The notes under the pieces were generated by a model. That model was given only the letters and a program-made list of their open reading frames with translations, did not search any database and was not told the origin of the DNA. A stretch of 64,000 bases of DNA from contig NZ_CP060695.1 in the NCBI RefSeq assembly GCF_014352875.1, positions 2,821,501 through 2,885,500 on the forward strand. The letters are read 5' to 3'. Position numbers and translations under genes: made by a program. Shown one piece after another: positions 1 through 64,000 of the stretch. This DNA is from Polaribacter pectinis (GTDB lineage: Bacteria > Bacteroidota > Bacteroidia > Flavobacteriales > Flavobacteriaceae). Each line of letters starts with the position of its first letter. The first letter of the stretch is position 1.

Positions 1-1
1 A

Positions 2-2092
2 GGAATTAATTATGAAATCTTTTTTCAGGTTTTTGATAATGATGCTGTAAACGGAAATAAAAAAGCAAAAAGTAAAGTTTTTAATTACAGACAAAAAACT
101 ACAGAAGAAGTAGAAGAGGAGTTGTTGCAAGAACAGAGAAATACCATAAATGATATGGAAAACTCAATTCAGAAACAGCAGAAACAACAAAAAGAGTTAG
201 AGAGTATTCAGCAGAATCTTCAAAATAAAAAGAACATTAGTTGGAACGATAAGAAAAAGATAGAAACTTTTATAAAGCGTCAGAATCAATACAAACAAAT
301 GATGCAACGTCAAACAGATAAATTAAAAGAAAATCTAGACGAAAAAAAGGAGGAAAGTGAGAACCTTCAAAATAAAAAAGAAGAATTAAAAAAACGAATC
401 GAAGAATTAAAAAAGATTGATAAGCAGCAAAAGTTATTAGATGAAATTGCTAAAATGGCTGATAAGATTAAGAAAGAAGATTTAGTTAAAAAAGCCAAAG
501 AATTAGCACAGCAAAACAAACAACAAAGAAGAAGTTTAGAGCGTATTTTAGAATTGACCAAGCGTTTTTATGTGGAACAAAAAACCATGCAAATTGCTAA
601 TAAGTTAGATGAGTTAGCCAAAAAACAGGAAGAGTTACAAAACAAAGAAGAGAATACTTTAGAAGCTCAAAAAGAAATTAAGAAAGAGTTTAACGAAATT
701 AAAAAAGAATTAGAAGAACTTAATAAAGATAATGAGAAGTTAAAAGAACCAATGGAAATGCCAGATGTGGAAGATGAAAAAGAAGATGTAGATAAGGAAC
801 TTAATAATTCTGAAAAAAGTTTAGATAAGCAAGACAAAAATGCTGCAAAAAGCAGTCAGAAAAAGTCATCTAAAAAGATGAAAGAAATGAGTGCTAAAAT
901 GCAAAAAGCTATGATGGATATGGAAGGAGATTCTATTGAAGAAAACATGGATGATTTGCGTAAAATTTTAGAAAACCTTGTAACCTTTTCTTTTAAACAA
1001 GAAAACTTAATGAACAAGTTTAGCGAGACTTCTACTTCACATCCAGACTTTGGTAAAGACTTAAAAAAGCAAAATGATATAAGAACTTATTTCGAACATA
1101 TAGATGACAGTTTGTATGTTTTATCTATGAGGCTTCCAAAAATTTCGGCAACAATTCAAGACGATTTATCTACAACACATTATAATTTAGAACAATCTTT
1201 AGAAAATTTTTCTGAAAATAGATTCGACAATGGTATTTCTAACCAACGTTATGTAATGACTTCCACTAACAATTTAGCAGACTATTTAAGTAATATGTTA
1301 AATAGCATGAAAAATGCTTCCATGAAAATTGGGAAAGGAAAAAAAGGAAAATCAGGAGGTTTTAGTTTACCAGACATTATTAAAAAACAAGGAGAGCTTT
1401 CAGAAAAGATGAAAGAAGGAATGAAAAAAGGTCAAAAACCAGGACAGAAACCAGGTGAAGGTCAAAAAGGTGGAAAAGAAGGTAAAAAGCCTGGTGAAAA
1501 AGGTGAATCTGGTAAAACAGGAGAAAGTGGTAAAAGTGGCGAGAATGGAAAAACTGGTGAGAAAGGGAAAGATGGTAAAGGAGGAAAGTCTGGAGAAAAT
1601 GGAAAAGAAGGAGGAAAAGGTAATGGAGAAGGTAATGGTGAAAATGATGATTTAGATGGAGAATTATATGAAATATATAAACAACAAAGTCAATTAAGAC
1701 AGCAATTACAAGAAGCTATAAAGGAAAGTGAAAGCGAATCTGGTAACCCAAATGGAAATGGAGATGCTAAAAAAGCATTAAAAACTATGGAACAGTTAGA
1801 AAATGAAATTTTAGAAAAAGGATTCAATGCTGTAACGCTTCAAAAAATGCAAACATTAAATTACGAATTGTTAAAGTTAGACAAAGCTGCTTTAGAACAA
1901 GGAAAAGATAAAAAAAGAAAATCCACAACAAATTCTAAAGAATTTCAACGTAATAAAATTAAGGAAATTGAGTTTAAAAAGTTGTTCTATAATCAATCAG
2001 AAATATTAAACAGACAATCATTACCTTTGCAGCAAAATTATAAGAAAAAGGTTCGAGAATATTTTTCTGAACCAGAGAAAAAAGAGAAATGA
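2..2092 (+). CDS. DUF4175 family protein, 5' end outside the window
   Basis: The reading frame is open from base 2 with no start codon in view, so only the C-terminal part (about 696 residues) is present. It is almost entirely charged coiled coil (Lys/Glu/Gln-rich), followed by a Gly-Lys-Glu segment at 1493-1620 that reads as about a dozen G-[E/K]-x triplets, then a more ordinary C-terminal helix region. I recognise the composition and the position upstream of ybeY and mnmG as the flavobacterial DUF4175 family, usually about 1,100 residues with N-terminal membrane helices that would lie upstream of the window. Function is not established; an envelope-associated scaffold is a guess. It overlaps ybeY by 4 bases (ATGA), so the two are probably translationally coupled. 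Confidence 0.75.
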   Translation, partial: GINYEIFFQVFDNDAVNGNKKAKSKVFNYRQKTTEEVEEELLQEQRNTINDMENSIQKQQKQQKELESIQQNLQNKKNISWNDKKKIETFIKRQNQYKQMMQRQTDKLKENLDEKKEESENLQNKKEELKKRIEELKKIDKQQKLLDEIAKMADKIKKEDLVKKAKELAQQNKQQRRSLERILELTKRFYVEQKTMQIANKLDELAKKQEELQNKEENTLEAQKEIKKEFNEIKKELEELNKDNEKLKEPMEMPDVEDEKEDVDKELNNSEKSLDKQDKNAAKSSQKKSSKKMKEMSAKMQKAMMDMEGDSIEENMDDLRKILENLVTFSFKQENLMNKFSETSTSHPDFGKDLKKQNDIRTYFEHIDDSLYVLSMRLPKISATIQDDLSTTHYNLEQSLENFSENRFDNGISNQRYVMTSTNNLADYLSNMLNSMKNASMKIGKGKKGKSGGFSLPDIIKKQGELSEKMKEGMKKGQKPGQKPGEGQKGGKEGKKPGEKGESGKTGESGKSGENGKTGEKGKDGKGGKSGENGKEGGKGNGEGNGENDDLDGELYEIYKQQSQLRQQLQEAIKESESESGNPNGNGDAKKALKTMEQLENEILEKGFNAVTLQKMQTLNYELLKLDKAALEQGKDKKRKSTTNSKEFQRNKIKEIEFKKLFYNQSEILNRQSLPLQQNYKKKVREYFSEPEKKEK

Positions 2093-2502
2093 TAACGTTT
2101 AATTATGAGACAGATTTTCAAATTTCTAATGAGCAAATTTTAGAAAATTGGATAGAAAGTATTATTGTAAACCACGATTGTGAAGTTGGAGAAATCAACT
2201 ATATTTTTTGTGATGATTCTTATCTTCATAAGTTAAATGTTGAGTTTTTAAATCACGATACTTTAACAGATATTATTAGTTTCGATAATTCTTTAGGAAA
2301 GCTTATTAATGGAGATATTTATATTTCTGTAGAAAGGGTAGAAGACAATTCTAAAGATTTTAAAGTTTCTTTTGAAGAAGAATTACACAGAGTAATGATA
2401 CATGGTGTTTTACATTATGTAGGTTTTAAAGATAAGTCTGAAGAAGATCAAAATGAAATGACAAAGCAAGAAAATATTGCTTTATCTTTGTTAAAAAATT
2501 GA
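2089..2502 (+). CDS. ybeY: Endoribonuclease YbeY (rRNA maturation factor)
   Basis: YbeY is a metal-dependent endoribonuclease that acts in 16S rRNA 3'-end maturation and ribosome quality control. The 137-residue length fits the family. The signature HGVLHYVGFKD is at residues 105-115: the first two zinc-ligand histidines (105 and 109) are present, but the third ligand position, His in E. coli, is Asp115. Asp is a plausible metal ligand and I believe it is common in Bacteroidota orthologues, so I do not read the gene as inactive. It overlaps the end of the DUF4175 gene by 4 bases and is followed by a parS-like site and mnmG. Confidence 0.92.
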   Translation: MITFNYETDFQISNEQILENWIESIIVNHDCEVGEINYIFCDDSYLHKLNVEFLNHDTLTDIISFDNSLGKLINGDIYISVERVEDNSKDFKVSFEEELHRVMIHGVLHYVGFKDKSEEDQNEMTKQENIALSLLKN

Positions 2503-2523
2503 TATTCAGTTAATTAAATATTA

Positions 2524-2539
2524 AGTTTCACGTGGAACT
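2524..2539. promoter_or_regulatory. parS-like ParB-binding site, copy 1
   Basis: AGTTTCACGTGGAACT lies 7 bases before the mnmG start. The central 14 bases match the widely conserved parS consensus TGTTTCACGTGNAACA exactly; only the two outermost bases differ. A second related site follows mnmG at 4445. The assignment rests on the consensus match and on the pair flanking one gene. ParB binding is inferred, and parA/parB are not in this window. Confidence 0.55.
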
Positions 2540-2546
2540 ATAAAAA

Positions 2547-4424
2547 ATGAGTTTATTTACAACAACATTTGACGTAATAGTAGTTGGTGGAGGTCACGCA
2601 GGAAGCGAGGCTGCTGCAGCAAGTGCAAATATGGGTGCACATACTTTATTAATTACAATGAATTTGCAAAACATTGCGCAGATGAGTTGTAACCCTGCAA
2701 TGGGTGGAATTGCAAAAGGACAAATCGTTCGCGAGATTGATGCTTTAGGTGGTTATAGTGGAATTGTTACAGACAAAACTGCCATTCAATTTAAGATGTT
2801 GAATAAATCTAAAGGACCTGCAATGTGGAGTCCAAGAGCACAATCTGACAGAATGCAGTTTGCAGAATGTTGGCGAACAATGTTAGAGCAAACAGAAAAT
2901 TTAGACTTTTATCAAGATTCTGTAAATGGTTTATTGTTTGATGAAAATAAGATTATTGGAGTAAAAACTGCATTAGGTTTAGAGATAAAAGCAAAGACCG
3001 TAATTATAACTGCAGGAACTTTTTTAAACGGATTAATTCATATTGGTGATAAAAGTTTTGGTGGTGGTAGAGCAGGTGAAGGAGCATCAACAGGAATTAC
3101 AGAAGACCTTGTAAAAAAAGGTTTCGAATCTGGAAGAATGAAAACAGGAACTCCTCCAAGAGTTGATGGACGATCTTTAGATTATTCTAAAATGATTGAA
3201 CAACCTGGAGATGAAATCACAGAGAAATTTTCTTATTTACCAACCTCAAAAGCATTAAAAGAACAACGTTCTTGTTGGTTAACATATACAAATTTAGATG
3301 TACATGATTCTTTGCGAGAAGGTTTCGATCGTTCACCAATGTTTAACGGTAGAATACAATCTACAGGTCCAAGATATTGTCCTTCAATTGAAGATAAAAT
3401 AGATCGTTTTGCTACGAAAGATAGACACCAGATTTTTGTAGAACCAGAAGGTTGGACAACTTGTGAAATGTATGTAAATGGATTTTCGACTTCTCTTCCA
3501 GAAGATATTCAAGACAAAGCAATAAGGTCTATTGAAGGTTTTGAAAACGTGAAGTTTTTAAGATATGGTTATGCAATTGAATATGATTTTTTTCAACCAA
3601 CTCAACTAACGCATTCTTTAGAAACCAAGTTGATTGAGAACTTGTTTTTTGCTGGACAAATTAACGGTACAACTGGTTATGAAGAAGCTGCTGCGCAAGG
3701 TTTAATGGCTGGTGTAAATGCAGCTTTAAAAACTCAAGGAAAAGCACCTTTTATATTAAAAAGAAACGAAGCTTATATTGGAGTTTTGGTTGATGATTTA
3801 ATTACTAAAGGAACAGAAGAGCCTTATAGAATGTTTACTTCTCGTGCAGAATATAGAACCTTGTTAAGGCAAGATAATGCAGATTTAAGATTAACTCCTA
3901 TAGGTTTTGAACTTGGTTTAGCATCTAAAGAAAGGTTAGAAAGAGTTCAAGAAAAGAAAAGAAAATCTGAATTGTTGATTAAGTTTTTAAATGAAACTAG
4001 CGTAAAGCAAGATGAAATTAATCCTATTCTAGAAGCAAAGAATTTGGCTTTAATTAATCAATCTATGAAACTCTATAAGATCGCAGCTAGACCTCAATTA
4101 GATTTTTCCGACTTTAAATCCGTAAAAAAATTAGCTTCATCTATAGAAGAAAATAACATAGATGAAGAGATAATTGTTCAGGCAGAAATACATCTAAAAT
4201 ATTCTGGATATATAGAAAAAGAAAAGAATAATGCAGATAAATTGAACAGGTTAGAAAATGTTATTATTCCATCTAATTTTAATTATGAAAAAGTAAAATC
4301 GCTTTCATTTGAAGCTACTGAAAAATTGAATAAAATTAAACCAACATCAATATCGCAAGCTAGTAGAATTAGCGGAGTTTCCCCCAGTGATATTTCTGTT
4401 CTTTTAGTTTATATGGGTAGATAG
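2547..4424 (+). CDS. mnmG: tRNA uridine-5-carboxymethylaminomethyl modification enzyme MnmG (GidA)
   Basis: MnmG is the FAD-dependent subunit that, with the GTPase MnmE, installs carboxymethylaminomethyl groups on U34 of certain tRNAs, using glycine and methylene-tetrahydrofolate. The 625-residue length is typical. The N-terminal dinucleotide-binding motif VVGGGHAGSEAA starts near residue 12, SCNPAMGGIAKG follows near residue 50, and the helical C-terminal domain with ISGVSPSDI is at the end. The ATG start is 7 bases after the parS-like site. The gene continues the ybeY strand with a 44-base gap. MnmE is not in this window. Confidence 0.97.
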   Translation: MSLFTTTFDVIVVGGGHAGSEAAAASANMGAHTLLITMNLQNIAQMSCNPAMGGIAKGQIVREIDALGGYSGIVTDKTAIQFKMLNKSKGPAMWSPRAQSDRMQFAECWRTMLEQTENLDFYQDSVNGLLFDENKIIGVKTALGLEIKAKTVIITAGTFLNGLIHIGDKSFGGGRAGEGASTGITEDLVKKGFESGRMKTGTPPRVDGRSLDYSKMIEQPGDEITEKFSYLPTSKALKEQRSCWLTYTNLDVHDSLREGFDRSPMFNGRIQSTGPRYCPSIEDKIDRFATKDRHQIFVEPEGWTTCEMYVNGFSTSLPEDIQDKAIRSIEGFENVKFLRYGYAIEYDFFQPTQLTHSLETKLIENLFFAGQINGTTGYEEAAAQGLMAGVNAALKTQGKAPFILKRNEAYIGVLVDDLITKGTEEPYRMFTSRAEYRTLLRQDNADLRLTPIGFELGLASKERLERVQEKKRKSELLIKFLNETSVKQDEINPILEAKNLALINQSMKLYKIAARPQLDFSDFKSVKKLASSIEENNIDEEIIVQAEIHLKYSGYIEKEKNNADKLNRLENVIIPSNFNYEKVKSLSFEATEKLNKIKPTSISQASRISGVSPSDISVLLVYMGR

Positions 4425-4444
4425 CTTGTCTGCGAATTTGCTAT

Positions 4445-4460
4445 TGTTCCTCGTGGAACA
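4445..4460. promoter_or_regulatory. parS-like ParB-binding site, copy 2
   Basis: TGTTCCTCGTGGAACA lies 20 bases after the mnmG stop and differs from TGTTTCACGTGNAACA at two positions (14 of 16). The flanks extend the palindrome to 8-base arms, ATTGTTCC/GGAACAAT, around TCGT. The hairpin has no following T-run, so it is a poor terminator candidate. Together with the site before mnmG it suggests a small parS cluster. Confidence 0.45.
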
Positions 4461-4492
4461 ATCACAAGAAAAGAAAAAAGAAAAAGTAAATA

Positions 4493-5350
4493 ATGGGGAA
4501 AGAAAAAGAATTCTACAAAGGCTTACAACCTTTTTTAAGTTGTAAAGATTATACAGTTTCTGGAGAAAGTTATGAGGTAATGATTAATCAATCTTATGAG
4601 ATGTTGGTTACTTCACCTGTTCCAGTAGATTTAGAAAACTACTACGAAAGCGAAGATTATATATCTCACACAGATTCTAAAAAATCAGTATTTGATAAAG
4701 TATATCATGGTGTCAAAAATTACACATTAAAGAAAAAACTACGCTTAATTAATTCTTTTAAAACTGAAGAAAAAAATCTTTTAGATATTGGAGCAGGTAC
4801 AGGAGATTTTTTAAATGTTTGTAAAAATAAAGGTTGGAGTATTTCTGGAGTAGAACCAAACATTAATGCAATTAATATTGCTGCAGGTAAAGGTGTTTTT
4901 TTAAAAGAAGAACTCTCTGAACTTAAAGATGAAAAATTTAATGTAATTACACTTTGGCATGTTTTAGAACATGTAGAAAATTTAAAAGAATATATTGCTA
5001 CTTTAAAACAAATGCTTTCTAAAAACGGTAGAATAATTGTTGCTGTACCCAATTACAAAAGTTACGATGCAAAATATTATAAAGAGTATTGGGCAGCTTT
5101 TGATGTTCCAAGACACTTATGGCATTTTTCTCAATGTTCGATTCATAAGTTATTTTCTGAAGTAGAAATGATTGTTGAAGATACGTTGCCAATGAAATTC
5201 GATTCTTATTATGTTTCACTTTTAAGTGAAAAATATAAATCAGGAAAAATGAATCCGATTAAAGGGTTTTATCGTGGTTTGCTATCAAATTTAAAAGCAA
5301 ATAGTACTTCACAGTACTCTTCACTAATCTATGTGATTAAAAACCTTTAA
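4493..5350 (+). CDS. Class I SAM-dependent methyltransferase
   Basis: A 285-residue Rossmann-fold methyltransferase. The SAM-binding motif I is LLDIGAGTGDFL near residue 96, motif II/III is around SGVEPNINAI, and VITLWHVLEHV is typical of Methyltransf_11/23 type enzymes. An N-terminal extension of about 60 residues (LQPFLSCKDYTVSGESYEVM) precedes the fold and may bind the substrate. The substrate cannot be told from sequence; some relatives act on polysaccharide or lipid precursors. The gene follows mnmG by 68 bases and is closed by a strong hairpin terminator at 5418. Confidence 0.85.
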   Translation: MGKEKEFYKGLQPFLSCKDYTVSGESYEVMINQSYEMLVTSPVPVDLENYYESEDYISHTDSKKSVFDKVYHGVKNYTLKKKLRLINSFKTEEKNLLDIGAGTGDFLNVCKNKGWSISGVEPNINAINIAAGKGVFLKEELSELKDEKFNVITLWHVLEHVENLKEYIATLKQMLSKNGRIIVAVPNYKSYDAKYYKEYWAAFDVPRHLWHFSQCSIHKLFSEVEMIVEDTLPMKFDSYYVSLLSEKYKSGKMNPIKGFYRGLLSNLKANSTSQYSSLIYVIKNL

Positions 5351-5417
5351 AAAGTCTTTTAATCACGTTTATTGAGTTTTATAATAAGATAATTAGGAAA
5401 TACATTAAGAAAATAAG

Positions 5418-5454
5418 AAAACCTCTTAAAACGCATGTTTTAAGAGGTTTTTTA
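5418..5454. terminator. Bidirectional Rho-independent terminator
   Basis: The arms AAAACCTCTTAAAAC and GTTTTAAGAGGTTTT (15 bp, perfect) enclose GCAT, with T-runs on both strands. It sits between the convergent methyltransferase (+) and DoxX-like (-) genes and can end both transcripts. Confidence 0.85.
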
Positions 5455-5492
5455 ATAAATATAATTTATAAGTTAGTTAAATTAAATAGTTT

Positions 5493-5891
5493 TTAGCTAT
5501 TTAATAAAAATACACCAAAGACTGATATAATAAAATAGACAGCTAAAGACATCGCTCCTGCATAATCTTTTGCCAAACGTTGTCCTATTAATAAGAAAAT
5601 TAAAGTTACAGCAGAAAGCTCAACTCCAAGTATAGCAATTTCCATTGCTCCAGAAGTATAAATTTGATACACACCAACAATCATTAAAATTCCGGCGATA
5701 ACTTCTATAATTAAAATAATTGCTAATAATAACGGAACGCTATTTTTTAATGGAGAATTTTCGAAGTGTTGTGTTATAAAAGAAACATTTCCATTCCAAT
5801 CTAAAAGTTTGTCTATTCCAGATTGAATAAAAGTAACAATTAAAAAAAATAGAATTAATATTTCTGCAGGATGATCTGAAAATAATATCAT
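5493..5891 (-). CDS. DoxX-like four-helix membrane protein
   Basis: A 132-residue inner-membrane protein with four predicted hydrophobic helices and an early IQSGIDKLLDWNGN motif that is typical of DoxX/DUF4149-like proteins. These proteins are loosely tied to quinone or redox chemistry at the membrane, but no activity is firmly established for this subgroup. It lies 24 bases downstream of the amphipathic repeat protein at 5916 on the same strand, probably in one transcript. Confidence 0.75.
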   Translation of the reverse strand: MILFSDHPAEILILFFLIVTFIQSGIDKLLDWNGNVSFITQHFENSPLKNSVPLLLAIILIIEVIAGILMIVGVYQIYTSGAMEIAILGVELSAVTLIFLLIGQRLAKDYAGAMSLAVYFIISVFGVFLLNS

Positions 5892-5915
5892 AAGTTTTTA
5901 TTGATTTTAAGTTGA

Positions 5916-6353
5916 TTATTTTCCAAACAAACGTTGAAAGAAACTTTTTGTTTTTGTGGTTGCTTCTTTAATTTCTTCCTTTGCATCTTCCGCTAAATCT
6001 GCCAAATTTTCTGCTGCTTCACTTGCAAATTCAGACGCTTTCTCTTTCACATCATCAAACATTTCTCCAGCATCTTCTGCAAAATCACTTACTTTTTCTT
6101 TTGCTTCGTCTGAATATTCGCTGAATTTCTCCTTCACCTTATCCATATTTTCATCAGAAAAAGTTTCGTTTATTTTCTCTTTTGCAGCATCAAAAGTCTT
6201 GGTGGCATCTTCTTTAAATTCAACAGCTTTTTCTGTAGCAGAATCTTTAATTTCATTTGCTTTTTCCTTTAAACTATCTAATGTTTCTTTAGATTCTTCA
6301 GAAATTGTTTTCTTTATTTCTTTTGGTTGTAATTTTTCTTCTTTATTTGACAT
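5916..6353 (-). CDS. Amphipathic helix-repeat protein (YtxH/LEA-like)
   Basis: The 145 residues are almost wholly low-complexity charged helix built from repeats of the type DxAKEKxxEF or SDEAKEKVSDFAED, resembling LEA, YtxH or apolipoprotein-like 11-residue repeats. There is no signal peptide or membrane segment. The last 12 residues, TKSFFQRLFGK, form a short aromatic-basic amphipathic helix that could touch membrane. Proteins of this type are often stress-induced, but the role here is unknown. Composition makes homology assignments unreliable. Confidence 0.7.
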   Translation of the reverse strand: MSNKEEKLQPKEIKKTISEESKETLDSLKEKANEIKDSATEKAVEFKEDATKTFDAAKEKINETFSDENMDKVKEKFSEYSDEAKEKVSDFAEDAGEMFDDVKEKASEFASEAAENLADLAEDAKEEIKEATTKTKSFFQRLFGK

Positions 6354-6379
6354 AATTAATTGATTGTTAGTTTTTTATA

Positions 6380-6766
6380 TTATTTAAAAGCTTGATCTAT
6401 TGGTTCCCAAAGCTCTATTTTATTTCCTTCATTATCTAAAATCCAACCGAATTTTCCATAATCGTAGGTTTCCATTTCTCCAAAAATAGTAACACCTTCT
6501 TTTTTAAGTTCGGCTAATAATTCAACTAAATTTTCAACCCTATAATTAAACATAAAGTCCTTTTTTGAGGGTTCGAAATATTTGGTGTCTTTTGCAAACG
6601 GACTCCATTGAGTAGATGCGTCTTTTCCTTTTGTATCTTTCCACCAAAAAGTAGAACCATAATCATCTGTATTAAAACCCAAATGTTTTTTATACCAATC
6701 TTTAGATGCTTTTGGATCTTCAGATTTAAAAAATAATCCGCCAATTCCTGTAACTCTGTTTTTCAT
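6380..6766 (-). CDS. VOC (glyoxalase/bleomycin-resistance) family protein
   Basis: A small VOC-fold protein of about 128 residues. GIGGLFFKSEDPKASKDWYKKHLGF is the typical first beta-alpha-beta unit, and a metal-site-like glutamate is in the last strand (NKIELWEPID). I chose the ATG at 6766 giving MKNRVTGIGG, because the longer frame reads back into the upstream gene with a basic, non-homologous extension. It abuts the DUF1801 gene, so the pair is an operon. The substrate is unknown. Confidence 0.85.
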   Translation of the reverse strand: MKNRVTGIGGLFFKSEDPKASKDWYKKHLGFNTDDYGSTFWWKDTKGKDASTQWSPFAKDTKYFEPSKKDFMFNYRVENLVELLAELKKEGVTIFGEMETYDYGKFGWILDNEGNKIELWEPIDQAFK

Positions 6767-6767
6767 T

Positions 6768-7226
6768 TTATTTCTTTTTAATGTTCGTTTCATAGATCTC
6801 AACCCATTCTTTTACAGATAATTTTTTACATAATTCTGCAATTAAATCATAAGGAATATCATCTACTTTTTTAAAACGGATGCAACTTTTTCCCATATCT
6901 AATTTTCGAGAATTGTGTTTTGGATACTCATTTACAAACCAATCATGGATTTCTGGAACTGCATAAATTCCACTATGATATAAATTAATGGAGTTTTTTT
7001 GAGAAGCAAAACTCATAAAAGGCAAAGGTTCTTCAGGTTTACAATGATAACCATCTGGATAAATTTCATGTGGAACATAATATCCAATCATTCCATATTG
7101 CATGCCTTCCTCAAAGTCTTTTGGTAGGTTTTTTTGGATGGTTTCTCTTAACTTTTTAAGCCCTTCTTGTCTTTCTTCAGGAGCTTGACTAATGTAATCT
7201 TCAGGAGAATTTGCTTTGTATTGCAT
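6768..7226 (-). CDS. DUF1801 domain-containing protein (YdhG-like)
   Basis: A 152-residue cytosolic protein. The DUF1801 core is visible as the initial helix (EERQEGLKKLRETI), the GMQYGMIGYYVP strand, and the later CIRFKKVDDIP segment followed by a C-terminal helix. The fold is known from structural genomics, but the biochemical role is not established. It is followed directly by the VOC gene on the same strand. Confidence 0.85.
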   Translation of the reverse strand: MQYKANSPEDYISQAPEERQEGLKKLRETIQKNLPKDFEEGMQYGMIGYYVPHEIYPDGYHCKPEEPLPFMSFASQKNSINLYHSGIYAVPEIHDWFVNEYPKHNSRKLDMGKSCIRFKKVDDIPYDLIAELCKKLSVKEWVEIYETNIKKK

Positions 7227-7250
7227 GACTTTAGGTTTTAAGCCAACAAG

Positions 7251-8189
7251 TTAACAAAATTTTACTTTTATTTTATCGACAATTGTTTGCGCTAGTTTTT
7301 CCTTGCTTTCAACAGTCCAACCAGCAACATGTGGAGAGAGAATTACGTTCTCTGAATTGATTAAATAATTAAAAGCATCTGGCATTTTATCATCAGAAAA
7401 AAGGTTTTCAAAAGAGGTTTTTTCATACTCTAAAACATCTAATCCAGCACCTAAAATTTTACCAGTTTTTAAAGCTGAAACCAAATCTTTTGTAACTACA
7501 GATGTTCCACGTGCAGTATTTATCAACCAGAAATTCTTTTTAAAACTATTGATAAATTTCGCATTTACCATGTTTTTTGTGAGGTTAGTTTGTGGCGTGT
7601 GTAAACTTAAAACATCAGCATTTTCTTGTAACTCTTGCAACGAAACTTGCATACAATTTTCATCGCCAACATTTGGTTTTAAATCGTAACAAAGAACATT
7701 TACATCGAAACCACGCAATTTTTTTGCGAAAGATTTTCCCATGTTTCCATAACCAATTAAACCAACCGTTTTTCCATCGAGTTCTATTCCGCGATTTTCT
7801 TCACGCAACCATTTTCCGTTTCTAACTTCTTTATCGGCTTTATTCAATTTATTAAAAAGCGATAATAACATTCCTAAAGAATGTTCGCCAACTGCATTTC
7901 TATTTCCTTCTGGTGCAGCAATTAATTCGATATTTTTAGATGTTGCATAGGCACAATCGATATTTTCTAAACCAGCACCAACTCTTCCAATAAACTTCAG
8001 ATTTGTAGCTTTGTCGAGGAAGTTTTTATCAATAGAAAACCTACTTCTAATTATAAAACCATCGTAATTATGAATTTTAGCTTCAATTTCTTCTTTTGAA
8101 GACGTGTAATTTTCATCATTTGTGAAACCCAACTCACAGAGTTGTTTAAGTAGAAGAGGGTGATTTGTGTCTAAATGGAGAATTTTCAT
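7251..8189 (-). CDS. D-2-hydroxyacid dehydrogenase (phosphoglycerate dehydrogenase-like)
   Basis: An NAD-dependent enzyme of the D-isomer-specific 2-hydroxyacid dehydrogenase family, about 312 residues. The nucleotide-binding motif VGLIGYGNMG is mid-protein. The catalytic triad is recognisable as Arg in INTARG, Glu in LDVLEYE and His in LSPHVAGWT. No ACT domain follows, unlike classical long SerA. The start MKILHLDTNHP at 8189 fits the family; the upstream in-frame codons read KKKSII-like sequence without homology. The actual substrate (3-phosphoglycerate or another 2-oxoacid) cannot be decided. Confidence 0.88.
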   Translation of the reverse strand: MKILHLDTNHPLLLKQLCELGFTNDENYTSSKEEIEAKIHNYDGFIIRSRFSIDKNFLDKATNLKFIGRVGAGLENIDCAYATSKNIELIAAPEGNRNAVGEHSLGMLLSLFNKLNKADKEVRNGKWLREENRGIELDGKTVGLIGYGNMGKSFAKKLRGFDVNVLCYDLKPNVGDENCMQVSLQELQENADVLSLHTPQTNLTKNMVNAKFINSFKKNFWLINTARGTSVVTKDLVSALKTGKILGAGLDVLEYEKTSFENLFSDDKMPDAFNYLINSENVILSPHVAGWTVESKEKLAQTIVDKIKVKFC

Positions 8190-8288
8190 CTGTATTATAC
8201 TTTTTTTTTTGACCACATAGAAATATAGTCAACATAGATTTAATGTGTTTTCACTCTTAAAGAATTACTAATAAATAACTCTATAAAA

Positions 8289-8516
8289 TTAGTTAATCCA
8301 TTTTTTAATAATTAAAAATAAAGCACCAATAGGAAAGAGATATATGGCATAAAACTTAAAGAATTTCAAAAAAATGTTTAACAATGGTGAGAAAGAATTA
8401 TTTTTTTCTTCTGTTAAATGAGATACCTTTTTTGATATAAAACCAAAACATATCCGCACAAAAGGAATTAATAATAGATAAATTACAGTAAAATAAATTT
8501 TCTCTGATATTTCCAT
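8289..8516 (-). CDS. Small hypothetical membrane protein
   Basis: A 75-residue protein with one hydrophobic helix near the N-terminus (YFTVIYLLLIPFVRICFGF), a polar loop (SHLTEEKNNSFSP) and a second helix near the C-terminus (FYAIYLFPIGALFLIIKKW). I do not recognise a family. It lies downstream of panB on the same strand, separated by a REP-like palindrome, and could be co-transcribed. Confidence 0.5.
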   Translation of the reverse strand: MEISEKIYFTVIYLLLIPFVRICFGFISKKVSHLTEEKNNSFSPLLNIFLKFFKFYAIYLFPIGALFLIIKKWIN

Positions 8517-8540
8517 TTTATATTTTTTCCAACAACAGTT

Positions 8541-8557
8541 CCTTCCCTTTGGGAAGG
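8541..8557. repeat. REP-like palindrome
   Basis: CCTTCCC-TTT-GGGAAGG is a perfect 7-bp stem with a 3-base loop, GC-rich against the local background and followed by TTAGGATGGGC. No T-run follows on either strand, so it is not a canonical terminator. I recall similar short GC-rich palindromes scattered in flavobacterial intergenic DNA. Confidence 0.4.
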
Positions 8558-8570
8558 TTAGGATGGGCTT

Positions 8571-9389
8571 TTAATACTGCTCCTTATCACTTGGAAAATC
8601 GCCACTTTTAACATCAGTAATATAGCTTTCAAAAGCGCCAGTCATATCTTTATATAAATCTAAATATCTACGTAAAAAACGAGGATGAAATTCGTGTGTC
8701 ATTCCAATCATATCATGGGTAACTAAAACTTGTCCATCAACACCATTTCCAGCGCCAATTCCAATTACAGGAATAGAAATTGCATCTGCAACTTGCTTTG
8801 CTAATTTTGCAGGAACTTTCTCTAAAACAATGGCAAAACAACCAATTCTTTCGAGCATTAAAGCATCTTCCATTAATTGTTCTGCTTCTTCTTCCTCTTT
8901 AGCTCTAACAGTATACGTTCCGAATTTATAAATAGATTGTGGCGTTAAACCCAAATGGCCCATTACAGGAATTCCGGCATTTAAAATACGTTTTATAGAT
9001 TCTTTTACTTCCTTTCCACCTTCTAATTTTATAGAATGTCCTCCAGATTCTTTCATAATTCGAATCGCAGAACGCAAGGCTTCTTTTGGGTCCGATTGGT
9101 AACTTCCGAAAGGTAAATCTACCACAACCAAACAACGTTCAATTGCTCTAACCACAGAACTTGCATGATAAATCATTTGATCTAAAGTAATTGGCAACGT
9201 AGTTTCATGTCCAGCCATAACATTAGAAGCAGAATCGCCAACTAATAAAACGTCAATTCCTGCACTATCTAAAATTTTTGCCATGGTATAATCATAGGCA
9301 GTTAGCATAGAGATTTTCTCTCCATTTGCTTTCATATCCACCAAAGATTTTACAGTTACACGTTTATATTGCTTTTTAGCTGTAGACAT
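8571..9389 (-). CDS. panB: 3-methyl-2-oxobutanoate hydroxymethyltransferase (ketopantoate hydroxymethyltransferase)
   Basis: PanB transfers a hydroxymethyl group from methylene-tetrahydrofolate to alpha-ketoisovalerate, the first committed step of pantothenate and CoA synthesis. The 272-residue TIM-barrel protein carries the family signatures [20 protein letters not shown] near the N-terminus, LLVGDS with the metal-binding Asp, [27 protein letters not shown] and IPVIGIGAG. PanC and PanD are not nearby, as is common in Bacteroidota. Confidence 0.96.
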
Positions 9390-9525
9390 ATTTTTAAGTT
9401 TTTAATTCTGGTAAAAGTAAGAAAAAGCAATAGATGTATTACAAGTTAATATTTAGTTAATCTTAAACAGATGTATTCTTTCAATGCTTTTTTTGATTAA
9501 TTTTAGAAATTATAATTCAATTTTT

Positions 9526-10005
9526 ATGACGAGAATTCTAATTTTATTGATTGCTTTTGTCTTATCAACCCAAATAAATGCGCAAGAAAACAATGAAGAA
9601 AAAGCGATAAAAAAGGTAATAGAAACTTTCTTTGATGGTTTACACAAAGGTGATAGTATTGTAATGAAAACAACACTTCATAAAGAGGTTAAAATTCAAA
9701 CAACAGCTACAAATAAAGAAGGGGAAAAGGTTTTAAAAACAGATAGTTTAAAGAAATTGTTAACTTCTGTTGCCAATAAAAATCCAGAGCATATTTATTT
9801 AGAAAAACTAACATCCATAGATATTAGAATTGATGGAAATTTAGCATCAGTTTGGACGCCTTATGAGTTTTATTTCAATGGAAAATTTAGCCATTGTGGT
9901 GCAAATTCATTTCAGTTATTTAACAATAACGGAACTTGGCAAATAATTTATTTGGTAGATATGCGAAGAAGAGAAAATTGTGAAGCATTAAAAGAAAAAA
10001 AATAG
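9526..10005 (+). CDS. Secreted NTF2-like/SnoaL-type protein
   Basis: About 159 residues with a clear signal peptide, ILILLIAFVLSTQINAQ, so it is probably periplasmic. The mature part has the cone-shaped NTF2/SnoaL-like pattern (KKVIETFFDGLHKGDS, then ASVWTPYEFYFNGKF and WQIIYLVDMRR). I chose ATG 9526 because it places the signal peptide at the N-terminus. Many such proteins bind small ligands and are non-catalytic. The ECF sigma gene follows in 27 bases, suggesting a shared transcript. Confidence 0.72.
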   Translation: MTRILILLIAFVLSTQINAQENNEEKAIKKVIETFFDGLHKGDSIVMKTTLHKEVKIQTTATNKEGEKVLKTDSLKKLLTSVANKNPEHIYLEKLTSIDIRIDGNLASVWTPYEFYFNGKFSHCGANSFQLFNNNGTWQIIYLVDMRRRENCEALKEKK

Positions 10006-10032
10006 CAGTATATTTGATTTTTAATTTTTTGA

Positions 10033-10599
10033 ATGACAGAGCAAACACACACAATAAATTCTAATAAATGGATAGATAATTACGCAGATTATATGTTTAA
10101 TTATGCCATTGTGCGTGTAAACGATAGTGATATTGCTAAAGATTTAGTACAAGATACTTTTTTTGCAGGATTAAAATCTGCTAAAAATTTCCAAGGAAAA
10201 TCAACAGAAAGAACTTGGCTTGTTTCTATTTTAAAGAGAAAAATTATAGACCATTACAGAAAAATAAATTCTAAAAAAGGGAAAGCCGAAGTAAGAATGA
10301 ATTTTTATGACGATGGTGAGAACGAAGGAAATTGGATTGAAGAACGTGTACCACAAAATTGGGATAACGCTTCAGAAAAAAAAATAGAAACAGAAGAATT
10401 AAGAAACCAATTAGAGTCTTGCATAGATGCTTTGCCAGAGAAATATGCAATGGTTTTTAGATTGAAAACAATACAAGAATTTGAAACCGAAGAAATCTGT
10501 AAGGAGTTAGATATAACTGCGTCAAATTTATGGGTTATTATACACAGAGCAAGAACACAATTGCGAAAATGTATGGAAGATAACTGGTTTAATAATTAA
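10033..10599 (+). CDS. ECF-type RNA polymerase sigma factor
   Basis: A 188-residue sigma-70 family factor of the extracytoplasmic-function class. Region 2 includes DLVQDTFFAGLKSAKNF and STERTWLVSILKRKIIDHYRK. Region 4 contains LPEKYAMVFRLKTIQEFETEEICKELDI with the recognition helix SNLWVIIHRARTQLRKCM. Regions 1.1 and 3 are absent, as expected. The small gene directly downstream, 3 bases later, has a zinc anti-sigma motif and is a likely cognate regulator. The target promoters are not visible. Confidence 0.93.
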   Translation: MTEQTHTINSNKWIDNYADYMFNYAIVRVNDSDIAKDLVQDTFFAGLKSAKNFQGKSTERTWLVSILKRKIIDHYRKINSKKGKAEVRMNFYDDGENEGNWIEERVPQNWDNASEKKIETEELRNQLESCIDALPEKYAMVFRLKTIQEFETEEICKELDITASNLWVIIHRARTQLRKCMEDNWFNN

Positions 10600-10602
10600 G
10601 AG

Positions 10603-10866
10603 ATGTTTAAAAGACTAAAAATAACTTGTGACGAGGCTACAACTATCTGTGATAAAAATCAGTATGGTGAGGCTACTTTATTAGATAAAATAAAGCTAAA
10701 TATTCACTTTATTAGATGTAAAATTTGCTTTAAATATACAAAGCAAAATATGACACTTACAAAGATTTATAAAGGTCATGCAATTAGTTGTAAAGAGTTA
10801 AAACATTGCTTAAGTGCAGAAGATAAAGAAGCACTTAAAAAAAGTTTAGAAAATAATAAGGCATAA
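10603..10866 (+). CDS. Small putative zinc-binding anti-sigma factor
   Basis: An 87-residue soluble protein starting 3 bases after the ECF sigma gene. It contains HFIRCKIC, the H-x3-C-x2-C pattern of zinc-binding anti-sigma (ZAS) domains, plus two earlier cysteines (ITCDEATTICDK). No transmembrane segment is present, so it would act in the cytosol, unlike membrane-bound RsiW-type proteins. The motif and position argue for an anti-sigma role; direct binding is an inference. Confidence 0.65.
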   Translation: MFKRLKITCDEATTICDKNQYGEATLLDKIKLNIHFIRCKICFKYTKQNMTLTKIYKGHAISCKELKHCLSAEDKEALKKSLENNKA

Positions 10867-10877
10867 AAGAATTTTTC

Positions 10878-10911
10878 GTGATTTTTAAAAAATCACATTT
10901 TTTGATTTTTT
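10878..10911 (+). terminator. Rho-independent terminator after the sigma/anti-sigma pair
   Basis: The arms GTGATTTTT and AAAAATCAC form a 9-bp AT-rich stem followed by ATTTTTTGATTTTTT. It closes the operon ending at 10866. Confidence 0.55.
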
Positions 10912-10920
10912 GTTAGATTG

Positions 10921-10957
10921 AAACGGGATTTATAGAAATATAGATTCCGTTTTTTTG
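10921..10957 (+). terminator. Second hairpin with T-run
   Basis: AAACGGGAT and ATTCCGTTT (one G-U pair) flank a 14-base loop and are followed by T7. It could be a back-up terminator for the upstream operon; it ends just before the promoter-like box of the O-methyltransferase. Confidence 0.4.
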
Positions 10958-10965
10958 TACTTTTG
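10958..10965 (+). promoter_or_regulatory. -7 box of the O-methyltransferase promoter
   Basis: TACTTTTG matches the Bacteroidota -7 consensus TAnnTTTG exactly, 84 bases upstream of the start codon. No convincing -33 TTG is present at the usual spacing. Confidence 0.4.
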
Positions 10966-11049
10966 AAAATAAGATTAGTAGACCTTTAGATTTTATGATT
11001 TTGTGATAAAAATTTCTAGTAATCTAACCATCAATAAATTTCTAAACAA

Positions 11050-11691
11050 ATGCACTTTTTACCAGAAAACATAGATAATTACGTTGTAGAACACTCTCAA
11101 CAAGAACCAAAAATTTTACAAGAATTAAGCAAAGAAACTTGGCAAAAAGTTTTAAACCCAAGAATGTTAAGTGGTGCTTTTCAAGGAAGAATATTATCTA
11201 TGATTTCGAAGTTAATTCAGCCTAAAAATATTCTCGAAATTGGCACTTATACAGGCTATTCTGCACTTTCTTTAGTTGAAGGTATGCATATTGAAGGAAA
11301 ATTGTTTACAATTGATAAAAACGAAGAATTAGAAACACTTCAAAATAAATACTTTGAAAAATCTGGTTATAGAAACAAGATTCATCAATTTGTAGGAAAT
11401 GCTAAAGAAATTATACCAAAAATTGATGAGAAATTCGATTTGGTTTTTATTGATGCAGACAAATCTAACTACATTAATTACTTTCATTTAATTATAAATA
11501 AAATGAATCCTGGAGGAATAATTTTATCCGATAACGTACTTTGGAGTGGGAAAGTGGTAGAAAAATTAGATCCAAAAGACAAAGACACAAAAGTACTTTT
11601 AGAATATAATAAACTTTTGAATGAAGATGCTAGAATAGAAACTGTTTTGTTACCAATTAGAGATGGTTTAACAATTAGCCGAGTAAAATAA
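11050..11691 (+). CDS. O-methyltransferase (COMT-like, SAM-dependent)
   Basis: A 213-residue enzyme of the cation-dependent O-methyltransferase family (Methyltransf_3). ILEIGTYTGYSALSLVEG is the SAM motif. DLVFIDADKSNYINYF carries the metal-binding Asp, and GGIILSDNVLWSGKV follows. The family methylates catechol-type hydroxyls; the physiological substrate here is unknown. It has its own promoter-like box and is convergent with tatA. Confidence 0.9.
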   Translation: MHFLPENIDNYVVEHSQQEPKILQELSKETWQKVLNPRMLSGAFQGRILSMISKLIQPKNILEIGTYTGYSALSLVEGMHIEGKLFTIDKNEELETLQNKYFEKSGYRNKIHQFVGNAKEIIPKIDEKFDLVFIDADKSNYINYFHLIINKMNPGGIILSDNVLWSGKVVEKLDPKDKDTKVLLEYNKLLNEDARIETVLLPIRDGLTISRVK

Positions 11692-11737
11692 GGTATTTAA
11701 TAATTGATTTAAGTAAAAGCAAATAACGCTAAATAAA

Positions 11738-12043
11738 TTACATGTTACGCTTTATTGGTCCGGTAAGATCGTCTATATCTTTTTTAACTCTCTGAAATTC
11801 TTCGCTAATTCCTTTTGTAGAATCTTTAGCAACGTTAGAAACAGCATCTGTATCAATTTTATGCTTTTCAGAACTTTCGTTAATTTCTTTTTTAATATCG
11901 TTTGTAGCGTCTTTTACTTGGCGCATTCCTTTCCCTAAACCTCTTGCTATTTCAGGAATTTTATCTGCACCAAAAACCATTACCACGATTAACATGACAA
12001 CCATAATTTCTGGACCGCTAATAAATAAAAGAATTGAATTCAT
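11738..12043 (-). CDS. tatA: Twin-arginine translocase subunit TatA/TatB-type
   Basis: A 101-residue protein with one N-terminal membrane helix (LLFISGPEIMVVMLIVVMVFGADKIPEIARGLGKGMRQ). It shows the Gly-Pro-Glu hinge and the amphipathic helix of TatA/E/B proteins, then a charged tail. It forms part of the channel exporting folded proteins. TatC is not in the window. A TATCTTTG box 5 bases before the ATG implies a leaderless transcript. Confidence 0.9.
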   Translation of the reverse strand: MNSILLFISGPEIMVVMLIVVMVFGADKIPEIARGLGKGMRQVKDATNDIKKEINESSEKHKIDTDAVSNVAKDSTKGISEEFQRVKKDIDDLTGPIKRNM

Positions 12044-12047
12044 ATTA

Positions 12048-12055
12048 CAAAGATA
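12048..12055 (-). promoter_or_regulatory. -7 box of tatA
   Basis: TATCTTTG on the minus strand ends 5 bases upstream of the A of the tatA ATG (TATCTTTG-TAAT-ATG). A TTTG at 12079-12082 lies 23 bases further upstream, at the loose end of known -33 spacing. Predicted transcription starts at or within a base or two of the start codon. Confidence 0.5.
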
Positions 12056-12127
12056 ATGAGATATTTTAATAAATTGAACAAACTATTATTTCTTTAACAA
12101 TACATTCTATTTTATTAATATGGTAAG

Positions 12128-12589
12128 CTATTTTTTAAAATTTAACTTTGCTTGTCGATCATACATAATAATGCTTCCTGCTACAGAAACGTTTAAACTT
12201 AATTCTGACTTAAATTTTACTAAATGATGCGATTTTTCTATAGCTAATTTAGACATTCCATGATCTTCTGCACCTAATAAATACACACAACGTTTAGGGT
12301 GTTTAAAAGTCTCTAATTGAACCGCTTTTTCATCTAGTTCTACACCAACTAACATGGCACCTTTTGGTAGATTGTTAAAGAAATCTTCAAAAGTTTCGTA
12401 ATGAAAATAAGGCATTGCACCAAAAGCTTTATGAGTATCGCAAGCTTGTTTTGCATACCTATTACCAATGGTAAATATAAAACTTGCGCCTAAATTTTGT
12501 GCCGAACGCCAAAGAACACCTAAATTTTCAGGAGTTTTTCCATTCTGAATTCCAATTCCGAAAAAACCTTGTTCTAAATTATTTATCAT
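12128..12589 (-). CDS. TrmH/SpoU family RNA methyltransferase (small)
   Basis: A 153-residue SPOUT-class RNA 2'-O-methyltransferase consisting of the trefoil-knot domain only. GKTPENLGVLWRSAQNLGAS is motif 1 with the conserved Asn and Arg. CVYLLGAEDHGMS and LNVSVAGSIIMYDR are motifs 2 and 3. It overlaps the mutS stop by one base (TAATG), so it is translationally coupled to mutS. The target RNA is unknown. Confidence 0.88.
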   Translation of the reverse strand: MINNLEQGFFGIGIQNGKTPENLGVLWRSAQNLGASFIFTIGNRYAKQACDTHKAFGAMPYFHYETFEDFFNNLPKGAMLVGVELDEKAVQLETFKHPKRCVYLLGAEDHGMSKLAIEKSHHLVKFKSELSLNVSVAGSIIMYDRQAKLNFKK

Positions 12590-15198
12590 TACTTTTTTGT
12601 CAACATTCGCTTAATTTCATTCAATTTCATTAACGCTTCAATTGGTGTTAAGGTATCTATATTTGTTGATAAGATTTCATCACGAATATTTTCTAACAAT
12701 GGATCATCTAATTGAAAGAAACTCAATTGCATTTCTTCGTGTTGAGATTGTTTTAAAACGTCTTTAACCTCCGAGTTTTTATTATTTTTCTCTAATTGAG
12801 CCAATATTTTATTCGCTCTATGAATCACCATATTTGGCATTCCAGCTAATTTTGCTACGTGAATACCAAAACTATGATTAGAGCCTCCAGAAACGAGTTT
12901 ACGCAGAAAAATAATATTGTCTTCCAATTCTTTTACAGACACATTAAAGTTTTTAATGCGCTCGAAAGTGGAAGTCATTTCGTTTAGTTCGTGATAATGA
13001 GTTGCAAATAATGTTTTTGCTTTGGATGGATGTTCATGCAGAAATTCAGAAATTGCCCAAGCAATCGAAATTCCATCATACGTAGAAGTTCCACGACCAA
13101 TTTCATCTAATAAAATTAAACTTCTATCAGAAACATTATTCAAAATAGAAGCAGTTTCATTCATTTCTACCATAAAAGTAGATTCGCCCATAGAAATATT
13201 ATCACTCGCACCAACTCTGGTAAAAATTTTATCTACAATACCAATTTTTGCATTTTGAGCAGGCACATAACTTCCCATTTGTGCGAGTAAAACAATCAAA
13301 GCAGTTTGTCTTAAAATGGCTGATTTACCAGACATATTGGGCCCAGTAATCATAATTATTTGTTGCAAGTTTCTGTTTAAAACAACATCGTTTGCAATAT
13401 AGGTTTGGTCGATTGGCAACTGCTTTTCAATTACAGGATGCCTTCCATTTTTTATGTCCAAATCTGTGCTTTCATCCATAATTGGGCGCACATAATTGTT
13501 ATCAATCGCTAAAACAGAAAAAGAGAGTAAACAGTCAATTTTTGCAATAATTTGTGCATTTTCTTGTACTTTTTGTACAAAACCGATGACATATTGCAAT
13601 AATTTAGAAAAAATTTCTTGCTCTAAAACTTGAATTTTTTCTTCCGCTCCTAAAATTTTAGTTTCGTATTCTTTGAGTTCTTCAGTAATATAACGCTCTG
13701 CATTTACCAAAGTTTGCTTGCGAATCCATTCTTCAGGAACTTTGTCTTTATGCGTGTTTCTAACTTCAATATAATATCCAAAAACATTGTTAAACGCAAT
13801 CTTTAAACTGTTGATTCCTGTGCGTTCTGTTTCACGAGCTAACATATTGTCTAAATACTCTTTCCCTGAATTGGAAATCGCACGTAAATCATCTAATTCT
13901 TGATGAACGCCAGAAGCAATTGCATTTCCTTTATTGATGTTTACAGGAGCATCATCTAACAAAGTTTCACTAATTTTTTCAATTAAAACTTCACAAGTAT
14001 GTAATTGATTTCCGAGTTCTTTTACAGCTTTATTTTTACTTTTTTGTGATGCTACTTTTATCGGTAAAATCGCTTTTAAAGAATCTTTTAAAAGTACAAT
14101 TTCTCTTGGTGAAGCTTTACCAGTGGCAACTTTAGAAATGAGTCTTTCTAAATCGGAAATTTGTTTTAATTGATAGGTTACTGTCTTCGAAAAATCATCT
14201 GAATCTATAAAAAACTTTACCAATTCATGACGATTTTTAATTTCATCAATGTTCTTTAAAGGCAAAGCCAACCAACGTTTTAATAATCGTCCACCCATTG
14301 GTGAAATGGTTTTGTCAATAACATTTAAAAGTGTGACAGCATTTATAGAATTCGGATTGTACAATTCCAAATTTCTGACAGTGAACCTATCCATCCAAAC
14401 ATAATTGTCTTCTGCAATTCTACTAATTTGTTGAATGTGTTTTAACTGATTGTGTTGTGTTTCCGATAAATAATATAAGACTGCTCCTGCAGCAATAATT
14501 CCGTTTTTTAAATCTTGAACGCCAAAACCTTTCAATGTTTTTACCTCAAAATGATTCTGTAAAGTTTCGTTTGCATATTCTGCTTGAAAAACCCAATCAT
14601 CCAAATAAAACGTATAATATCTGTTTTCAAACAGTTCTAAAAATTGTTGTTTGTGCTGTTTTTGAACCAAAACTTCACTTGGCGAAAAGTTTTGCAATAA
14701 TTTATCTATGTATTCTTCATTTCCTTGAGCAACCAAATATTCGCCAGTAGAAACGTCTAAAAATGAAATTCCGAGTTGTTTTTTATCAAAATGAACAGCA
14801 GCAAGAAAGTTATTTGTTTTAGTCTGTAAAACTTCGTCATTTAAAGAAACTCCAGGCGTAACCAATTCTGTAACTCCACGTTTTACAATGGTTTTGGTCA
14901 TTTTTGGGTCTTCTAACTGATCGCAAATTGCAACACGCATTCCAGCTTTTACCAACTTTGGTAAATACGTATTTAAAGAATGATGAGGAAAACCTGCCAA
15001 CGCAGTTTCAGTCTCACTTCCTGCGCCTCTTTTTGTAAGTGTAATTCCTAAAACACCAGCTGCTTTTTTAGCGTCTTCGCCAAAAGTTTCGTAAAAATCT
15101 CCCACACGAAAAAGCAACATTGCATCAGGATATTTATTCTTGATAGCATTGTACTGTTTCATTAAAGGCGTTACCTTTTTTGGTTTGGATTTTGCCAA
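12589..15198 (-). CDS. mutS: DNA mismatch repair protein MutS
   Basis: MutS recognises mismatches and small loops and starts methyl-independent repair with MutL. The 869-residue length fits MutS1. The mismatch-contacting Phe-x-Glu motif is in GDFYETFG near residue 35. Walker [10 protein letters not shown] is near residue 618, Walker [17 protein letters not shown] is near residue 695, and the ATP-sensor LFATHYHEL follows. The C-terminus ends in a helix-turn-helix dimer region. The divergent gene at 15286 is another RNA methyltransferase. Confidence 0.98.
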
Positions 15199-15285
15199 GG
15201 TTTTGGAAATTTTCAGTTAGTTTTGCGAAGATAAAAATAGTAAGCAGTTTTCAGTAGCGGTTTGCAGTGAACTTATCCACAAAAT

Positions 15286-15813
15286 ATGAGAAAACTAAAA
15301 AATAACGAGTTAGGTAGAATTACGGTTGATGAATTTAAATCTGTAGAAAAAACGCCTTTAATTGTCGTTTTAGACAATATTAGAAGCTTAAATAATATTG
15401 GTTCCGTATTTAGAACTTCGGATGCTTTTCTAGTTGAAAAAATCTATTTATGTGGTATTTCTGCAACTCCACCAAATAAAGACATTCATAAAACTGCTTT
15501 GGGTGCAACAGAATCTGTGGCTTGGGAATATGCTGAAGATACTTTGGAATTAGTTAAAAAATTGAAAGGAGAAAGTGTAAAGGTTTTATCCATAGAACAA
15601 GCAGAAAACAGCACAAAACTGAATGATTTTCAGCCAAAAAAAGGCGAAAAATATGCAATTGTTATGGGTAACGAAGTTAAAGGAGTACAACAAGAAGTGG
15701 TTAATGCTTCTGATTTTTGTATCGAAATTCCGCAGTTAGGAACCAAACATTCTTTAAATATTTCTGTAACGACTGGTGTAGTAATTTGGGATTTGTTTCA
15801 AAAAATGCAGTAG
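15286..15813 (+). CDS. TrmH family RNA methyltransferase
   Basis: A 175-residue SPOUT methyltransferase. VVLDNIRSLNNIGSVFRTSDAF contains the motif 1 Asn and Arg, AIVMGNEVKGV is motif 2, and LGTKHSLNISVTTGVVIWDLF is motif 3 with the Ser-Leu-Asn signature. It probably methylates 2'-O of a tRNA or rRNA ribose; the target cannot be told. It is transcribed away from mutS. The short divergent region contains a lone DnaA-box-like 9-mer that I do not consider meaningful. Confidence 0.9.
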   Translation: MRKLKNNELGRITVDEFKSVEKTPLIVVLDNIRSLNNIGSVFRTSDAFLVEKIYLCGISATPPNKDIHKTALGATESVAWEYAEDTLELVKKLKGESVKVLSIEQAENSTKLNDFQPKKGEKYAIVMGNEVKGVQQEVVNASDFCIEIPQLGTKHSLNISVTTGVVIWDLFQKMQ

Positions 15814-15890
15814 AAATCTTTTTTATTAAAAATGAAAAGGCTATTTTTATGAGGCTATAAAATGTAAGAAATTATTACCTTTTTTACCCT

Positions 15891-17063
15891 ATGAAAAAGA
15901 ACATATTCCTGTTTTTATTTTTTACCGTATTTGTTGCCTTTTCGCAAAAACAAAAAGACTCTATTGCTTTCTATTTAAAGAACGCGAAAGGTGTAAACAA
16001 GTTTTTATATTTAAAAAGAGCAGTTCTGCTTTCTGAAGAATTAAAAATAGACTCTCTTATTAAACAAACAAGTATTGAGTATGCAAAACAAAGTTATTTA
16101 ATCAAAGATACTTTAGGACTTACATTCTCTAAAAACAAATTGCTAAACCATTTTCAACTTACAAAAGATTCTTTTTCTCTAGCTAAAGCTTATCATTTAG
16201 AAGCTTTAAACCATAAGATAAAAAATAATTTAGATAGTACTTTTTATTATTACCATAAATCAAAAAATGTTTCTTTAGCTCTTAAAGATTCTATTGAAAT
16301 TGGTAGAAGATTATTATCTATGGCTATTATACAAGTAAAAGAGTTAGATTTTTTAGGTTGCGAAATAACAACAATAGAGGGTTTAAAATATATAGAACCA
16401 ATTAAAGAATACAGAACTTTAATTTCCTTATATCAAACTTTAGGGAACGCTTTAGGAAACTTAAAAAAACCAAAAGAGGCTAGAGATTATTATATAAAAG
16501 CAAAGGAAATTACTAAGTTTAACAATGTTAAATATAGAAGAGAGAAAAATTACTTAAACTTATTGAGTAATATTGGAATGACCTATAAAGATGAAGGGAA
16601 TTTAATTAAAGCTACCTCTTTATTTAAAGAAGGGTTAAATTACGATAGTTTAGATATTAAATATCCTGAACAATACCAAGTTCTATTAGGAAACTTATCT
16701 TCCATATATTTTAGAGAAGGAAAAACAGATAAAGCAATAGAAGGCTATAAAAAAGTTTTAAAAAGTAGAATAAAAAGTAAAAACCTTTATTCTCAAAGTG
16801 TTTCACACTGTTTTTTAACAGAGGCATATTTAAAGAAAAAAAAATACTCTTTGGCAAAAAAACATGCAAACCAAGGTTTAGCATTAGCACATAAAACAAG
16901 AAATAATAAACAAATTTTAATGTTTTATAAATTTTTGTCAGAACTTACTAAAGGTGAAAAAGCTAAAAAGTATTTAGAAAATTATATAAAATTAAGTGAT
17001 AGTTTATTTACTCGAGAGAGAAACTTAAAAAATCAGTTTGCAAAAGTTAGATATGAAACTTAA
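15891..17063 (+). CDS. TPR sensor histidine kinase, N-terminal part (ends at an in-frame stop)
   Basis: A signal peptide (NIFLFLFFTVFVAFS) is followed by about 370 residues of tetratricopeptide repeats, for example KPKEARDYYIKAKEI and KTDKAIEGYKKVLK. This is the sensor half of the Bacteroidota TPR-histidine kinase architecture. Translation stops at TAA 17061-17063 after KVRYET. The next codons continue in the same frame into a coiled coil, a membrane helix and a kinase domain with no intervening stop. One base substitution, for example GAA to TAA, would explain the split. Alone, this part would be a periplasmic TPR protein without signalling output. Confidence 0.75.
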   Translation: MKKNIFLFLFFTVFVAFSQKQKDSIAFYLKNAKGVNKFLYLKRAVLLSEELKIDSLIKQTSIEYAKQSYLIKDTLGLTFSKNKLLNHFQLTKDSFSLAKAYHLEALNHKIKNNLDSTFYYYHKSKNVSLALKDSIEIGRRLLSMAIIQVKELDFLGCEITTIEGLKYIEPIKEYRTLISLYQTLGNALGNLKKPKEARDYYIKAKEITKFNNVKYRREKNYLNLLSNIGMTYKDEGNLIKATSLFKEGLNYDSLDIKYPEQYQVLLGNLSSIYFREGKTDKAIEGYKKVLKSRIKSKNLYSQSVSHCFLTEAYLKKKKYSLAKKHANQGLALAHKTRNNKQILMFYKFLSELTKGEKAKKYLENYIKLSDSLFTRERNLKNQFAKVRYET

Positions 17064-17834
17064 AAAAAGGATATAGAAAATGCAAGTTTAAAGGATGAAA
17101 ACACAAAGAAACAGTTGCTTTTTGAAAGGGAGAAACAACAAAAAACAATTGGTTGGTTAGTTGCAGGAGTAAGTATTTTATTTATTGGTTTTGGAGCAAG
17201 TGTTGTTAACAATAGAAGAAAAAAAATACTTTTCGAGTCGAAATTACAACAAGTAGAAGTACGAGAAAAAGAACGACAACAAATAGCAAAAACATTACAT
17301 GATGAAGTTGCTGGAGATATAAGAATGTTGCATTTAAAATTAGCCAAAACGAATAAAATTGAAGAGGCAAAAAGTTTACATTCTATTAATGAAAATGTTC
17401 GAAATTTATCGCACCAATTAAGTAGCGAAAGTTTTGATAAAGTATTTTTTAAAGATCAAATAATTAATCTAGTTTCAGATTTCTTTGAAGCTGATTTTAG
17501 AATAAAAGTAAAGAAAATTGATAGTATTTTATGGAAACCCATAAACAACGCTATTAAAAGAACTTTATTTTTGTCTATTAGAGAAAGTCTTCAAAATGCT
17601 AAAAAACACGCAGCAGCTAAAGAAGTTATATTAACTTTTAAGGAAACTAAAAAAGTACTATTTCTAACAATTTTCGATAATGGAAAAGGGTTTGATATTT
17701 CATCAAAAAAAACAGGTATTGGTTTAAAAAATATGCAAGAACGCATTGAAGAAATTAATGGTGTTTTTTCTATTAAAAGTGAATTAGAAAAGGGAACAGT
17801 TATAAATATTGAAATACCAAAAAGTGGCAGTTAA
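17064..17834 (+). pseudogene. TPR sensor histidine kinase, C-terminal part downstream of the in-frame stop
   Basis: The frame of the TPR part continues without a gap: a coiled coil (KKDIENASLKDENTKKQLL), one membrane helix (TIGWLVAGVSILFIGFGAS), the phosphoacceptor region ERQQIAKTLHDEVAGDIRM (HisKA_3 type, His in LHDE), and an HATPase domain with SIRESLQNAKKHAAA and GIGLKNMQERI. No ATG lies before the membrane helix. Only TTG at 17115 could restart, and the first ATG (RML) falls after the catalytic His. It is therefore non-functional, read through, or restarted at TTG. It overlaps the response regulator by 11 bases. Confidence 0.65.
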
Positions 17835-18501
17835 AACAAGAATTTTAGTAGCAGATGACCATCAATTAGTAATACAAGGAATTTTATGTTCATTAAAAGA
17901 AGTTGGAGATTTCGATGTTGTAACAACTAATACTTGCGATGAAGCTTTTCAGTTGATAAAAACGAATCAAAAAACAAATCCTTTTCATTTATTATTTACA
18001 GATTTAAGTTTCGATAATACAAATTCCGAAAGTAAATTAGATGGAGGAGAAGAGTTGATTAAAGCCATTAAAAATAATGAAATTGATATAAAAATTGGTG
18101 TAATCACTGGCCATACAGAAACCAATAGAGTGTATAATGTTATTAATAATTTAAACCCTAATGCATATTTATTAAAAAGTAAATGCGATGCCACAGAAAT
18201 TGGTTTTGCTATTCAGAAAATGCTAGCTAATGACTATTATTACACACATGAAATTCATCAAAAAATAATGCGTAGAAACATTGTTCAAATTCAAATGGAT
18301 GATGTAGCAATTCAGATTTTAAAAGAGCTTCCAAACCACCCAAAAATTAGCAATTTAGAAGGAATTATTACAAAAAATGACGGTGTTTTTTTAAAACTAC
18401 GTTCTATAGAATTAAAATTAGCAAATTTAAGAATAGATTTAAATGCAAATAACAATACAGATTTAATACTAAAAGCAAAAGAATTAGGAATTGTAGATTA
18501 G
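17824..18501 (+). CDS. Response regulator of the NarL/FixJ-like type
   Basis: A receiver domain of about 120 residues with acidic pair AD-DH at residues 10-13, phosphoacceptor Asp60 in LLFTDLSF, and conserved Lys in AYLLKSKCD. The C-terminal region (QILKELPNHPKISNLEG, then KLRSIELKLANLRIDLNAN) looks like a divergent LuxR-type helix-turn-helix. GTG at 17824 gives MAVKTRILVADD and is my choice; TTG at 17809 is an alternative. The overlap with the kinase frame supports co-transcription. It appears intact although its kinase is interrupted. Confidence 0.8.
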   Translation: MAVKTRILVADDHQLVIQGILCSLKEVGDFDVVTTNTCDEAFQLIKTNQKTNPFHLLFTDLSFDNTNSESKLDGGEELIKAIKNNEIDIKIGVITGHTETNRVYNVINNLNPNAYLLKSKCDATEIGFAIQKMLANDYYYTHEIHQKIMRRNIVQIQMDDVAIQILKELPNHPKISNLEGIITKNDGVFLKLRSIELKLANLRIDLNANNNTDLILKAKELGIVD

Positions 18502-18511
18502 TACTGTTTTT

Positions 18512-18552
18512 CGGAAATCCGTAATTCTATCTACGGCTTTCCGTAATTTTTT
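18512..18552 (+). terminator. Rho-independent terminator of the two-component operon
   Basis: CGGAAATCCGTA and TACGGCTTTCCG (12 bp, one mismatch) enclose ATTCTATC and are followed by TAATTTTTTT. It starts 10 bases after the response regulator stop. Confidence 0.8.
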
Positions 18553-18577
18553 TCTAAAAAAGTAATATACCTTTACA

Positions 18578-18615
18578 TTGTATTTCTGTTTTGCTAAAAA
18601 CAGATGTAAATACAA
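18578..18615. other. Nested inverted repeat of unknown role
   Basis: Outer arms TTGTATTT/AAATACAA and inner arms CTGTTTT/AAAACAG around GCT form a two-storey hairpin with an ATGT bulge. TTTACAT/ATGTAAA at 18572 can pair as an alternative. It lies between two terminators with no ORF, so it may be part of a short non-coding transcript, or inert. Confidence 0.35.
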
Positions 18616-18671
18616 GGGATTAATTGCAGATATGAATTAGGGGTTTATATCTAAATATTAAGAGAAAAAGT

Positions 18672-18705
18672 AAAAAACCTTTCAGTTTAACTGGAAGGTT
18701 TTTTT
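18672..18705. terminator. Bidirectional terminator at the end of mgtE
   Basis: AAAAACCTTTCAG and CTGGAAGGTTTTT (one mismatch) flank TTTAA, with A- and T-runs on both sides. It overlaps the mgtE stop codon and serves mgtE on the minus strand. Confidence 0.7.
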
Positions 18706-20053
18706 ATATACCTAAAATAAGTTTTGCAATCATAAAGTAAATTAATATTCCAAAAATATCATTACTTGTAGTTATAAATGGCCCAGTTGCAATTGCAGGA
18801 TCTATACCTCTTTTGTTTAAGAATAATGGTACAAAAGTACCTATTAAACCAGCAATAATAATTACAACTACTAGAGATGCAGAAATAGCTAAAGCAAGGT
18901 CTATTTTACCTTCGTAAGCCCAAACAAAAAAGAACAGAAACAAAGCTAAAATAACACCGTTTAAAGCTGCTAAAAGCATTTCTTTTAAAAGTCTGCTATT
19001 GATACTTCCTTTTACATCGTCATTTGCTAAACCTTGTACAATAATTGCTGAAGATTGTACACCTACATTTCCTGCCATTGCTGCAATTAAAGGAGTAAAA
19101 AAGAATAATGCTGCGTATTTAGAAAACACATCTTGAAAACCTTCCATAATGATAAACGCACCAACACCACCAACTAAACCTAAAAACAACCAAGGAATAC
19201 GTGCTTTTGTTAACTGCAAAATACTATCGTCTGAATCTACGTCTTGCGTTAAACCTGCAGCCATTTGGTAATCTTTGTCTGCTTCTTCTTTTAAAACATC
19301 TACAATATCATCAATAGTAATTCTTCCTAATAAAACGTTGTTATCATCTACAACTGGTATAGCTTCCAAATCGTATTTTGTCATTATTTTAGCAACCTCT
19401 TCATCATCTTCATGCACGTTTACAGAATCTACTGTGTCTTTAGATATATCTGCTATTTTTTGATCAGATTTTGCAATAATTAAATCTTTTAAAGACAATC
19501 TACCAACTAGTTTATCTTCTTTATCTACAACATAAATAGAGTGTACTCTTGTAACATCTTTTGCTTGTCCTCTAATTCTACGCATACAACCAGCAACTGT
19601 CCAAGTTTCATAGACTTTTACCAATTCTTTTGCCATCAAAGCTCCAGCAGTGTCATCATCATAAGATAATAATTCTTTAATATCTGCAGCTAAATCATCA
19701 TCTTCTAAAGCATTAATTACACGTTTTTGACGTTCTTCGGAAAGTTCTCCAATAATATCTGCAGCATCATCTGTGTCCATTTCTCCAACTTCATCTGCAA
19801 TTTCTTGTGCAGATAAACTTCCAAGAATTTTTTCACGAGTGTCTTCGTCTAATTCTGTAAGAATTTCAGAGGTTTTTTCGCTATCTAAAAGTTTTATAAT
19901 ATAAATAGCTTCATCGAAAGTTACTTCGTCTAAAACTTCTGCAATATCTGCAAAGTGTACTTCAGAAAATAAGATAGTTAATGCTTTATCATCTTTAGAA
20001 ATGATAAGTTCAGAAAGGTTTTCTAAAAAGTCATCAGTAATTTCAAATGCCAT
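18704..20053 (-). CDS. mgtE: Magnesium transporter MgtE
   Basis: A 449-residue homodimeric Mg2+ channel. The N domain is a helical superhelix ([22 protein letters not shown]). Two CBS domains follow ([19 protein letters not shown] and [21 protein letters not shown]). Five membrane helices include the conserved GNVGVQSS pore segment and end in [16 protein letters not shown]. The N and CBS domains act as a Mg2+ gate in characterised relatives. Its start overlaps the end of rsmA by 11 bases, so it is co-transcribed with it. Confidence 0.96.
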
Positions 20054-20846
20054 TATTCACTAGTTTTTTAGTCAATTCTATAAAATCGTCTACAGATAGC
20101 TGCTCTGGACGTTTTGCAAATATAGGCTCTTCTTTTAAAGAATCTGAAAGATTGAAAGATTTTAAACTAGAACGCAACATTTTTCTACGTTGATTAAATG
20201 CTGTTTTTACAACTCTAAAAAATAGTTTTTCATCTACAGGAAGTGAATAATCCTTTTTTCTGATGAATCTTATAACACCAGAATCTACTTTTGGTGGTGG
20301 ATCGAAAACCGTTGGTGGAACAGTAAATAAATATTCCACATCAAAGAAAGCTTGTGTTAAAACAGATAAAATTCCGTAAACTTTAGAACCTTCTTTTTCT
20401 GCAATTCTCATTGCAACTTCTTTTTGAAACATTCCTGCAAATTCAGGAACGTATTCTCTATTTTCTATGGCTTTAAAAACAATTTGTGTAGATATATTAT
20501 AAGGGAAATTACCAATTATAGCTACTTGTTCTTTATTAAAAATTTCTTGAATTTCTTTCTTTAAAAAATCACCTTCAATAATCTCAAATTTTTCTTTAGA
20601 AGTGTTTAAGTTCAGGTGTTCTAAAGGAAACGTTTCATGCAAATAGGCAACAGATTCTCTGTCTAATTCCATGACCGTAATTTTAGGTTTTTTTTGCAAT
20701 AGATATTTGGTTAAAACACCCATTCCAGGACCAATTTCTAATACATTATCATAGCCATTTTCTGTTAAAGCATCTGCAATATTTTTTGCAATTGTTTCAT
20801 CAGTTAAAAAATGTTGGCCAAGATGTTTTTTTGCTTTTACAGACAT
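20043..20846 (-). CDS. rsmA: 16S rRNA (adenine(1518)-N6/adenine(1519)-N6)-dimethyltransferase RsmA
   Basis: RsmA (KsgA) dimethylates two adjacent adenines in helix 45 of 16S rRNA as a late 30S assembly step. About 267 residues. [12 protein letters not shown] is the N-terminal signature, [15 protein letters not shown] is the SAM motif, and GNFPYNIST is the NLPY-type catalytic motif with Phe for Leu. I chose the ATG at 20846 ([13 protein letters not shown]), since the seven preceding residues are not conserved family sequence. Confidence 0.96.
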
Positions 20847-20870
20847 TACAGTTCTTTTTTGCTTCAATTA

Positions 20871-20878
20871 CAAATGTA
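20871..20878 (-). promoter_or_regulatory. -7 box of rsmA-mgtE
   Basis: TACATTTG on the minus strand matches TAnnTTTG, 24 bases before the rsmA start. The same octamer stands before ribF (25750). No -33 TTG at standard spacing was found. Confidence 0.4.
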
Positions 20879-20957
20879 CAAACATTAATAACCAAGAAAT
20901 TGATAAAACGAAATAGTTACTTAATAATCCTTTTAAACTTATTTAAGAGTAGAGTTT

Positions 20958-21284
20958 TTAATTACTTGCAACAGTTGGAAAAAATTCATTAATTATTTTA
21001 AGTTCTGTTCTAAATGCCACCATTTTATCTGCAAATTTTGCACCGTCTTTTCGTAATTTATCTGCATCAAATTGATAATAATCATCTAAATCTTCTCTAG
21101 TATTTGCTGTGTATTGAACAGAATAGGTTTTGCCTCCCATTTCTTCATCAACTAAAACCTGCGTAAGTTTTGCAGATAGAAATCTGCCTGTATTTAGAAC
21201 ATCTGTAATGTGAGTTTCCATCCAGTTTAACCATTCTTCATGAACAGATTCATCAATATTTATAGTTACGTTATATATATACAT
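20958..21284 (-). CDS. DUF4286 family protein
   Basis: A 108-residue cytosolic protein with a ferredoxin-like (EthD/dimeric alpha-beta barrel-like) layout: YIYNVTINIDESVHEEWLNWM at the start, then KTYSVQYTANTREDLDDY. It matches the DUF4286 family of Bacteroidota, whose function is unknown. Start chosen at MYIYNV (21284). It lies between rsmA and a TPR protein, all on the minus strand. Confidence 0.85.
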   Translation of the reverse strand: MYIYNVTINIDESVHEEWLNWMETHITDVLNTGRFLSAKLTQVLVDEEMGGKTYSVQYTANTREDLDDYYQFDADKLRKDGAKFADKMVAFRTELKIINEFFPTVASN

Positions 21285-21317
21285 TTTTAAGGTTTTTATT
21301 AGGTTCACTTTAAAAAA

Positions 21318-23135
21318 TTACAAGTTGTCTCCTCGTAATTTTCGATATTTTTTTCTGGCATCTACCAAATAAATACTAGATGGGTGTTCAAAAATAATTT
21401 TCTGATAGTATTCTTGAGCCTTTTCTTTATTGTTTAAATTATTATTATAGATTTCTGCCATCATAAAGTAAACATCATCGGTTAAAAAACCTTGATTATC
21501 AGCTGCAATTATTTTTGCCAAATTTAAAATAGCTTCTGCATATTTTTTTTGTTTTATATGAAGTTTTGCTTTAAAAAATAAAACATCGTCATAGATTACT
21601 TCTCCAGGAACTAATCCATTTACAAAAATATCTTTTTGTGTAAATAACTTATCTAATTCTGCCAAAGCATCATCATCTTTATTTTGAAAAGCTAACAATT
21701 CTGCATTTGCTAATTGTTTTAAACCCGAAGGAATAGAATCAAGTGGTTCATTATCTGTAATTTTTAAAAACAATGCTACAGCATCATTTGCAATCAATTG
21801 TGTTGTAGATCCTTTTAATACTTTTAATTGTGCTTTAGCCCAAGTAAAATCGCCTTTAAAATAACTTGTTTGTGCTACTTTAAAACGAGCTTGTTGTGCT
21901 AATTCGTGATTTTTTAATTGTGTTTGAATTTGAGAAAAGTAAATTAATGCTTTATTAAATTTACCGGTAAAAACTAAAATATCACCTAATTTTAATTTAA
22001 TTCTTGCTTTGTCGAATTTAGAACTTGAAAAATTAATGGCATTTTCAAGAACTTTTTTTGCTTCATTTGGTTTGTTTTCAGAAAAAGTTAAAAAATCTGC
22101 ATATGCTACTTGCAATTGTATTGTTGCAGTATTTTTACCAAATTCTGTAAATAAGGATTGAAACAAGGCTTCAGTTTCAGGATTTTTTGTGGCAACAGCT
22201 ATTTTAGCCAAGTATAAATTTGCATCAATTTTTTCTTCTTTTAATGTGGATTTTTGGTTGATAAAAACAAAACAATCATTTGCGGCATCAAAATAATTGT
22301 TTTCGAAAGCTATTTTACCTAAACTATAAATTTTAGAGAGGTCTGTAGGATTTCTTTGATACAAAGCTTTTTCTTGAATTAAAGCTTTTCCATAGTCTTT
22401 TTGCTGAGCAAATAACCAAGCTAATAAAACATTCCAAACATCTTTTGGGTTGCTTGCAGACTTTCTTAAAAGGGTTTTTCTGAATAAAACGTTTGCTTCG
22501 TTTTCTGAATCGTCTGTAATATATCTGCTAGTATATCTTTGTACAAGGCTAAAATAACTTTCTTGTTTGTCTACCATATCTATGTATGATTCAAACATTT
22601 GTTTATAATCTCCTTTTTCACCATAAATTTGCGCAATTTGAAAATTATAATTGGCATTTTTATTGGCTTCCATTGCTTTTTTATAGGTTAAAATTGCATA
22701 ATCTAGCAAATTGTAATCTTTAAAAAGCCTTCCAATAATTCCGCCATAAGCAGCATTTTTCCCCAAATTATTTAAAGCTAAATCGTAGTTTAGTTTTGCT
22801 TGTTCTTTTTGTTGTTGTCTTTCGTAATTGTATCCTAAATAGACGTACAAATAAACTTGACTGTTATTTGCTTTTATTCTACTTTTTAGTAAGTTTTCTG
22901 CTAACAGAAAGTTATCTGTTTCTTGGTAGCAAGAAATTAATCGTCCAAGATAAGTGGTGTTAAAGGAAGATTTGTCGTATAATTTTTTAAAAAGTTGTGT
23001 TGCTTTCTCATATTCTCCTTCTCTGTAATAGTTTTCTGCTATCAGATAATCGTTTTGATCCGTTTTCTGTTGTATGTTTTGTGAGAAACAAAACGTTGTA
23101 ACAGAAAGAAAAATAAAAAGAAAAAGGTTTTTCAT
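21318..23135 (-). CDS. Secreted tetratricopeptide repeat protein
   Basis: About 605 residues. The signal peptide NLFLFIFLSVTTFCFSQ is followed by TPR units throughout, e.g. EYEKATQLFKKLYDKS, KYAEAILNLAKIIAADN and KEKAQEYYQKIIFEHP. No enzymatic domain is visible. It is probably a periplasmic or envelope scaffold; the final KAQEYYQKIIFEHPSS resembles BamD/YbgF-type repeats, but I do not assign that role. A TATCTTTG box lies 7 bases before the ATG at 23135, implying a very short leader. Confidence 0.82.
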   Translation of the reverse strand: MKNLFLFIFLSVTTFCFSQNIQQKTDQNDYLIAENYYREGEYEKATQLFKKLYDKSSFNTTYLGRLISCYQETDNFLLAENLLKSRIKANNSQVYLYVYLGYNYERQQQKEQAKLNYDLALNNLGKNAAYGGIIGRLFKDYNLLDYAILTYKKAMEANKNANYNFQIAQIYGEKGDYKQMFESYIDMVDKQESYFSLVQRYTSRYITDDSENEANVLFRKTLLRKSASNPKDVWNVLLAWLFAQQKDYGKALIQEKALYQRNPTDLSKIYSLGKIAFENNYFDAANDCFVFINQKSTLKEEKIDANLYLAKIAVATKNPETEALFQSLFTEFGKNTATIQLQVAYADFLTFSENKPNEAKKVLENAINFSSSKFDKARIKLKLGDILVFTGKFNKALIYFSQIQTQLKNHELAQQARFKVAQTSYFKGDFTWAKAQLKVLKGSTTQLIANDAVALFLKITDNEPLDSIPSGLKQLANAELLAFQNKDDDALAELDKLFTQKDIFVNGLVPGEVIYDDVLFFKAKLHIKQKKYAEAILNLAKIIAADNQGFLTDDVYFMMAEIYNNNLNNKEKAQEYYQKIIFEHPSSIYLVDARKKYRKLRGDNL

Positions 23136-23141
23136 CGAAAT

Positions 23142-23149
23142 CAAAGATA
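23142..23149 (-). promoter_or_regulatory. -7 box of the TPR protein gene
   Basis: TATCTTTG on the minus strand lies 7 bases upstream of the A of the ATG at 23135, so the predicted 5' leader is only a few bases. Confidence 0.45.
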
Positions 23150-23210
23150 ATTAAGAAATATGTTAAAATTTTATTAAACCAAAGGCTTTTTGAAATTCTT
23201 TTGTAACATT

Positions 23211-23227
23211 TTGGCACAGAAGTTGTC
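23211..23227 (+). promoter_or_regulatory. Sigma-54-like promoter upstream of the 47-residue gene
   Basis: TTGGCACAGAAGTTGTC has a perfect -24 element TTGGCAC, five bases, then TTG in the -12 position. The spacing matches the sigma-54 consensus TTGGCAC-N5-TTGC, with T replacing the final C. It lies 34 bases upstream of the ATG at 23262, so the expected start site leaves a leader of about 25 bases. The promoter call is by consensus only; no enhancer-binding protein is in the window. Confidence 0.55.
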
Positions 23228-23261
23228 TATATGGTAAGTAACTAATCAAAAACTAAATATT

Positions 23262-23405
23262 ATGAATACTTTTTCTCAACAATACCAAATAGCAAAAAAC
23301 AACTCAATAGAGTTTATGAAAAACGGACAAATTTCTGCGTATTTGAACGCTCTTGTAGAAATGAATAAATACAAAAGATTAATGATTGCAGTGGTTGCAA
23401 ATTAA
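23262..23405 (+). CDS. 47-residue conserved-looking microprotein
   Basis: ATG at 23262 opens a 47-codon frame: MNTFSQQYQIAKNNS, then IEFMKNGQISAYLNALVEMN, then KYKRLMIAVVAN. It is helical, slightly basic, with a short hydrophobic C-terminus. The sigma-54-like promoter directly upstream, a sensible start-to-stop frame and an otherwise unexplained 316-base gap between genes support it. I recall short proteins of this kind in Flavobacteriaceae near serS but know no function. Confidence 0.65.
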   Translation: MNTFSQQYQIAKNNSIEFMKNGQISAYLNALVEMNKYKRLMIAVVAN

Positions 23406-23417
23406 TTTTAGTTGCTA

Positions 23418-23445
23418 GTTTTTAGTTAAAATTGTTACTAAAAAC
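23418..23445. other. Hairpin between the microprotein and serS
   Basis: GTTTTTAGT and ACTAAAAAC form a perfect 9-bp stem with a 10-base loop between convergent genes. No T-run follows, so terminator function is weakly supported. Confidence 0.3.
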
Positions 23446-23460
23446 CAACAACAAAAATTA

Positions 23461-24735
23461 TTAATCTATAAGGCTAAATCCACAATAAGGAACTAATACA
23501 TCTGGTATTTTAATTCCTTCTGCTGTTTGATAGTTTTCTAAAATTCCTGCCAAAACACGTGGTAATGCTAAAGAACTACCGTTTAAAGTATGTGCAAATT
23601 CGCTTTTCCCATCTTTGTTTTTAAAACGAAGTTTTAATCTGTTCGCTTGAAAAGTTTCAAAATTTGAAGCAGAACTAATTTCTAACCATCTGTCTTGTGC
23701 TGTAGAAAATAATTCAAAATCGAATGTTAAAGCAGCTGTAAAACCAGTATCTCCACCACACAAACGTAAAATTCTGTAAGGTAATTTTAATTCTCTTAAA
23801 ATATCTTTAATATGCTCTACCATATCACTTAAAGCATGGTAAGATTTGTCTGGATGCTCCACTCTTACGATCTCTACTTTATCGAATTGATGCAATCTAT
23901 TTAAACCACGAACATGCGCTCCATAACTTCCAGCCTCACGTCTAAAACAAGGTGTGTAACCAGTTGCAGTTATAGGAAAATCGCTTTCCTGAATTAAATT
24001 ACCACGAAACATATTTGTAATTGGCACTTCTGCTGTAGGAATTAAATACAAATCGTCTACAGTAGAATGATACATTTGTCCATCTTTATCTGGTAATTGC
24101 CCAGTTGCAGTAGCAGATGCTGCATTCACCAAATGCGGTACTTGATATTCTTTATAACCAGCTTCAATATTTTTATCTAAAAAATAGTTGATTAATGCAC
24201 GCTGTAATCTTGCGCCTTTTCCTTTGTAAACAGGAAAACCTGCACCTGTAATTTTTGTACCTAATTCAAAATCGATAATGTCGTATTTCTTTGCCAACTC
24301 CCAATGAGGAAGTGCATTTTCTCCTAAATCAGGAATAATTCCTTCTTTAAAAATTTCTTCATTATCTTCTTCCGAATTTCCAGCTTTTACAGAAGCATGA
24401 GGAATGTTAGGTATTTGATATAATAAATTCTGAAGTTCATCTGCAAAACCGTTTAAAGTTTCAGACAATTCTTTAGATTTCTCTTTTAACTGACTAGTTT
24501 TTTCTTTTAAAATGTTCGCTTTTTGTACTTCTCCAGATTTAAAAAGACCTCCAATTTCTTTGGATAAAGTATTAGATTCCGCTAAAATATCGTCTAAAGA
24601 AACTTGAGTTGTTCTTCTGTTTTCATCGGCAGTTAAAACCTGCTCAATAATAGTTTCAGCATTTGCAAAATTACGTTTTGCCAAACCATCTAAAACGGTT
24701 TGCTTATTTTCTCTAATAAATTGTACTTGTAACAT
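23461..24735 (-). CDS. serS: Seryl-tRNA synthetase
   Basis: Class II aminoacyl-tRNA synthetase charging tRNA-Ser, 424 residues. The N-terminal antiparallel coiled-coil arm occupies about residues 25-100. Motif 2 is FRREAGSYGAHVRGLNRLHQFDKVE, and motif 3 is the GSSLALPRVLAGILEN segment near the C-terminus. The C-terminal VPYCGF ends the protein as in Bacteroidota orthologues. It has the best-formed promoter in the window. Confidence 0.97.
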   Translation of the reverse strand: MLQVQFIRENKQTVLDGLAKRNFANAETIIEQVLTADENRRTTQVSLDDILAESNTLSKEIGGLFKSGEVQKANILKEKTSQLKEKSKELSETLNGFADELQNLLYQIPNIPHASVKAGNSEEDNEEIFKEGIIPDLGENALPHWELAKKYDIIDFELGTKITGAGFPVYKGKGARLQRALINYFLDKNIEAGYKEYQVPHLVNAASATATGQLPDKDGQMYHSTVDDLYLIPTAEVPITNMFRGNLIQESDFPITATGYTPCFRREAGSYGAHVRGLNRLHQFDKVEIVRVEHPDKSYHALSDMVEHIKDILRELKLPYRILRLCGGDTGFTAALTFDFELFSTAQDRWLEISSASNFETFQANRLKLRFKNKDGKSEFAHTLNGSSLALPRVLAGILENYQTAEGIKIPDVLVPYCGFSLID

Positions 24736-24755
24736 TTTGTTCTGTATATAAGGAG

Positions 24756-24786
24756 CAAATATACAGTAAGCTTAAGAATTTAGCAA
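24756..24786 (-). promoter_or_regulatory. serS promoter, -33 and -7 elements
   Basis: On the minus strand TTG (24784-24786) and TATATTTG (24756-24763) are 20 bases apart, matching the Bacteroidota primary sigma consensus TTG-N19/20-TAnnTTTG. The serS ATG follows about 20 bases downstream. This is the only case in the window where both elements are clear. Confidence 0.6.
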
Positions 24787-24793
24787 TGTAGAA

Positions 24794-25726
24794 TTAAAGA
24801 TTGTTTTTTATATAATCTCTTGCAGTTTCTTCGTCTTTTTTAAGTTGAAGAATTAGTGAATCTAAAGAATCGAATTTTTCTTCATCTCGTAAAAAGTAGA
24901 TTAAATCTATGTTTAAATTTTTGCCATATAAATCTTGGTTGAAATCAAAAAAATGAACTTCAATTGTTTGATGATTTCCATTTACGGTTGGTCTGTTTCC
25001 AATATTCATCATTCCAAAAATAGTGTTATTTTCTATGGAAGATTTTACCACATAAACTCCTGTTTTAGGTATCAGTTTGTACTTTTCTTTAACATCTATA
25101 TTTGCTGTTGGATAACCAATTTTTCCTCCTAATTTTTTTCCGTTTACAACTTTACCATTCAGCATAAAATTATAACCTAAATAATTATTAGCAGTTTTTA
25201 AATTTCCAGAAGCTAAAGCACGTCTAATTTTTGTAGAACTTACAGAAACATCATCAATATCTTGTGCCGGAATTTCTTCTACCTTAAAATCGTACAAATG
25301 ACTGTATTCTGTTAATTGTTGAATATTTCCTTCTCTGTTTTTACCAAAATGATGATCGTAACCAATAATTAATTTCGAAATATTAAACTGATTTACCAAA
25401 ACATCTCGCACAAATTCAAGTGCAGTAATCCTTGAAAATTCTTTACTAAAAGGATGAATTATTAAATAATCTAAACCAGTTTTTTCTAACAGTTTTGCAC
25501 GTTCATCAATCGTGTTAATTAATTCGATGGTAGCATCTTTTTGCAACACCATTCTTGGATGTGGAAAAAAGGTAAGTAAAACAGATTTTTTTCCAGCTTG
25601 TTTCGCTTCAGAAACCAGTTTTTCTAAAATTTTCTGATGCCCAAAATGAACACCATCAAAAGTACCAATAGTAACAAAAGTTTTTTCTTGTGTAGAAAAG
25701 TTAGAAATATCTTGAATGGTAATCAA
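24794..25726 (-). CDS. ribF: Bifunctional riboflavin kinase/FAD synthetase RibF
   Basis: RibF phosphorylates riboflavin to FMN and adenylates it to FAD. The N-terminal nucleotidyltransferase domain is marked by TIGTFDGVHFGHQKIL and IIGYDHHFGKNREGN. The riboflavin kinase domain is marked by NGKKLGGKIGYPTANI and the metal-site GVYVV...GMMNIGNRPT. The 310-residue length fits. The start codon is TTG at 25726; no ATG gives a better N-terminus. It has a divergent promoter region with the TonB receptor. Confidence 0.95.
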   Translation of the reverse strand: MITIQDISNFSTQEKTFVTIGTFDGVHFGHQKILEKLVSEAKQAGKKSVLLTFFPHPRMVLQKDATIELINTIDERAKLLEKTGLDYLIIHPFSKEFSRITALEFVRDVLVNQFNISKLIIGYDHHFGKNREGNIQQLTEYSHLYDFKVEEIPAQDIDDVSVSSTKIRRALASGNLKTANNYLGYNFMLNGKVVNGKKLGGKIGYPTANIDVKEKYKLIPKTGVYVVKSSIENNTIFGMMNIGNRPTVNGNHQTIEVHFFDFNQDLYGKNLNIDLIYFLRDEEKFDSLDSLILQLKKDEETARDYIKNNL

Positions 25727-25749
25727 AAAAGTAAATATTTATGATATTA

Positions 25750-25757
25750 CAAATGTA
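25750..25757 (-). promoter_or_regulatory. -7 box of ribF
   Basis: TACATTTG on the minus strand fits TAnnTTTG, about 24 bases before the TTG start of ribF. Confidence 0.4.
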
Positions 25758-25806
25758 CAACAACTATACGTTTAAATAAATAGATTAATTTGTTTTTGAA
25801 TCTAGA

Positions 25807-25840
25807 TTTTGTTAAAAAAAGACAGTCTTTTTTGACAAAA
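25807..25840. repeat. 34-bp near-perfect palindrome in a divergent promoter region
   Basis: TTTTGTTAAAAAAAGAC and GTCTTTTTTGACAAAA meet around a single A with one mismatch and one extra A. It lies between divergently transcribed ribF and the TonB receptor, 50 bases above the ribF -7 box, so it looks more like an operator or cruciform than a terminator. The binding protein is unknown. Confidence 0.4.
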
Positions 25841-25918
25841 CAACAAATTTAGCTATCAAATAATCAATAATTCAAAAAAAATTGTATTTTGCGTATCAGT
25901 TAACAAATAATTCAAATT

Positions 25919-28771
25919 ATGATAAAAAAATTTTTACTTCTAGCGTTTATAGCTTTTGGTAGTATTACAATGGTTGCACAAACCACTGTTACTGGTGTAG
26001 TTACAGATGCCGCTTCAGGAGAAACACTCCCTGGAGCCAATATTAAAGTTTCAAGAAAAGCAGTTGGAACAACAACAGATTTTGATGGTGCTTTTACTTT
26101 AACAGTAACTGACAATCCGCCATTTACAATTGAAATTTCTATGCTAGGTTTTCAAACTGAAAAGGTAGAGATTACAAAAAACAACCAAAAAGTTGAGGTT
26201 AAATTAACAGAGAATGCTACATCTTTAGACGAAATTGTGGTTTCTGCTTCTAGAACACCAGAACGTATTATGGAATCTCCTGTAACTATTGAAAGAATGG
26301 ATACAAGAGCTATAAAAAACACTTCTGCGCCTTCATTTTATGATGGTTTAGAGAATTTAAAAGGTGTAGATATTAACACAAACAGTTTAACTTTTAAATC
26401 TGTTAACACTCGTGGTTTTGCAACTTTTTCTAATACACGTTTTATGCAGTTAGTAGATGGTATGGATAATTCATCACCAGCATTAAACTTTGCATTAGGT
26501 AACTTATTAGGAATGTCTGAATTAGACGTAAAAACGGTAGAGTTATTACCAGGAGCATCTTCTGCTTTATATGGAGCAAATGCTTTTAATGGTATTATGT
26601 TTATGACAAGTAAAAGTCCTTTTGATGATCAAGGAATTAGTCTTTCTTTAAAATCTGGATTAACAAGCCAAGATGCTGCTGGAGATAATATGTTTTATGA
26701 TACAAGTATTAGAATGGCATACGCTTTTTCTAATAAGTTTGCTGCAAAAGCAACTTTTTCTTATTTAAAAGGAACAGAATGGTTTGCAACTGATTATAGA
26801 AATACAGCTAATGGAGGTTATACTTCTGGAGACAGAAATTCTGATAGAAATTATGATGGTTTAAATGTATATGGAGACGAAGTTTCTACAAACTTAAGAG
26901 GTGTAGCACAAACTTTAGAAGGATTGGGTATAATTCCTAATGGTGCATCTGCATTAATTCCTAATGAAAGTGTAAGTAGAACAGGTTATGATGAAAGAGA
27001 CTTAATGACTTATGAAGCTAAAAGTGTTAAATTTGGTGGTTCATTAAATTACCGTCCTTTTGGTGATGATCGTTTAGAAGTAATATGGAATTCTAAATTT
27101 GGAGTTGGTAACACTATTTACCAAGGAACAAATAGATATAACATTAAAGACTTCTTTATGGAGCAACACAAATTAGAATTTAGAGGAAAAAACTTCTTTG
27201 TAAGAGGTTATATGACCAATGAAGATGCAGGTAATTCTTACGATACTCGTTTTGCAGCTATTAACATAAACAGATCATGGAAAGATGACAACACTTGGTT
27301 TGGACAATATGTTGGAGCTTATTTACAAGGAACTTTAGGCGGTTTAAATTCTGATCAAGCACATGCAATTGCTAGACAAACAGCAGAGACAGGAAGATTA
27401 TTACCTGGAACAGCTGGTTTTCAGTCTGCTTTAAATAAAGTTTCTTCAGACCCAGATTTAGTTACGGGTGCAAAATTTCAAGATGCAACTAAATATTATC
27501 ATGCAGATGCCAATTATAATTTTCAAGATGTAATAGATTGGGCAGAATTTCAAGTAGGAGGTTCTTACAGATTATATTCTTTAAATTCTAACGGAAGTAT
27601 TTTTACAGATTATGATGGGCCAATTGAATACAATGAATATGGTGTATACACACAAGCTCAAAAACAATTTTTAGAAGAAGATCGTTTAAAAGTAACAGCT
27701 TCTATCCGTTATGACAAAGCACAAAATTTTGATGGTAATTTCTCTCCAAGAGTTTCTTTTGCGTATGCAGGTGGAGAAAATAAAAACCAAAACTTTAGAG
27801 CATCTTTTCAAACAGGTTTTAGAAACCCAACAACACAAGATCAATACATTGGTTTAAATGCAGGTAGAGGATTTTTAGTAGGTTCTGCTCCAGATAATTT
27901 AGATAGATATACAACCTCTCCATTAACGGTTAGTGGTTTAGGGCAAAACTTTACAGGTTCAGGAACAATTTCTGTTTCAGGAAGAGCTGCTTATGAGAAT
28001 GCATTTTCTGCAACTTCAGTAGAAGCTTTTGCAGCAGGACAGGTAGCTGCTCCAACAAATGCAAATGTATCTTTAGTAAAACCAGAAAAAGTAACTGCTT
28101 ACGAAGTTGGTTATAGAGGTTTAGTAGAAGCTGGAGAGCAAAGAGTAACAGTAGACATGAGTGTATATTACAACCAATATGAAGACTTTATTGCAAATAA
28201 AAATGTAGTAGTTCCTTTTTATGGTGATGTTGATTTAACACAAACTGCACCTGTTGGACCAGGTGGAGCTCAAGTTCCTTTAGCTTTAGTTGCATTAGGA
28301 AGTGGAGATTTTACAGCTTTTCAAACTTATACAAACTCTGCTGCAGACATTAGTTCTTATGGAGCAACAATTGGTTTAAACACAAGTATTTTAGGTGGGT
28401 TTAATTTAGGGTTAAATTATACGTATGCGAAGTTTGATTTCGATCAATCTACAGATCCAGATTTCGAAGCTGGTTTTAACACACCAGAGCATAAAGTTAA
28501 ATTACAGTTTGGTAAAAGAGATTTATTTGAAAACTTTGGTTTTAATATAAACGCAAGATGGCAAGATGAATACAGATGGGAATCTACGTTTTTAGATGCT
28601 ACAATAGCTTCTAGAACTGTTTTAGATGCACAAATTAACTATAGAGTTCCTAAATGGAAATCTGTATTTAAACTAGGAGGCGCAAATTTAACAGGTCAAG
28701 AATACGTAAGTGCACCAGGAGTTGGGGCAATAGGTTCTCAATATTACCTTTCTTGGACAATTAATAACTAA
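25919..28771 (+). CDS. TonB-dependent outer-membrane receptor
   Basis: A 950-residue receptor. After the signal peptide (FLLLAFIAFGSITMVAQ) comes a carboxypeptidase-regulatory-like N-terminal extension (GVVTDAASGETLPGANIKV). A plug domain follows with IVVSASRTPERIMESPVTIE and GVDINTNSLTFKSVNTRGF. A 22-strand-type beta-barrel ends at the C-terminus with aromatic strands. The substrate is not evident. The gene immediately downstream encodes a GDSL-like lipoprotein, a pairing that suggests uptake of a lipidic or ester substrate. SusD is absent, so it is not a classical Sus pair. Confidence 0.92.
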   Translation: MIKKFLLLAFIAFGSITMVAQTTVTGVVTDAASGETLPGANIKVSRKAVGTTTDFDGAFTLTVTDNPPFTIEISMLGFQTEKVEITKNNQKVEVKLTENATSLDEIVVSASRTPERIMESPVTIERMDTRAIKNTSAPSFYDGLENLKGVDINTNSLTFKSVNTRGFATFSNTRFMQLVDGMDNSSPALNFALGNLLGMSELDVKTVELLPGASSALYGANAFNGIMFMTSKSPFDDQGISLSLKSGLTSQDAAGDNMFYDTSIRMAYAFSNKFAAKATFSYLKGTEWFATDYRNTANGGYTSGDRNSDRNYDGLNVYGDEVSTNLRGVAQTLEGLGIIPNGASALIPNESVSRTGYDERDLMTYEAKSVKFGGSLNYRPFGDDRLEVIWNSKFGVGNTIYQGTNRYNIKDFFMEQHKLEFRGKNFFVRGYMTNEDAGNSYDTRFAAININRSWKDDNTWFGQYVGAYLQGTLGGLNSDQAHAIARQTAETGRLLPGTAGFQSALNKVSSDPDLVTGAKFQDATKYYHADANYNFQDVIDWAEFQVGGSYRLYSLNSNGSIFTDYDGPIEYNEYGVYTQAQKQFLEEDRLKVTASIRYDKAQNFDGNFSPRVSFAYAGGENKNQNFRASFQTGFRNPTTQDQYIGLNAGRGFLVGSAPDNLDRYTTSPLTVSGLGQNFTGSGTISVSGRAAYENAFSATSVEAFAAGQVAAPTNANVSLVKPEKVTAYEVGYRGLVEAGEQRVTVDMSVYYNQYEDFIANKNVVVPFYGDVDLTQTAPVGPGGAQVPLALVALGSGDFTAFQTYTNSAADISSYGATIGLNTSILGGFNLGLNYTYAKFDFDQSTDPDFEAGFNTPEHKVKLQFGKRDLFENFGFNINARWQDEYRWESTFLDATIASRTVLDAQINYRVPKWKSVFKLGGANLTGQEYVSAPGVGAIGSQYYLSWTINN

Positions 28772-28788
28772 TAAAAATAAGATATTTT

Positions 28789-30333
28789 ATGAAAAATTAT
28801 AAATATATAGGATTGTTTCTTTTATCTATTGGTTTTGCATCTTGTGATGTAAACAATGAATTAGACACAATTCCTGAAGAAGTTGTACCGGAAGTACAAT
28901 TAAATACAAACGGATTAGATTTCTCTAAATACGTGTCTTTAGGAGCCTCTTTTACAGCAGGTTTTACAGATGGAGGAATGTTTAAAGCGGCTCAAGAAAA
29001 TTCGTTTCCTAATATTTTGGCAAACAAGTTTGGTGTGCAAGCTAGTTTTAATCAACCTTTAATGAATGATAATATTGGTGGTCTTTTATTAGGCGGAAAT
29101 GTTATTCAAGGACCAAGGTTATTTTTTAATGGTGCAGGACCAGCTTCTTTACCAGCAACTCCAACTACAGAAGTTACAGTGAACGTTGGTGGAAATTTAA
29201 ATAACTTTGGAGTTCCAGGAGCAAAAAGTTTTCATTTATTGGCTGCAGGTTATGGTAACGTAGCAGGAATTCAATTAGGTTTAGCAAATCCTTATTTTGC
29301 AAGAATGGCTTCTAGTCCAAATGCAACAGTTTTAGGAGATGCAATGGCGCAAAGCCCAACATTCTTTACTTTATCTGAAATTGGAGGAAATGATGTTTTA
29401 GGATATGCAACTTCTGGTGGATCTGGAGTAGATCAAACAGGAAATCCAGATGCAACAACTTATGGAGGTTCAGACATTACAGACCCGGCTCTTTTTAGTC
29501 AAGTTTTTAATGGTTTAGTAGCTACATTAACTTCTGGAGGAGCAAAAGGAGTAGTGGCAAACGTACCTTATATTACTTCTTTATCTCATTTTACAACTGT
29601 ACCTTACAATCCAATTCCTATGAGTGCTGGTTTGGCTGCACAAGTAAATGCTGCATATGCTCCTTATAATGGTGGTATTCAGCAGGCTTTTGGAGTATTG
29701 GTTCAATTACAAGTAATGACACCAGAACAGGCAGCTGCAGAAATAGCTAAAAGAACAATTAGTTTTTCTGCTGGACAAAATGCAGTTGTAATTGTAGATG
29801 AAAGCTTAACAGATTTAGGAGCACTTAATCCAGCTTTTGGTGCTTTAAAACAATGGAGACAAGCAACAGCAGAAGATTTATTAGTATTAACAAGTTCTTC
29901 TTTTATTGGAACGTTAGCAGACCCTAATAATCCCTCTAGTGTAAACGGTGTTGGTGTACCATTAGCAGATAACTGGGTAATTACTCCAGAAGAGCAAATG
30001 GCTATAAAAACAGCTACAGATTCTTATAACGCTACAATAGAAGCTACAGCATCTGCAAATGCAAATATAGTTTTGGTAGATTTTAAAGGTCTTTTAGACG
30101 AAGCATCTACTACAGGTATTGTTTTTGATGATTATACAATGACAACTAGTTTAGTTACTGGTGGTTTGGTAAGTTTAGACGGAATTCATTTAACAGCAAG
30201 AGGTTACGCTTTAATGGCAAACAAAATTTTAGCAGCAATGGATGCAGAGTTTGGTTCTAACTTTACAAAAGCAACTAACGGTTTAGCTAAAGCAGGAAAT
30301 TATCCTACAAATTACTCACCTATGTTGAGGTAA
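28789..30333 (+). CDS. SGNH/GDSL-like hydrolase lipoprotein
   Basis: A 514-residue lipoprotein: signal peptide with lipobox ending at Cys19 (FASC). Block I is SLGASFTAGF, with GAS in place of the usual GDS; the nucleophile Ser is kept. Block III GGNDVLGYA and block V DGIHLTARGYALMAN supply the oxyanion Asn and the catalytic Asp/His. A long insertion separates blocks III and V. It starts 17 bases after the TonB receptor and ends at a terminator, so it acts with that receptor, probably at the outer membrane. Confidence 0.82.
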   Translation: MKNYKYIGLFLLSIGFASCDVNNELDTIPEEVVPEVQLNTNGLDFSKYVSLGASFTAGFTDGGMFKAAQENSFPNILANKFGVQASFNQPLMNDNIGGLLLGGNVIQGPRLFFNGAGPASLPATPTTEVTVNVGGNLNNFGVPGAKSFHLLAAGYGNVAGIQLGLANPYFARMASSPNATVLGDAMAQSPTFFTLSEIGGNDVLGYATSGGSGVDQTGNPDATTYGGSDITDPALFSQVFNGLVATLTSGGAKGVVANVPYITSLSHFTTVPYNPIPMSAGLAAQVNAAYAPYNGGIQQAFGVLVQLQVMTPEQAAAEIAKRTISFSAGQNAVVIVDESLTDLGALNPAFGALKQWRQATAEDLLVLTSSSFIGTLADPNNPSSVNGVGVPLADNWVITPEEQMAIKTATDSYNATIEATASANANIVLVDFKGLLDEASTTGIVFDDYTMTTSLVTGGLVSLDGIHLTARGYALMANKILAAMDAEFGSNFTKATNGLAKAGNYPTNYSPMLR

Positions 30334-30354
30334 TTAAATGTAATTTATTATACT

Positions 30355-30387
30355 AAAAAAGGTTGAGCATTTGCTCAACCTTTTTTG
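30355..30387. terminator. Bidirectional Rho-independent terminator
   Basis: AAAAAAGGTTGAGCA and TGCTCAACCTTTTTT form a perfect 15-bp stem around TT between the convergent lipoprotein (+) and sufS (-) genes. Confidence 0.9.
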
Positions 30388-30408
30388 CTTTATATTGAAG
30401 TTTAACTT

Positions 30409-31623
30409 TTAAGAAAGCATCATTATCGCTCTTTTTAAAGCTACAATCATTACATCTATTTCTTCTTTTGTGTTGTAAAAAGAGAAAGAAGCTCTTACGG
30501 TTCCTGGAATTTTATAGAAGTCCATAATTGGTTGGGCACAATGATGTCCTGTTCTAACAGCTACACCTAATTTATCTAAAATTACGCCAATATCATATGG
30601 ATGAATTTCACCGACATTAAAAGAAATAACCGCAGTTTTTTCTGAAGTTGTTCCGTAAATTTTTAAACCTTCAATTTTTAATAATTCTTTGGTTCCATAT
30701 TTTAGAAGCTCATCTTCATAACTTGCAATGTTATCGAAACCAACAGCATTCATATAATCTATTGCGGCTCCAAAAGCGATACCACCACAAATGTTTGGTG
30801 TTCCTGCTTCAAATTTATGTGGCAAACCTGCATAGGTTGTTTTCTCGAAGGTAACAGTATCTATCATTTCTCCTCCACCTTGATAAGGAGGTAATTTTTC
30901 TAACCATTCTTGTTTTCCATACAACATTCCAACACCTGTTGGGCCACACAATTTATGTGCAGAAGCCACATAGAAATCAACATTTAAGGCTTGTACATCT
31001 GGTTTTATATGTGGAGTTGCTTGTGCTCCATCAATTAAAACAGCAGCACCAAATTTGTGTGCAGTTTCTATAATTTCTTCAATAGGATTAACAGTTCCCA
31101 AAGCGTTTGAAACATGATTGCAAAAAACCAATTTCGTTTTTTCGTTTACCAAATTATGATACGCTTTCATGTCCAATGAACCATCTTCCAACATTGGAAT
31201 TACCTTTAAAATAGCGCCTGTTTTTTCACACAACATTTGCCAAGGCACAATATTAGAATGATGTTCTAAGGCAGAAACAATAATTTCATCATCTTTATTT
31301 AAAAGTGATGCAAAACCAGATGCAACTCTATTTATGGAGTCTGTTGTACCAGAAGTTAAAATGATTTCATATGCGTGTTTTGCATTAAAATGATGCTGAA
31401 TTTTAATACGCGCTTCTTCGTATTTATCAGTTGCTTCCTGGCTTAATGTATGTACTCCTCTGTGAATATTTGCATTGTAATTGCTGTAATAATCTACAAT
31501 GGCATCAATAACAACTTGTGGCGTTTGTGAAGTCGCTGCATTATCGAAATACACCAAAGGTTTTCCGTTTATTTCTCTTTTAAGAATGGGGAAATCTGCT
31601 CTTATTTTATCAACATTTATCAT
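30409..31623 (-). CDS. sufS: Cysteine desulfurase SufS (group II)
   Basis: A PLP enzyme that takes sulfur from cysteine for Fe-S assembly, about 404 residues. PLP-binding Lys is in FYVASAHKLCGPTGVGMLYG. ALEHHSNIVPW and VLIDGAQATPH are conserved cofactor contacts. The active-site Cys is in RTGHHCAQPIM, a short group II loop. The start MINVDKIRADFP (31623) fits the family. It has its own promoter and is separated from sufD by an opposing gene. SufE is not in the window. Confidence 0.95.
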   Translation of the reverse strand: MINVDKIRADFPILKREINGKPLVYFDNAATSQTPQVVIDAIVDYYSNYNANIHRGVHTLSQEATDKYEEARIKIQHHFNAKHAYEIILTSGTTDSINRVASGFASLLNKDDEIIVSALEHHSNIVPWQMLCEKTGAILKVIPMLEDGSLDMKAYHNLVNEKTKLVFCNHVSNALGTVNPIEEIIETAHKFGAAVLIDGAQATPHIKPDVQALNVDFYVASAHKLCGPTGVGMLYGKQEWLEKLPPYQGGGEMIDTVTFEKTTYAGLPHKFEAGTPNICGGIAFGAAIDYMNAVGFDNIASYEDELLKYGTKELLKIEGLKIYGTTSEKTAVISFNVGEIHPYDIGVILDKLGVAVRTGHHCAQPIMDFYKIPGTVRASFSFYNTKEEIDVMIVALKRAIMMLS

Positions 31624-31641
31624 ACAAATCATTTTAAAGTA

Positions 31642-31649
31642 CAAAGATA
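31642..31649 (-). promoter_or_regulatory. -7 box of sufS
   Basis: TATCTTTG on the minus strand, 19 bases before the sufS ATG, gives sufS its own promoter apart from the rest of the suf genes. No -33 TTG was found at the standard spacing. Confidence 0.5.
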
Positions 31650-31721
31650 AAGGATGGAATTTTAAAGTGATAAGAAAGTCGATATGATTTTCTTATTTTT
31701 ACATCACTAAAATTTGTGTTG

Positions 31722-33044
31722 ATGAAGATTTTCAAGAGAATATTACTTTTATTAGCGGTTTTTATATTAATTGCTGTTATATATAACTATCCGAAATTGA
31801 ATATGTTATCTGGCTATTCAGCAAAAAACACTGCTTCTTCTGTTTTTCTTTCGGAAAGAACTTTAGAATTTACAGATACAACAGATAATAATTTTTCACC
31901 AGTTAATTTAGCTACTGATAAAGTAGATTTAGAAAAGCAATTTGCAACTTCTTCTGCATTAGGTTTATTAACTAGAAAAGCAATTTATAGAAAAGGTTTA
32001 GGTTCGGTTTTAACGTTGGATGAAATTGATGAAACAGCGCCATATTTAGTTCCTAAAAGACTAAAACCTGATAATAAAACTCCTTTTCCTTATGGAAATG
32101 CGCCACAAAAAGACACAGTTTTTACCAATGTTAATTATAAAAAGTTAGAAGAAGCAATCGATTATTTATTTGAAGAGAATAACCAAACTAGAGCAGGAGT
32201 TGTTATTTATAAAAACCAAATTATAGCGGAAAGATATGCTAATGGTTTTAGTAAAGATTCTAGAATTTTAGGATGGTCTATGACAAAAAGTATTACAAGT
32301 ACTTTGTTCGGAATTTTAGAGCATCAAGGAAAAATAAATGTACAGAATAAAGCGCCAATTGAAGCTTGGCAAAATGATGAAAGAAAGCAAATTACTATTC
32401 ATAATTTATTACAAATGAATTCTGGTCTAGAATGGGATGAAAATTATGATGAAATTTCTGATGCAACTAAAATGCTCTTTTTAGAAAGAGACATGACACA
32501 ACAACAAATACACAAACCTTTTGTTGGTAAACCGAACGAAACATGGAATTATTCTTCTGGAACAACCAATTTATTATCAGGAATTTTAAGGAATCAATTT
32601 AAAACACATCAAGAATATCTAGATTTTTGGTATGTAGATTTAATTGATAAAATTGGCATGAATTCTATGGTTGTTGAAGCAGATTTAGACGGAAATTACG
32701 TAGGTTCTTCTTATGGTTGGGCAACACCAAGAGATTGGGCAAAACTTGGTTTATTGTATTTACATAACGGAAACTGGTATGGAGAACAATTATTTGCAAA
32801 AGATTGGGTAAAATATGCCACTACAGCAACACCAACTTCAAATGGTTGGTATGGAGCACAAATTTGGTTAAATGCCGGGAAAAGATATCCAGATGCGCCT
32901 AAAAATATGTACTCATTTAATGGTTTTCAAGGACAAAATGTTTTTATTTTACCAGATGAAGAATTGGTAATCGTAAGAATGGGATTAACTAAAAATGCAG
33001 ACTTAAACCAATTTTTGAAAGAAGTTTTAAATTCTATAAACTAA
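31722..33044 (+). CDS. Serine hydrolase, beta-lactamase/PBP4-type
   Basis: About 440 residues with an N-terminal membrane anchor (LLLLAVFILIAVIYNY). The class C beta-lactamase fold has the nucleophile Ser in GWSMTKSITS (SxxK) and Tyr in WNYSSGTTNLLSG. ATG at 31722 was preferred over the GTG and TTG just before it. These proteins are peptidases or esterases; true beta-lactamase activity is not implied. It is inserted on the opposite strand between sufD and sufS, splitting the suf cluster. Confidence 0.88.
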   Translation: MKIFKRILLLLAVFILIAVIYNYPKLNMLSGYSAKNTASSVFLSERTLEFTDTTDNNFSPVNLATDKVDLEKQFATSSALGLLTRKAIYRKGLGSVLTLDEIDETAPYLVPKRLKPDNKTPFPYGNAPQKDTVFTNVNYKKLEEAIDYLFEENNQTRAGVVIYKNQIIAERYANGFSKDSRILGWSMTKSITSTLFGILEHQGKINVQNKAPIEAWQNDERKQITIHNLLQMNSGLEWDENYDEISDATKMLFLERDMTQQQIHKPFVGKPNETWNYSSGTTNLLSGILRNQFKTHQEYLDFWYVDLIDKIGMNSMVVEADLDGNYVGSSYGWATPRDWAKLGLLYLHNGNWYGEQLFAKDWVKYATTATPTSNGWYGAQIWLNAGKRYPDAPKNMYSFNGFQGQNVFILPDEELVIVRMGLTKNADLNQFLKEVLNSIN

Positions 33045-33074
33045 AAAAACCATTCTTTTAAGAATGGTTTTTTA
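33044..33074. terminator. Bidirectional Rho-independent terminator
   Basis: AAAAAACCATTCTT and AGAATGGTTTTTT flank TTA between the serine hydrolase (+) and the small membrane gene (-). Confidence 0.85.
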
Positions 33075-33097
33075 TAGTTGAATGTTTGTTTAATCTA

Positions 33098-33301
33098 TTA
33101 ACTTTTTCCTTTCACTAAACTTATGGCTATTGCTACAATACCTAATGCAATAGTAATATAAGAGTTCGTGTTATCTTGTGCTTTTACAAGGTCTAAATCA
33201 CCAATTGAAACTTGTGCTTCTGGCTGAATCATTGTATAAATTCCGTAACCTAATAAAATAATTCCGGCTACTAATAATACTGTTTTAATACTTTTGTTCA
33301 T
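33098..33301 (-). CDS. Small two-helix membrane protein
   Basis: A 67-residue protein with hydrophobic helices at about residues 7-25 (VLLVAGIILLGYGIYTMI) and 48-62 (YITIALGIVAIAISLV), and a polar middle (AQVSIGDLDLVKAQDNT). The family is not known to me; it resembles short flavobacterial proteins of the DUF3185 kind, which I cannot confirm. It lies downstream of sufD on the same strand. Confidence 0.6.
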   Translation of the reverse strand: MNKSIKTVLLVAGIILLGYGIYTMIQPEAQVSIGDLDLVKAQDNTNSYITIALGIVAIAISLVKGKS

Positions 33302-33398
33302 GATGTTGATTTTTTATAAAGTTAGTCAATTTTTAACAAAACTAAATAAATGATGCAATTCACATTAACTTGTTTGAAACAAAAGTTAACTGTATTAC

Positions 33399-34712
33399 TT
33401 ACAAATCAAAACCCATATTAACGCCTAATTTGTTTGCGATAATTTTGGTAATTCGTTGTTTTACTTCTGGTATTTTTACACTTTCTAGAACAGTATTCGC
33501 GAATGCATACATTAATAATGCTTTTCCTTCTTTTTTTGGAATTCCACGTTGTTGCATGTAAAATAAAGCGTCATCATCTAATTGCCCAATTGTACAACCG
33601 TGAGAACATTTTACATCATCAGCAAAAATTTCTAGTTGAGGTTTTGCGTTTATAGTTGCTCTATCGCTAATTAAAACGTTGTTGTTTTGTTGATATGCAT
33701 TCGTTTTCTGAGCTTCTTTTTCAACAATTACTTTTCCGTTAAAAACTCCAGTAGAACGTTCATCAAAAATTCCTTTGTAATCTTGATGAGACTCACAATT
33801 TGGCTCTATATGATGTACTAAAGTATGATGATCTACATGTTGTTTTCCTTCAATAATTGTAATTCCTTTTAAGATAGAATCGATATGTTCTCCTCTTTGA
33901 TAAAAGTTTAAATTATTTCTTGTAATGTTTCCTCCAAAAGAAAAAGTATGTACAGAAACAATACTATTCGATTTTTGTTCGATATAAGCATTGTCTACCA
34001 AAGATGCTTTTAAATCGTCATTCTGAATCTTATAAATATCTACAGTTGCATCTTTTGCTGCAAAAACTTCTGTAACAGCATTTGTTAAAACTGGATTAGA
34101 AGTTAAACTTTGGTGACGTTCTATAATTTGAACGTGTGCATTCTGTTCTACCACAATTAAGTTTCTTGGCTGTAACATAGTTGCAGCTTCAGAACCTGTA
34201 GTAAAGTTTATAATTTGAATTGGCTTTTCAACCTCTGTATTTCTTGGAATATTTATGTAAGCACCTTCGTTTGCAAATGCAGTATTTAAAGAGGTTAAAT
34301 TGTCTTGTTTAGCAATTTTATTGAAATAATTATCAATAACAGCTTTGTATTTTGATTTTGTTAATGCAGAAGACATTAAGCAAACATCAATTTTATCGTG
34401 AGTAGTTTCTGATAAAAATGAGCTATACTTTCCATCAATAAAAACGATTTTATACGAATCTATATCATGGATAAAGTATTTTTTTACGTGTGCTAACTCA
34501 ATTGCATTTTCTTTATGAGGAAATAAGCTATAATCTTGCTTTAAAACTGAGTTTAAAGAAGTGTATTTCCAAGCTTCCAATTTTCTTGTTGGGAAACCTA
34601 AATTTTCAAAATTTTGAAGCGCTTCTGAACGAATCTCGTGAATATCCGAATTGGTGTCTACACGATTTTCAAATGCTACGTATGATGATAGTAATTTATC
34701 TTTTAATTCCAT
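33399..34712 (-). CDS. sufD: Fe-S cluster assembly protein SufD
   Basis: A 437-residue SufBD-family protein and partner of SufB and SufC in the scaffold complex. The right-handed beta-helix core contains RSTGVFNGKVIVEKEAQKT and QQNNNVLISDRATINAKPQL. ADDVKCSHGCTIGQLDDDALFYMQQRGI is the conserved C-terminal signature with the His involved in cluster assembly. An 86-base TTCAAA-rich spacer separates it from sufC. Confidence 0.95.
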   Translation of the reverse strand: MELKDKLLSSYVAFENRVDTNSDIHEIRSEALQNFENLGFPTRKLEAWKYTSLNSVLKQDYSLFPHKENAIELAHVKKYFIHDIDSYKIVFIDGKYSSFLSETTHDKIDVCLMSSALTKSKYKAVIDNYFNKIAKQDNLTSLNTAFANEGAYINIPRNTEVEKPIQIINFTTGSEAATMLQPRNLIVVEQNAHVQIIERHQSLTSNPVLTNAVTEVFAAKDATVDIYKIQNDDLKASLVDNAYIEQKSNSIVSVHTFSFGGNITRNNLNFYQRGEHIDSILKGITIIEGKQHVDHHTLVHHIEPNCESHQDYKGIFDERSTGVFNGKVIVEKEAQKTNAYQQNNNVLISDRATINAKPQLEIFADDVKCSHGCTIGQLDDDALFYMQQRGIPKKEGKALLMYAFANTVLESVKIPEVKQRITKIIANKLGVNMGFDL

Positions 34713-34728
34713 TTTTTTTATGTTTAAA

Positions 34729-34787
34729 GTTCAAAATTTTGAATTCAAAGTTGCTGAACCTTGAACTAAAAATTTTGAATTTTGAAC
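34729..34787. repeat. TTCAAA/TTGAA-rich inverted-repeat spacer between sufC and sufD
   Basis: Six TTGAA/TTCAA units alternate in orientation, with outer arms GTTCAAAATT (34729-34738) and AATTTTGAAC (34778-34787). It contains no gene and sits within a transcript, where it could form a stable stem. Low-complexity TTCAAA repeats occur in other Flavobacteriaceae as I recall. Function is unknown. Confidence 0.45.
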
Positions 34788-34798
34788 AAGAATTAGGT

Positions 34799-35548
34799 TT
34801 AAACCAATTCTTGCTTAATCCAATCATATCCTTTTGCTTCTAACTCTAAAGCTAAAGAAGCATCACCTGTTTTTACAATTTTTCCATCATGTAAAACGTG
34901 AACAAAATCTGGAACGATATAATCTAATAAACGTTGGTAATGCGTAATTACAATTACTGCATTATCTTTCGATTTTAATTTGTTAACTCCATTTGCAACG
35001 ATTCTTAAAGCATCTATATCTAAACCAGAATCAGTTTCATCTAAAATAGCTAATTTTGGCTCTAACATTGCCATTTGAAAGATTTCGTTACGTTTCTTTT
35101 CTCCTCCTGAAAAACCTTCGTTTAAAGAACGAGATAAGAATTTACGGTCTATTTCTAACAATTCAGATTTCTCACGAATCATTTTTAACATGTCTTTTGC
35201 AGGCATGTCTTCTAAACCTTTTGCTTTACGAGTTTCGTTAATTGCAGTTTTTATAAAGTTGGTTACAGAAACTCCAGGAATTTCCACTGGATATTGAAAC
35301 GATAAAAAAACACCATTATGAGCTCTTTCTTCAGGAGCAAGTTCGCTAATATCTTCACCATTTAACTCAATGCTACCAGCTGTAACTTCGTACTCTTCTT
35401 TACCAGCAATAATGTTTGCCAAAGTACTTTTTCCAGCACCATTTGGTCCCATAATTGCATGAACCTCTCCAGCTTTTACTTCTAAATTTAATCCTTTTAA
35501 GATAGATTTATCGTCTATACTCGCTTGTAAATTCTCTATTTTTAACAT
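34799..35548 (-). CDS. sufC: Fe-S cluster assembly ATPase SufC
   Basis: A 249-residue ABC-type ATPase that powers the SufBCD scaffold. Walker A is GPNGAGKSTL near residue 35, the signature motif is LNEGFSGGEKKRNEI, Walker B with catalytic Glu is LAILDETDSGLDIDAL, and the H-loop is VIVITHYQR. These are SufC-specific forms rather than those of a transport ATPase. It lies downstream of the metallo-beta-lactamase gene with a 12-base gap. Confidence 0.97.
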   Translation of the reverse strand: MLKIENLQASIDDKSILKGLNLEVKAGEVHAIMGPNGAGKSTLANIIAGKEEYEVTAGSIELNGEDISELAPEERAHNGVFLSFQYPVEIPGVSVTNFIKTAINETRKAKGLEDMPAKDMLKMIREKSELLEIDRKFLSRSLNEGFSGGEKKRNEIFQMAMLEPKLAILDETDSGLDIDALRIVANGVNKLKSKDNAVIVITHYQRLLDYIVPDFVHVLHDGKIVKTGDASLALELEAKGYDWIKQELV

Positions 35549-35560
35549 CGCCTTTTGCGT

Positions 35561-36397
35561 TTATTTTTTTGATAATATTTTTTCTAATTTTTTGAAATCT
35601 TCTGGTGAATGCTGAATGATTACTTCTGCATTTTTTTCTTTTGCAAAATCTTCAAACTTGTTCATACTTTCTAAAGTTTGTTTTGCATCATAATTAAATG
35701 ATGGAACTCCTTTATTTATTCTGTTTTCTTCGAAATGATACAAATCTCCTGTTAATAAAATAGGCTTTTCTAAACCTAAATCAACATATAAAACTTGGTG
35801 CCCAACTGTGTGTCCTGGCATGTATTTTATAACAACAGTTCCATCACCAAAAACATCGTAATCTCCATTTATTTTTTTTACATTTTTTAATTCAGCAACT
35901 GCAGGATTTTTAGTTTTTAAAGTATCTCCTAAAACAGAATTGTATTCATTTTCTTGAACAATCCAAGTTGCATCTTTCATGTAATTTGCATGTCCTGTAT
36001 GATCGAAATGTGAATGAGACATTGCAAAATATTCAAAATCATCAATTTTAAAACCAATCGTTTTTAATTGATTCGCCAAAGAATCTGGTCTTTGAATTCT
36101 AAAAACGCCACTTGGCTCATCAAAAGGTTCTGGCACAACTAATTGTTCTGGCAAACCTGCATCCCACATTAAGTTTCCTTTTGGATGTTCAATTACATAA
36201 TATGCATCTGTAAACTGCTTTGTTTGTCCAGTATACGTTGTGTCTTGAGAGAAAACTTCTAACTTTTTTACAAAAATAGAACCACCAACTAATTGATGTA
36301 ATTTTACTTTTGGTTTCGAAACTTCTTCGACCTTTTTTTCTGATTTTTTACAGCTTACAACGCTAATTGCAAGGAATAAGAAAAGTATTTTTTTCAT
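35561..36397 (-). CDS. Metallo-beta-lactamase-fold lipoprotein (AHL-lactonase-like)
   Basis: A 278-residue MBL-fold hydrolase with a lipoprotein signal peptide ending at Cys16 (VVSC), so probably periplasmic. Metal ligands are visible: HSHFDHTGH (HxHxDH), His in PGHTVGH, Asp in LLTGDLYHF and His in IIQHSPEDF. This set resembles N-acyl-homoserine lactonases, though lactonase activity is not proven by it. It is inserted between sufB and sufC, with 12-base gaps on both sides, so it is co-transcribed with Fe-S assembly genes. That placement is unusual. Confidence 0.87.
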   Translation of the reverse strand: MKKILFLFLAISVVSCKKSEKKVEEVSKPKVKLHQLVGGSIFVKKLEVFSQDTTYTGQTKQFTDAYYVIEHPKGNLMWDAGLPEQLVVPEPFDEPSGVFRIQRPDSLANQLKTIGFKIDDFEYFAMSHSHFDHTGHANYMKDATWIVQENEYNSVLGDTLKTKNPAVAELKNVKKINGDYDVFGDGTVVIKYMPGHTVGHQVLYVDLGLEKPILLTGDLYHFEENRINKGVPSFNYDAKQTLESMNKFEDFAKEKNAEVIIQHSPEDFKKLEKILSKK

Positions 36398-36409
36398 TTT
36401 GATTGAATT

Positions 36410-37858
36410 TTATCCTACAGAACCTTCTAAAGAAATTTCCAATAATTTTTGAGCTTCCACAGCAAATTCCATTGGTAATTTATTTAATACTTCTTTACTG
36501 AAACCGTTTACAATTAAAGCGATTGCTTTTTCAGTATCAATTCCACGTTGGTTACAATAGAAAAGTTGGTCTTCACCAATTTTACTTGTAGTTGCTTCGT
36601 GTTCTATTTGTGCTGTCTTATTTTTTACTTCAATATATGGAAACGTATGTGCACCACAAGCATTTCCCATTAAAAGAGAATCACATTGAGAGAAATTACG
36701 TGCATTTTCTGCTCTCGAATTAATCTGAACTAAACCTCTATATGAATTTTGAGAATTACCTGCAGAAATACCTTTAGAAATAATGGTAGATCTTGTGTTT
36801 TTCCCTAAATGAATCATTTTGGTTCCAGTATCTGCTTGCTGAAAGTTGTTTGTAACTGCAATCGAATAAAATTCACCCACAGAATTGTTCCCTTTTAAAA
36901 TACAAGAAGGATATTTCCAGGTTACTGCAGAACCAGTTTCAACCTGTGTCCAAGAAATTTTTGCATTGTTTTCACACAAACCTCTTTTGGTAACGAAGTT
37001 ATAAACTCCACCTTTTCCTTCTTTATTTCCAGGATACCAGTTTTGTACAGTTGAGTATTTAATTTCTGCATCGTCCATTGCAATTAATTCTACAACAGCT
37101 GCATGTAATTGATTTTCATCTCTACTTGGTGCTGTACAACCTTCTAAATAAGAAACATAACTTCCTTTATCTGCAACAACTAAAGTTCTTTCAAACTGTC
37201 CTGTTCCACCTTCGTTAATTCTAAAGTAAGTTGATAATTCCATTGGACAACGAACACCTTTTGGAATGTAACAGAAAGATCCATCAGAAAAAACTGCCGA
37301 ATTTAAAGCTGCATAAAAATTATCTGTTGTTGGTACAACTGTTCCTAAATATTTTCTTACCAATTCTGGATGCTCTTGAATTGCTTCAGAAATTGGCATA
37401 AAAATAATACCTTTTTCACCTAATGTTTTCTTGAAAGTTGTAGCAACAGAAACTGAATCCATTACAATATCTACAGCAACATTGGCTAATTTTTTTTGTT
37501 CGTCTAAAGAAATTCCTAAACGCTTAAAAGTGTCCAATAATTCTGGATCTACCTCGTCTAAAGAATTTAATTTAGGCTTCTTTTTTGGTGCAGAATAGTA
37601 AGCAATGTCATTAAATTTTGGTTTCTCATAATTCACATTTGCCCAATCTGGCTCTTCCATTTGTTCCCAAACTCTGTAAGCTTCCAAACGCCATTCAGTC
37701 ATCCATTCTGGCTCGTTTTTCTTTTTAGAAATTGCGCGAACAACATCTTCACTCAACCCTACAGGAAACGTATCACTTTCTATATCTGTATAAAAACCGT
37801 ATTTATATTCTTGGGTTTTTAATTCTTCTTCTAATTGCTCTTCTGTATATTTTGACAT
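36410..37858 (-). CDS. sufB: Fe-S cluster assembly protein SufB
   Basis: A 482-residue scaffold subunit of SufBC2D. The conserved [38 protein letters not shown] and [20 protein letters not shown] motifs are present, the last containing the catalytic Cys region. It is upstream of the MBL lipoprotein and downstream of sufA on the same strand. SufBCD acts in the cytosol to build 4Fe-4S clusters. Confidence 0.97.
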
Positions 37859-37873
37859 CTTTTTTTCTAAATT

Positions 37874-38203
37874 TTAAAGTGAAAATGACTCTCCACAACC
37901 ACACGTTCTGTTGGCATTTGGGTTGTTAAAAACAAATCCTTTTCCGTTTAAACCACCAGAATATTCTAATGTGGTTCCAACTAAATATAAAAAGCTTTTT
38001 TTGTCGACAATGATTTTTACGTCATTTTCTTCAAAAACTTTATCGTTTTCTTCTTTTTTGTTATCGAAAGTTAAATCGTAAGACAAGCCTGAACAACCAC
38101 CGCTTTTAACACCAACTCTCACAAAATCTGTGGCAGCGTCAAAACCATCGTCAGTCATAAGTTCAATGACTTTCTTTTTTGCTGTATCTGAAACTTTTAT
38201 CAT
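37874..38203 (-). CDS. sufA: Iron-sulfur assembly protein SufA/IscA family
   Basis: An A-type carrier of about 109 residues. The three ligand cysteines are in SGGCSGLSYDL and the C-terminal TCGCGESF. The start MIKVSDTAKKKV (38203) is chosen over an upstream in-frame ATG whose extra 14 residues are unlike the family. It heads the suf transcript, 16 bases before sufB, behind a TATATTTG promoter box. Confidence 0.92.
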   Translation of the reverse strand: MIKVSDTAKKKVIELMTDDGFDAATDFVRVGVKSGGCSGLSYDLTFDNKKEENDKVFEENDVKIIVDKKSFLYLVGTTLEYSGGLNGKGFVFNNPNANRTCGCGESFSL

Positions 38204-38234
38204 AATTTTAAATAGATTAAATCTAAATTGGGTG

Positions 38235-38242
38235 CAAATATA
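38235..38242 (-). promoter_or_regulatory. -7 box of the suf operon
   Basis: TATATTTG on the minus strand, about 30 bases before sufA, fits TAnnTTTG. No clear -33 TTG at standard spacing and no obvious iron-regulator palindrome next to it. Confidence 0.4.
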
Positions 38243-38333
38243 CAATATAAGTCGCAGAAAACCACAGAACTTTCATTATGAAACGCAATGTAATAATTGG
38301 TTTTATTGATAAGAGTTTTTAAAAGCGCAAAAA

Positions 38334-40244
38334 CTATTTTTTGATAATTTTTTGATGGAGATTTCCAGAATTGGTACTTATTTTAATAAAATAAACACCA
38401 GAGTTTAATTGTTTTAAATCTATTTCAGTATTTTTAGATTGAAGTACTTTTTTACCCAACATATTGTAAACAATTGTATTTTTAATTTCAATATTACTTG
38501 TTATTTTTACGTTTAAAATATCTGTTATTGGATTTGGGAATATAGAAATATTTTTTTCTATAAAATTTTGATTTTCAACACTTAATACAGTGTTGTCTCT
38601 TGAAATTAAATGAGATTCAGGATCAAATTCTACTGAACTAACCGTAAAACTTACGTTTTCCGTAAATACTTGTCCGTCTGTTGTATTGTCTAAAACTACG
38701 TCTAAAACTTCACCATTTGTACCTTTTATTCGAACAGGAACATTGGCTTCAAAAAATGAAACAGAAGAATGACTTTGGGTTTGATTTACAGTAATATTTA
38801 TTTTGTCAGCAGTTGTTTGATTCCATCCAAGATTATAACTAGGATATCCTTGATTGTATATCCAATCATTAAAAAATTCATCTAATTGCAAACCACTAGA
38901 AGTTTCCATGTGTGCAATAAAGTCTGGTGTTTTAGCATAATTATATGCCAAATTTGGGTCTGTTATATAATTTTTTAAGCCACTAAAAAAATTAGTGTCG
39001 CCTAATTTTTTACGTAACATGTGTAAAACCATTGCGCCTTTATTGTAGCTTAATCTGCTACTAAAAATTCTATTTACACTTGTTGTGTCGGCATCAGAAA
39101 GATACACTGCACCATTTGTAACTGAAGTAATAGAGTTATTTCTAGAACTTCGCCAGTTTTGGTAACCAGCTTCACCATCTAAATGTTCTATAGTTAAGCC
39201 AGAAAGAAAAGTTGCAAAGCCCTCATTTAACCAGATATCTTTCCAACTTCCACAAGTAATTTTGTTTCCAAACCATTGGTGTGCAAGTTCGTGGGCAATT
39301 AGTCCTCTGTTAAAACTTCCCATAAAAGAAACAGTTGTGTGTTCCATTCCACCACCCCAACCAAATTGAGCGTGACCATATTTTTCGTTTTCAAACGGAT
39401 AGTTGCCAAATAAATCGATAAAATGATTCATAATATCTACGGTAACACCTGTGCTATTTTGAGCAGATGTTAAACTTTCTGGATACACATAATTTACAAT
39501 AGGAAAAGGATTTCCGTTGTTTGGAACTGTGTGAGAATAAGTTTGGTAATTGGTAACTGCAATTGCGATAAGATATGCAGGAATTGGGTATTGATGTTTA
39601 AAATGAGTGGTTTTATTTCCAGCATTTACAGTTGTACTTTGTTCTAATCCGTTAGATACTGAAACGTATTGTTGTGGAGCAGTTATGTACACGTCAATTA
39701 CATCAATTTTATCATTTAAATCTTGTTTACAAGGCCACCAACCTAAAGCGCCATAAGGTTCTGAAAGTGTCCAAAGAACAGGTGTGCCATTATGTGTATT
39801 TACTTCAAAAGAACCAAAACCATTACTTGTTGGATTTCCATTATATTCTATTGAAACTGATGTAGAATTATTGTTTAATAATGTATTTTGAAGTGTAATT
39901 ACCAACTCATCATTTGCATTTTGAGAATATGATAATGGGTTTCCATTTTCAGAAACTTTGGTAACAATCATATTATCATCTAAATCGAAAGTAACCGTTG
40001 TTAAATCTTCTTTTGCTGTAAAAGTTGTGGTAACTTTCCCTGAAATACTTGCTACTGAAGGATCTACAGTAAATTCTAATTTATGATAAGTTACATCGTA
40101 ATTAGATGTATTTGGGTTTGCTCTAAAGTGAATTTTTGAAGTTGCAGATTTTGCTTCTGCTTCAGAAATTTCTTGTATTTCTTGTGCAGTTGTATTTGTA
40201 AAAGTGATAAAAACAAAAAAAAGGAAGACTACAAAACGAATCAT
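38334..40244 (-). CDS. M1 family aminopeptidase with T9SS C-terminal domain
   Basis: A 636-residue secreted metallopeptidase. Signal peptide (VVFLFFVFITFTNTTAQ), N-terminal beta-saddle (YHKLEFTVDPSVASISGKV), exopeptidase motif WGGGMEHTTVSFMGSF, and zinc site HELAHQWFG with the third ligand Glu in LNEGFATFLSGL near residue 335. The last 75 residues (ISIFPNPITDILNVK, then GVYFIKISTNSGNLHQKIIKK) are a type A T9SS sorting domain, so it is exported through the type IX system and probably surface-anchored. Confidence 0.93.
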   Translation of the reverse strand: MIRFVVFLFFVFITFTNTTAQEIQEISEAEAKSATSKIHFRANPNTSNYDVTYHKLEFTVDPSVASISGKVTTTFTAKEDLTTVTFDLDDNMIVTKVSENGNPLSYSQNANDELVITLQNTLLNNNSTSVSIEYNGNPTSNGFGSFEVNTHNGTPVLWTLSEPYGALGWWPCKQDLNDKIDVIDVYITAPQQYVSVSNGLEQSTTVNAGNKTTHFKHQYPIPAYLIAIAVTNYQTYSHTVPNNGNPFPIVNYVYPESLTSAQNSTGVTVDIMNHFIDLFGNYPFENEKYGHAQFGWGGGMEHTTVSFMGSFNRGLIAHELAHQWFGNKITCGSWKDIWLNEGFATFLSGLTIEHLDGEAGYQNWRSSRNNSITSVTNGAVYLSDADTTSVNRIFSSRLSYNKGAMVLHMLRKKLGDTNFFSGLKNYITDPNLAYNYAKTPDFIAHMETSSGLQLDEFFNDWIYNQGYPSYNLGWNQTTADKINITVNQTQSHSSVSFFEANVPVRIKGTNGEVLDVVLDNTTDGQVFTENVSFTVSSVEFDPESHLISRDNTVLSVENQNFIEKNISIFPNPITDILNVKITSNIEIKNTIVYNMLGKKVLQSKNTEIDLKQLNSGVYFIKISTNSGNLHQKIIKK

Positions 40245-40303
40245 AATAAGAATATTAGACTATAAATGTACTTCTTTTTTTACAATGATAATTTTATGTA
40301 CTG

Positions 40304-41524
40304 TTAAGAATTTGTTTTTCTAATTACAAAAAAACCTTTGTTGAAGTCGCTTACAATAATATTTCCGCTCGGTAAAAACGGATAGACACTCCAGACTCCA
40401 TTTTTTTCTTGGTTGTTGTTTTCTGGATAAGTATCAAAAAAACCTACTTCTTTAATATTTTTATTCTCAACATCAGAAACATCTAATATTCTAACTCCAG
40501 CAGTTGTATTTGCTTGGTATAATAAATTACCATTTATATAACTAGTTACGTCTATAGCGTTTGTAGTTCCTTCAAAATCGAAAGAATGTATTGGGTTGTC
40601 TAAATCTGTAAAATCGAAAACAATAGACCTTGTGTTTATTGCTGAATTTTGTTCGTCTTTTTCATCACCAATAATAAAAAAATTAAGGTCTTGTGTAAAA
40701 GAACCTCTAGTAGTTTTACCAATATTAGTGTAATTTATGGTAGAGATTTCTGTTGGGTTTTCTTTGTCTGTAACATCAAGAATAACAATGTTGTTATCAT
40801 TACTACCCACAAAAATTTCTTTATCAATATAATCTGTATCAGGACCATTGTAGGTAATTACTTCTGCGTTATTAGCATAAGAATCTTTAATGTAAAAACC
40901 TTTTTCTACAGCAACTGGTGTTTTGCTAATGTCTAGAAAAACAGGACTACCATTGTCTCTAGTTGTGCCAAGAATATAAGCAAAACCACTAGTTTCATTT
41001 ATAATTATATTTTTAGCAGAACCAATTAATGAGTAATTTTCATTACTAGAAAATTCTACTGGAGGTTCCTTTACATCTTTTAATTGACCTAAACTAAAAA
41101 TTTGCATTCCATGACCTGGAGCTTCACTAACAATATATGCAAAAGAACTAAAAACTTTTATATCTCTAATAACATTGTTTTCTGTAGTAGTTTTTAAAGT
41201 ACCAATAATTGTTGCTTTTGCTGGGTTGGTTATATCTATAAAAGTTACCCCTTTATTTGTTCCCATTAACGCATATTCTTTGTTAGTATCAGGATCTACC
41301 CATCCCCAACAATTACTACCGGTTGTATCTGGACCACCAATGTCTTCTAAAGAAAAATAAGTCAATAAATCATAATCGTTACAAGGATATTCACCTGCAA
41401 AACCATCTTCACATTTTGCAATAGGATTTATAACAACTTGTTTATTAGTTTCAAAAACATCTTTTTTATCGCAATTAAATGCTATTAGTAGTAAAATCAG
41501 TAAACTTTTTTTAATCATTTTCAT
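40304..41524 (-). CDS. Choice-of-anchor B / LVIVD-repeat lipoprotein
   Basis: A 406-residue lipoprotein with lipobox ending at Cys18 (AFNC). The mature part carries LVIVD-type beta-propeller repeats, such as GVTFIDITNPAKATIIGTL, YAYILGTT-like blades, IVILDVTDKENPTEISTI and GVRILDVSDVENKNIKEV. It matches the choice-of-anchor B family of Bacteroidota. Function is unknown; beta-propellers typically bind protein or carbohydrate. A second in-frame ATG two codons in is an alternative start. Confidence 0.85.
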   Translation of the reverse strand: MKMIKKSLLILLLIAFNCDKKDVFETNKQVVINPIAKCEDGFAGEYPCNDYDLLTYFSLEDIGGPDTTGSNCWGWVDPDTNKEYALMGTNKGVTFIDITNPAKATIIGTLKTTTENNVIRDIKVFSSFAYIVSEAPGHGMQIFSLGQLKDVKEPPVEFSSNENYSLIGSAKNIIINETSGFAYILGTTRDNGSPVFLDISKTPVAVEKGFYIKDSYANNAEVITYNGPDTDYIDKEIFVGSNDNNIVILDVTDKENPTEISTINYTNIGKTTRGSFTQDLNFFIIGDEKDEQNSAINTRSIVFDFTDLDNPIHSFDFEGTTNAIDVTSYINGNLLYQANTTAGVRILDVSDVENKNIKEVGFFDTYPENNNQEKNGVWSVYPFLPSGNIIVSDFNKGFFVIRKTNS

Positions 41525-41639
41525 TTTTTTGGAAGCTATAAAAGTCCTTGTTTCTATAACGTAATATTATAGTTTTAGTATTCTGAACAAATATAATCAT
41601 CAAAAATAAGATTTATATGCCAATATTTTAGAATGTAAG

Positions 41640-41647
41640 TATCTTTG
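41640..41647 (+). promoter_or_regulatory. -7 box of thiL (leaderless geometry)
   Basis: TATCTTTG ends 5 bases before the A of the thiL ATG (TATCTTTG-CAAC-ATG). As transcription in Bacteroidota usually begins a few bases after this box, thiL mRNA would begin at or near its start codon. Confidence 0.5.
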
Positions 41648-41651
41648 CAAC

Positions 41652-42701
41652 ATGTTAGAAGATAAAAATACACAAAAGACCTCATTAGCTGAACTTGGTG
41701 AGTTTGGCTTGATTAATCATATTACTCAATATTTTAAAATTGAAAATTCATCAACAGTTAAAGGTATTGGAGATGATGCAGCAGTTTTAGATGCATCAGA
41801 AAAACAAACTTTGGTTACAACAGATTTGTTAATTGAAGGTGTGCATTTCGATTTAAGTTACATGCCATTGAAGCACCTAGGATACAAGGCTGTAATGGTA
41901 AATTTATCTGATGTATATGCAATGAATGGTTTTGCAGAACAAATTACGGTTTCAATTGCGGTTTCTAATCGTTTTCCTTTAGAAGCTATTGAAGAATTGT
42001 ATGCAGGAATTCAATTGGCTTGTAATACATATAATGTTGATTTAGTTGGTGGAGACACAACATCATCTACTAAAGGAATTTTAATTTCTGTAACAGCGAT
42101 TGGTAAAGTTGAAAAAGAAGATGTTGTCTATAGAAACACAGCCAAAGAAACTGATTTAATTGTAGTTTCTGGAGATTTAGGTGCAGCATATTTAGGTTTG
42201 CAAGTTTTAGAAAGGGAGAAACAAGTTTTTAAGGTAGATCCAAATAATCAGCCAGATTTAGACAATTATACCTATTTAATTGAAAGACAGTTAAAACCTG
42301 AAGCTAGAAAAGATATTGCTGGAATTTTAAAAGAATTAGAAGTTAAACCAACTTCTATGATAGATATTTCTGACGGACTTTCCTCGGAACTTTTTCATAT
42401 TTGTACACAAAGTAAAGTAGGTTGTAAGGTGTATGAAGAGAAGTTACCTTTAGATCCACAAGTTATTTCTACTTGTGAAGAATTTGAGTTAGATTCTACA
42501 ATGGTTGCTTTAAGTGGTGGTGAAGATTACGAACTTTTATTTACAGTGCCAATTGCTGCTTTTGATAAAATAAAAGACAACCCAAATTTTTCTATTATTG
42601 GACATATTACTGCAGAAAACCAAGGTTTAAATTTGGTTACAAGAGCCAACCAAGAAATTGAGTTAAAAGCACAAGGTTGGAATGCTTTGAAAAATGAATA
42701 A
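41652..42701 (+). CDS. thiL: Thiamine-monophosphate kinase
   Basis: ThiL phosphorylates thiamine monophosphate to thiamine pyrophosphate, 349 residues. Family motifs seen: KGIGDDAAVLD near residue 38, VTTDLLIEGVHFDL, NLSDVYAMNG, DLVGGDTTSS, VSGDLGAAYLGLQVL, SMIDISDGLSSEL and ALSGGEDYELLFTV. These make up the AIR-synthase-like fold with metal-binding aspartates. The N-terminal start is normal for the family. Other thi genes are not in the window. Confidence 0.96.
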   Translation: MLEDKNTQKTSLAELGEFGLINHITQYFKIENSSTVKGIGDDAAVLDASEKQTLVTTDLLIEGVHFDLSYMPLKHLGYKAVMVNLSDVYAMNGFAEQITVSIAVSNRFPLEAIEELYAGIQLACNTYNVDLVGGDTTSSTKGILISVTAIGKVEKEDVVYRNTAKETDLIVVSGDLGAAYLGLQVLEREKQVFKVDPNNQPDLDNYTYLIERQLKPEARKDIAGILKELEVKPTSMIDISDGLSSELFHICTQSKVGCKVYEEKLPLDPQVISTCEEFELDSTMVALSGGEDYELLFTVPIAAFDKIKDNPNFSIIGHITAENQGLNLVTRANQEIELKAQGWNALKNE

Positions 42702-42723
42702 ATAGCATAAAAATAATATATAA

Positions 42724-42754
42724 AAAAAGCGCAAATTTTTAATTTGCGCTTTTT
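42724..42754. terminator. Bidirectional Rho-independent terminator
   Basis: AAAAAGCGCAAATT and AATTTGCGCTTTTT flank TTT between thiL (+) and the lipoprotein gene (-). Confidence 0.9.
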
Positions 42755-42772
42755 AATTTTCTAGTAATATTG

Positions 42773-43603
42773 CTAATTACTAAAAAGGGATTTATCTAAA
42801 TTCTGATTAAACTTAACGTCTTTTGTAATCTCTTCTACCCAAACATCTTTAAGAACATTTGCTTCCCAGTCCGACTTTGTGTATTTACGATATGTAGTTA
42901 ACAAAATACCATTTATATTCTCGTATTTTACTCGCATTAAAATTGGGTCTGTAACATTTTTAGATACTACAGTAAATAAAAATTGGTCTACTAAATTAGT
43001 TTCTGTATTAATATAAAGTTGATAAATGTCGGAAGCTTCATCTCCAGTTGTTGTAAAAGCAACTTTAACAATATCGTATAATTTTCCCTCTACATTTTCT
43101 TGCTTCAAAAATTCATAATTAATATTTGGGTCTAATAATTTTTGCATCATTGCAAACCAATAAAAATTGGTTTTACGAGTAAAAGTAACGCTTTCAATTG
43201 CATTTTTATCTGTAACTTCTTTTCCATCTATTTTAACCCAAAAGTCTTTTCCATTATAGCCTTGTTCCATTTTTCCTTTTAATTCTGGCAAGGTTCTTTC
43301 GTGTTTTAAATATGTACCATGAGACAATTCTCCATTAAAAATATACGATTCAATTGAAACATCTTCTTTTTGGTCTGGAGTTCTATATGTGTAATGGAAA
43401 ACGATATCTTTAAGATTTAATAAATCTTGATAACTCCCAGTTTTTTGGGTCATTTTATAAACTAGTTCATGTCCTTTATTTTGAGATTTTGGTGTTTGAA
43501 CTTCTATTGTTTTATTTGTTTTTTTTGTTATGGTTTCTTTGTTTCCACAGGCTGTTAAAAACAAGATGAAGATAATTGCAAACATTAATTTTGAATAACT
43601 CAT
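42773..43603 (-). CDS. DUF6503-like lipoprotein
   Basis: A 276-residue lipoprotein with lipobox ending at Cys19 (LTAC). The mature part resembles the LolA/LolB-like beta-sheet outer-membrane lipoprotein fold (YNGKDFWVKIDGKEV, then YDIVKVAFTTTGDEAS and YQLYINTETNLVDQFLF). I assign it tentatively to the DUF6503 family of Flavobacteriaceae. Specific role unknown. Confidence 0.65.
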   Translation of the reverse strand: MSYSKLMFAIIFILFLTACGNKETITKKTNKTIEVQTPKSQNKGHELVYKMTQKTGSYQDLLNLKDIVFHYTYRTPDQKEDVSIESYIFNGELSHGTYLKHERTLPELKGKMEQGYNGKDFWVKIDGKEVTDKNAIESVTFTRKTNFYWFAMMQKLLDPNINYEFLKQENVEGKLYDIVKVAFTTTGDEASDIYQLYINTETNLVDQFLFTVVSKNVTDPILMRVKYENINGILLTTYRKYTKSDWEANVLKDVWVEEITKDVKFNQNLDKSLFSN

Positions 43604-43666
43604 AGTTTTTTATTTTGAAATTCCCTCTTAATAATAAGGGTTAATAATTTTATTGATGTTTTTATT

Positions 43667-44317
43667 TTAGTTATTTTCTTTAATTGCTTCAGAAAGAATT
43701 TGCTTGAATACATCTACAGGTTGTGCACCTGTAATAGCACTTTTATTATTAAGCACAATTGTAGGTACAGAATTAACTCCTAGATTTTTCCAATAGTTTT
43801 GTTTAGCTCTTACCTCTTTGCGTGCTTCTTCGTTGTATAATTTAGTTAAAGCTTCTTCAGCATTTAACCCAACTTCTAATAAAGCTTCTCTTAAAACATC
43901 TTCTTTTGATACATCTTTTCGTTCGGTAAAAAAGGCTTTTGTTAATTGCATTTTTAAATCGGTTTGTTTATCGAATTCTTTTGCATATTCTAATAAAAGA
44001 TGGGCGTTAAAAGTATTTGCCATTCGCATGTCGTCAAAATAATCAAATGTAAAACCAAGTTCAGCACCAGCTGCTACCATTTGCTTTTGCGATTCTTTTT
44101 GTTGTTCAAGAGTAGCACCATATTTTTCTGCAATATGTTCTTGTACGTTTTGTCCTTCTGCAGGCATGTTAGGATTTAGCTCAAAAGGTTGCCATTCAAT
44201 TTCTATCTGATCTTGAATACCCAATTCTGCGATTGCTTTTTCCAAACGTTTGTATCCAATAGTGCACCAAGGACAAACAACGTCGGAAACAATATCTATT
44301 TTTATTGACTTTTTCAT
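43667..44317 (-). CDS. DsbA family oxidoreductase (FrnE-like)
   Basis: A 216-residue cytosolic thioredoxin-fold protein with active-site CPWC at residues 15-18 (SDVVCPWCTIGYKRLEKAI) and a DsbA-type helical insertion. The cis-Pro loop is VNSVPTIVLNNK. No signal peptide is present, so it is a FrnE/2-hydroxychromene isomerase-like type rather than periplasmic DsbA. It lies downstream of the AhpD-like gene and probably shares its TetR control, with a weak hairpin between them. Confidence 0.88.
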   Translation of the reverse strand: MKKSIKIDIVSDVVCPWCTIGYKRLEKAIAELGIQDQIEIEWQPFELNPNMPAEGQNVQEHIAEKYGATLEQQKESQKQMVAAGAELGFTFDYFDDMRMANTFNAHLLLEYAKEFDKQTDLKMQLTKAFFTERKDVSKEDVLREALLEVGLNAEEALTKLYNEEARKEVRAKQNYWKNLGVNSVPTIVLNNKSAITGAQPVDVFKQILSEAIKENN

Positions 44318-44358
44318 TGGTTATATTTTAAATTCCATTAAGAATTATGCTTTTTAAT

Positions 44359-44386
44359 AAACCTCCCAATTTAATGGAAGGTTTTA
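44359..44386 (-). other. Imperfect hairpin between the AhpD-like and DsbA-family genes
   Basis: On the minus strand AAACCTTCCA and TGGGAGGTTT (one mismatch) flank TTAAAT and are followed by ATTAAAAAG. It has no proper U-tract; it may attenuate or process the transcript, or be neutral. Confidence 0.3.
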
Positions 44387-44406
44387 AATGATAATCTTTT
44401 TTGTAG

Positions 44407-44970
44407 TTAAGCTTTCGTATTTTCTTTAGACCAAGCAAACTTTTTAAATCCTGCATCTACAGGAGTATTAGCAATATGGTTTACATAATTACTAATTGTT
44501 TTTTGAGATAATCCTAAAATAATTTCCAACACTTGAGTTTCGTTATAACCAACTGCATAAAATGCATTCAAATCTTCTTGTGTAACATGCCCTCGATTAC
44601 GAACAATTTTTAACGTAAATGTACGTAACGCTTCTAATTTAGGACTTTCAAGTGGTGTTTCATTTCGTAAAGCTTCTGAAATAGCATCATCTACTTTCAT
44701 CATTTTTGCAATACCTGTATGAGCAGGAACACAATAATGACATTCATGTTCTACGTTAATGGTTTGCCACACAACTGTTAATTCGTCATTATTAAATGAA
44801 GAATCTACAAAAAGTTGATGAATGGTTTTATAGGCCTCTAAAATACCTGGAGCTCCTGCTAAAACCCCATGTAAACCGGGAATCATTCCGTATGTTTTTT
44901 GAGAATTTTCTAATGATGCTTTGCTTCCTTCTGGCGCAGTTTCAATATTGTGAATTTTTAATGTTGTCAT
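44407..44970 (-). CDS. Carboxymuconolactone decarboxylase family protein (AhpD-like), copy 1
   Basis: About 187 residues of AhpD-like fold. The redox motif ECHYCVPAH gives Cys77, Cys80 and His84, as in AhpD peroxidase partners. The N-terminus (SQKTYGMIPGLHGVLAGAPG) and the helical core are typical of the family. I chose MTTLKIHNIE (44970) because the longer frame reads through the operator region. It follows a TetR operator and precedes a DsbA-family gene. Its actual peroxidase or other role is unknown. Confidence 0.88.
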   Translation of the reverse strand: MTTLKIHNIETAPEGSKASLENSQKTYGMIPGLHGVLAGAPGILEAYKTIHQLFVDSSFNNDELTVVWQTINVEHECHYCVPAHTGIAKMMKVDDAISEALRNETPLESPKLEALRTFTLKIVRNRGHVTQEDLNAFYAVGYNETQVLEIILGLSQKTISNYVNHIANTPVDAGFKKFAWSKENTKA

Positions 44971-45000
44971 AATTTTTATCAATTTATAAATATTATTTAA

Positions 45001-45018
45001 ACTAAACAATCGTTTAGT
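45001..45018. promoter_or_regulatory. TetR operator 1 (before the AhpD-like gene)
   Basis: ACTAAACAATCGTTTAGT has inverted 7-base arms ACTAAAC/GTTTAGT around AATC. An identical 18-mer lies at 45621. Directly after it on the minus strand is TAGTTTAA, a degenerate -7 box, so a repressor here would block the gene starting at 44970. Confidence 0.8.
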
Positions 45019-45036
45019 TATTTGTTAAAAAAAAGG

Positions 45037-45600
45037 TTAAATATTTTTGAATGTCATTTCAATATAATCTTCTATTTCTTCTTTGTTATTAACTCTTGTT
45101 GCAGCAGCTAAACCATGTTTTGCTAAAACTAAAAAGTTAGCTTCTTTATTTATTGTTTCTTCATCTTTAGAAGAATCTATTTTTAATTTTTCTATAAATA
45201 ATCTTTTTAGATTATCCATAAATGAGTTAATCTGGTTGTTTACTAGTTCGTCTTCACTTGTAGAAAACTCATTATATGTGTTTGTTACTAAACAACCTTT
45301 TTCGTTGCCTTTTTCATTACAAACGGCTACAGAATCATAAAAAAACTGTTTAATATCTTCAACGCCATTAGAAGCATTTTTAAATTTATCGAACATTGCT
45401 TTTCTTTTAGAATTGTAGCTTTTTAAACTTTCTAAAAACAAACCATGTTTATTACCAAAACTAGAATATATAGAAAACTTATTTATGCCCATTTCTTTTT
45501 CAAGCATTTGCATAGATGTATTTTCATAGCCGTTTCGCCAAAACAAATGCATTGCTTTGTCAATAACTTCTTCTTCTATATATTGTTTTTTTCTAGCCAT
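45037..45600 (-). CDS. TetR/AcrR family transcriptional regulator
   Basis: A 187-residue repressor. The N-terminal helix-turn-helix is IDKAMHLFWRNGYENTS and KEMGINKFSIYSSFGNKHGLF; the ligand-binding helical domain follows (GNEKGCLVTNTYNEF). Identical palindromes lie before its own gene and before the downstream AhpD-like gene, which argues for autoregulation and control of that operon. The ligand is unknown; similar regulators sense electrophiles or other small molecules. Confidence 0.93.
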   Translation of the reverse strand: MARKKQYIEEEVIDKAMHLFWRNGYENTSMQMLEKEMGINKFSIYSSFGNKHGLFLESLKSYNSKRKAMFDKFKNASNGVEDIKQFFYDSVAVCNEKGNEKGCLVTNTYNEFSTSEDELVNNQINSFMDNLKRLFIEKLKIDSSKDEETINKEANFLVLAKHGLAAATRVNNKEEIEDYIEMTFKNI

Positions 45601-45616
45601 TGTTTTAATAATGCCA

Positions 45617-45624
45617 CAAAACTA
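45617..45624 (-). promoter_or_regulatory. -7 box of tetR overlapping its operator
   Basis: TAGTTTTG on the minus strand fits TAnnTTTG and shares its first four bases with operator 2, so bound repressor would cover the promoter. Confidence 0.5.
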
Positions 45625-45638
45625 AACAATCGTTTAGT
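45621..45638. promoter_or_regulatory. TetR operator 2 (before tetR)
   Basis: ACTAAACAATCGTTTAGT, an exact copy of the 18-mer at 45001, 21 bases before the tetR start and overlapping its -7 box. Two identical copies of an 18-mer around one regulator is strong evidence for the operator. Confidence 0.85.
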
Positions 45639-45677
45639 AATAAAAAAATATTTTAATGTTTTTTATTTTTTTTCTAA

Positions 45678-46220
45678 TTATTGATACAAAACATATCTTG
45701 GAGGCTTTATTCCATTCAATCTTAAATAGACCAAAATTTGAGCTCTATGATGCGTAATATGGTCTGAAAGTAGCAATAAAATTTGTCTTTTACTTCTATC
45801 TAAACCTAAATAATCTAAACGATTGTTAAATTTAGAAGTATCAAATTCTTTTATAAATTTTATGGTTTCATCAAAAGTTTTATTGATGGTTGCAATCATT
45901 TCATCTTTCGATTTACTTGCTACTTTTAAAGTGTTGTCTGTGTTCCAATCTCTTGCTTTTCTTTCTCCTAATAAAGACTGACAATGCCAATCCATTGCCC
46001 AAGTAATATGCATTAAATTTTCTGCAAAACTCATAGATTCTGGTGTTGCTTTAAAACCATATTTGTCTTCTGGCATTTCTTCAGCAACTAAAACTAAATA
46101 TTTTCTAGAGTTTTCTAATCTTTCTAAATAATCTTTTATAAAATCCGTTTGTGCTGTTTTTGTTTTGGATTTACAAGATGCAAATAGAATGATTAAGGAG
46201 AAAATTAAGATGCGTTTCAT
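45678..46220 (-). CDS. DinB family lipoprotein
   Basis: About 180 residues with a lipobox ending at Cys16 (FASC). The mature part is a DinB four-helix-bundle domain with metal-ligand histidines in ENLMHITWAMDWH and LSDHITHHRAQILVYLRLNG. DinB proteins may be thiol-dependent transferases, but substrates are unknown. It contains, in coding sequence at 45814, a 15/18 match to the TetR operator. Confidence 0.87.
   Translation of the reverse strand: MKRILIFSLIILFASCKSKTKTAQTDFIKDYLERLENSRKYLVLVAEEMPEDKYGFKATPESMSFAENLMHITWAMDWHCQSLLGERKARDWNTDNTLKVASKSKDEMIATINKTFDETIKFIKEFDTSKFNNRLDYLGLDRSKRQILLLLSDHITHHRAQILVYLRLNGIKPPRYVLYQ
45814..45831. promoter_or_regulatory. Possible third TetR operator inside the DinB gene
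   Basis: TCTAAACGATTGTTAAAT matches the reverse complement of the TetR operator at 15 of 18 positions, including the 13-base core CTAAACGATTGTT. It lies about 180 bases upstream of operator 2 within coding sequence, where a DNA loop could form. It may be coincidence. Confidence 0.3.
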
Positions 46221-46261
46221 AATTATTTAGTTTTTGATATGGAATATTGGTTTTATACAGA

Positions 46262-48106
46262 TTAAATCCCTTCCACAAACTCCAAAAACACTTTTTCATG
46301 AAGGTCTAAATCCAAATCTGGAGAAAGCGAAACTCTTGCAATATAATCTTTATCGCCTTCTTTTGTAGTTCCTTGAGTTGAGGTTGCAGGAATTGTCCAA
46401 TAACAACCTTTTAGTTGCCCGTAACTTACACAATACTTACTCTCATTAGGAATTTCAGTAATCATTAAATTGATTAATTTATGATTCAGTTCTCGTTTAT
46501 ATTCTTCCTTTTCTTCAGCAGAATTTCCTTTTGTTGGTAAATCCAAAGAAAAAACTGAAGGTGTAAAACCTTGTTCTGCTAATTCCTCTGACACAAAATT
46601 TATTTTCGCTTCTGGTAACGTTTCATGAATAAAATTGACAAATTCACGTGTATTTCTATACGCATCTTTAATTCTTTGGTTCATTGAAGGCATTTGTTTT
46701 GCCAAGATTTCCATTTGAATATCTGTGGCCTCATTATCACAAAGATTTAGGTGGATTTCTATTTTCTCCATTAAATTTGCTGTTTTATTGTTTCCAACAA
46801 CATAGCCAGCAGTACATTTTCCTCCACTTGGAAATTTAGAACCACTTGCATAAGAAATCGTTCTAACTTTAGAAAGAATTTCGCCTTCGCCTAAAAAATG
46901 AACATTTGGGCAAAAAGTTTGATCCAAAATAAAAACAGGGTCAATCGCAATTTCGCCATTTGCATTTGTACGTTCTTTGCTTAAAGCTTCCTTTAATTTG
47001 ATTAAATCCGGAACTTCAACTCGTGGATTCGTTGGAATTTCAGCAATTATATAAGGAATTGCATCTTCGTTGGCGATTTTCTCCAAAACTGTATTGATGC
47101 TCTGAACCATATCATTATCGCCATCAACTGGCAAATCCACAACTTCCACATTTGCATCACAAGAAGCAACACGTCTTGCTTGGTCGTTTGTACCTCCATA
47201 ACAATTTGGCGGAACAATAAATTTAATGGCTTTTTCTGGATGATTTTCTTGTGCATGATGAATTAAACCCATCATAATTGCATATTGAATAGACAAACCA
47301 CTTGAACCCACCAAAGGTTTTAACGTAGTTTCTGTAACATTTTTAATGGAATTTAAAACACTCTTTTTATTCGTTTCAAAATCATCAATATTATTTATAA
47401 AAGGCGTATTTTCAACCAAAGATTCTAATGCAATTAAACAATTAGAAGGCGTCATTGCAATAGTTTCTCTTCTTCTTACATGCTGAATATCGGGAATATA
47501 AGATTCATTTTCTTGTCCATTTATCAATAAAATACTTCCTAAATTTTTATAAATATTGATGTAAAAATCGATGTTTGAATGTAGATTTTGCGTAGAAATT
47601 TTACTTTGTTCTGCAATGAAAATGGTACTTCCATCAAATTCAGATACATCTGAAGCATTTTCAATCTGTTTCAATTCAAATTGATAGCCATAAACACTTT
47701 TTAAAATTTCTGCATTAAAAGATTCTGGCAACTTTTCTGAATATAAAATTCGAGTCCTTTTATTCGCCAATAAATTCGTTCTCAAAATCGCCAAAACAGG
47801 CATTGTTTCAGATGAAAAACTAATGATGTTTTCAGAGTTTAAATCATGTAAACTTGCAATTAACCATTCTAAAACACAAGATAAAGGATGTCCTAATCGA
47901 ATATAATCATACGCTGTTGGTAATTCTTTCAGAGCAGAATTATCAAAATTATTAGTGTTAAATAAAGCTTCAAATTGATTTATAAATTCGGTTTTTGCCA
48001 ATTCTTCATTATAAATATCTAATCTGTGTGTCGTTAGATGTAGCCAATCTTTTGGTATATTTTCTAACACGTTTTTTATATAATTGGGTAATTTATTGTT
48101 TTGCAT
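46262..48106 (-). CDS. Large PLP-dependent Cys/Met metabolism family enzyme
   Basis: About 614 residues, longer than the typical 380-400. The C-terminal two thirds look like a fold-type I Cys_Met_Meta_PP enzyme: PPNCYGGTNDQARRV is the substrate/PLP region, FILDQTFCPNVHF holds the cofactor Asp, and SYASGSKFPSGGKCTAGYVVG contains the PLP Lys. The first 200 residues also have a Rossmann-like pattern, possibly a degenerate duplicate. Start at MQNNKLPNYI (48106). The reaction is uncertain: cystathionine synthase or lyase, or O-acyl-homoserine type. Confidence 0.75.
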   Translation of the reverse strand: MQNNKLPNYIKNVLENIPKDWLHLTTHRLDIYNEELAKTEFINQFEALFNTNNFDNSALKELPTAYDYIRLGHPLSCVLEWLIASLHDLNSENIISFSSETMPVLAILRTNLLANKRTRILYSEKLPESFNAEILKSVYGYQFELKQIENASDVSEFDGSTIFIAEQSKISTQNLHSNIDFYINIYKNLGSILLINGQENESYIPDIQHVRRRETIAMTPSNCLIALESLVENTPFINNIDDFETNKKSVLNSIKNVTETTLKPLVGSSGLSIQYAIMMGLIHHAQENHPEKAIKFIVPPNCYGGTNDQARRVASCDANVEVVDLPVDGDNDMVQSINTVLEKIANEDAIPYIIAEIPTNPRVEVPDLIKLKEALSKERTNANGEIAIDPVFILDQTFCPNVHFLGEGEILSKVRTISYASGSKFPSGGKCTAGYVVGNNKTANLMEKIEIHLNLCDNEATDIQMEILAKQMPSMNQRIKDAYRNTREFVNFIHETLPEAKINFVSEELAEQGFTPSVFSLDLPTKGNSAEEKEEYKRELNHKLINLMITEIPNESKYCVSYGQLKGCYWTIPATSTQGTTKEGDKDYIARVSLSPDLDLDLHEKVFLEFVEGI

Positions 48107-48259
48107 AATTTTTATCTTCTTGACAAGTGGTTGCAAGTTACATCAATTCGATTTTTTAAAAAAGTTAAACTAATTAATTAGTTTTTTAAACACATAATTA
48201 TTTAAAAAAGGTTTTTGACTTTCTTGACGATAGTCAATGAATAAGGTTTGGTAAGAATT

Positions 48260-48267
48260 TATTTTTG
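48260..48267 (+). promoter_or_regulatory. -7 box of the outer-membrane-protein gene
   Basis: TATTTTTG fits TAnnTTTG, 29 bases before the ATG at 48296. TTGAC-GATA-GTCAA just upstream (48224-48237) is a small palindrome that may be a regulator site. Confidence 0.35.
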
Positions 48268-48295
48268 TAGTAGTAAATTTTTAAAATTATAAATT

Positions 48296-48916
48296 ATGAA
48301 ACTTAAATTTAAGGCATCGTTACTTCTTCTTTTTATTTCTATATTTTCATTTGGTCAAAAAAAGACTTCAACAGTTTCCTTATCAAATGAAAAAGAAACC
48401 ACAAACTATAAACATTCTCTAGGCTCTTCTTTCTTTATGCTAGGAAATGTAATTGCAGATGAATCTCCAGATTATTTTTTACTAACTTATGGATACAAAC
48501 TCACTCAAAAAGACAGAGTTTTTGTAGAATTTAATACTTGGCAATATTCAGAACCTTTAGGAACGTATGGTAATTCTAAAGAGTTTTATCCTGGTTTTGT
48601 AAGAGCTTTTGGTTTGGGCTTTGGTTATCAACGTTTTCACTGGAAAGGAGCATTTACAACAGTATCCGCAACATCATTTATGAAACAATATCATGATATA
48701 AATGATAAAAAAACTCAAAAAGGTTTTCAATTATATCTACAAGCAATTGTAGGTTATCGTTTCGAATTTTTTAAAGAACGTTTTTACATAGAACCTGCTT
48801 ATGCTTTAAAATATTGGCCAATTGACACAAATTTTCCAGTGGATTTTGCTAAAATTGAAGAAGGAAAACCGGGTTATATTTTTGAACCAAGTTTAAATTT
48901 TGGATTTAGATTTTAA
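48296..48916 (+). CDS. Putative outer-membrane beta-barrel protein, family unknown
   Basis: A 206-residue protein with a signal peptide (LKFKASLLLLFISIFSFGQ) and alternating aromatic strands (YFLLTYGYKLTQKDRVFVEFNTW; AFGLGFGYQRFHWKGAFTTV; YRFEFFKERFYIEPAYALKYW). The C-terminal FGFRF ends in Phe, as in barrel proteins. I do not recognise the family. The gene at 48950 is similar in layout and follows in 33 bases. Confidence 0.6.
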   Translation: MKLKFKASLLLLFISIFSFGQKKTSTVSLSNEKETTNYKHSLGSSFFMLGNVIADESPDYFLLTYGYKLTQKDRVFVEFNTWQYSEPLGTYGNSKEFYPGFVRAFGLGFGYQRFHWKGAFTTVSATSFMKQYHDINDKKTQKGFQLYLQAIVGYRFEFFKERFYIEPAYALKYWPIDTNFPVDFAKIEEGKPGYIFEPSLNFGFRF

Positions 48917-48949
48917 AATTGTGTGTTATAATCAGTAATATTAAACAAA

Positions 48950-49513
48950 ATGAAAAATTATTTATTGACAATTATTTTATGTGGATTTACTTTTATTGCT
49001 AAATCTCAAAACGCAAGTGTAGAAGAATCAACCTACGGAATCCAAACTGGAATATTAGGAGTTTGGTTTCATAACGAGACAAAATTATCCAAACAAATTG
49101 CATTACGAAGTGAATTAGGACTTGATAGCGGAATTTTTGGAGGAAGTTTCTATGATAAAGTTGGTTTTTTAATGACACCTGTTATCACTTTAGAACCAAG
49201 ATGGTATTATAATCTAGACAAACGAGTTTCAAAATCGAGAAATATTGCTGGAAATAGCGGAAATTTTGTTTCAATAAAAACAAGTTATACTCCTGATTGG
49301 TTTGTAATTTCAAATTATGACAATTTGAGAGTTGTTAATCAAATTTCAATAATTCCAACTTGGGGGATTAAAAGAAATATAGGAAATCATTTTACTTATG
49401 AAACAGGAATAGGAATTGGATACAGATATTACTTTGCAGAAAATGCTGGATATTTGAAAAATGAAGGAGAAGTTGCTCTTAATTTACATTTAAGAATTGG
49501 TTATCGATTTTAA
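48950..49513 (+). CDS. Putative outer-membrane beta-barrel protein, family unknown
   Basis: A 187-residue protein with a signal peptide (YLLTIILCGFTFIAKSQ) and barrel-like strands, ending in LHLRIGYRF with terminal Phe. It resembles its upstream neighbour in length and end motif, but I cannot show detailed similarity by eye. Together they may be an outer-membrane pair expressed with the serine hydrolase that follows. Confidence 0.6.
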   Translation: MKNYLLTIILCGFTFIAKSQNASVEESTYGIQTGILGVWFHNETKLSKQIALRSELGLDSGIFGGSFYDKVGFLMTPVITLEPRWYYNLDKRVSKSRNIAGNSGNFVSIKTSYTPDWFVISNYDNLRVVNQISIIPTWGIKRNIGNHFTYETGIGIGYRYYFAENAGYLKNEGEVALNLHLRIGYRF

Positions 49514-49578
49514 TCTGAATAAAAACTTACGTAATTTTATAAATCTATAATTTTTTACCTTTAAGAAAATTCAATAAC

Positions 49579-51222
49579 ATGAATAAAACACCTTTTATTA
49601 TACTATTTCTTTTACTCTCGAATATTCTTGTTTCCCAGAATTTAGATGCTGAAATTGATAAATTATATCAAGTTAAAAATAACGAACCAGGATTTTCTGT
49701 TGCAGTATTTAAGGGAGATAAAATTATTGTTGAAAAACAATATGGAAGTTCTAATCTTGATTATGACATTCCTGTAACAAATAAAACAGTTTTTGATATA
49801 GGTTCAATAGCCAAACAATTTACTGCAACAGCAATTTTATTATTAGAACATCAAGAAAAATTATCTATAAAAGATTTAGCCAATAAATATATTGAAAACC
49901 TTCCAAGGTATAAAAAAGGAAATCCAACTATTGAGCATTTGCTAAACCAAACAAGTGGCATAAAAGAGGTTGACCCTTATCTTGAAGTGTGTGATATTAA
50001 TTGGAGAGATTACATAAAACCAGCAATGGTAACTAATATAATTACAAACATAGATGAGCTCAACTTTTCGCCAGGAGAATACTTTTATTACACCAATGCA
50101 AACTATATTTTATTAGCTTCTATTATAGAAAAAGCTTCAGGAATGTCTTATGAAGACTACTTACAAAAAAATATTTTTAAGCCACTTAAAATGAACAACA
50201 CCATTGTAAACACAGATGTTTATAGAACAATTAAAAATCGAGCAATTGGTTATATGGAAGATGAAGGTCAGTTTTATAAAACACATAAATACGGTTTATT
50301 TTATGTTGGAGATGGACAAATACTAACCAATCCAGAAGATATGTTTCAATGGCATCTAAATATTAAAAATTCAACTATAGGAACACTCGAAATCTGGAAA
50401 AAAATGAACACCAAAGCCAAATTGAATGATGGAACTATTATAAATTTTGGTTTAGGAGTAGAATTTGAAATGTATAAAGGTTATAAAGCAATGGGGTTTG
50501 ATGGTATGATTAAAAGTGGTTTTGTTTCAAAATACCTTTATTTTCCAGAACTAGACCTTGCATTTTTCACTACTCAAAATACTTATGATTCGGATTTTGA
50601 AGACCGTTTTTTTAAACTAATTGACTTATACATTCCTAAAAAACAACCCAAAGAAGAAAATACAGCAAGTAATAAGACAATAAATCTTACAAATAAAGAA
50701 CTAGAACAATATGAAGGTTCTTATATATATTATTATAATGATGATGACCGAAAAGCAAACACGATAAAAGTAAAAAATAAAAAATTACAAGTTTTAACAT
50801 TAGATGGCGATAAAATTACAGAGTTAATTCCAATAGGTAATCATAGGTTTTTGTTTGGCGAAAATGATAAATCTATTGTAGAGTTTAGTTTTATTGGTAA
50901 CCAGAAACAGTTTACTTATGACGATTTAGACAATGAAAAACCAATGCTTTTTAAAACTTTTACACCTTATGAACATTTAGAAAAGGAACTAAAAGAATAT
51001 GAAGGGCAATATTTTAACGAAGATTTTCAAATTAGCAAAAAACTTCAATTAGAAAACGGGAAACTATATTATCATTATAAAAATGGTGCTTGGAAAAAAG
51101 AAATGAGTTCTCTTTCAAAAGATTTATTAGAAATATCAATAAGTCCAATTGAATTTATTAGAACGGATAAAAATGAAATCAAAGAATTTAAAATTATGGG
51201 ATTGTCATTTAAAAAGATATAA
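49579..51222 (+). CDS. Serine hydrolase, class C beta-lactamase-like
   Basis: A 547-residue protein with a signal peptide (PFIILFLLLSNILVSQ). The nucleophile Ser is in FDIGSIAKQFTATAIL (SxxK) and the second motif YTN in FYYTNANYILLAS. A C-terminal extension of about 170 residues (GSYIYYYNDDDRKANTIKVK and following) is a lipocalin-like or DUF3471-type domain. Such proteins are probably periplasmic peptidases or esterases. It is the second of three serine hydrolases in the window. Confidence 0.87.
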   Translation: MNKTPFIILFLLLSNILVSQNLDAEIDKLYQVKNNEPGFSVAVFKGDKIIVEKQYGSSNLDYDIPVTNKTVFDIGSIAKQFTATAILLLEHQEKLSIKDLANKYIENLPRYKKGNPTIEHLLNQTSGIKEVDPYLEVCDINWRDYIKPAMVTNIITNIDELNFSPGEYFYYTNANYILLASIIEKASGMSYEDYLQKNIFKPLKMNNTIVNTDVYRTIKNRAIGYMEDEGQFYKTHKYGLFYVGDGQILTNPEDMFQWHLNIKNSTIGTLEIWKKMNTKAKLNDGTIINFGLGVEFEMYKGYKAMGFDGMIKSGFVSKYLYFPELDLAFFTTQNTYDSDFEDRFFKLIDLYIPKKQPKEENTASNKTINLTNKELEQYEGSYIYYYNDDDRKANTIKVKNKKLQVLTLDGDKITELIPIGNHRFLFGENDKSIVEFSFIGNQKQFTYDDLDNEKPMLFKTFTPYEHLEKELKEYEGQYFNEDFQISKKLQLENGKLYYHYKNGAWKKEMSSLSKDLLEISISPIEFIRTDKNEIKEFKIMGLSFKKI

Positions 51223-51350
51223 TTACATGCTTAAAATATGCATCTAATTATACAAACCGCATTATTTAATATCAATTTAAATATATTGTTATTGGAAATT
51301 TTCGTGTTGGTTTTTCTTTTCAATTTAGTTTAAAATTAAAAAACCTTTTT

Positions 51351-51986
51351 ATGAATAATCAAGAACCTTTTTGGAATAAACTCTCTAAAAATTACGATAA
51401 AAAAGCGAAAGATGAAGCTTATCATTCAATCATCAAAAAAAGTAAAAAATACTTTAAGAAAAGTGATGTTATGCTAGATTTTGCTTGTGCAACAGGTTTA
51501 TATGCTGTTGAATTTGCAAATGATGTAAGCGAAATAGAAGCTTTTGATATTTCATCTGAAATGATAAAAATTGCAAAAAGTAAAGCTGTTGAAAATCAAA
51601 TTAATAACATCTCTTTTTCACAAACAACACTTGATAATAAAAAGTTTAAAAGAGCAAGTTTTAATACTGTTTTAGCATTAAATATATTACTCTATTTTAA
51701 AGATTGTGAAAATGTTTTAAACAGAATGAACTATTTACTAAAACCTAATGGTTTAATGATTACTTCTACAGCTTGCTTAAAAGAAAAAAGAACATTTATT
51801 GGCATTTTATCTAGTTGCATTATTTTCATTTTAAAAAAACTAAAAATCTTACCTTATTTAAGGTTTTTCACAAGAAAAGAATTAGAAGAAAAAATTGAAA
51901 GTTGTGGGTTTAAAATTATTGAAACAGCTATTTTAATTGATAAACCAGCCACAGAATATTATATAGTTGCGCAAAAAATTAATTAA
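51351..51986 (+). CDS. Class I SAM-dependent methyltransferase
   Basis: A 211-residue Rossmann-fold enzyme of the Methyltransf_11/25 type. MLDFACATGLYAVEFANDV replaces the usual LDxGxGxG motif I, with two Ala where Gly is usual. IEAFDISSEMIKIAKSKA binds the SAM ribose, and LNILLYFKDCENVLNRM is motif 3/4. The substrate is unknown. The stop abuts the convergent Crp/Fnr gene with no spacer and no terminator between them. Confidence 0.85.
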   Translation: MNNQEPFWNKLSKNYDKKAKDEAYHSIIKKSKKYFKKSDVMLDFACATGLYAVEFANDVSEIEAFDISSEMIKIAKSKAVENQINNISFSQTTLDNKKFKRASFNTVLALNILLYFKDCENVLNRMNYLLKPNGLMITSTACLKEKRTFIGILSSCIIFILKKLKILPYLRFFTRKELEEKIESCGFKIIETAILIDKPATEYYIVAQKIN

Positions 51987-52565
51987 CTACTCTTTTGTAG
52001 CTATTTTTTTACGAATTCTACTTAAAGTTTCTGGTTTCATACCAAGATAACTTGCCAACTGATATTGTGGCACTTTTTGAAGCAAATTAGGTCTGTTTTC
52101 TAATAGATTTAAATACCTTTCTTTTGGTGTTGAATTTTTAAATTTTGATAAATTTTCTTGATGAGAACCCAAAACTTTCTCCATTTCCACACGACATACT
52201 TCTCCAAATCTAGGGTATTTTTTATACAAAGCATTTTCTTTTTCAGCATTCATAATTGCTACAGTAGTTTCTTCTGTGCAAGTAAAATAATATTTAGAAG
52301 GTTTTTTATTTGCCATACTATCAAAATTAACAGCAGATTGCATTTCAGTATAAAATTCTGAAGTTATTTCTTCTCCATCTTTTATCGAATATTCTCTTAT
52401 ACAACCTTTAATAACAACAAAAGCATCTTTTGCAATTTGCCCTTCTTTTAGCAAGTCTGTTCCTTTTTCAAATGTTTTAATGGGGAAAGCTTCTAAAATT
52501 GCTTCTTTTTCGATGTCGTTTAAATCCATAAAATTAGACATCATCTCAACTAAAGTATTTTCCAT
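51987..52565 (-). CDS. Crp/Fnr family transcriptional regulator
   Basis: A 192-residue regulator with an N-terminal cyclic-nucleotide-binding-type domain (FEKGTDLLKEGQIAKDAFVVIKGCIREYSI) and a C-terminal helix-turn-helix (YQLASYLGMKPETLSRIRKKI). No iron-sulfur cysteine cluster is evident, so it is not a true Fnr. The effector and target are unknown; the alpha/beta hydrolase upstream on the same strand may be co-regulated. Confidence 0.9.
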   Translation of the reverse strand: MENTLVEMMSNFMDLNDIEKEAILEAFPIKTFEKGTDLLKEGQIAKDAFVVIKGCIREYSIKDGEEITSEFYTEMQSAVNFDSMANKKPSKYYFTCTEETTVAIMNAEKENALYKKYPRFGEVCRVEMEKVLGSHQENLSKFKNSTPKERYLNLLENRPNLLQKVPQYQLASYLGMKPETLSRIRKKIATKE

Positions 52566-52593
52566 AAATTTCTAATATTTTATTTTGAGACTA

Positions 52594-53376
52594 TTATTTT
52601 TTTACAAAACTCTTTAAAGCTTCAATTAATTCCAATTTATTTTCAATATGACTCATGTGTCCATCATTAAAAACAACAACTTCAGAATTTGTTTTTTTAG
52701 CTTCAGCTAAAGACAAATCAAAATTTAAAACAGGATCTTTTTTACCAATAATTATCAGCTTTTTAAAGTCATTTTCTGCTAAAACATGATTTCTATTTGG
52801 GCGAATTCTCATGCCTTCTTGTCCTGCAATATATCCTTGAATTGGAGTTTGTAAAGCTTCATGCAATGCCGATTTCATTTCCTCTTTAAATTTGATTCTA
52901 CTTTCTTCGCCATACAAATTAGAAAAAGACATTCTAACCATGTTTGTAAAGTTATTCTGAATCATTTTGTTGGCACGTAAACGTAAATTTTTACGTTCTT
53001 CATCATCTTCATTGGAAGTGGAATTCATTAAACACAAACCTTTTACTTTCTGCGGATTTTTTTCTGCAAAAGCCAATGCAACATAACCACCCAAAGAATG
53101 CCCGATTAAAATAGATCTCCTGATTCTTAGATGTTTTAAAACGGCTTCAACAGTTTCTGCAAACAATTCCATAGAATGAGAATACCCAATACATTCTGTT
53201 TTTCCATGACCTAATAAATCAATGGTAATTACTCTATTTCTTTTAGAAATTTCAGAAATTATGTCTTTCCACATAGTAGAATTCTCCAAAAAACCGTGAA
53301 TTAAGACAACTGCAGTTCCTTTTCCTTCATCAGAAAAAGAAATGTTCGCGTTTTTAAAAGTGATTGATTTTTGCAT
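52594..53376 (-). CDS. Alpha/beta hydrolase
   Basis: About 260 residues. The oxyanion motif VLIHGFLENSTMW, nucleophile elbow GHSLGGYVAL, catalytic Asp near GKKDPVL and His in DGHMSHIENK complete the triad. It belongs to the general alpha/beta hydrolase_1 family; the substrate is unknown. The ATG at 53376 has a TATTTTTG box 5 bases upstream, implying a leaderless message. It is divergent from the serine hydrolase at 53423. Confidence 0.88.
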   Translation of the reverse strand: MQKSITFKNANISFSDEGKGTAVVLIHGFLENSTMWKDIISEISKRNRVITIDLLGHGKTECIGYSHSMELFAETVEAVLKHLRIRRSILIGHSLGGYVALAFAEKNPQKVKGLCLMNSTSNEDDEERKNLRLRANKMIQNNFTNMVRMSFSNLYGEESRIKFKEEMKSALHEALQTPIQGYIAGQEGMRIRPNRNHVLAENDFKKLIIIGKKDPVLNFDLSLAEAKKTNSEVVVFNDGHMSHIENKLELIEALKSFVKK

Positions 53377-53380
53377 CAAT

Positions 53381-53388
53381 CAAAAATA
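53381..53388 (-). promoter_or_regulatory. -7 box of the alpha/beta hydrolase (leaderless geometry)
   Basis: TATTTTTG-ATTG-ATG on the minus strand fits TAnnTTTG and places the predicted start at the ATG, like tatA and thiL. Confidence 0.45.
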
Positions 53389-53422
53389 TGTATATTTCAC
53401 GTTTAAAAATAATTCTACAATC

Positions 53423-54973
53423 ATGAAATTTATAAAAGGATTCATTTTCGCTTTTCTGTTATCATCAACAGTTATTTCTGCTCAAATTCAAGATAAAAAA
53501 TTAGACAAATTAATTCAAGAAACCTTAACAACTTTCGATGTTCCTGGTATTTCTGTCGGAATTTTAAAAGACGGCGAAATTGTCTACGCAAAAGGTTATG
53601 GAGTTAGATCTCTAACCACAAAAAAAGACATGAACGAAAATACCTTGGTTGGTGTTGCTTCCAACAGTAAAGGTTTTACGTGTTTTGCGTTGGCAATGAT
53701 GGTAGATGAAGGCAAATTAAATTGGGATGATAAAGTAAGAAAACACATTCCAGAATTTCAATTATATGATGCTTGGGTAACACAAGAATTTACGGTTAGA
53801 GATTTAGTCACACACAGAAGTGGAATGGCTTTAGGTGCAGGAGATTTAATGTTTTTCCCTGAAGGAAACGATTTTACAGTTACAGATGTAATTAACAATG
53901 TAAAGCACTTAAAACCAGAAAGTTCATTCCGCAGTAAATTTGCATATAACAACAATATGTTTATTATTGCTGGGGAAGTTTTAAAACGTGTAAGTGGACT
54001 TTCTTGGGAAGAATTTATCGAGCAAAAAATTATGAAACCTGTTGGCATGAACAACAGTAAAGCGTCTTACAACAGAGTTACAAACCGCACAAATATTATT
54101 GATGCACATACAAGAACTGAAGGAAAAGTAATTCAAATTCCACATGATTGGAGCGAAACTGCAAACGCTGCAGGAGGAATTGTAAGTAACGTAAAAGACA
54201 TGCTTACTTGGGCGAAATTTTTAATGAATGATGCTGTTACTTCTGATGAAAAACGCTTATTAAGTTCAAATCAATTTCATGAACTTTGGCAATTGCAAAC
54301 ACCTTTAAAAGTGGGTAAAAATGATTGGTACAATTCTAATTTTAGAGGTTATGGTTTGGGTTGGTTTTTAACGGATGTAAAAGGCGGACACAAACAAGTA
54401 TATCACACAGGTGGTTTGTTGGGAACTGTAACGCAATTTACCATGATTCCTGATTTAGATTTAGGAATTATTGTACTTACAAATCAAATGAATGGAAACG
54501 CATTTAATACGATTACAAACACGATTAAAGACAGCTATTTAGGTTATAAAGACAGAAATTGGATAAAAACCTATGGAGATAGAAATGCCAATTATTTAAA
54601 ATATAACGACAGTATAAAAGCAAGTGTTTACAAGAAAGTTTCTTTAGCTAAAAACAATAAAAGTTTACCAAAACCGAGTCAGATTGTGGGGACTTATAAC
54701 GATGCTTGGTTTGGCGATGTTATTATTTCTTTTGATGGAAATACATACACCATAAAAAGTAAAAGATCTACTGATATTTCTGGTGAATTATTACCTTACA
54801 ACCATACAACATACGTTGCAAAATGGAACAATAGAAGTTTTGATGCAGATGTTTTTGTAAACTTTACTTTTGATGAAAAAGGAAACGCAACAAATGCAGT
54901 TATGAAATTCGTTGCACCAATTACTGATTTCAGTTTCGATTTCGAACATTTAAACCTTAAAAAAGTCAATTAA
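53423..54973 (+). CDS. Serine hydrolase with C-terminal DUF3471 domain
   Basis: About 516 residues. Signal peptide (FIFAFLLSSTVISAQ), beta-lactamase-type domain with Ser in GVASNSKGFTCFAL (SxxK) and Tyr in FAYNNNMFIIAG, and a C-terminal DUF3471-like domain (PSQIVGTYNDAWFGDVIIS). ATG 53423 was chosen so that the signal peptide is N-terminal. It is probably periplasmic. The BrnQ gene begins 2 bases after its stop, so the two are in one transcript. Confidence 0.88.
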   Translation: MKFIKGFIFAFLLSSTVISAQIQDKKLDKLIQETLTTFDVPGISVGILKDGEIVYAKGYGVRSLTTKKDMNENTLVGVASNSKGFTCFALAMMVDEGKLNWDDKVRKHIPEFQLYDAWVTQEFTVRDLVTHRSGMALGAGDLMFFPEGNDFTVTDVINNVKHLKPESSFRSKFAYNNNMFIIAGEVLKRVSGLSWEEFIEQKIMKPVGMNNSKASYNRVTNRTNIIDAHTRTEGKVIQIPHDWSETANAAGGIVSNVKDMLTWAKFLMNDAVTSDEKRLLSSNQFHELWQLQTPLKVGKNDWYNSNFRGYGLGWFLTDVKGGHKQVYHTGGLLGTVTQFTMIPDLDLGIIVLTNQMNGNAFNTITNTIKDSYLGYKDRNWIKTYGDRNANYLKYNDSIKASVYKKVSLAKNNKSLPKPSQIVGTYNDAWFGDVIISFDGNTYTIKSKRSTDISGELLPYNHTTYVAKWNNRSFDADVFVNFTFDEKGNATNAVMKFVAPITDFSFDFEHLNLKKVN

Positions 54974-54974
54974 A

Positions 54975-56240
54975 TTGAATAAAACAAAAGAAATTTGGAT
55001 TGCCGGTTTTGCACTTTTCTCGCTCTTTTTTGGCGCAGGAAATTTAATTTTACCACCATCTTTGGGCGCAAATTCTGGTGCAGATTGGTGGATTGTTGTG
55101 TTGGGTTTTGTTTTAACAGCAGTCACTATTCCTATTTTGGCAATTTTCGCACACGCAAAATTACAAGGAACTTTATACGATTTTGGTAAAAAAGTTTCAC
55201 CTCTTTTTAGTACAGTTTATTGTTTACTTATTTACAGTATAGCCATCGCAATTCCTTCACCAAGAACAGCTGCAGTTACGCATGAAATGACTGTGCAACC
55301 ATTTTTTGAAACTACACCACTTTTAACAAGTGTAATTTATTTTGTGTTGGTTTTTATTTTTGCCATAAACAGGACAAGAGTAATTGGTTTAATTGGTAAG
55401 TTTTTAACGCCAATTATTGTGCTGATTCTACTAATAATTATCGGAATTGCATTTTTTACTTCATCAGGAACTGTAAATCCATCTACTTTTCAAACACCTT
55501 TTGTAGACGGAATTTTAGAAGGTTATCAAACTTTTGATGCAATTGGAGGTGTTGTTGTTGGAGCTGTAATTATTATCTCTTTAAACTATAGTTCGCACAC
55601 AACTTTCGATGCCAAAAGAAGACTTATTAGAAAAGCTGGTTTTATTGCAGGAGCAGGATTGTTATTAATTTACGGAGGTTTAATTTTAAGTGGATCTTTA
55701 TTTAGTTCAACATTTGCTGAAGGCGCTTCCAGAACTGAAATTTTATCCAGTTTAAGCACACAAACTTTAGGACATTTAGGAACTACTTTTTTAAGTGTTT
55801 TGGTTGCTTTGGCGTGTTTTACGACAGCAGTTGGTATTGTAACAGGAACAGCAGATTACATCAAAGGAATTTCCAACGATTCTAAAAAAGCGTATATAAT
55901 TACTGCTGCAATTGCTTCCATAATCGGAATTTATGTTGGTAGTAGAAAGGTTGATTTAATAATAGAGTTAGCAGTGCCAGCACTAATGTTTTTATATCCA
56001 ATAACTATTGTTTTGATTTTACTAAACATTGTTCCCGATAAATATGCATCTAAATTGGTGTTTAGAGGTGTAGTTTTAGTGACGTTTATTTTTAGTATTC
56101 CAGATTTTTTAGGATTTGTAATTCCAAGAGAAAATTTAGTGGGAATTAAAAATATAATTCCATTAGCAAACTCAAGTTTAGGTTGGGTAATTCCTGCTAT
56201 TTTGGTGTTTTTTGGGTTGAATTTGATTAATAGAAAGTAA
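54975..56240 (+). CDS. brnQ: Branched-chain amino acid transporter BrnQ
   Basis: A 421-residue LIVCS-family cation symporter with about twelve membrane helices. The N-terminal IWIAGFALFSLFFGAGNLILPP is the family signature, and AIGGVVVGAVIII and ATFLSVLVALACFTTAVG are conserved. The start is TTG at 54975, 2 bases after the stop of the serine hydrolase; no ATG fits. It imports leucine, isoleucine or valine at the inner membrane. The AraC gene follows 52 bases later. Confidence 0.93.
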   Translation: MNKTKEIWIAGFALFSLFFGAGNLILPPSLGANSGADWWIVVLGFVLTAVTIPILAIFAHAKLQGTLYDFGKKVSPLFSTVYCLLIYSIAIAIPSPRTAAVTHEMTVQPFFETTPLLTSVIYFVLVFIFAINRTRVIGLIGKFLTPIIVLILLIIIGIAFFTSSGTVNPSTFQTPFVDGILEGYQTFDAIGGVVVGAVIIISLNYSSHTTFDAKRRLIRKAGFIAGAGLLLIYGGLILSGSLFSSTFAEGASRTEILSSLSTQTLGHLGTTFLSVLVALACFTTAVGIVTGTADYIKGISNDSKKAYIITAAIASIIGIYVGSRKVDLIIELAVPALMFLYPITIVLILLNIVPDKYASKLVFRGVVLVTFIFSIPDFLGFVIPRENLVGIKNIIPLANSSLGWVIPAILVFFGLNLINRK

Positions 56241-56291
56241 TTTTTTAATTATTCTAAATATTTTACGACCAACAAAAAAACAAACCACAAT

Positions 56292-57131
56292 TTGGCAGTC
56301 CAAGACATTACAAAATATTCGTTTAAAGATACTTTTTCATTAAGTAAAGTTCAGTTCGATAAAGCGTGTACAATAAATCATAAAGAGCAAATAAATGCAT
56401 ATTCAATTTATTGGATTCAAGAAGGAAAAGGAACGTACAATATCGATTTTGAAGAATATACTTTTAATGATAATGTGTTGTTTTTTCTTTCTCCAGGACA
56501 AGTTTTTACAGTCGATTCAGAAAAAATAAAAACAGCTTTTAAACTTACTTTTGTACGAGATTTTTACTGCATACAAACGCACGATAAAGAAGTTGCTTGT
56601 AACGGAATTCTCTTCAACAATATTTATGAAACTCCGTTTGTAAAACCATGCGAAAAAGATACAGCAAAACTCAATTTTATTTTAGAGAGTTTGGTGGAGG
56701 AATTTCAGCAAAACGAAACTGCGCAATATGACATGTTGCAGGCCTATTTAAAGCAATTTATCATTCATGCAGTTCGTGTAAAAAAGGAAAATCACGTTAT
56801 AAAAGAAGACACAGAAACCCGTCTTTTTAAAGATTTTAGTTTGTTGGTAGAGCAGAATTTTAGAACGATGCATTCTGTAACAGATTATGCAAATAGATTA
56901 GGAATTTCGCCAAAATCTGTCACGAAACATTTTCAGAAATTGGGTACAAAAACACCATCAGAATTTATTAAAAATCGCATTTTATTAGAAGCAAAACGTC
57001 AGTTAATTTATACAAATAAAACTGTAAAAGAAATCGCTTTCGAACTCGGTTTTAACGATCCTGCCTATTTTACGCGCTTCTTTACCAAGTCAATTTCCAA
57101 ATCTCCACTTCAATTTAAAAAGGAACATTAG
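56292..57131 (+). CDS. AraC family transcriptional regulator
   Basis: A 279-residue regulator. The N-terminal cupin-like domain (SIYWIQEGKGTYNIDFEEYTF, then LFFLSPGQVF) probably binds the effector. The C-terminal two helix-turn-helix motifs are YANRLGISPKSVTKHFQKLG and TVKEIAFELGFNDPAYFTRFF. TTG at 56292 is the only reasonable start in frame. It lies just upstream of two identical-type promoter modules with paired TGTCCA half-sites, so it is the likely activator of the thioredoxin/AhpD operon. Confidence 0.9.
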   Translation: MAVQDITKYSFKDTFSLSKVQFDKACTINHKEQINAYSIYWIQEGKGTYNIDFEEYTFNDNVLFFLSPGQVFTVDSEKIKTAFKLTFVRDFYCIQTHDKEVACNGILFNNIYETPFVKPCEKDTAKLNFILESLVEEFQQNETAQYDMLQAYLKQFIIHAVRVKKENHVIKEDTETRLFKDFSLLVEQNFRTMHSVTDYANRLGISPKSVTKHFQKLGTKTPSEFIKNRILLEAKRQLIYTNKTVKEIAFELGFNDPAYFTRFFTKSISKSPLQFKKEH

Positions 57132-57148
57132 CATCCATTTTTTTATTA

Positions 57149-57260
57149 GGGCGTGCCTTTTTTCATAAAAGAAAAAAGTCAGGCTTTCACAACTCGCTTT
57201 TTTAAGTTTTATCAAACTTAAAAAGAGCTCAAACAACCTGTTCAATCCTTCACGAGTGCA
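57149..57260. repeat. Structured interspersed repeat, copy 1
   Basis: Begins GGGCGTGCC and contains hairpins CTTTTTTC/GAAAAAAG and CTTTTTTAAGTTT/AAACTTAAAAAG, framed by ACTCGC and GAGCTCA, then CAATCCTTCACGAGTGCA. A related, truncated copy starts at 63941. Stem sequence differs but pairing is retained. I recall similar GGGCGT...CAATCCTTCAC elements in Flavobacteriaceae intergenic regions. It occupies much of the 344-base gap after araC; the remainder is the AraC promoter and trxA leader. Confidence 0.6.
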
Positions 57261-57281
57261 TTTTTGCCAACGATATTTCCT

Positions 57282-57343
57282 TGTCCAAACAGAAGGAACT
57301 TTTGTCCATTTTTAAACCTTCATGTTGGTTGCATCTTTGCAGT
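57282..57343 (+). promoter_or_regulatory. AraC-type operator and promoter module, copy 1 (trxA)
   Basis: TGTCCA half-sites at 57282 and 57303 are spaced exactly 21 bases, two helical turns, the usual layout for AraC-family binding. A -7-like box CATCTTTG (57332-57339) follows with GCAGT after it. The 62-bp block is 55/62 identical to 57803-57864. A leader of about 130 bases separates it from trxA. Confidence 0.7.
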
Positions 57344-57360
57344 ATCAAAACGAAAAGTGT

Positions 57361-57414
57361 TTTTGAGAGCATCTCAAAATTCCTTTAAAATTGTCTTTCC
57401 TGCGTATGCAGGAA
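57361..57414 (+). other. Two hairpins in the trxA leader
   Basis: TTTTGAGA-GCA-TCTCAAAA (57361-57379) and TTCCTGC-GTAT-GCAGGAA (57397-57414) are perfect stems in the untranslated leader. The second looks like the TTCCTGC...GCAGGAA palindrome seen in flavobacterial intergenic DNA. Either a regulatory leader or inserted REP-like DNA. Confidence 0.4.
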
Positions 57415-57475
57415 TTAAATTAATCATTTTAAGAAAGTCTTAAAAGAACATCAAAATATAAAATAAAACAAAAAA

Positions 57476-57790
57476 ATGGAAGCACAATTAGAACAAACAA
57501 ATTTCACAAAAGTCATTGAGAATAATAGCAATGTATTATTAGATTTTTATGCAGATTGGTGTGGACCTTGTCAAACTTTATTGCCAACGATTCACAAATT
57601 AGCAGACGAATTAAAAGATGAGATTACCATCAAAAAAGTAAATGTAGATGAGTATCCAGAAATCGCATCAAAATTCGGAATTAGAAATATACCAACTTTA
57701 ATTTTCTTTAAAGACGGACAAGCAACAGACAGACACACAGGTTTAATTAACGAAAGTAATTTAAGAGACAAAATTAACAGTTTAAAGTAA
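57476..57790 (+). CDS. trxA: Thioredoxin
   Basis: A 104-residue cytosolic thioredoxin with active-site WCGPC at residues 28-32 and the cis-Pro loop FGIRNIPTLIFFKDG. It reduces disulfides in partner proteins. Here it is set in an AraC-controlled operon with an AhpD-like protein and a cupredoxin, so it may be a dedicated reductant rather than the main cellular thioredoxin. The second promoter module follows 13 bases after its stop. Confidence 0.94.
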   Translation: MEAQLEQTNFTKVIENNSNVLLDFYADWCGPCQTLLPTIHKLADELKDEITIKKVNVDEYPEIASKFGIRNIPTLIFFKDGQATDRHTGLINESNLRDKINSLK

Positions 57791-57802
57791 GCTTTTTTAG
57801 GC

Positions 57803-57864
57803 TGTCCAAACCAAAGGAACTTTTGTCCATTTTTAAAGGTTGAAGTTGGTTGCACCTTTGCAGT
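57803..57864 (+). promoter_or_regulatory. AraC-type operator and promoter module, copy 2 (microprotein/AhpD/cupredoxin)
   Basis: The same module as copy 1: TGTCCA at 57803 and 57824 (21 bases apart), common AAGGAACTTTTGTCCATTTT, and -7-like box CACCTTTG with GCAGT. It lies directly after trxA and starts a transcript about 30 bases before the microprotein. Confidence 0.7.
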
Positions 57865-57895
57865 GTAAAACTGTAATAAGTAAAATATAACAATT

Positions 57896-57994
57896 ATGAA
57901 AACAATAGAACAAACACAATGTCCAAACTGTTGGGGTTACCAAACGTATGATGAGCAAAACCCAGAACAACAAGTTTGCGATTGCAAAAATTAG
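57896..57994 (+). CDS. 32-residue Cys-rich microprotein
   Basis: MKTIEQTQCPNCWGYQTYDE followed by QNPEQQVCDCKN. It has a CPNCWG motif and a C-terminal CDC that together look like a compact zinc ribbon or redox site. The ATG has a suitable leader after promoter module 2. I recall longer flavobacterial proteins starting with a CPNCWG core, so this may be a short form. The function is unknown; the operon suggests redox or metal handling. Confidence 0.7.
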   Translation: MKTIEQTQCPNCWGYQTYDEQNPEQQVCDCKN

Positions 57995-58049
57995 AATTCA
58001 AAACAACAATAAATAAATTAATAAAGAACAAATTAAAAAAATAGAAATT

Positions 58050-58601
58050 ATGAGCACATTTAATGTACTAACAAAAAACGAAGTATCAGAAAATAACCAA
58101 GCAATCTTTAATCAATTAGAAAAAGGGTTAGGTTTTGTACCAAATTTATATGCAACTTTTGCACACAGTGAAACAGCTTTGGCAAACTTTTTAGCAATAG
58201 GAAATGGTAAAACAAGCTTTTCAGCAAAAGAAAAAGAAGTAATTAATTTGGCTGTAAGTCAAGTAAACGAATGTGTGTATTGTTTATCTGCACACACAGC
58301 AATTGGTAAAATGAACGGTTTTACAGAAGACCAAATTTTAGAATTAAGAGCAGGAACAGCTTCTTTCGATTCAAAATTAGATGCTTTGGCAAAATTTGCA
58401 AGAAACATCGCTTTAAATAGAGGAGCAACAGATGCAACAATTTTAGAAAACTTATTCGAGCAAGGTTACACAAAAGGAAACGTTGCAGATGCAGTTATTT
58501 TAGTAGGAGAAATTACAATTACAAACTATTTACACAGAACAACAGAAGTAGCAGTAGATTTTCCAGAAGTAGAAGTATCAGATATTTTAGAAACAGTTTA
58601 A
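58050..58601 (+). CDS. Carboxymuconolactone decarboxylase family protein (AhpD-like), copy 2
   Basis: A 183-residue AhpD-like protein. ECVYCLSAH gives Cys75, Cys78 and His82, the redox-active set. GLGFVPNLYATFAHSETALANFL is typical of the family's N-terminal helices. It lies in the AraC-controlled operon with thioredoxin upstream, a likely electron donor. It differs clearly in sequence from copy 1 at 44407 while keeping the same motif and core. Peroxidase activity is an inference. Confidence 0.9.
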   Translation: MSTFNVLTKNEVSENNQAIFNQLEKGLGFVPNLYATFAHSETALANFLAIGNGKTSFSAKEKEVINLAVSQVNECVYCLSAHTAIGKMNGFTEDQILELRAGTASFDSKLDALAKFARNIALNRGATDATILENLFEQGYTKGNVADAVILVGEITITNYLHRTTEVAVDFPEVEVSDILETV

Positions 58602-58634
58602 AAAAAATAATAACAATATAAATTTTAAGAAAAG

Positions 58635-58991
58635 ATGAAAAAAATAATCGCAATTTTAGTATTAATAGTTGGTTTTGCATTCAATACAAATGCACAAGAA
58701 GTTAAAACAGTTTCTTTAGAGCAAACAAAAGGAGAATTTACACAAATGCAAATTACGTTATCTGAAGGAACGTATGTTTTTGAAATTTCTAACAACAATG
58801 TTGGACATAATATTGGGTTTGTTTTAGCACCAAAATCGGATGTAAAAGCGCACATAAAAAACGCGTATGTAACAGAACAAGTGAAGAATAATACAAAGCA
58901 AACATCTAAAAATGTAACACTTAAAAAGGGAGAATACGTTTATTTCTGTCCTTTAAATCCAACACCTCAATATACTTTAATAGTAGAATAG
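58635..58991 (+). CDS. Secreted cupredoxin-like protein
   Basis: A 118-residue protein with signal peptide (IIAILVLIVGFAFNTNAQ) and a cupredoxin-like beta-sandwich: YVFEISNNNVGHNIGFVLAP supplies His, and YVYFCPLNPTPQYTLIV supplies Cys. A third ligand is less clear, and the usual His/Met after the Cys are missing, so blue-copper function is uncertain. It would be periplasmic, unlike the cytosolic thioredoxin. It ends the operon before a strong terminator. Confidence 0.8.
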   Translation: MKKIIAILVLIVGFAFNTNAQEVKTVSLEQTKGEFTQMQITLSEGTYVFEISNNNVGHNIGFVLAPKSDVKAHIKNAYVTEQVKNNTKQTSKNVTLKKGEYVYFCPLNPTPQYTLIVE

Positions 58992-59011
58992 TTTTTAAGT
59001 TTAGTTAGTTG

Positions 59012-59043
59012 AAAAGACGAGCAGAAATGCTCGTCTTTTTTTT
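59012..59043 (+). terminator. Rho-independent terminator of the AraC-controlled operon
   Basis: AAAAGACGAGCA and TGCTCGTCTTTT flank GAAA and are followed by a T-run. Confidence 0.9.
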
Positions 59044-59146
59044 ATGTTTATAATATGAATAGTAGATAAAACGTTAATAAGTTGCTATTTAAGATTTGTA
59101 AACGATAAAATCATTATTTTTACACCTAACTTAATTAAAATTTCTA

Positions 59147-59929
59147 TTGTTAAACTACTATTCATATCCTCATACAACTTCTAAAGAATGGGTAACTTTT
59201 GTTCATGGTGCAGGAGGAAGTAGTTCAATTTGGTTTAAGCAAGTTCGTGACTTTAAAAAACATTTTAATGTTTTAATTCTCGATTTACGAGGTCATGGAA
59301 ACAGCAAACCAAAACTAAAAGACACTTTTAAGTCTAAATATACTTTCGATTCTATTACCAATGATATTGTTGAGGTAATTGAGCATTTAAAGATTGAAAA
59401 ATCGCATTTTATCGGAATTTCTTTGGGAACAATTTTAATAAGAAATTTGGCTGAGAAAAGACCAGAATTAGTACAAAGTATGATTATGGGTGGTGCAATT
59501 ATCAAATTGAATTTCCGATCTCAAGTACTAATGAAAGTTGGTAATATCTTTAAATCTGTGGTTCCTTATATGCTATTGTACAAACTCTTCGCATTTATTA
59601 TTATGCCGAAGAAAAATCACAAGAAATCGAGATTGTTGTTTGTAAACGAAGCCAAAAAATTATACCAAAAAGAATTTTTACGTTGGTTTAAATTGACTTC
59701 AGAAATAAATCCACTTTTGCGTTTTTTTAGAACAAAAGACATTAAAATTCCTACATTATATGTAATGGGAGCAGAAGATCATTTGTTTTTACCTTCCATT
59801 AAAAATATTGTTTCTAAACACAAAACATCATCACTTTTTGTTGTGGATAATTGTGGCCATGTTGTAAACGTAGAGCAACCAGAAACGTTTAACAAACAAA
59901 CCATTGGTTTTATTACATCTTTAGGATAA
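59147..59929 (+). CDS. Alpha/beta hydrolase
   Basis: A 260-residue hydrolase. VTFVHGAGGSSSIWFKQV is the oxyanion region, FIGISLGTILIRNL the nucleophile elbow (GISLG), Asp in GAEDHLF, and His in VVDNCGHVVNVEQPE. The start is TTG at 59147 (MLNYYSYPHTTSKEW); no ATG fits better. TATTTTTA at 59114 is a possible -7 box. Substrate unknown. Confidence 0.87.
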   Translation: MLNYYSYPHTTSKEWVTFVHGAGGSSSIWFKQVRDFKKHFNVLILDLRGHGNSKPKLKDTFKSKYTFDSITNDIVEVIEHLKIEKSHFIGISLGTILIRNLAEKRPELVQSMIMGGAIIKLNFRSQVLMKVGNIFKSVVPYMLLYKLFAFIIMPKKNHKKSRLLFVNEAKKLYQKEFLRWFKLTSEINPLLRFFRTKDIKIPTLYVMGAEDHLFLPSIKNIVSKHKTSSLFVVDNCGHVVNVEQPETFNKQTIGFITSLG

Positions 59930-60007
59930 AAAGCACTACATTTTTGAGTTTTTAATACCGAATATAAAAATTTTATCAAGTATCTTTACTTTTTAAAAGT
60001 TAGTATT

Positions 60008-61012
60008 ATGAATCAAATAATTACATTCGGCGAAGTTTTAATGCGAATTTCACCTTTAGGAAACAGAAAATTTGTACAATCTAATTCTGTAGAATTTTAC
60101 TTTGGAGGAACAGAAGTAAACGTGGGAATTTCCATCGCAAATTTTGGCGGAAACGTAAAACATATTTCTTGTATTTCTAATGATTTTATTGGTGATACAG
60201 CAATTTCTTACTTAAATAAATTTGATTTGGATACTTCTGCAATTGTACGTTCTGGAAGACCTTTAGGTGTTTATTTTTTAGAAGTTGGTGCAGTAATGAG
60301 AGCAAGTTCTATTTCTTACAATCGTTCTCATTCTTCATTTTCAGAAATTGTGCCTTCTATGGTAAATTGGGAGAAATCTTTGGAAAACGGAAAATGGTTT
60401 CATTGGACAGGAATTACACCTGCGTTAAACAAAGGAAGTAAAGACACTTTGTTAGAAGGTTTAAAATTAGCAAGAAAACAAGGAATGACAGTTTCTGCAG
60501 ACCCAACTTACAGAAGTGGTTTGTGGAAATATGGTGAAGATGCAAAAGAAGTCTTATCAGAATTAATTAATTATTCAACCATTTTTATTGGCGGAATTAA
60601 TGAAATAAACGAACTTTTAGGAACCGATTTTTCTTATTCAAATGAAGATTTTATTGAAGCAAGTAAGCAATTAATTGAAAAATTTCCATCTATAGAAAAA
60701 GTTTTTGATAAGATTCGAACTTCCATTAATTCTTCTTGGCATAAAATACGCGCAAGAATGTGGAATGGAAAAGAATTTAAAGAAACCCAAGATTTAGATA
60801 TTACACATATTGTAGACAGAATAGGAACTGGAGATGCTTTTGCGGCAGGTTTAATTCATGGTTTACAAAACTTCGACGATTTTAAAGCGATGCAATTTGC
60901 CTCTGCAGCTTGTGCTATAAAACACACTTATTTAGGTGATGTAAACTATGCAAATGAAAAAGATGTAATGACTATTTTAGACGGAAATACAACAGGAAGA
61001 TTAAATAGATAA
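60008..61012 (+). CDS. PfkB family sugar kinase, KDG-kinase-like
   Basis: A 334-residue ribokinase-fold enzyme. ITFGEVLMRISPLGNRKF starts the fold, YFGGTEVNVGISIANFGG is the substrate motif, and DRIGTGDAFAAGLIHGL contains the catalytic Asp with the anion hole. Overall it resembles 2-keto-3-deoxygluconate kinases (KdgK), which feed uronate degradation into the Entner-Doudoroff route. No uronate genes are nearby, so the substrate is not settled. TATCTTTA at 59981 may be its -7 box. Confidence 0.85.
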   Translation: MNQIITFGEVLMRISPLGNRKFVQSNSVEFYFGGTEVNVGISIANFGGNVKHISCISNDFIGDTAISYLNKFDLDTSAIVRSGRPLGVYFLEVGAVMRASSISYNRSHSSFSEIVPSMVNWEKSLENGKWFHWTGITPALNKGSKDTLLEGLKLARKQGMTVSADPTYRSGLWKYGEDAKEVLSELINYSTIFIGGINEINELLGTDFSYSNEDFIEASKQLIEKFPSIEKVFDKIRTSINSSWHKIRARMWNGKEFKETQDLDITHIVDRIGTGDAFAAGLIHGLQNFDDFKAMQFASAACAIKHTYLGDVNYANEKDVMTILDGNTTGRLNR

Positions 61013-61034
61013 TATTTAAAATAATAAGCAAAAA

Positions 61035-61064
61035 AAAAAAGCGAGTTGAAAAACTCGCTTTTTT
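61035..61064. terminator. Bidirectional Rho-independent terminator
   Basis: AAAAAAGCGAGTT and AACTCGCTTTTTT enclose GAAA between convergent sugar kinase (+) and aminopeptidase P (-) genes. Confidence 0.9.
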
Positions 61065-61081
61065 AAATTTAATTCAGTTTG

Positions 61082-62374
61082 TTACTGATTCATAATATCT
61101 TCAATTTCATCTGCTTCAATAGGAATATTTCCCATTAAATTAAAAGGTTCTCCTTTTTGTTGAATTACAACATCGTCTTCTAAACGAATTCCAAAACCTT
61201 CTTCAGGAATATAAATTCCAGGTTCTACTGTAAACACATTGTTTGCTTGCATTGGCTCATGTAAAAGTCCATAATCATGCGTATCTAAACCAATATGATG
61301 ACTTGTTCCATGCATAAAGTACTTTTTATAAGCAGGCCAATTTTTGTCTTCATTTTGTACATCAGCTTTGTCTAATAAACCTAATTTTAATAATTCAGCT
61401 GTCATAATATCACCAACTTCAACATGGTATTCTTTCCACAAAGTTCCTGGAACTAATAGTTTTGTTGCTTCTTTTTTAACGTGATTTACAGCATTATAAA
61501 CTGCTTTTTGTCTATCAGAGAAACGACCAGAAACAGGTACAGTTCTACTTAAATCACTCTTATAATTTGCGTATTCTGCTGCAATATCAAACAGAATTAA
61601 ATCGCCAGCTTTACACTCTTGATTATTTTCTATATAATGCAAAACATTCGCATTATTTCCTGAGGCAATAATTGGTGTATATGCAAATCCCTTAGATCTG
61701 TTTCTAACAAATTCGTGTAATAATTCAGCTTCAATTTCATATTCCCAAACACCCGGTTTTATAAAATTTAAAATTCTACGAAAACCTTTTTCAGTAATAT
61801 TACAAGCATGCTGCATTAAATCCAATTCAATTTGGTCTTTTACAGAACGTAAACGCTGTAAAATAGGATTACTTTTCGCAACAGAATGTGCAGGATATTT
61901 AGCCAACAACCATTTCGTAAAACGATCTTCACGAGTTTCTGTTTCTACAGAAGCTCTATAATGTTCGTTCGTATTAATATAGAAAGTGTCTGCATACGTA
62001 GACATTTCAAATAATGTTTTTTCTAAATCCTGTAACCATTTTACAGTTTTTATTCCACTTGTTTTAAAAGCTGCTTCTTTGGTTAGTTTTTCACCTTCCC
62101 AAACAGCAATATGATCATTAGTTTCTCTAACAAATAAAACCTCTCTTAAATCTTCATTTGGGCAGTCAGGAAATAATAATAGAATGCTTTCTTCTTGATC
62201 TACACCAGATAAATATAAAATATCTCTGTGTTGCTCAAATGGCATTGTACTATCTGCACTTATTGGATAAATATCGTTAGAATTAAAAACGGCAATACTT
62301 TTAGGCTTCATTTGAGAAGCAAAGTTTTTACGGTTTTTTATAAATAATTGTGAGTCTATAGGATTGTATTTCAT
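61082..62374 (-). CDS. Xaa-Pro aminopeptidase (aminopeptidase P family)
   Basis: A 430-residue M24B metallopeptidase removing N-terminal residues before proline. The N-terminal domain is followed by the pita-bread fold with metal ligands Asp in LFDIAAEY and KSDLSRTVPV, His in HGTSHHIGLD, Glu in VEPGIYIPEE and Glu in GIRLEDDVV. The complete ligand set argues for activity. It is in the cytosol. A TACCTTTG box is 29 bases before the ATG. Confidence 0.94.
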   Translation of the reverse strand: MKYNPIDSQLFIKNRKNFASQMKPKSIAVFNSNDIYPISADSTMPFEQHRDILYLSGVDQEESILLLFPDCPNEDLREVLFVRETNDHIAVWEGEKLTKEAAFKTSGIKTVKWLQDLEKTLFEMSTYADTFYINTNEHYRASVETETREDRFTKWLLAKYPAHSVAKSNPILQRLRSVKDQIELDLMQHACNITEKGFRRILNFIKPGVWEYEIEAELLHEFVRNRSKGFAYTPIIASGNNANVLHYIENNQECKAGDLILFDIAAEYANYKSDLSRTVPVSGRFSDRQKAVYNAVNHVKKEATKLLVPGTLWKEYHVEVGDIMTAELLKLGLLDKADVQNEDKNWPAYKKYFMHGTSHHIGLDTHDYGLLHEPMQANNVFTVEPGIYIPEEGFGIRLEDDVVIQQKGEPFNLMGNIPIEADEIEDIMNQ

Positions 62375-62394
62375 GTTGAATTATATTTAAAACT

Positions 62395-62402
62395 CAAAGG
62401 TA
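62395..62402 (-). promoter_or_regulatory. -7 box of the aminopeptidase P gene
   Basis: TACCTTTG on the minus strand fits TAnnTTTG, 29 bases before the start. No -33 element was identified. Confidence 0.4.
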
Positions 62403-62452
62403 AGAAATCTAAATGCCAACGTGAAATGAGTTTTATTTTCTTGTAAAAATAA

Positions 62453-62487
62453 AAACCCTTTCTATTTTTTGAAAACAGAAAAGGTTT
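62453..62487 (-). terminator. Terminator of the DEAD-box helicase gene
   Basis: On the minus strand AAACCTTTTCT and AGAAAGGGTTT (one mismatch) are followed by TTATTTTT. It lies between the helicase and aminopeptidase P genes. Confidence 0.6.
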
Positions 62488-62518
62488 AATTATATCAGTT
62501 AAAAACGTATTTTATATT

Positions 62519-63853
62519 TTAATAACGCTTCTTTTTAGGAGCGCCAGTTCTACCACGTCCAGAAGTTGCACCAGCAGGTTTATTTCCTTTAAAGTGTGGT
62601 TTTCTTTTTGGTCTTTTATCATCAGTAGAACCTCCAGGATTTCCGTTAGAAGGTCTTTGCTTTTTCTTTTTCCCAAAAGAGCCTTTACTCTGTGTAGCAG
62701 CTCTTTTTGGTGGGGCAGTATCAGTAGGTTCAAAACCTTCTAAAACAGAAGAGTTTAATTTCTCTTTTAATATTTTTTCAATTTCACTTTGGTATTCTAC
62801 TTCCTCACTACACACAAAAGAAATTGCTTCTCCAGCTGCACCAGCTCTACCAGTTCTACCAATTCTATGCACATAGTCTTCAGGTACATTTGGCAATTCG
62901 AAATTAATTACGTGAGGTAATAAAGGAATATCTAAACCACGAGCAGCAATATCTGTTGCCACCAATATTTTTATAGAATTATCTTTAAAATTCTTTAACG
63001 CTTTTGTTCTTGCACCTTGACTCTTATTTCCATGAATTGCAGCTGCAGAAATTCCAGCTTTAATCAATTTTTCTGTCAATTTATTAGCACCGTGTTTAGT
63101 TCTAGTAAAAACCAAAACTTGTGTCCAATTATTATCTTTTATCAGTTTAATGGCAAGCTCTGTTTTTTGTTTTTTATCAACTTTATAAACCTTGTGAGTT
63201 ACTTTTTTAGCGGTAGAATTTTGCGGAGCAGTTTCTACAGAAACAGGGTTTCTTAAAATAGTAGCAGCTAACTTTTTAATATCGTTAGAAAAAGTAGCCG
63301 AAAACATCAAATTCTGACGCTTTTCCGGCATAAAACTAATGATTTTGTTAATATCTCTAACAAAACCCATGTCTAACATTCTGTCAGCTTCATCCAAAAT
63401 TAAAACGTCAACTCGTTTAAAAGAAACTGCTTTTCTATCGTGTAAATCTAACAATCTACCAGGAGTTGCTACTAAAATATCTACTCCGTTTTTTAATGTT
63501 GCAATTTGTGGTTTTGCATTTACGCCACCAAAAACTACGGCAGATTTAATGTTCACATATTTACTGTATTCTCTAACGTTGTCGTAAACTTGCGCAGCCA
63601 ATTCTCTTGTTGGCGTTAAAACCAAGGCACGTAAAGGTCTGTATTTCGGGTGTTTTGTTTCCGATAAATATTGTAAAACTGGCAAGGTAAAACCTGCTGT
63701 TTTTCCAGTTCCTGTTTGTGCGGAAGCTAAAATATCTTTTCCTTCTAAAATATGCGGAATTGCTTTTTCTTGTATGGGTGATGGTTTGGTGTATCCTTTT
63801 TCTTCAACTGCTTTTACCAACGCTGGAGATAAACCTAAATCTTTAAATGTCAT
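62519..63853 (-). CDS. DEAD-box ATP-dependent RNA helicase (RhlE-like)
   Basis: A 444-residue superfamily 2 helicase. The Q motif is [12 protein letters not shown], Walker A is [10 protein letters not shown] near residue 44, Walker B is [15 protein letters not shown], motif III is SATFS, and motif VI is [10 protein letters not shown]. The basic C-terminal tail ([19 protein letters not shown] and following) is typical of RhlE-type helicases that act in ribosome assembly or cold response. It has its own promoter and a structured 5' leader. Confidence 0.94.
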
Positions 63854-63868
63854 AAATAATATTTACGA

Positions 63869-63893
63869 AACCCGCTTTATGTAGCGGTTTCTG
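63869..63893 (-). other. Hairpin in the 5' leader of the DEAD-box helicase
   Basis: On the minus strand GAAACCGCT and AGCGGGTTTC (one bulged base) enclose ACATAA, at the very start of the predicted leader about 20 bases before the ATG. DEAD-box helicase leaders in other bacteria can be cold-sensing or autoregulatory, so this hairpin could be a regulator of its own helicase; that is inference. Confidence 0.4.
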
Positions 63894-63897
63894 TGGG

Positions 63898-63905
63898 CAA
63901 AGATA
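63898..63905 (-). promoter_or_regulatory. -7 box of the DEAD-box helicase
   Basis: TATCTTTG on the minus strand, 45 bases before the ATG, leaves a leader of about 40 bases that begins with the hairpin. No -33 TTG found. Confidence 0.5.
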
Positions 63906-63940
63906 CGTTGTTTTAAGTTGAAGGCATTTAATTATTTTTT

Positions 63941-64000
63941 GGGCGTTTTAACAGGCTTTCGCTACTCGCTTTTTTTGTTGAAAAAACAAAAAAGAGCTCA
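63941..64000. repeat. Structured interspersed repeat, copy 2 (cut by the window end)
   Basis: Starts GGGCGT and shares CAGGCTTTC, ACTCGCTTTTTT and AAAAAGAGCTCA with copy 1 at 57149. The central stem here is CTTTTTTTGTT-GAAA-AACAAAAAAG-like in place of the AAGTTT stem of copy 1. The first hairpin of copy 1 is missing. The rest lies beyond the window. Confidence 0.55.

What the first reader, a model, noticed from the sequence alone, without database searches (positions are those of the whole stretch)
57282..57864. Duplicated AraC-type promoter module controlling a thioredoxin/AhpD/cupredoxin operon
Two 62-bp blocks (57282-57343 and 57803-57864) are 55/62 identical without gaps. Each has TGTCCA half-sites exactly 21 bases apart, followed by a -7-like box. 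They lie just after an araC gene. One drives trxA, the other the microprotein, AhpD-like and cupredoxin genes. The module marks the regulator's DNA site and predicts a small redox regulon of unknown inducer.
Basis: partly seen in the sequence, partly recalled or inferred. Interest (0 to 1): 0.7.

Follow-up and report, generated by a model that had tools for sequence, protein, structure and literature searches.

The report
AraC-switched redox promoter, duplicated
Next to a regulator gene in a marine bacterium lie two copies of a short control sequence that is probably the regulator's own on-switch for a small set of redox genes; in related bacteria regulator and switch are mostly kept together or missing together.

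Summary
Confirmed: 55/62 ungapped identity, TGTCCA pairs 21 bp apart, -7-like boxes. No other place in the 3.47 Mb genome scores above 16 bits against 64-66 for these two, which helped train the profile. One genome keeps two modules on another contig than its araC; another has one before a doxX-like gene. Against: two loci outside that count hold an apparently intact araC without module or operon. One module is the commonest state; trx came or went with the second copy several times. In the wider class, 13 of 20 AraC relatives with both sensor cysteines lie beside an AhpD-like (CMD) gene, and 7 of 29 loci have a module-like site before CMD. Likely mechanism: a thiol-sensing class II AraC activator working like RclR-RclX, though without RclR's domain. 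The 'cupredoxin' lacks the copper-ligand set. Inducer unknown; binding untested.

The parts
56292..57131 (+). AraC-family regulator, 279 aa, TTG start; C26, C93, H97, C103 invariant among orthologues
   Evidence: Pfam HTH_18/HTH_AraC; 69 of 69 orthologues, window included, keep the four residues; model resembles AraC-type regulators
57282..57344 (+). Promoter module 1: half-sites 57282-57287 and 57303-57308, conserved AGGAAC 57294-57299, -7-like box 57332-57339, predicted start about 57344 (half-sites begin at about -62 and -41)
   Evidence: start inferred from the -7 box position reported in PMC9723704 (passages)
57476..57790 (+). thioredoxin (WCGPC), 104 aa, behind module 1
   Evidence: TIGR01068 113.4 bits, cut-off 96.8
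57803..57865 (+). Promoter module 2: half-sites 57803-57808 and 57824-57829, -7-like box 57853-57860, predicted start about 57865
57896..57994 (+). microprotein, 32 aa, CPNCWG...CDC
   Evidence: found in 58 of 69 loci; C9 and C12 in all 57 aligned, C28 84%, C30 77%; no Pfam or NCBIfam family
58050..58601 (+). AhpD-like / carboxymuconolactone decarboxylase (CMD) family protein, CxxCxxxH
   Evidence: PF02627 and TIGR00778; C75, C78, H82 in all 58 aligned
58635..58991 (+). cupredoxin-fold protein with signal-like start, without a conserved copper-ligand set
   Evidence: PF13473; of 57 aligned H73 in all, C105 98%, H58 42%; no Met follows C105 in the window protein
59011..59040 (+). terminator-like hairpin, 13 pairs, then T run

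Best explanation
Each module is a promoter switched on by the adjacent AraC-family protein. Two AraC DNA-binding units occupy the tandem sites (TGTCCA..AGGAAC and TGTCCATTTT, two helical turns apart). The promoter-proximal site sits where a -33 element would be and helps the housekeeping polymerase start at a deviant -7 box. Module 1 makes thioredoxin; module 2 makes the Cys microprotein, the AhpD-like protein and the cupredoxin-fold protein as an operon ending at the hairpin. Shown by comparison: site, position, the araC-module pairing, the gene sets. Inferred: binding, activation, tandem occupancy. Less sure: AraC senses a thiol oxidant or electrophile through its conserved cysteines (about 0.5); the natural inducer is a reactive halogen or similar oxidant (about 0.3).
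For: Of 116 genus genomes module and araC occur together in 58 and both are absent in 55. In G400 araC is broken (two in-frame TAA; open frame ends at ELGH, before the last helices) and module and operon are gone (the same contig as L039). Modules persist unlinked from araC: a pair on another contig before trx and CMD-Cup in G380, and one about 20 kb away before a DoxX-family gene in G332. 62 of 69 araC loci have a module within 2.5 kb 3' of araC; 3 of the other 7 are cut by the contig end. In 7 of 29 distant class loci (AraC 37-41% identical) a module-like site (21-23 of 28; best of 18 block shuffles 19) ends 29-44 bp before a CMD gene, also where gene order differs. The window's modules have no TTG near -33, and the -7 box begins with C in all 48 aligned modules, as expected of an activator-dependent promoter.
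Against: No binding, start-site or expression data. Activation rather than repression is argued from geometry. L025 and L040 have an araC without stop codons but no module, microprotein, CMD or Cup. G309 and G357 have a module but no araC found, at 67% and 70% completeness. L021, outside the 48, has a standard TAnnTTTG box. 10 of 30 distant AraC proteins with both cysteines show no CMD gene in the stretch held. Of 13 class loci with both cysteines and CMD, 5 show no site of 21 or more and 1 is cut off there. C26 is kept in 2 of 21 distant CMD-linked proteins. The sensor loop is low confidence in the model (residues 91-113 under pLDDT 50). Linked loci share descent; no test was corrected for it.
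Confidence: 0.8

Rival explanations
1. AraC uses the module to repress, not activate: it sits on the promoter and leaves when a ligand binds.
For: The proximal site abuts the promoter; AraC proteins can repress (recalled).
Against: Sites lie upstream of the predicted start (about -62 and -41), no TTG near -33 in the window's modules, and a deviant -7 box in all 48 aligned (L021, not among them, has a standard one). In the one genus genome where araC is broken the operon is lost, a single case.
Confidence: 0.12
2. The module serves another regulator, and araC is linked only by shared descent of the locus.
For: Most sites are linked to araC, so shared descent contributes to the co-occurrence; L025 and L040 have araC without module.
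Against: The site is kept when unlinked from araC in genomes that have araC (G380, G332), and recurs before CMD near AraC relatives of 37-41% identity in other gene orders.
Confidence: 0.05
3. The regulator senses a small organic ligand (for example an aromatic acid) in its cupin-like domain, and the CMD protein acts in catabolism rather than redox defence.
For: CMD-family proteins include a decarboxylase (family name); the best NCBIfam match of the regulator is HpaA, an aromatic catabolism regulator, far below its cut-off (126.8 against 274.65 bits).
Against: Operon partners are thioredoxin, a Cys microprotein and once DoxX, with no catabolic enzyme seen; the CMD protein keeps CxxCxxxH; the two cysteines of the AraC domain are kept in 20 of 21 distant CMD-linked relatives.
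Confidence: 0.25
4. The repeats are copies of a mobile or repetitive element.
For: A true dispersed repeat lies just upstream (57172-57254).
Against: Two module copies in the genome and one to three strong ones per genome in the 60 genus genomes that have any, 74 of 81 of them 3' of araC.
Confidence: 0.01

Closest known systems
Pseudomonas aeruginosa RclR-RclX
   Same: AraC-family regulator beside an AhpD/CMD-like gene that it switches on, there under HOCl and HOSCN (PMC7950407, passages seen).
   Different: The P. aeruginosa RclR sequence was not compared here; the passages seen name no thioredoxin, microprotein or cupredoxin-fold partner and give no binding site.
Escherichia coli RclR-RclABC
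   Same: AraC family; activated by oxidation of Cys21 and Cys89 (PMC7464077, passages seen). Two weak alignments put C26 opposite RclR C21 and C93 opposite RclR C86, three residues before C89.
   Different: 19% identity, E 0.055; hhalign probability 46%; RclR has Pfam Cupin_6, this protein does not; none of the rclABC genes in this operon.
E. coli AraC at araBAD
   Same: Direct half-sites spaced 21 bp next to the promoter (recalled); AraC regulatory domain among the fold matches.
   Different: No sugar-pathway genes; different site sequence; conserved cysteines in the sensor domain. The best full-length fold matches are ToxT, CsvR and Rns, at 10-18% identity.

Membership tests
AraC/XylS family | C-terminal double helix-turn-helix domain | tested here: met
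   PF12833 75.9 bits and PF00165 35.8 bits, both above cut-off
AraC/XylS family | N-terminal regulatory domain of AraC type | tested here: inconclusive
   Foldseek matches to RhaR, BgaR and AraC regulatory domains, but mean pLDDT 76.5 and the 91-113 loop under 50; PF02311 15.4 bits, below its cut-off 21.1
AraC/XylS family | binds its tandem half-sites | not testable with these tools
   needs a gel shift or footprint
RclR | Cupin_6 N-terminal domain | tested here: not met
   present in E. coli RclR, not found here at E 0.1
RclR | redox-active cysteine pair in the N-terminal domain | tested here: inconclusive
   C26, C93, C103 in 69 of 69; alignment to RclR C21 and C86 is weak; redox activity not testable
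RclR | responds to reactive chlorine | not testable with these tools
   needs expression assays
AhpD / CMD family | CxxCxxxH motif | tested here: met
   C75, C78, H82 in all 58 aligned; TIGR00778 55.3 bits, cut-off 27.8
blue copper cupredoxins | two His, one Cys, one Met as copper ligands | tested here: not met
   of 57 aligned C105 98%, H73 100%, H58 42%; no Met after C105 in the window protein

The most novel reading that the evidence does not exclude
A class-wide thiol-switch regulon of Bacteroidota: a branch of AraC regulators with a Cys-x3-His-x5-Cys sensor loop, long paired with a TGTCCA-N15-TGTCCA-type promoter on AhpD-like genes, serving as this class's counterpart of RclR in defence against reactive halogens (in the sea perhaps HOBr from algae), with a zinc-knuckle-like 32-aa microprotein as a new member of the pathway in Flavobacteriaceae.
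Probability: 0.3. Interest if true: 0.75.

Novelty: new variant of a known kind. Interest (0 to 1): 0.55.

Why it matters
The regulator-site pair gives a ready search key for a redox regulon in Bacteroidota, where few oxidant-sensing activators are known (recalled). It points to one regulator, one 62-bp site and five target genes that can be tested in a single strain, and to a conserved microprotein that matched no Pfam or NCBIfam family. The repeated gain or loss of trx between two promoter copies shows a gene joining or leaving a regulon together with its own promoter.

Tried and rejected
Repeat-element reading: rejected on copy number. Copper-protein reading of the cupredoxin: not supported. 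Structure of the cupredoxin-fold protein alone: mean pLDDT 48, not used. Sigma-70-type promoter scan: 11 found, 9.2 expected in shuffles, not used. Third site in this genome: the four next-best profile matches lie inside long open frames. Ten weak family-level profile loci (24-30 bits) were fetched: nine hold an AraC relative with a CMD or isochorismatase gene, the tenth (L176) neither. Literature: no paper on this circuit was seen in the listings of searches (nothing found; 1 listed; 11 listed); for Polaribacter with hypobromous or haloperoxidase 10 of 36 were listed, none on this. PMC10434189 (passages) lists a CMD and an AraC gene in an iron table; not used. One search stopped on a start-codon assumption and was redone, which reuses its gene table. 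One Fisher table was typed with a wrong cell (11 for 10) and recomputed. Direction of the trx change: in L005 the single module has the upstream flank of module 1 and the downstream flank of module 2, which fits excision and insertion alike; the upstream likeness is partly the dispersed repeat. Of six single-module loci compared, L022, L021 and L009 do not show a clear match of the downstream flank, and L008 and L020 none of the upstream flank. Not done: a tree-corrected test of the cysteine-CMD association; reading the distant matches beyond the 29 fetched; a protein search for araC in the 299 family genomes.

Full report
What is there. The window lies in a 3.47 Mb single-contig genome; the best relatives of its araC in the species collection are Polaribacter. 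An AraC-family gene (56292-57131) is followed by module 1, a thioredoxin gene, module 2, a 32-codon gene, an AhpD-like (CMD) gene, a cupredoxin-fold gene and a terminator-like hairpin. The two 62-bp blocks are 55/62 identical.

Beyond chance and specific. The exact double hexamer occurs four times in the genome; the other two lie inside long open frames. A 63-position sequence profile made from 48 modules, the window's two included, gives them 66.5 and 63.9 bits; the next place in the genome has 16. In 299 genomes sampled from the family the strict pattern occurs in 11 and its reversed control in none; with the profile 21 genomes have a site of 51 bits or more and 8 others only weak ones of 24-30 bits.

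Shape of the site. Among the 48 modules 28 columns never vary. Nineteen of these were fixed by the pattern used to pick the modules; the other nine, TT after the second hexamer and GCA..TTTG, are free of that choice. Profile-scored loci show that the first hexamer can vary: L009, L021 and L022 begin AGTCC. Upstream flanks fall to background. The -7 consensus of flavobacterial sigma-A is TAnnTTTG at -12 to -5 (PMC9723704, passages). By that rule starts fall near 57344 and 57865 and half-sites begin at about -62 and -41. The T of TAnnTTTG is C in all 48, but L021 has a standard box. No TTG stands near -33 in the window's modules. This is the geometry of an AraC-type activator overlapping the -35 region (recalled).

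The regulator is the neighbour. In 116 genomes of the genus a strong module (40 bits or more) is in 60 and an araC orthologue (E 1e-70) in 59; 58 have both, one araC only, two a module only, 55 neither (Fisher p 2e-29, not corrected for relatedness). The araC-only genome, G400, has a broken araC and no operon. The two module-only genomes are 67% and 70% complete. Of 81 strong sites 74 lie 13-4257 bp 3' of araC on its strand. Of the other seven, two are at contig ends, two are a pair on contig C9 of G380 whose araC is on C1, one stands before a DoxX-family gene in G332, two are in the incomplete genomes.

Gene content. Among 69 loci (window plus 68 of the 69; L073, 24% identical, left out), 39 have one module and no thioredoxin gene, 14 thioredoxin with two modules, 6 thioredoxin with one, 1 two modules without it, 4 no module, and 5 are cut by the contig end (2 of these with one module) (module = 25 bits or more of a matrix made from the same loci). 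Of the four without a module, L010 has the operon but an unresolved stretch before it, L039 has the broken araC, and L025 and L040 have an araC free of stops but neither module nor operon. The last two speak against a strict pairing, unless their araC is on the way out. On the araC tree the thioredoxin-with-two-modules state needs 9 changes, at least 5 forced by well supported branches; the bootstrap had not settled. In the nearest relative, L005, the single module has the upstream flank of module 1 and the downstream flank of module 2. In L023 both modules are identical over 63 bp.

The sensor. C26, C93, H97 and C103 are in 69 of 69 orthologues. In 41 distant AraC proteins (29 class loci, 10 family or genus loci, 2 paralogues of this genome): both C93 and C103 with a CMD gene nearby 20; both without CMD 10; not both, with CMD 1; neither 10 (p 0.0014). 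The family loci were found through their sites; for class loci and paralogues alone the table is 13, 7, 1, 10 (p 0.0068). Relatedness is not corrected, and class loci hold only about 1.5 kb on each side. Two weak alignments place C26 on RclR Cys21 and C93 on RclR Cys86, but C26 is kept in only 2 of 21 distant CMD-linked proteins. In the model the 91-113 loop is unsure.

A wider circuit. Of 29 class loci 9 have a module-like site of 21-23 of 28 points (18 shuffles in two-base blocks: at most 19). In 7 (L185, L186, L187, L190, L194, L195, L196) it ends 29-44 bp before a CMD gene; in L192 before a gene that looks thioredoxin-like by eye, in L188 before another gene 3' of araC. Of the 13 class loci with both cysteines and CMD, these are 7; L191 is cut off before its CMD gene; L197, L203, L204, L207 and L208 show no site of 21 or more. 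Family loci L168, L172 and L177 have such a site before a gene for an isochorismatase-domain protein (Pfam for L172; the others by similarity to it; sites). Of the 8 scanned class loci whose AraC lacks the cysteine pair and has no CMD gene, one reaches 20 points and one 19.

What it does. CMD/AhpD genes answer thiol oxidants elsewhere: RclX of P. aeruginosa is switched on by RclR under HOCl and HOSCN and protects (PMC7950407, passages); a CMD gene of Burkholderia cenocepacia is strongly upregulated by NaOCl, listed as 35.1 (PMC2830190, passages). E. coli RclR is activated by oxidation of Cys21 and Cys89 (PMC7464077, passages). By analogy the inducer here may be a reactive halogen or another thiol oxidant. 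That is inference.

Verdict. An ordinary type of regulator with an unusually clear and far-kept site, a plausible thiol sensor and a microprotein without a family. No paper on this circuit appeared in searches (open-licence papers only).

Noticed in passing
window 57172-57254: Member of a dispersed repeat: 39 matches at E 1e-3 or better in this genome, counting the query itself and one self-match on the other strand; the other 37 are 72-93% identical.
   Followed up: partly
window 57396-57414: Palindrome-like CCTGCGTATGCAGG in the trx leader; the 19-base pattern occurs once in this genome.
   Followed up: partly
L061 and L037, microprotein gene: The Trp codon of CPNCWG reads TGA in one Kordia and TAG in one Lacinutrix MAG; error, decay or recoding not resolved.
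   Followed up: partly
L005-L072, CMD gene: The CMD protein comes in two types: 68-95% identical to the window's in the Polaribacter loci and some others, about 32-42% in most of the rest, behind the same kind of module.
   Followed up: no
L164:6148-8364: Beside the broken araC of G400 stands a NorB-type nitric oxide reductase gene.
   Followed up: no
L130:3195-4034: A 51% identical AraC paralogue in G406 has mainly the promoter-proximal part of the module downstream.
   Followed up: no
window 54975-56240: A branched-chain amino acid transporter gene lies directly before araC, and near araC in many relatives.
   Followed up: no
L172:2774-6282: An araC locus with two modules, one before an isochorismatase-domain gene and one before CMD, YHS-like and DUF1348 genes.
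   Followed up: partly
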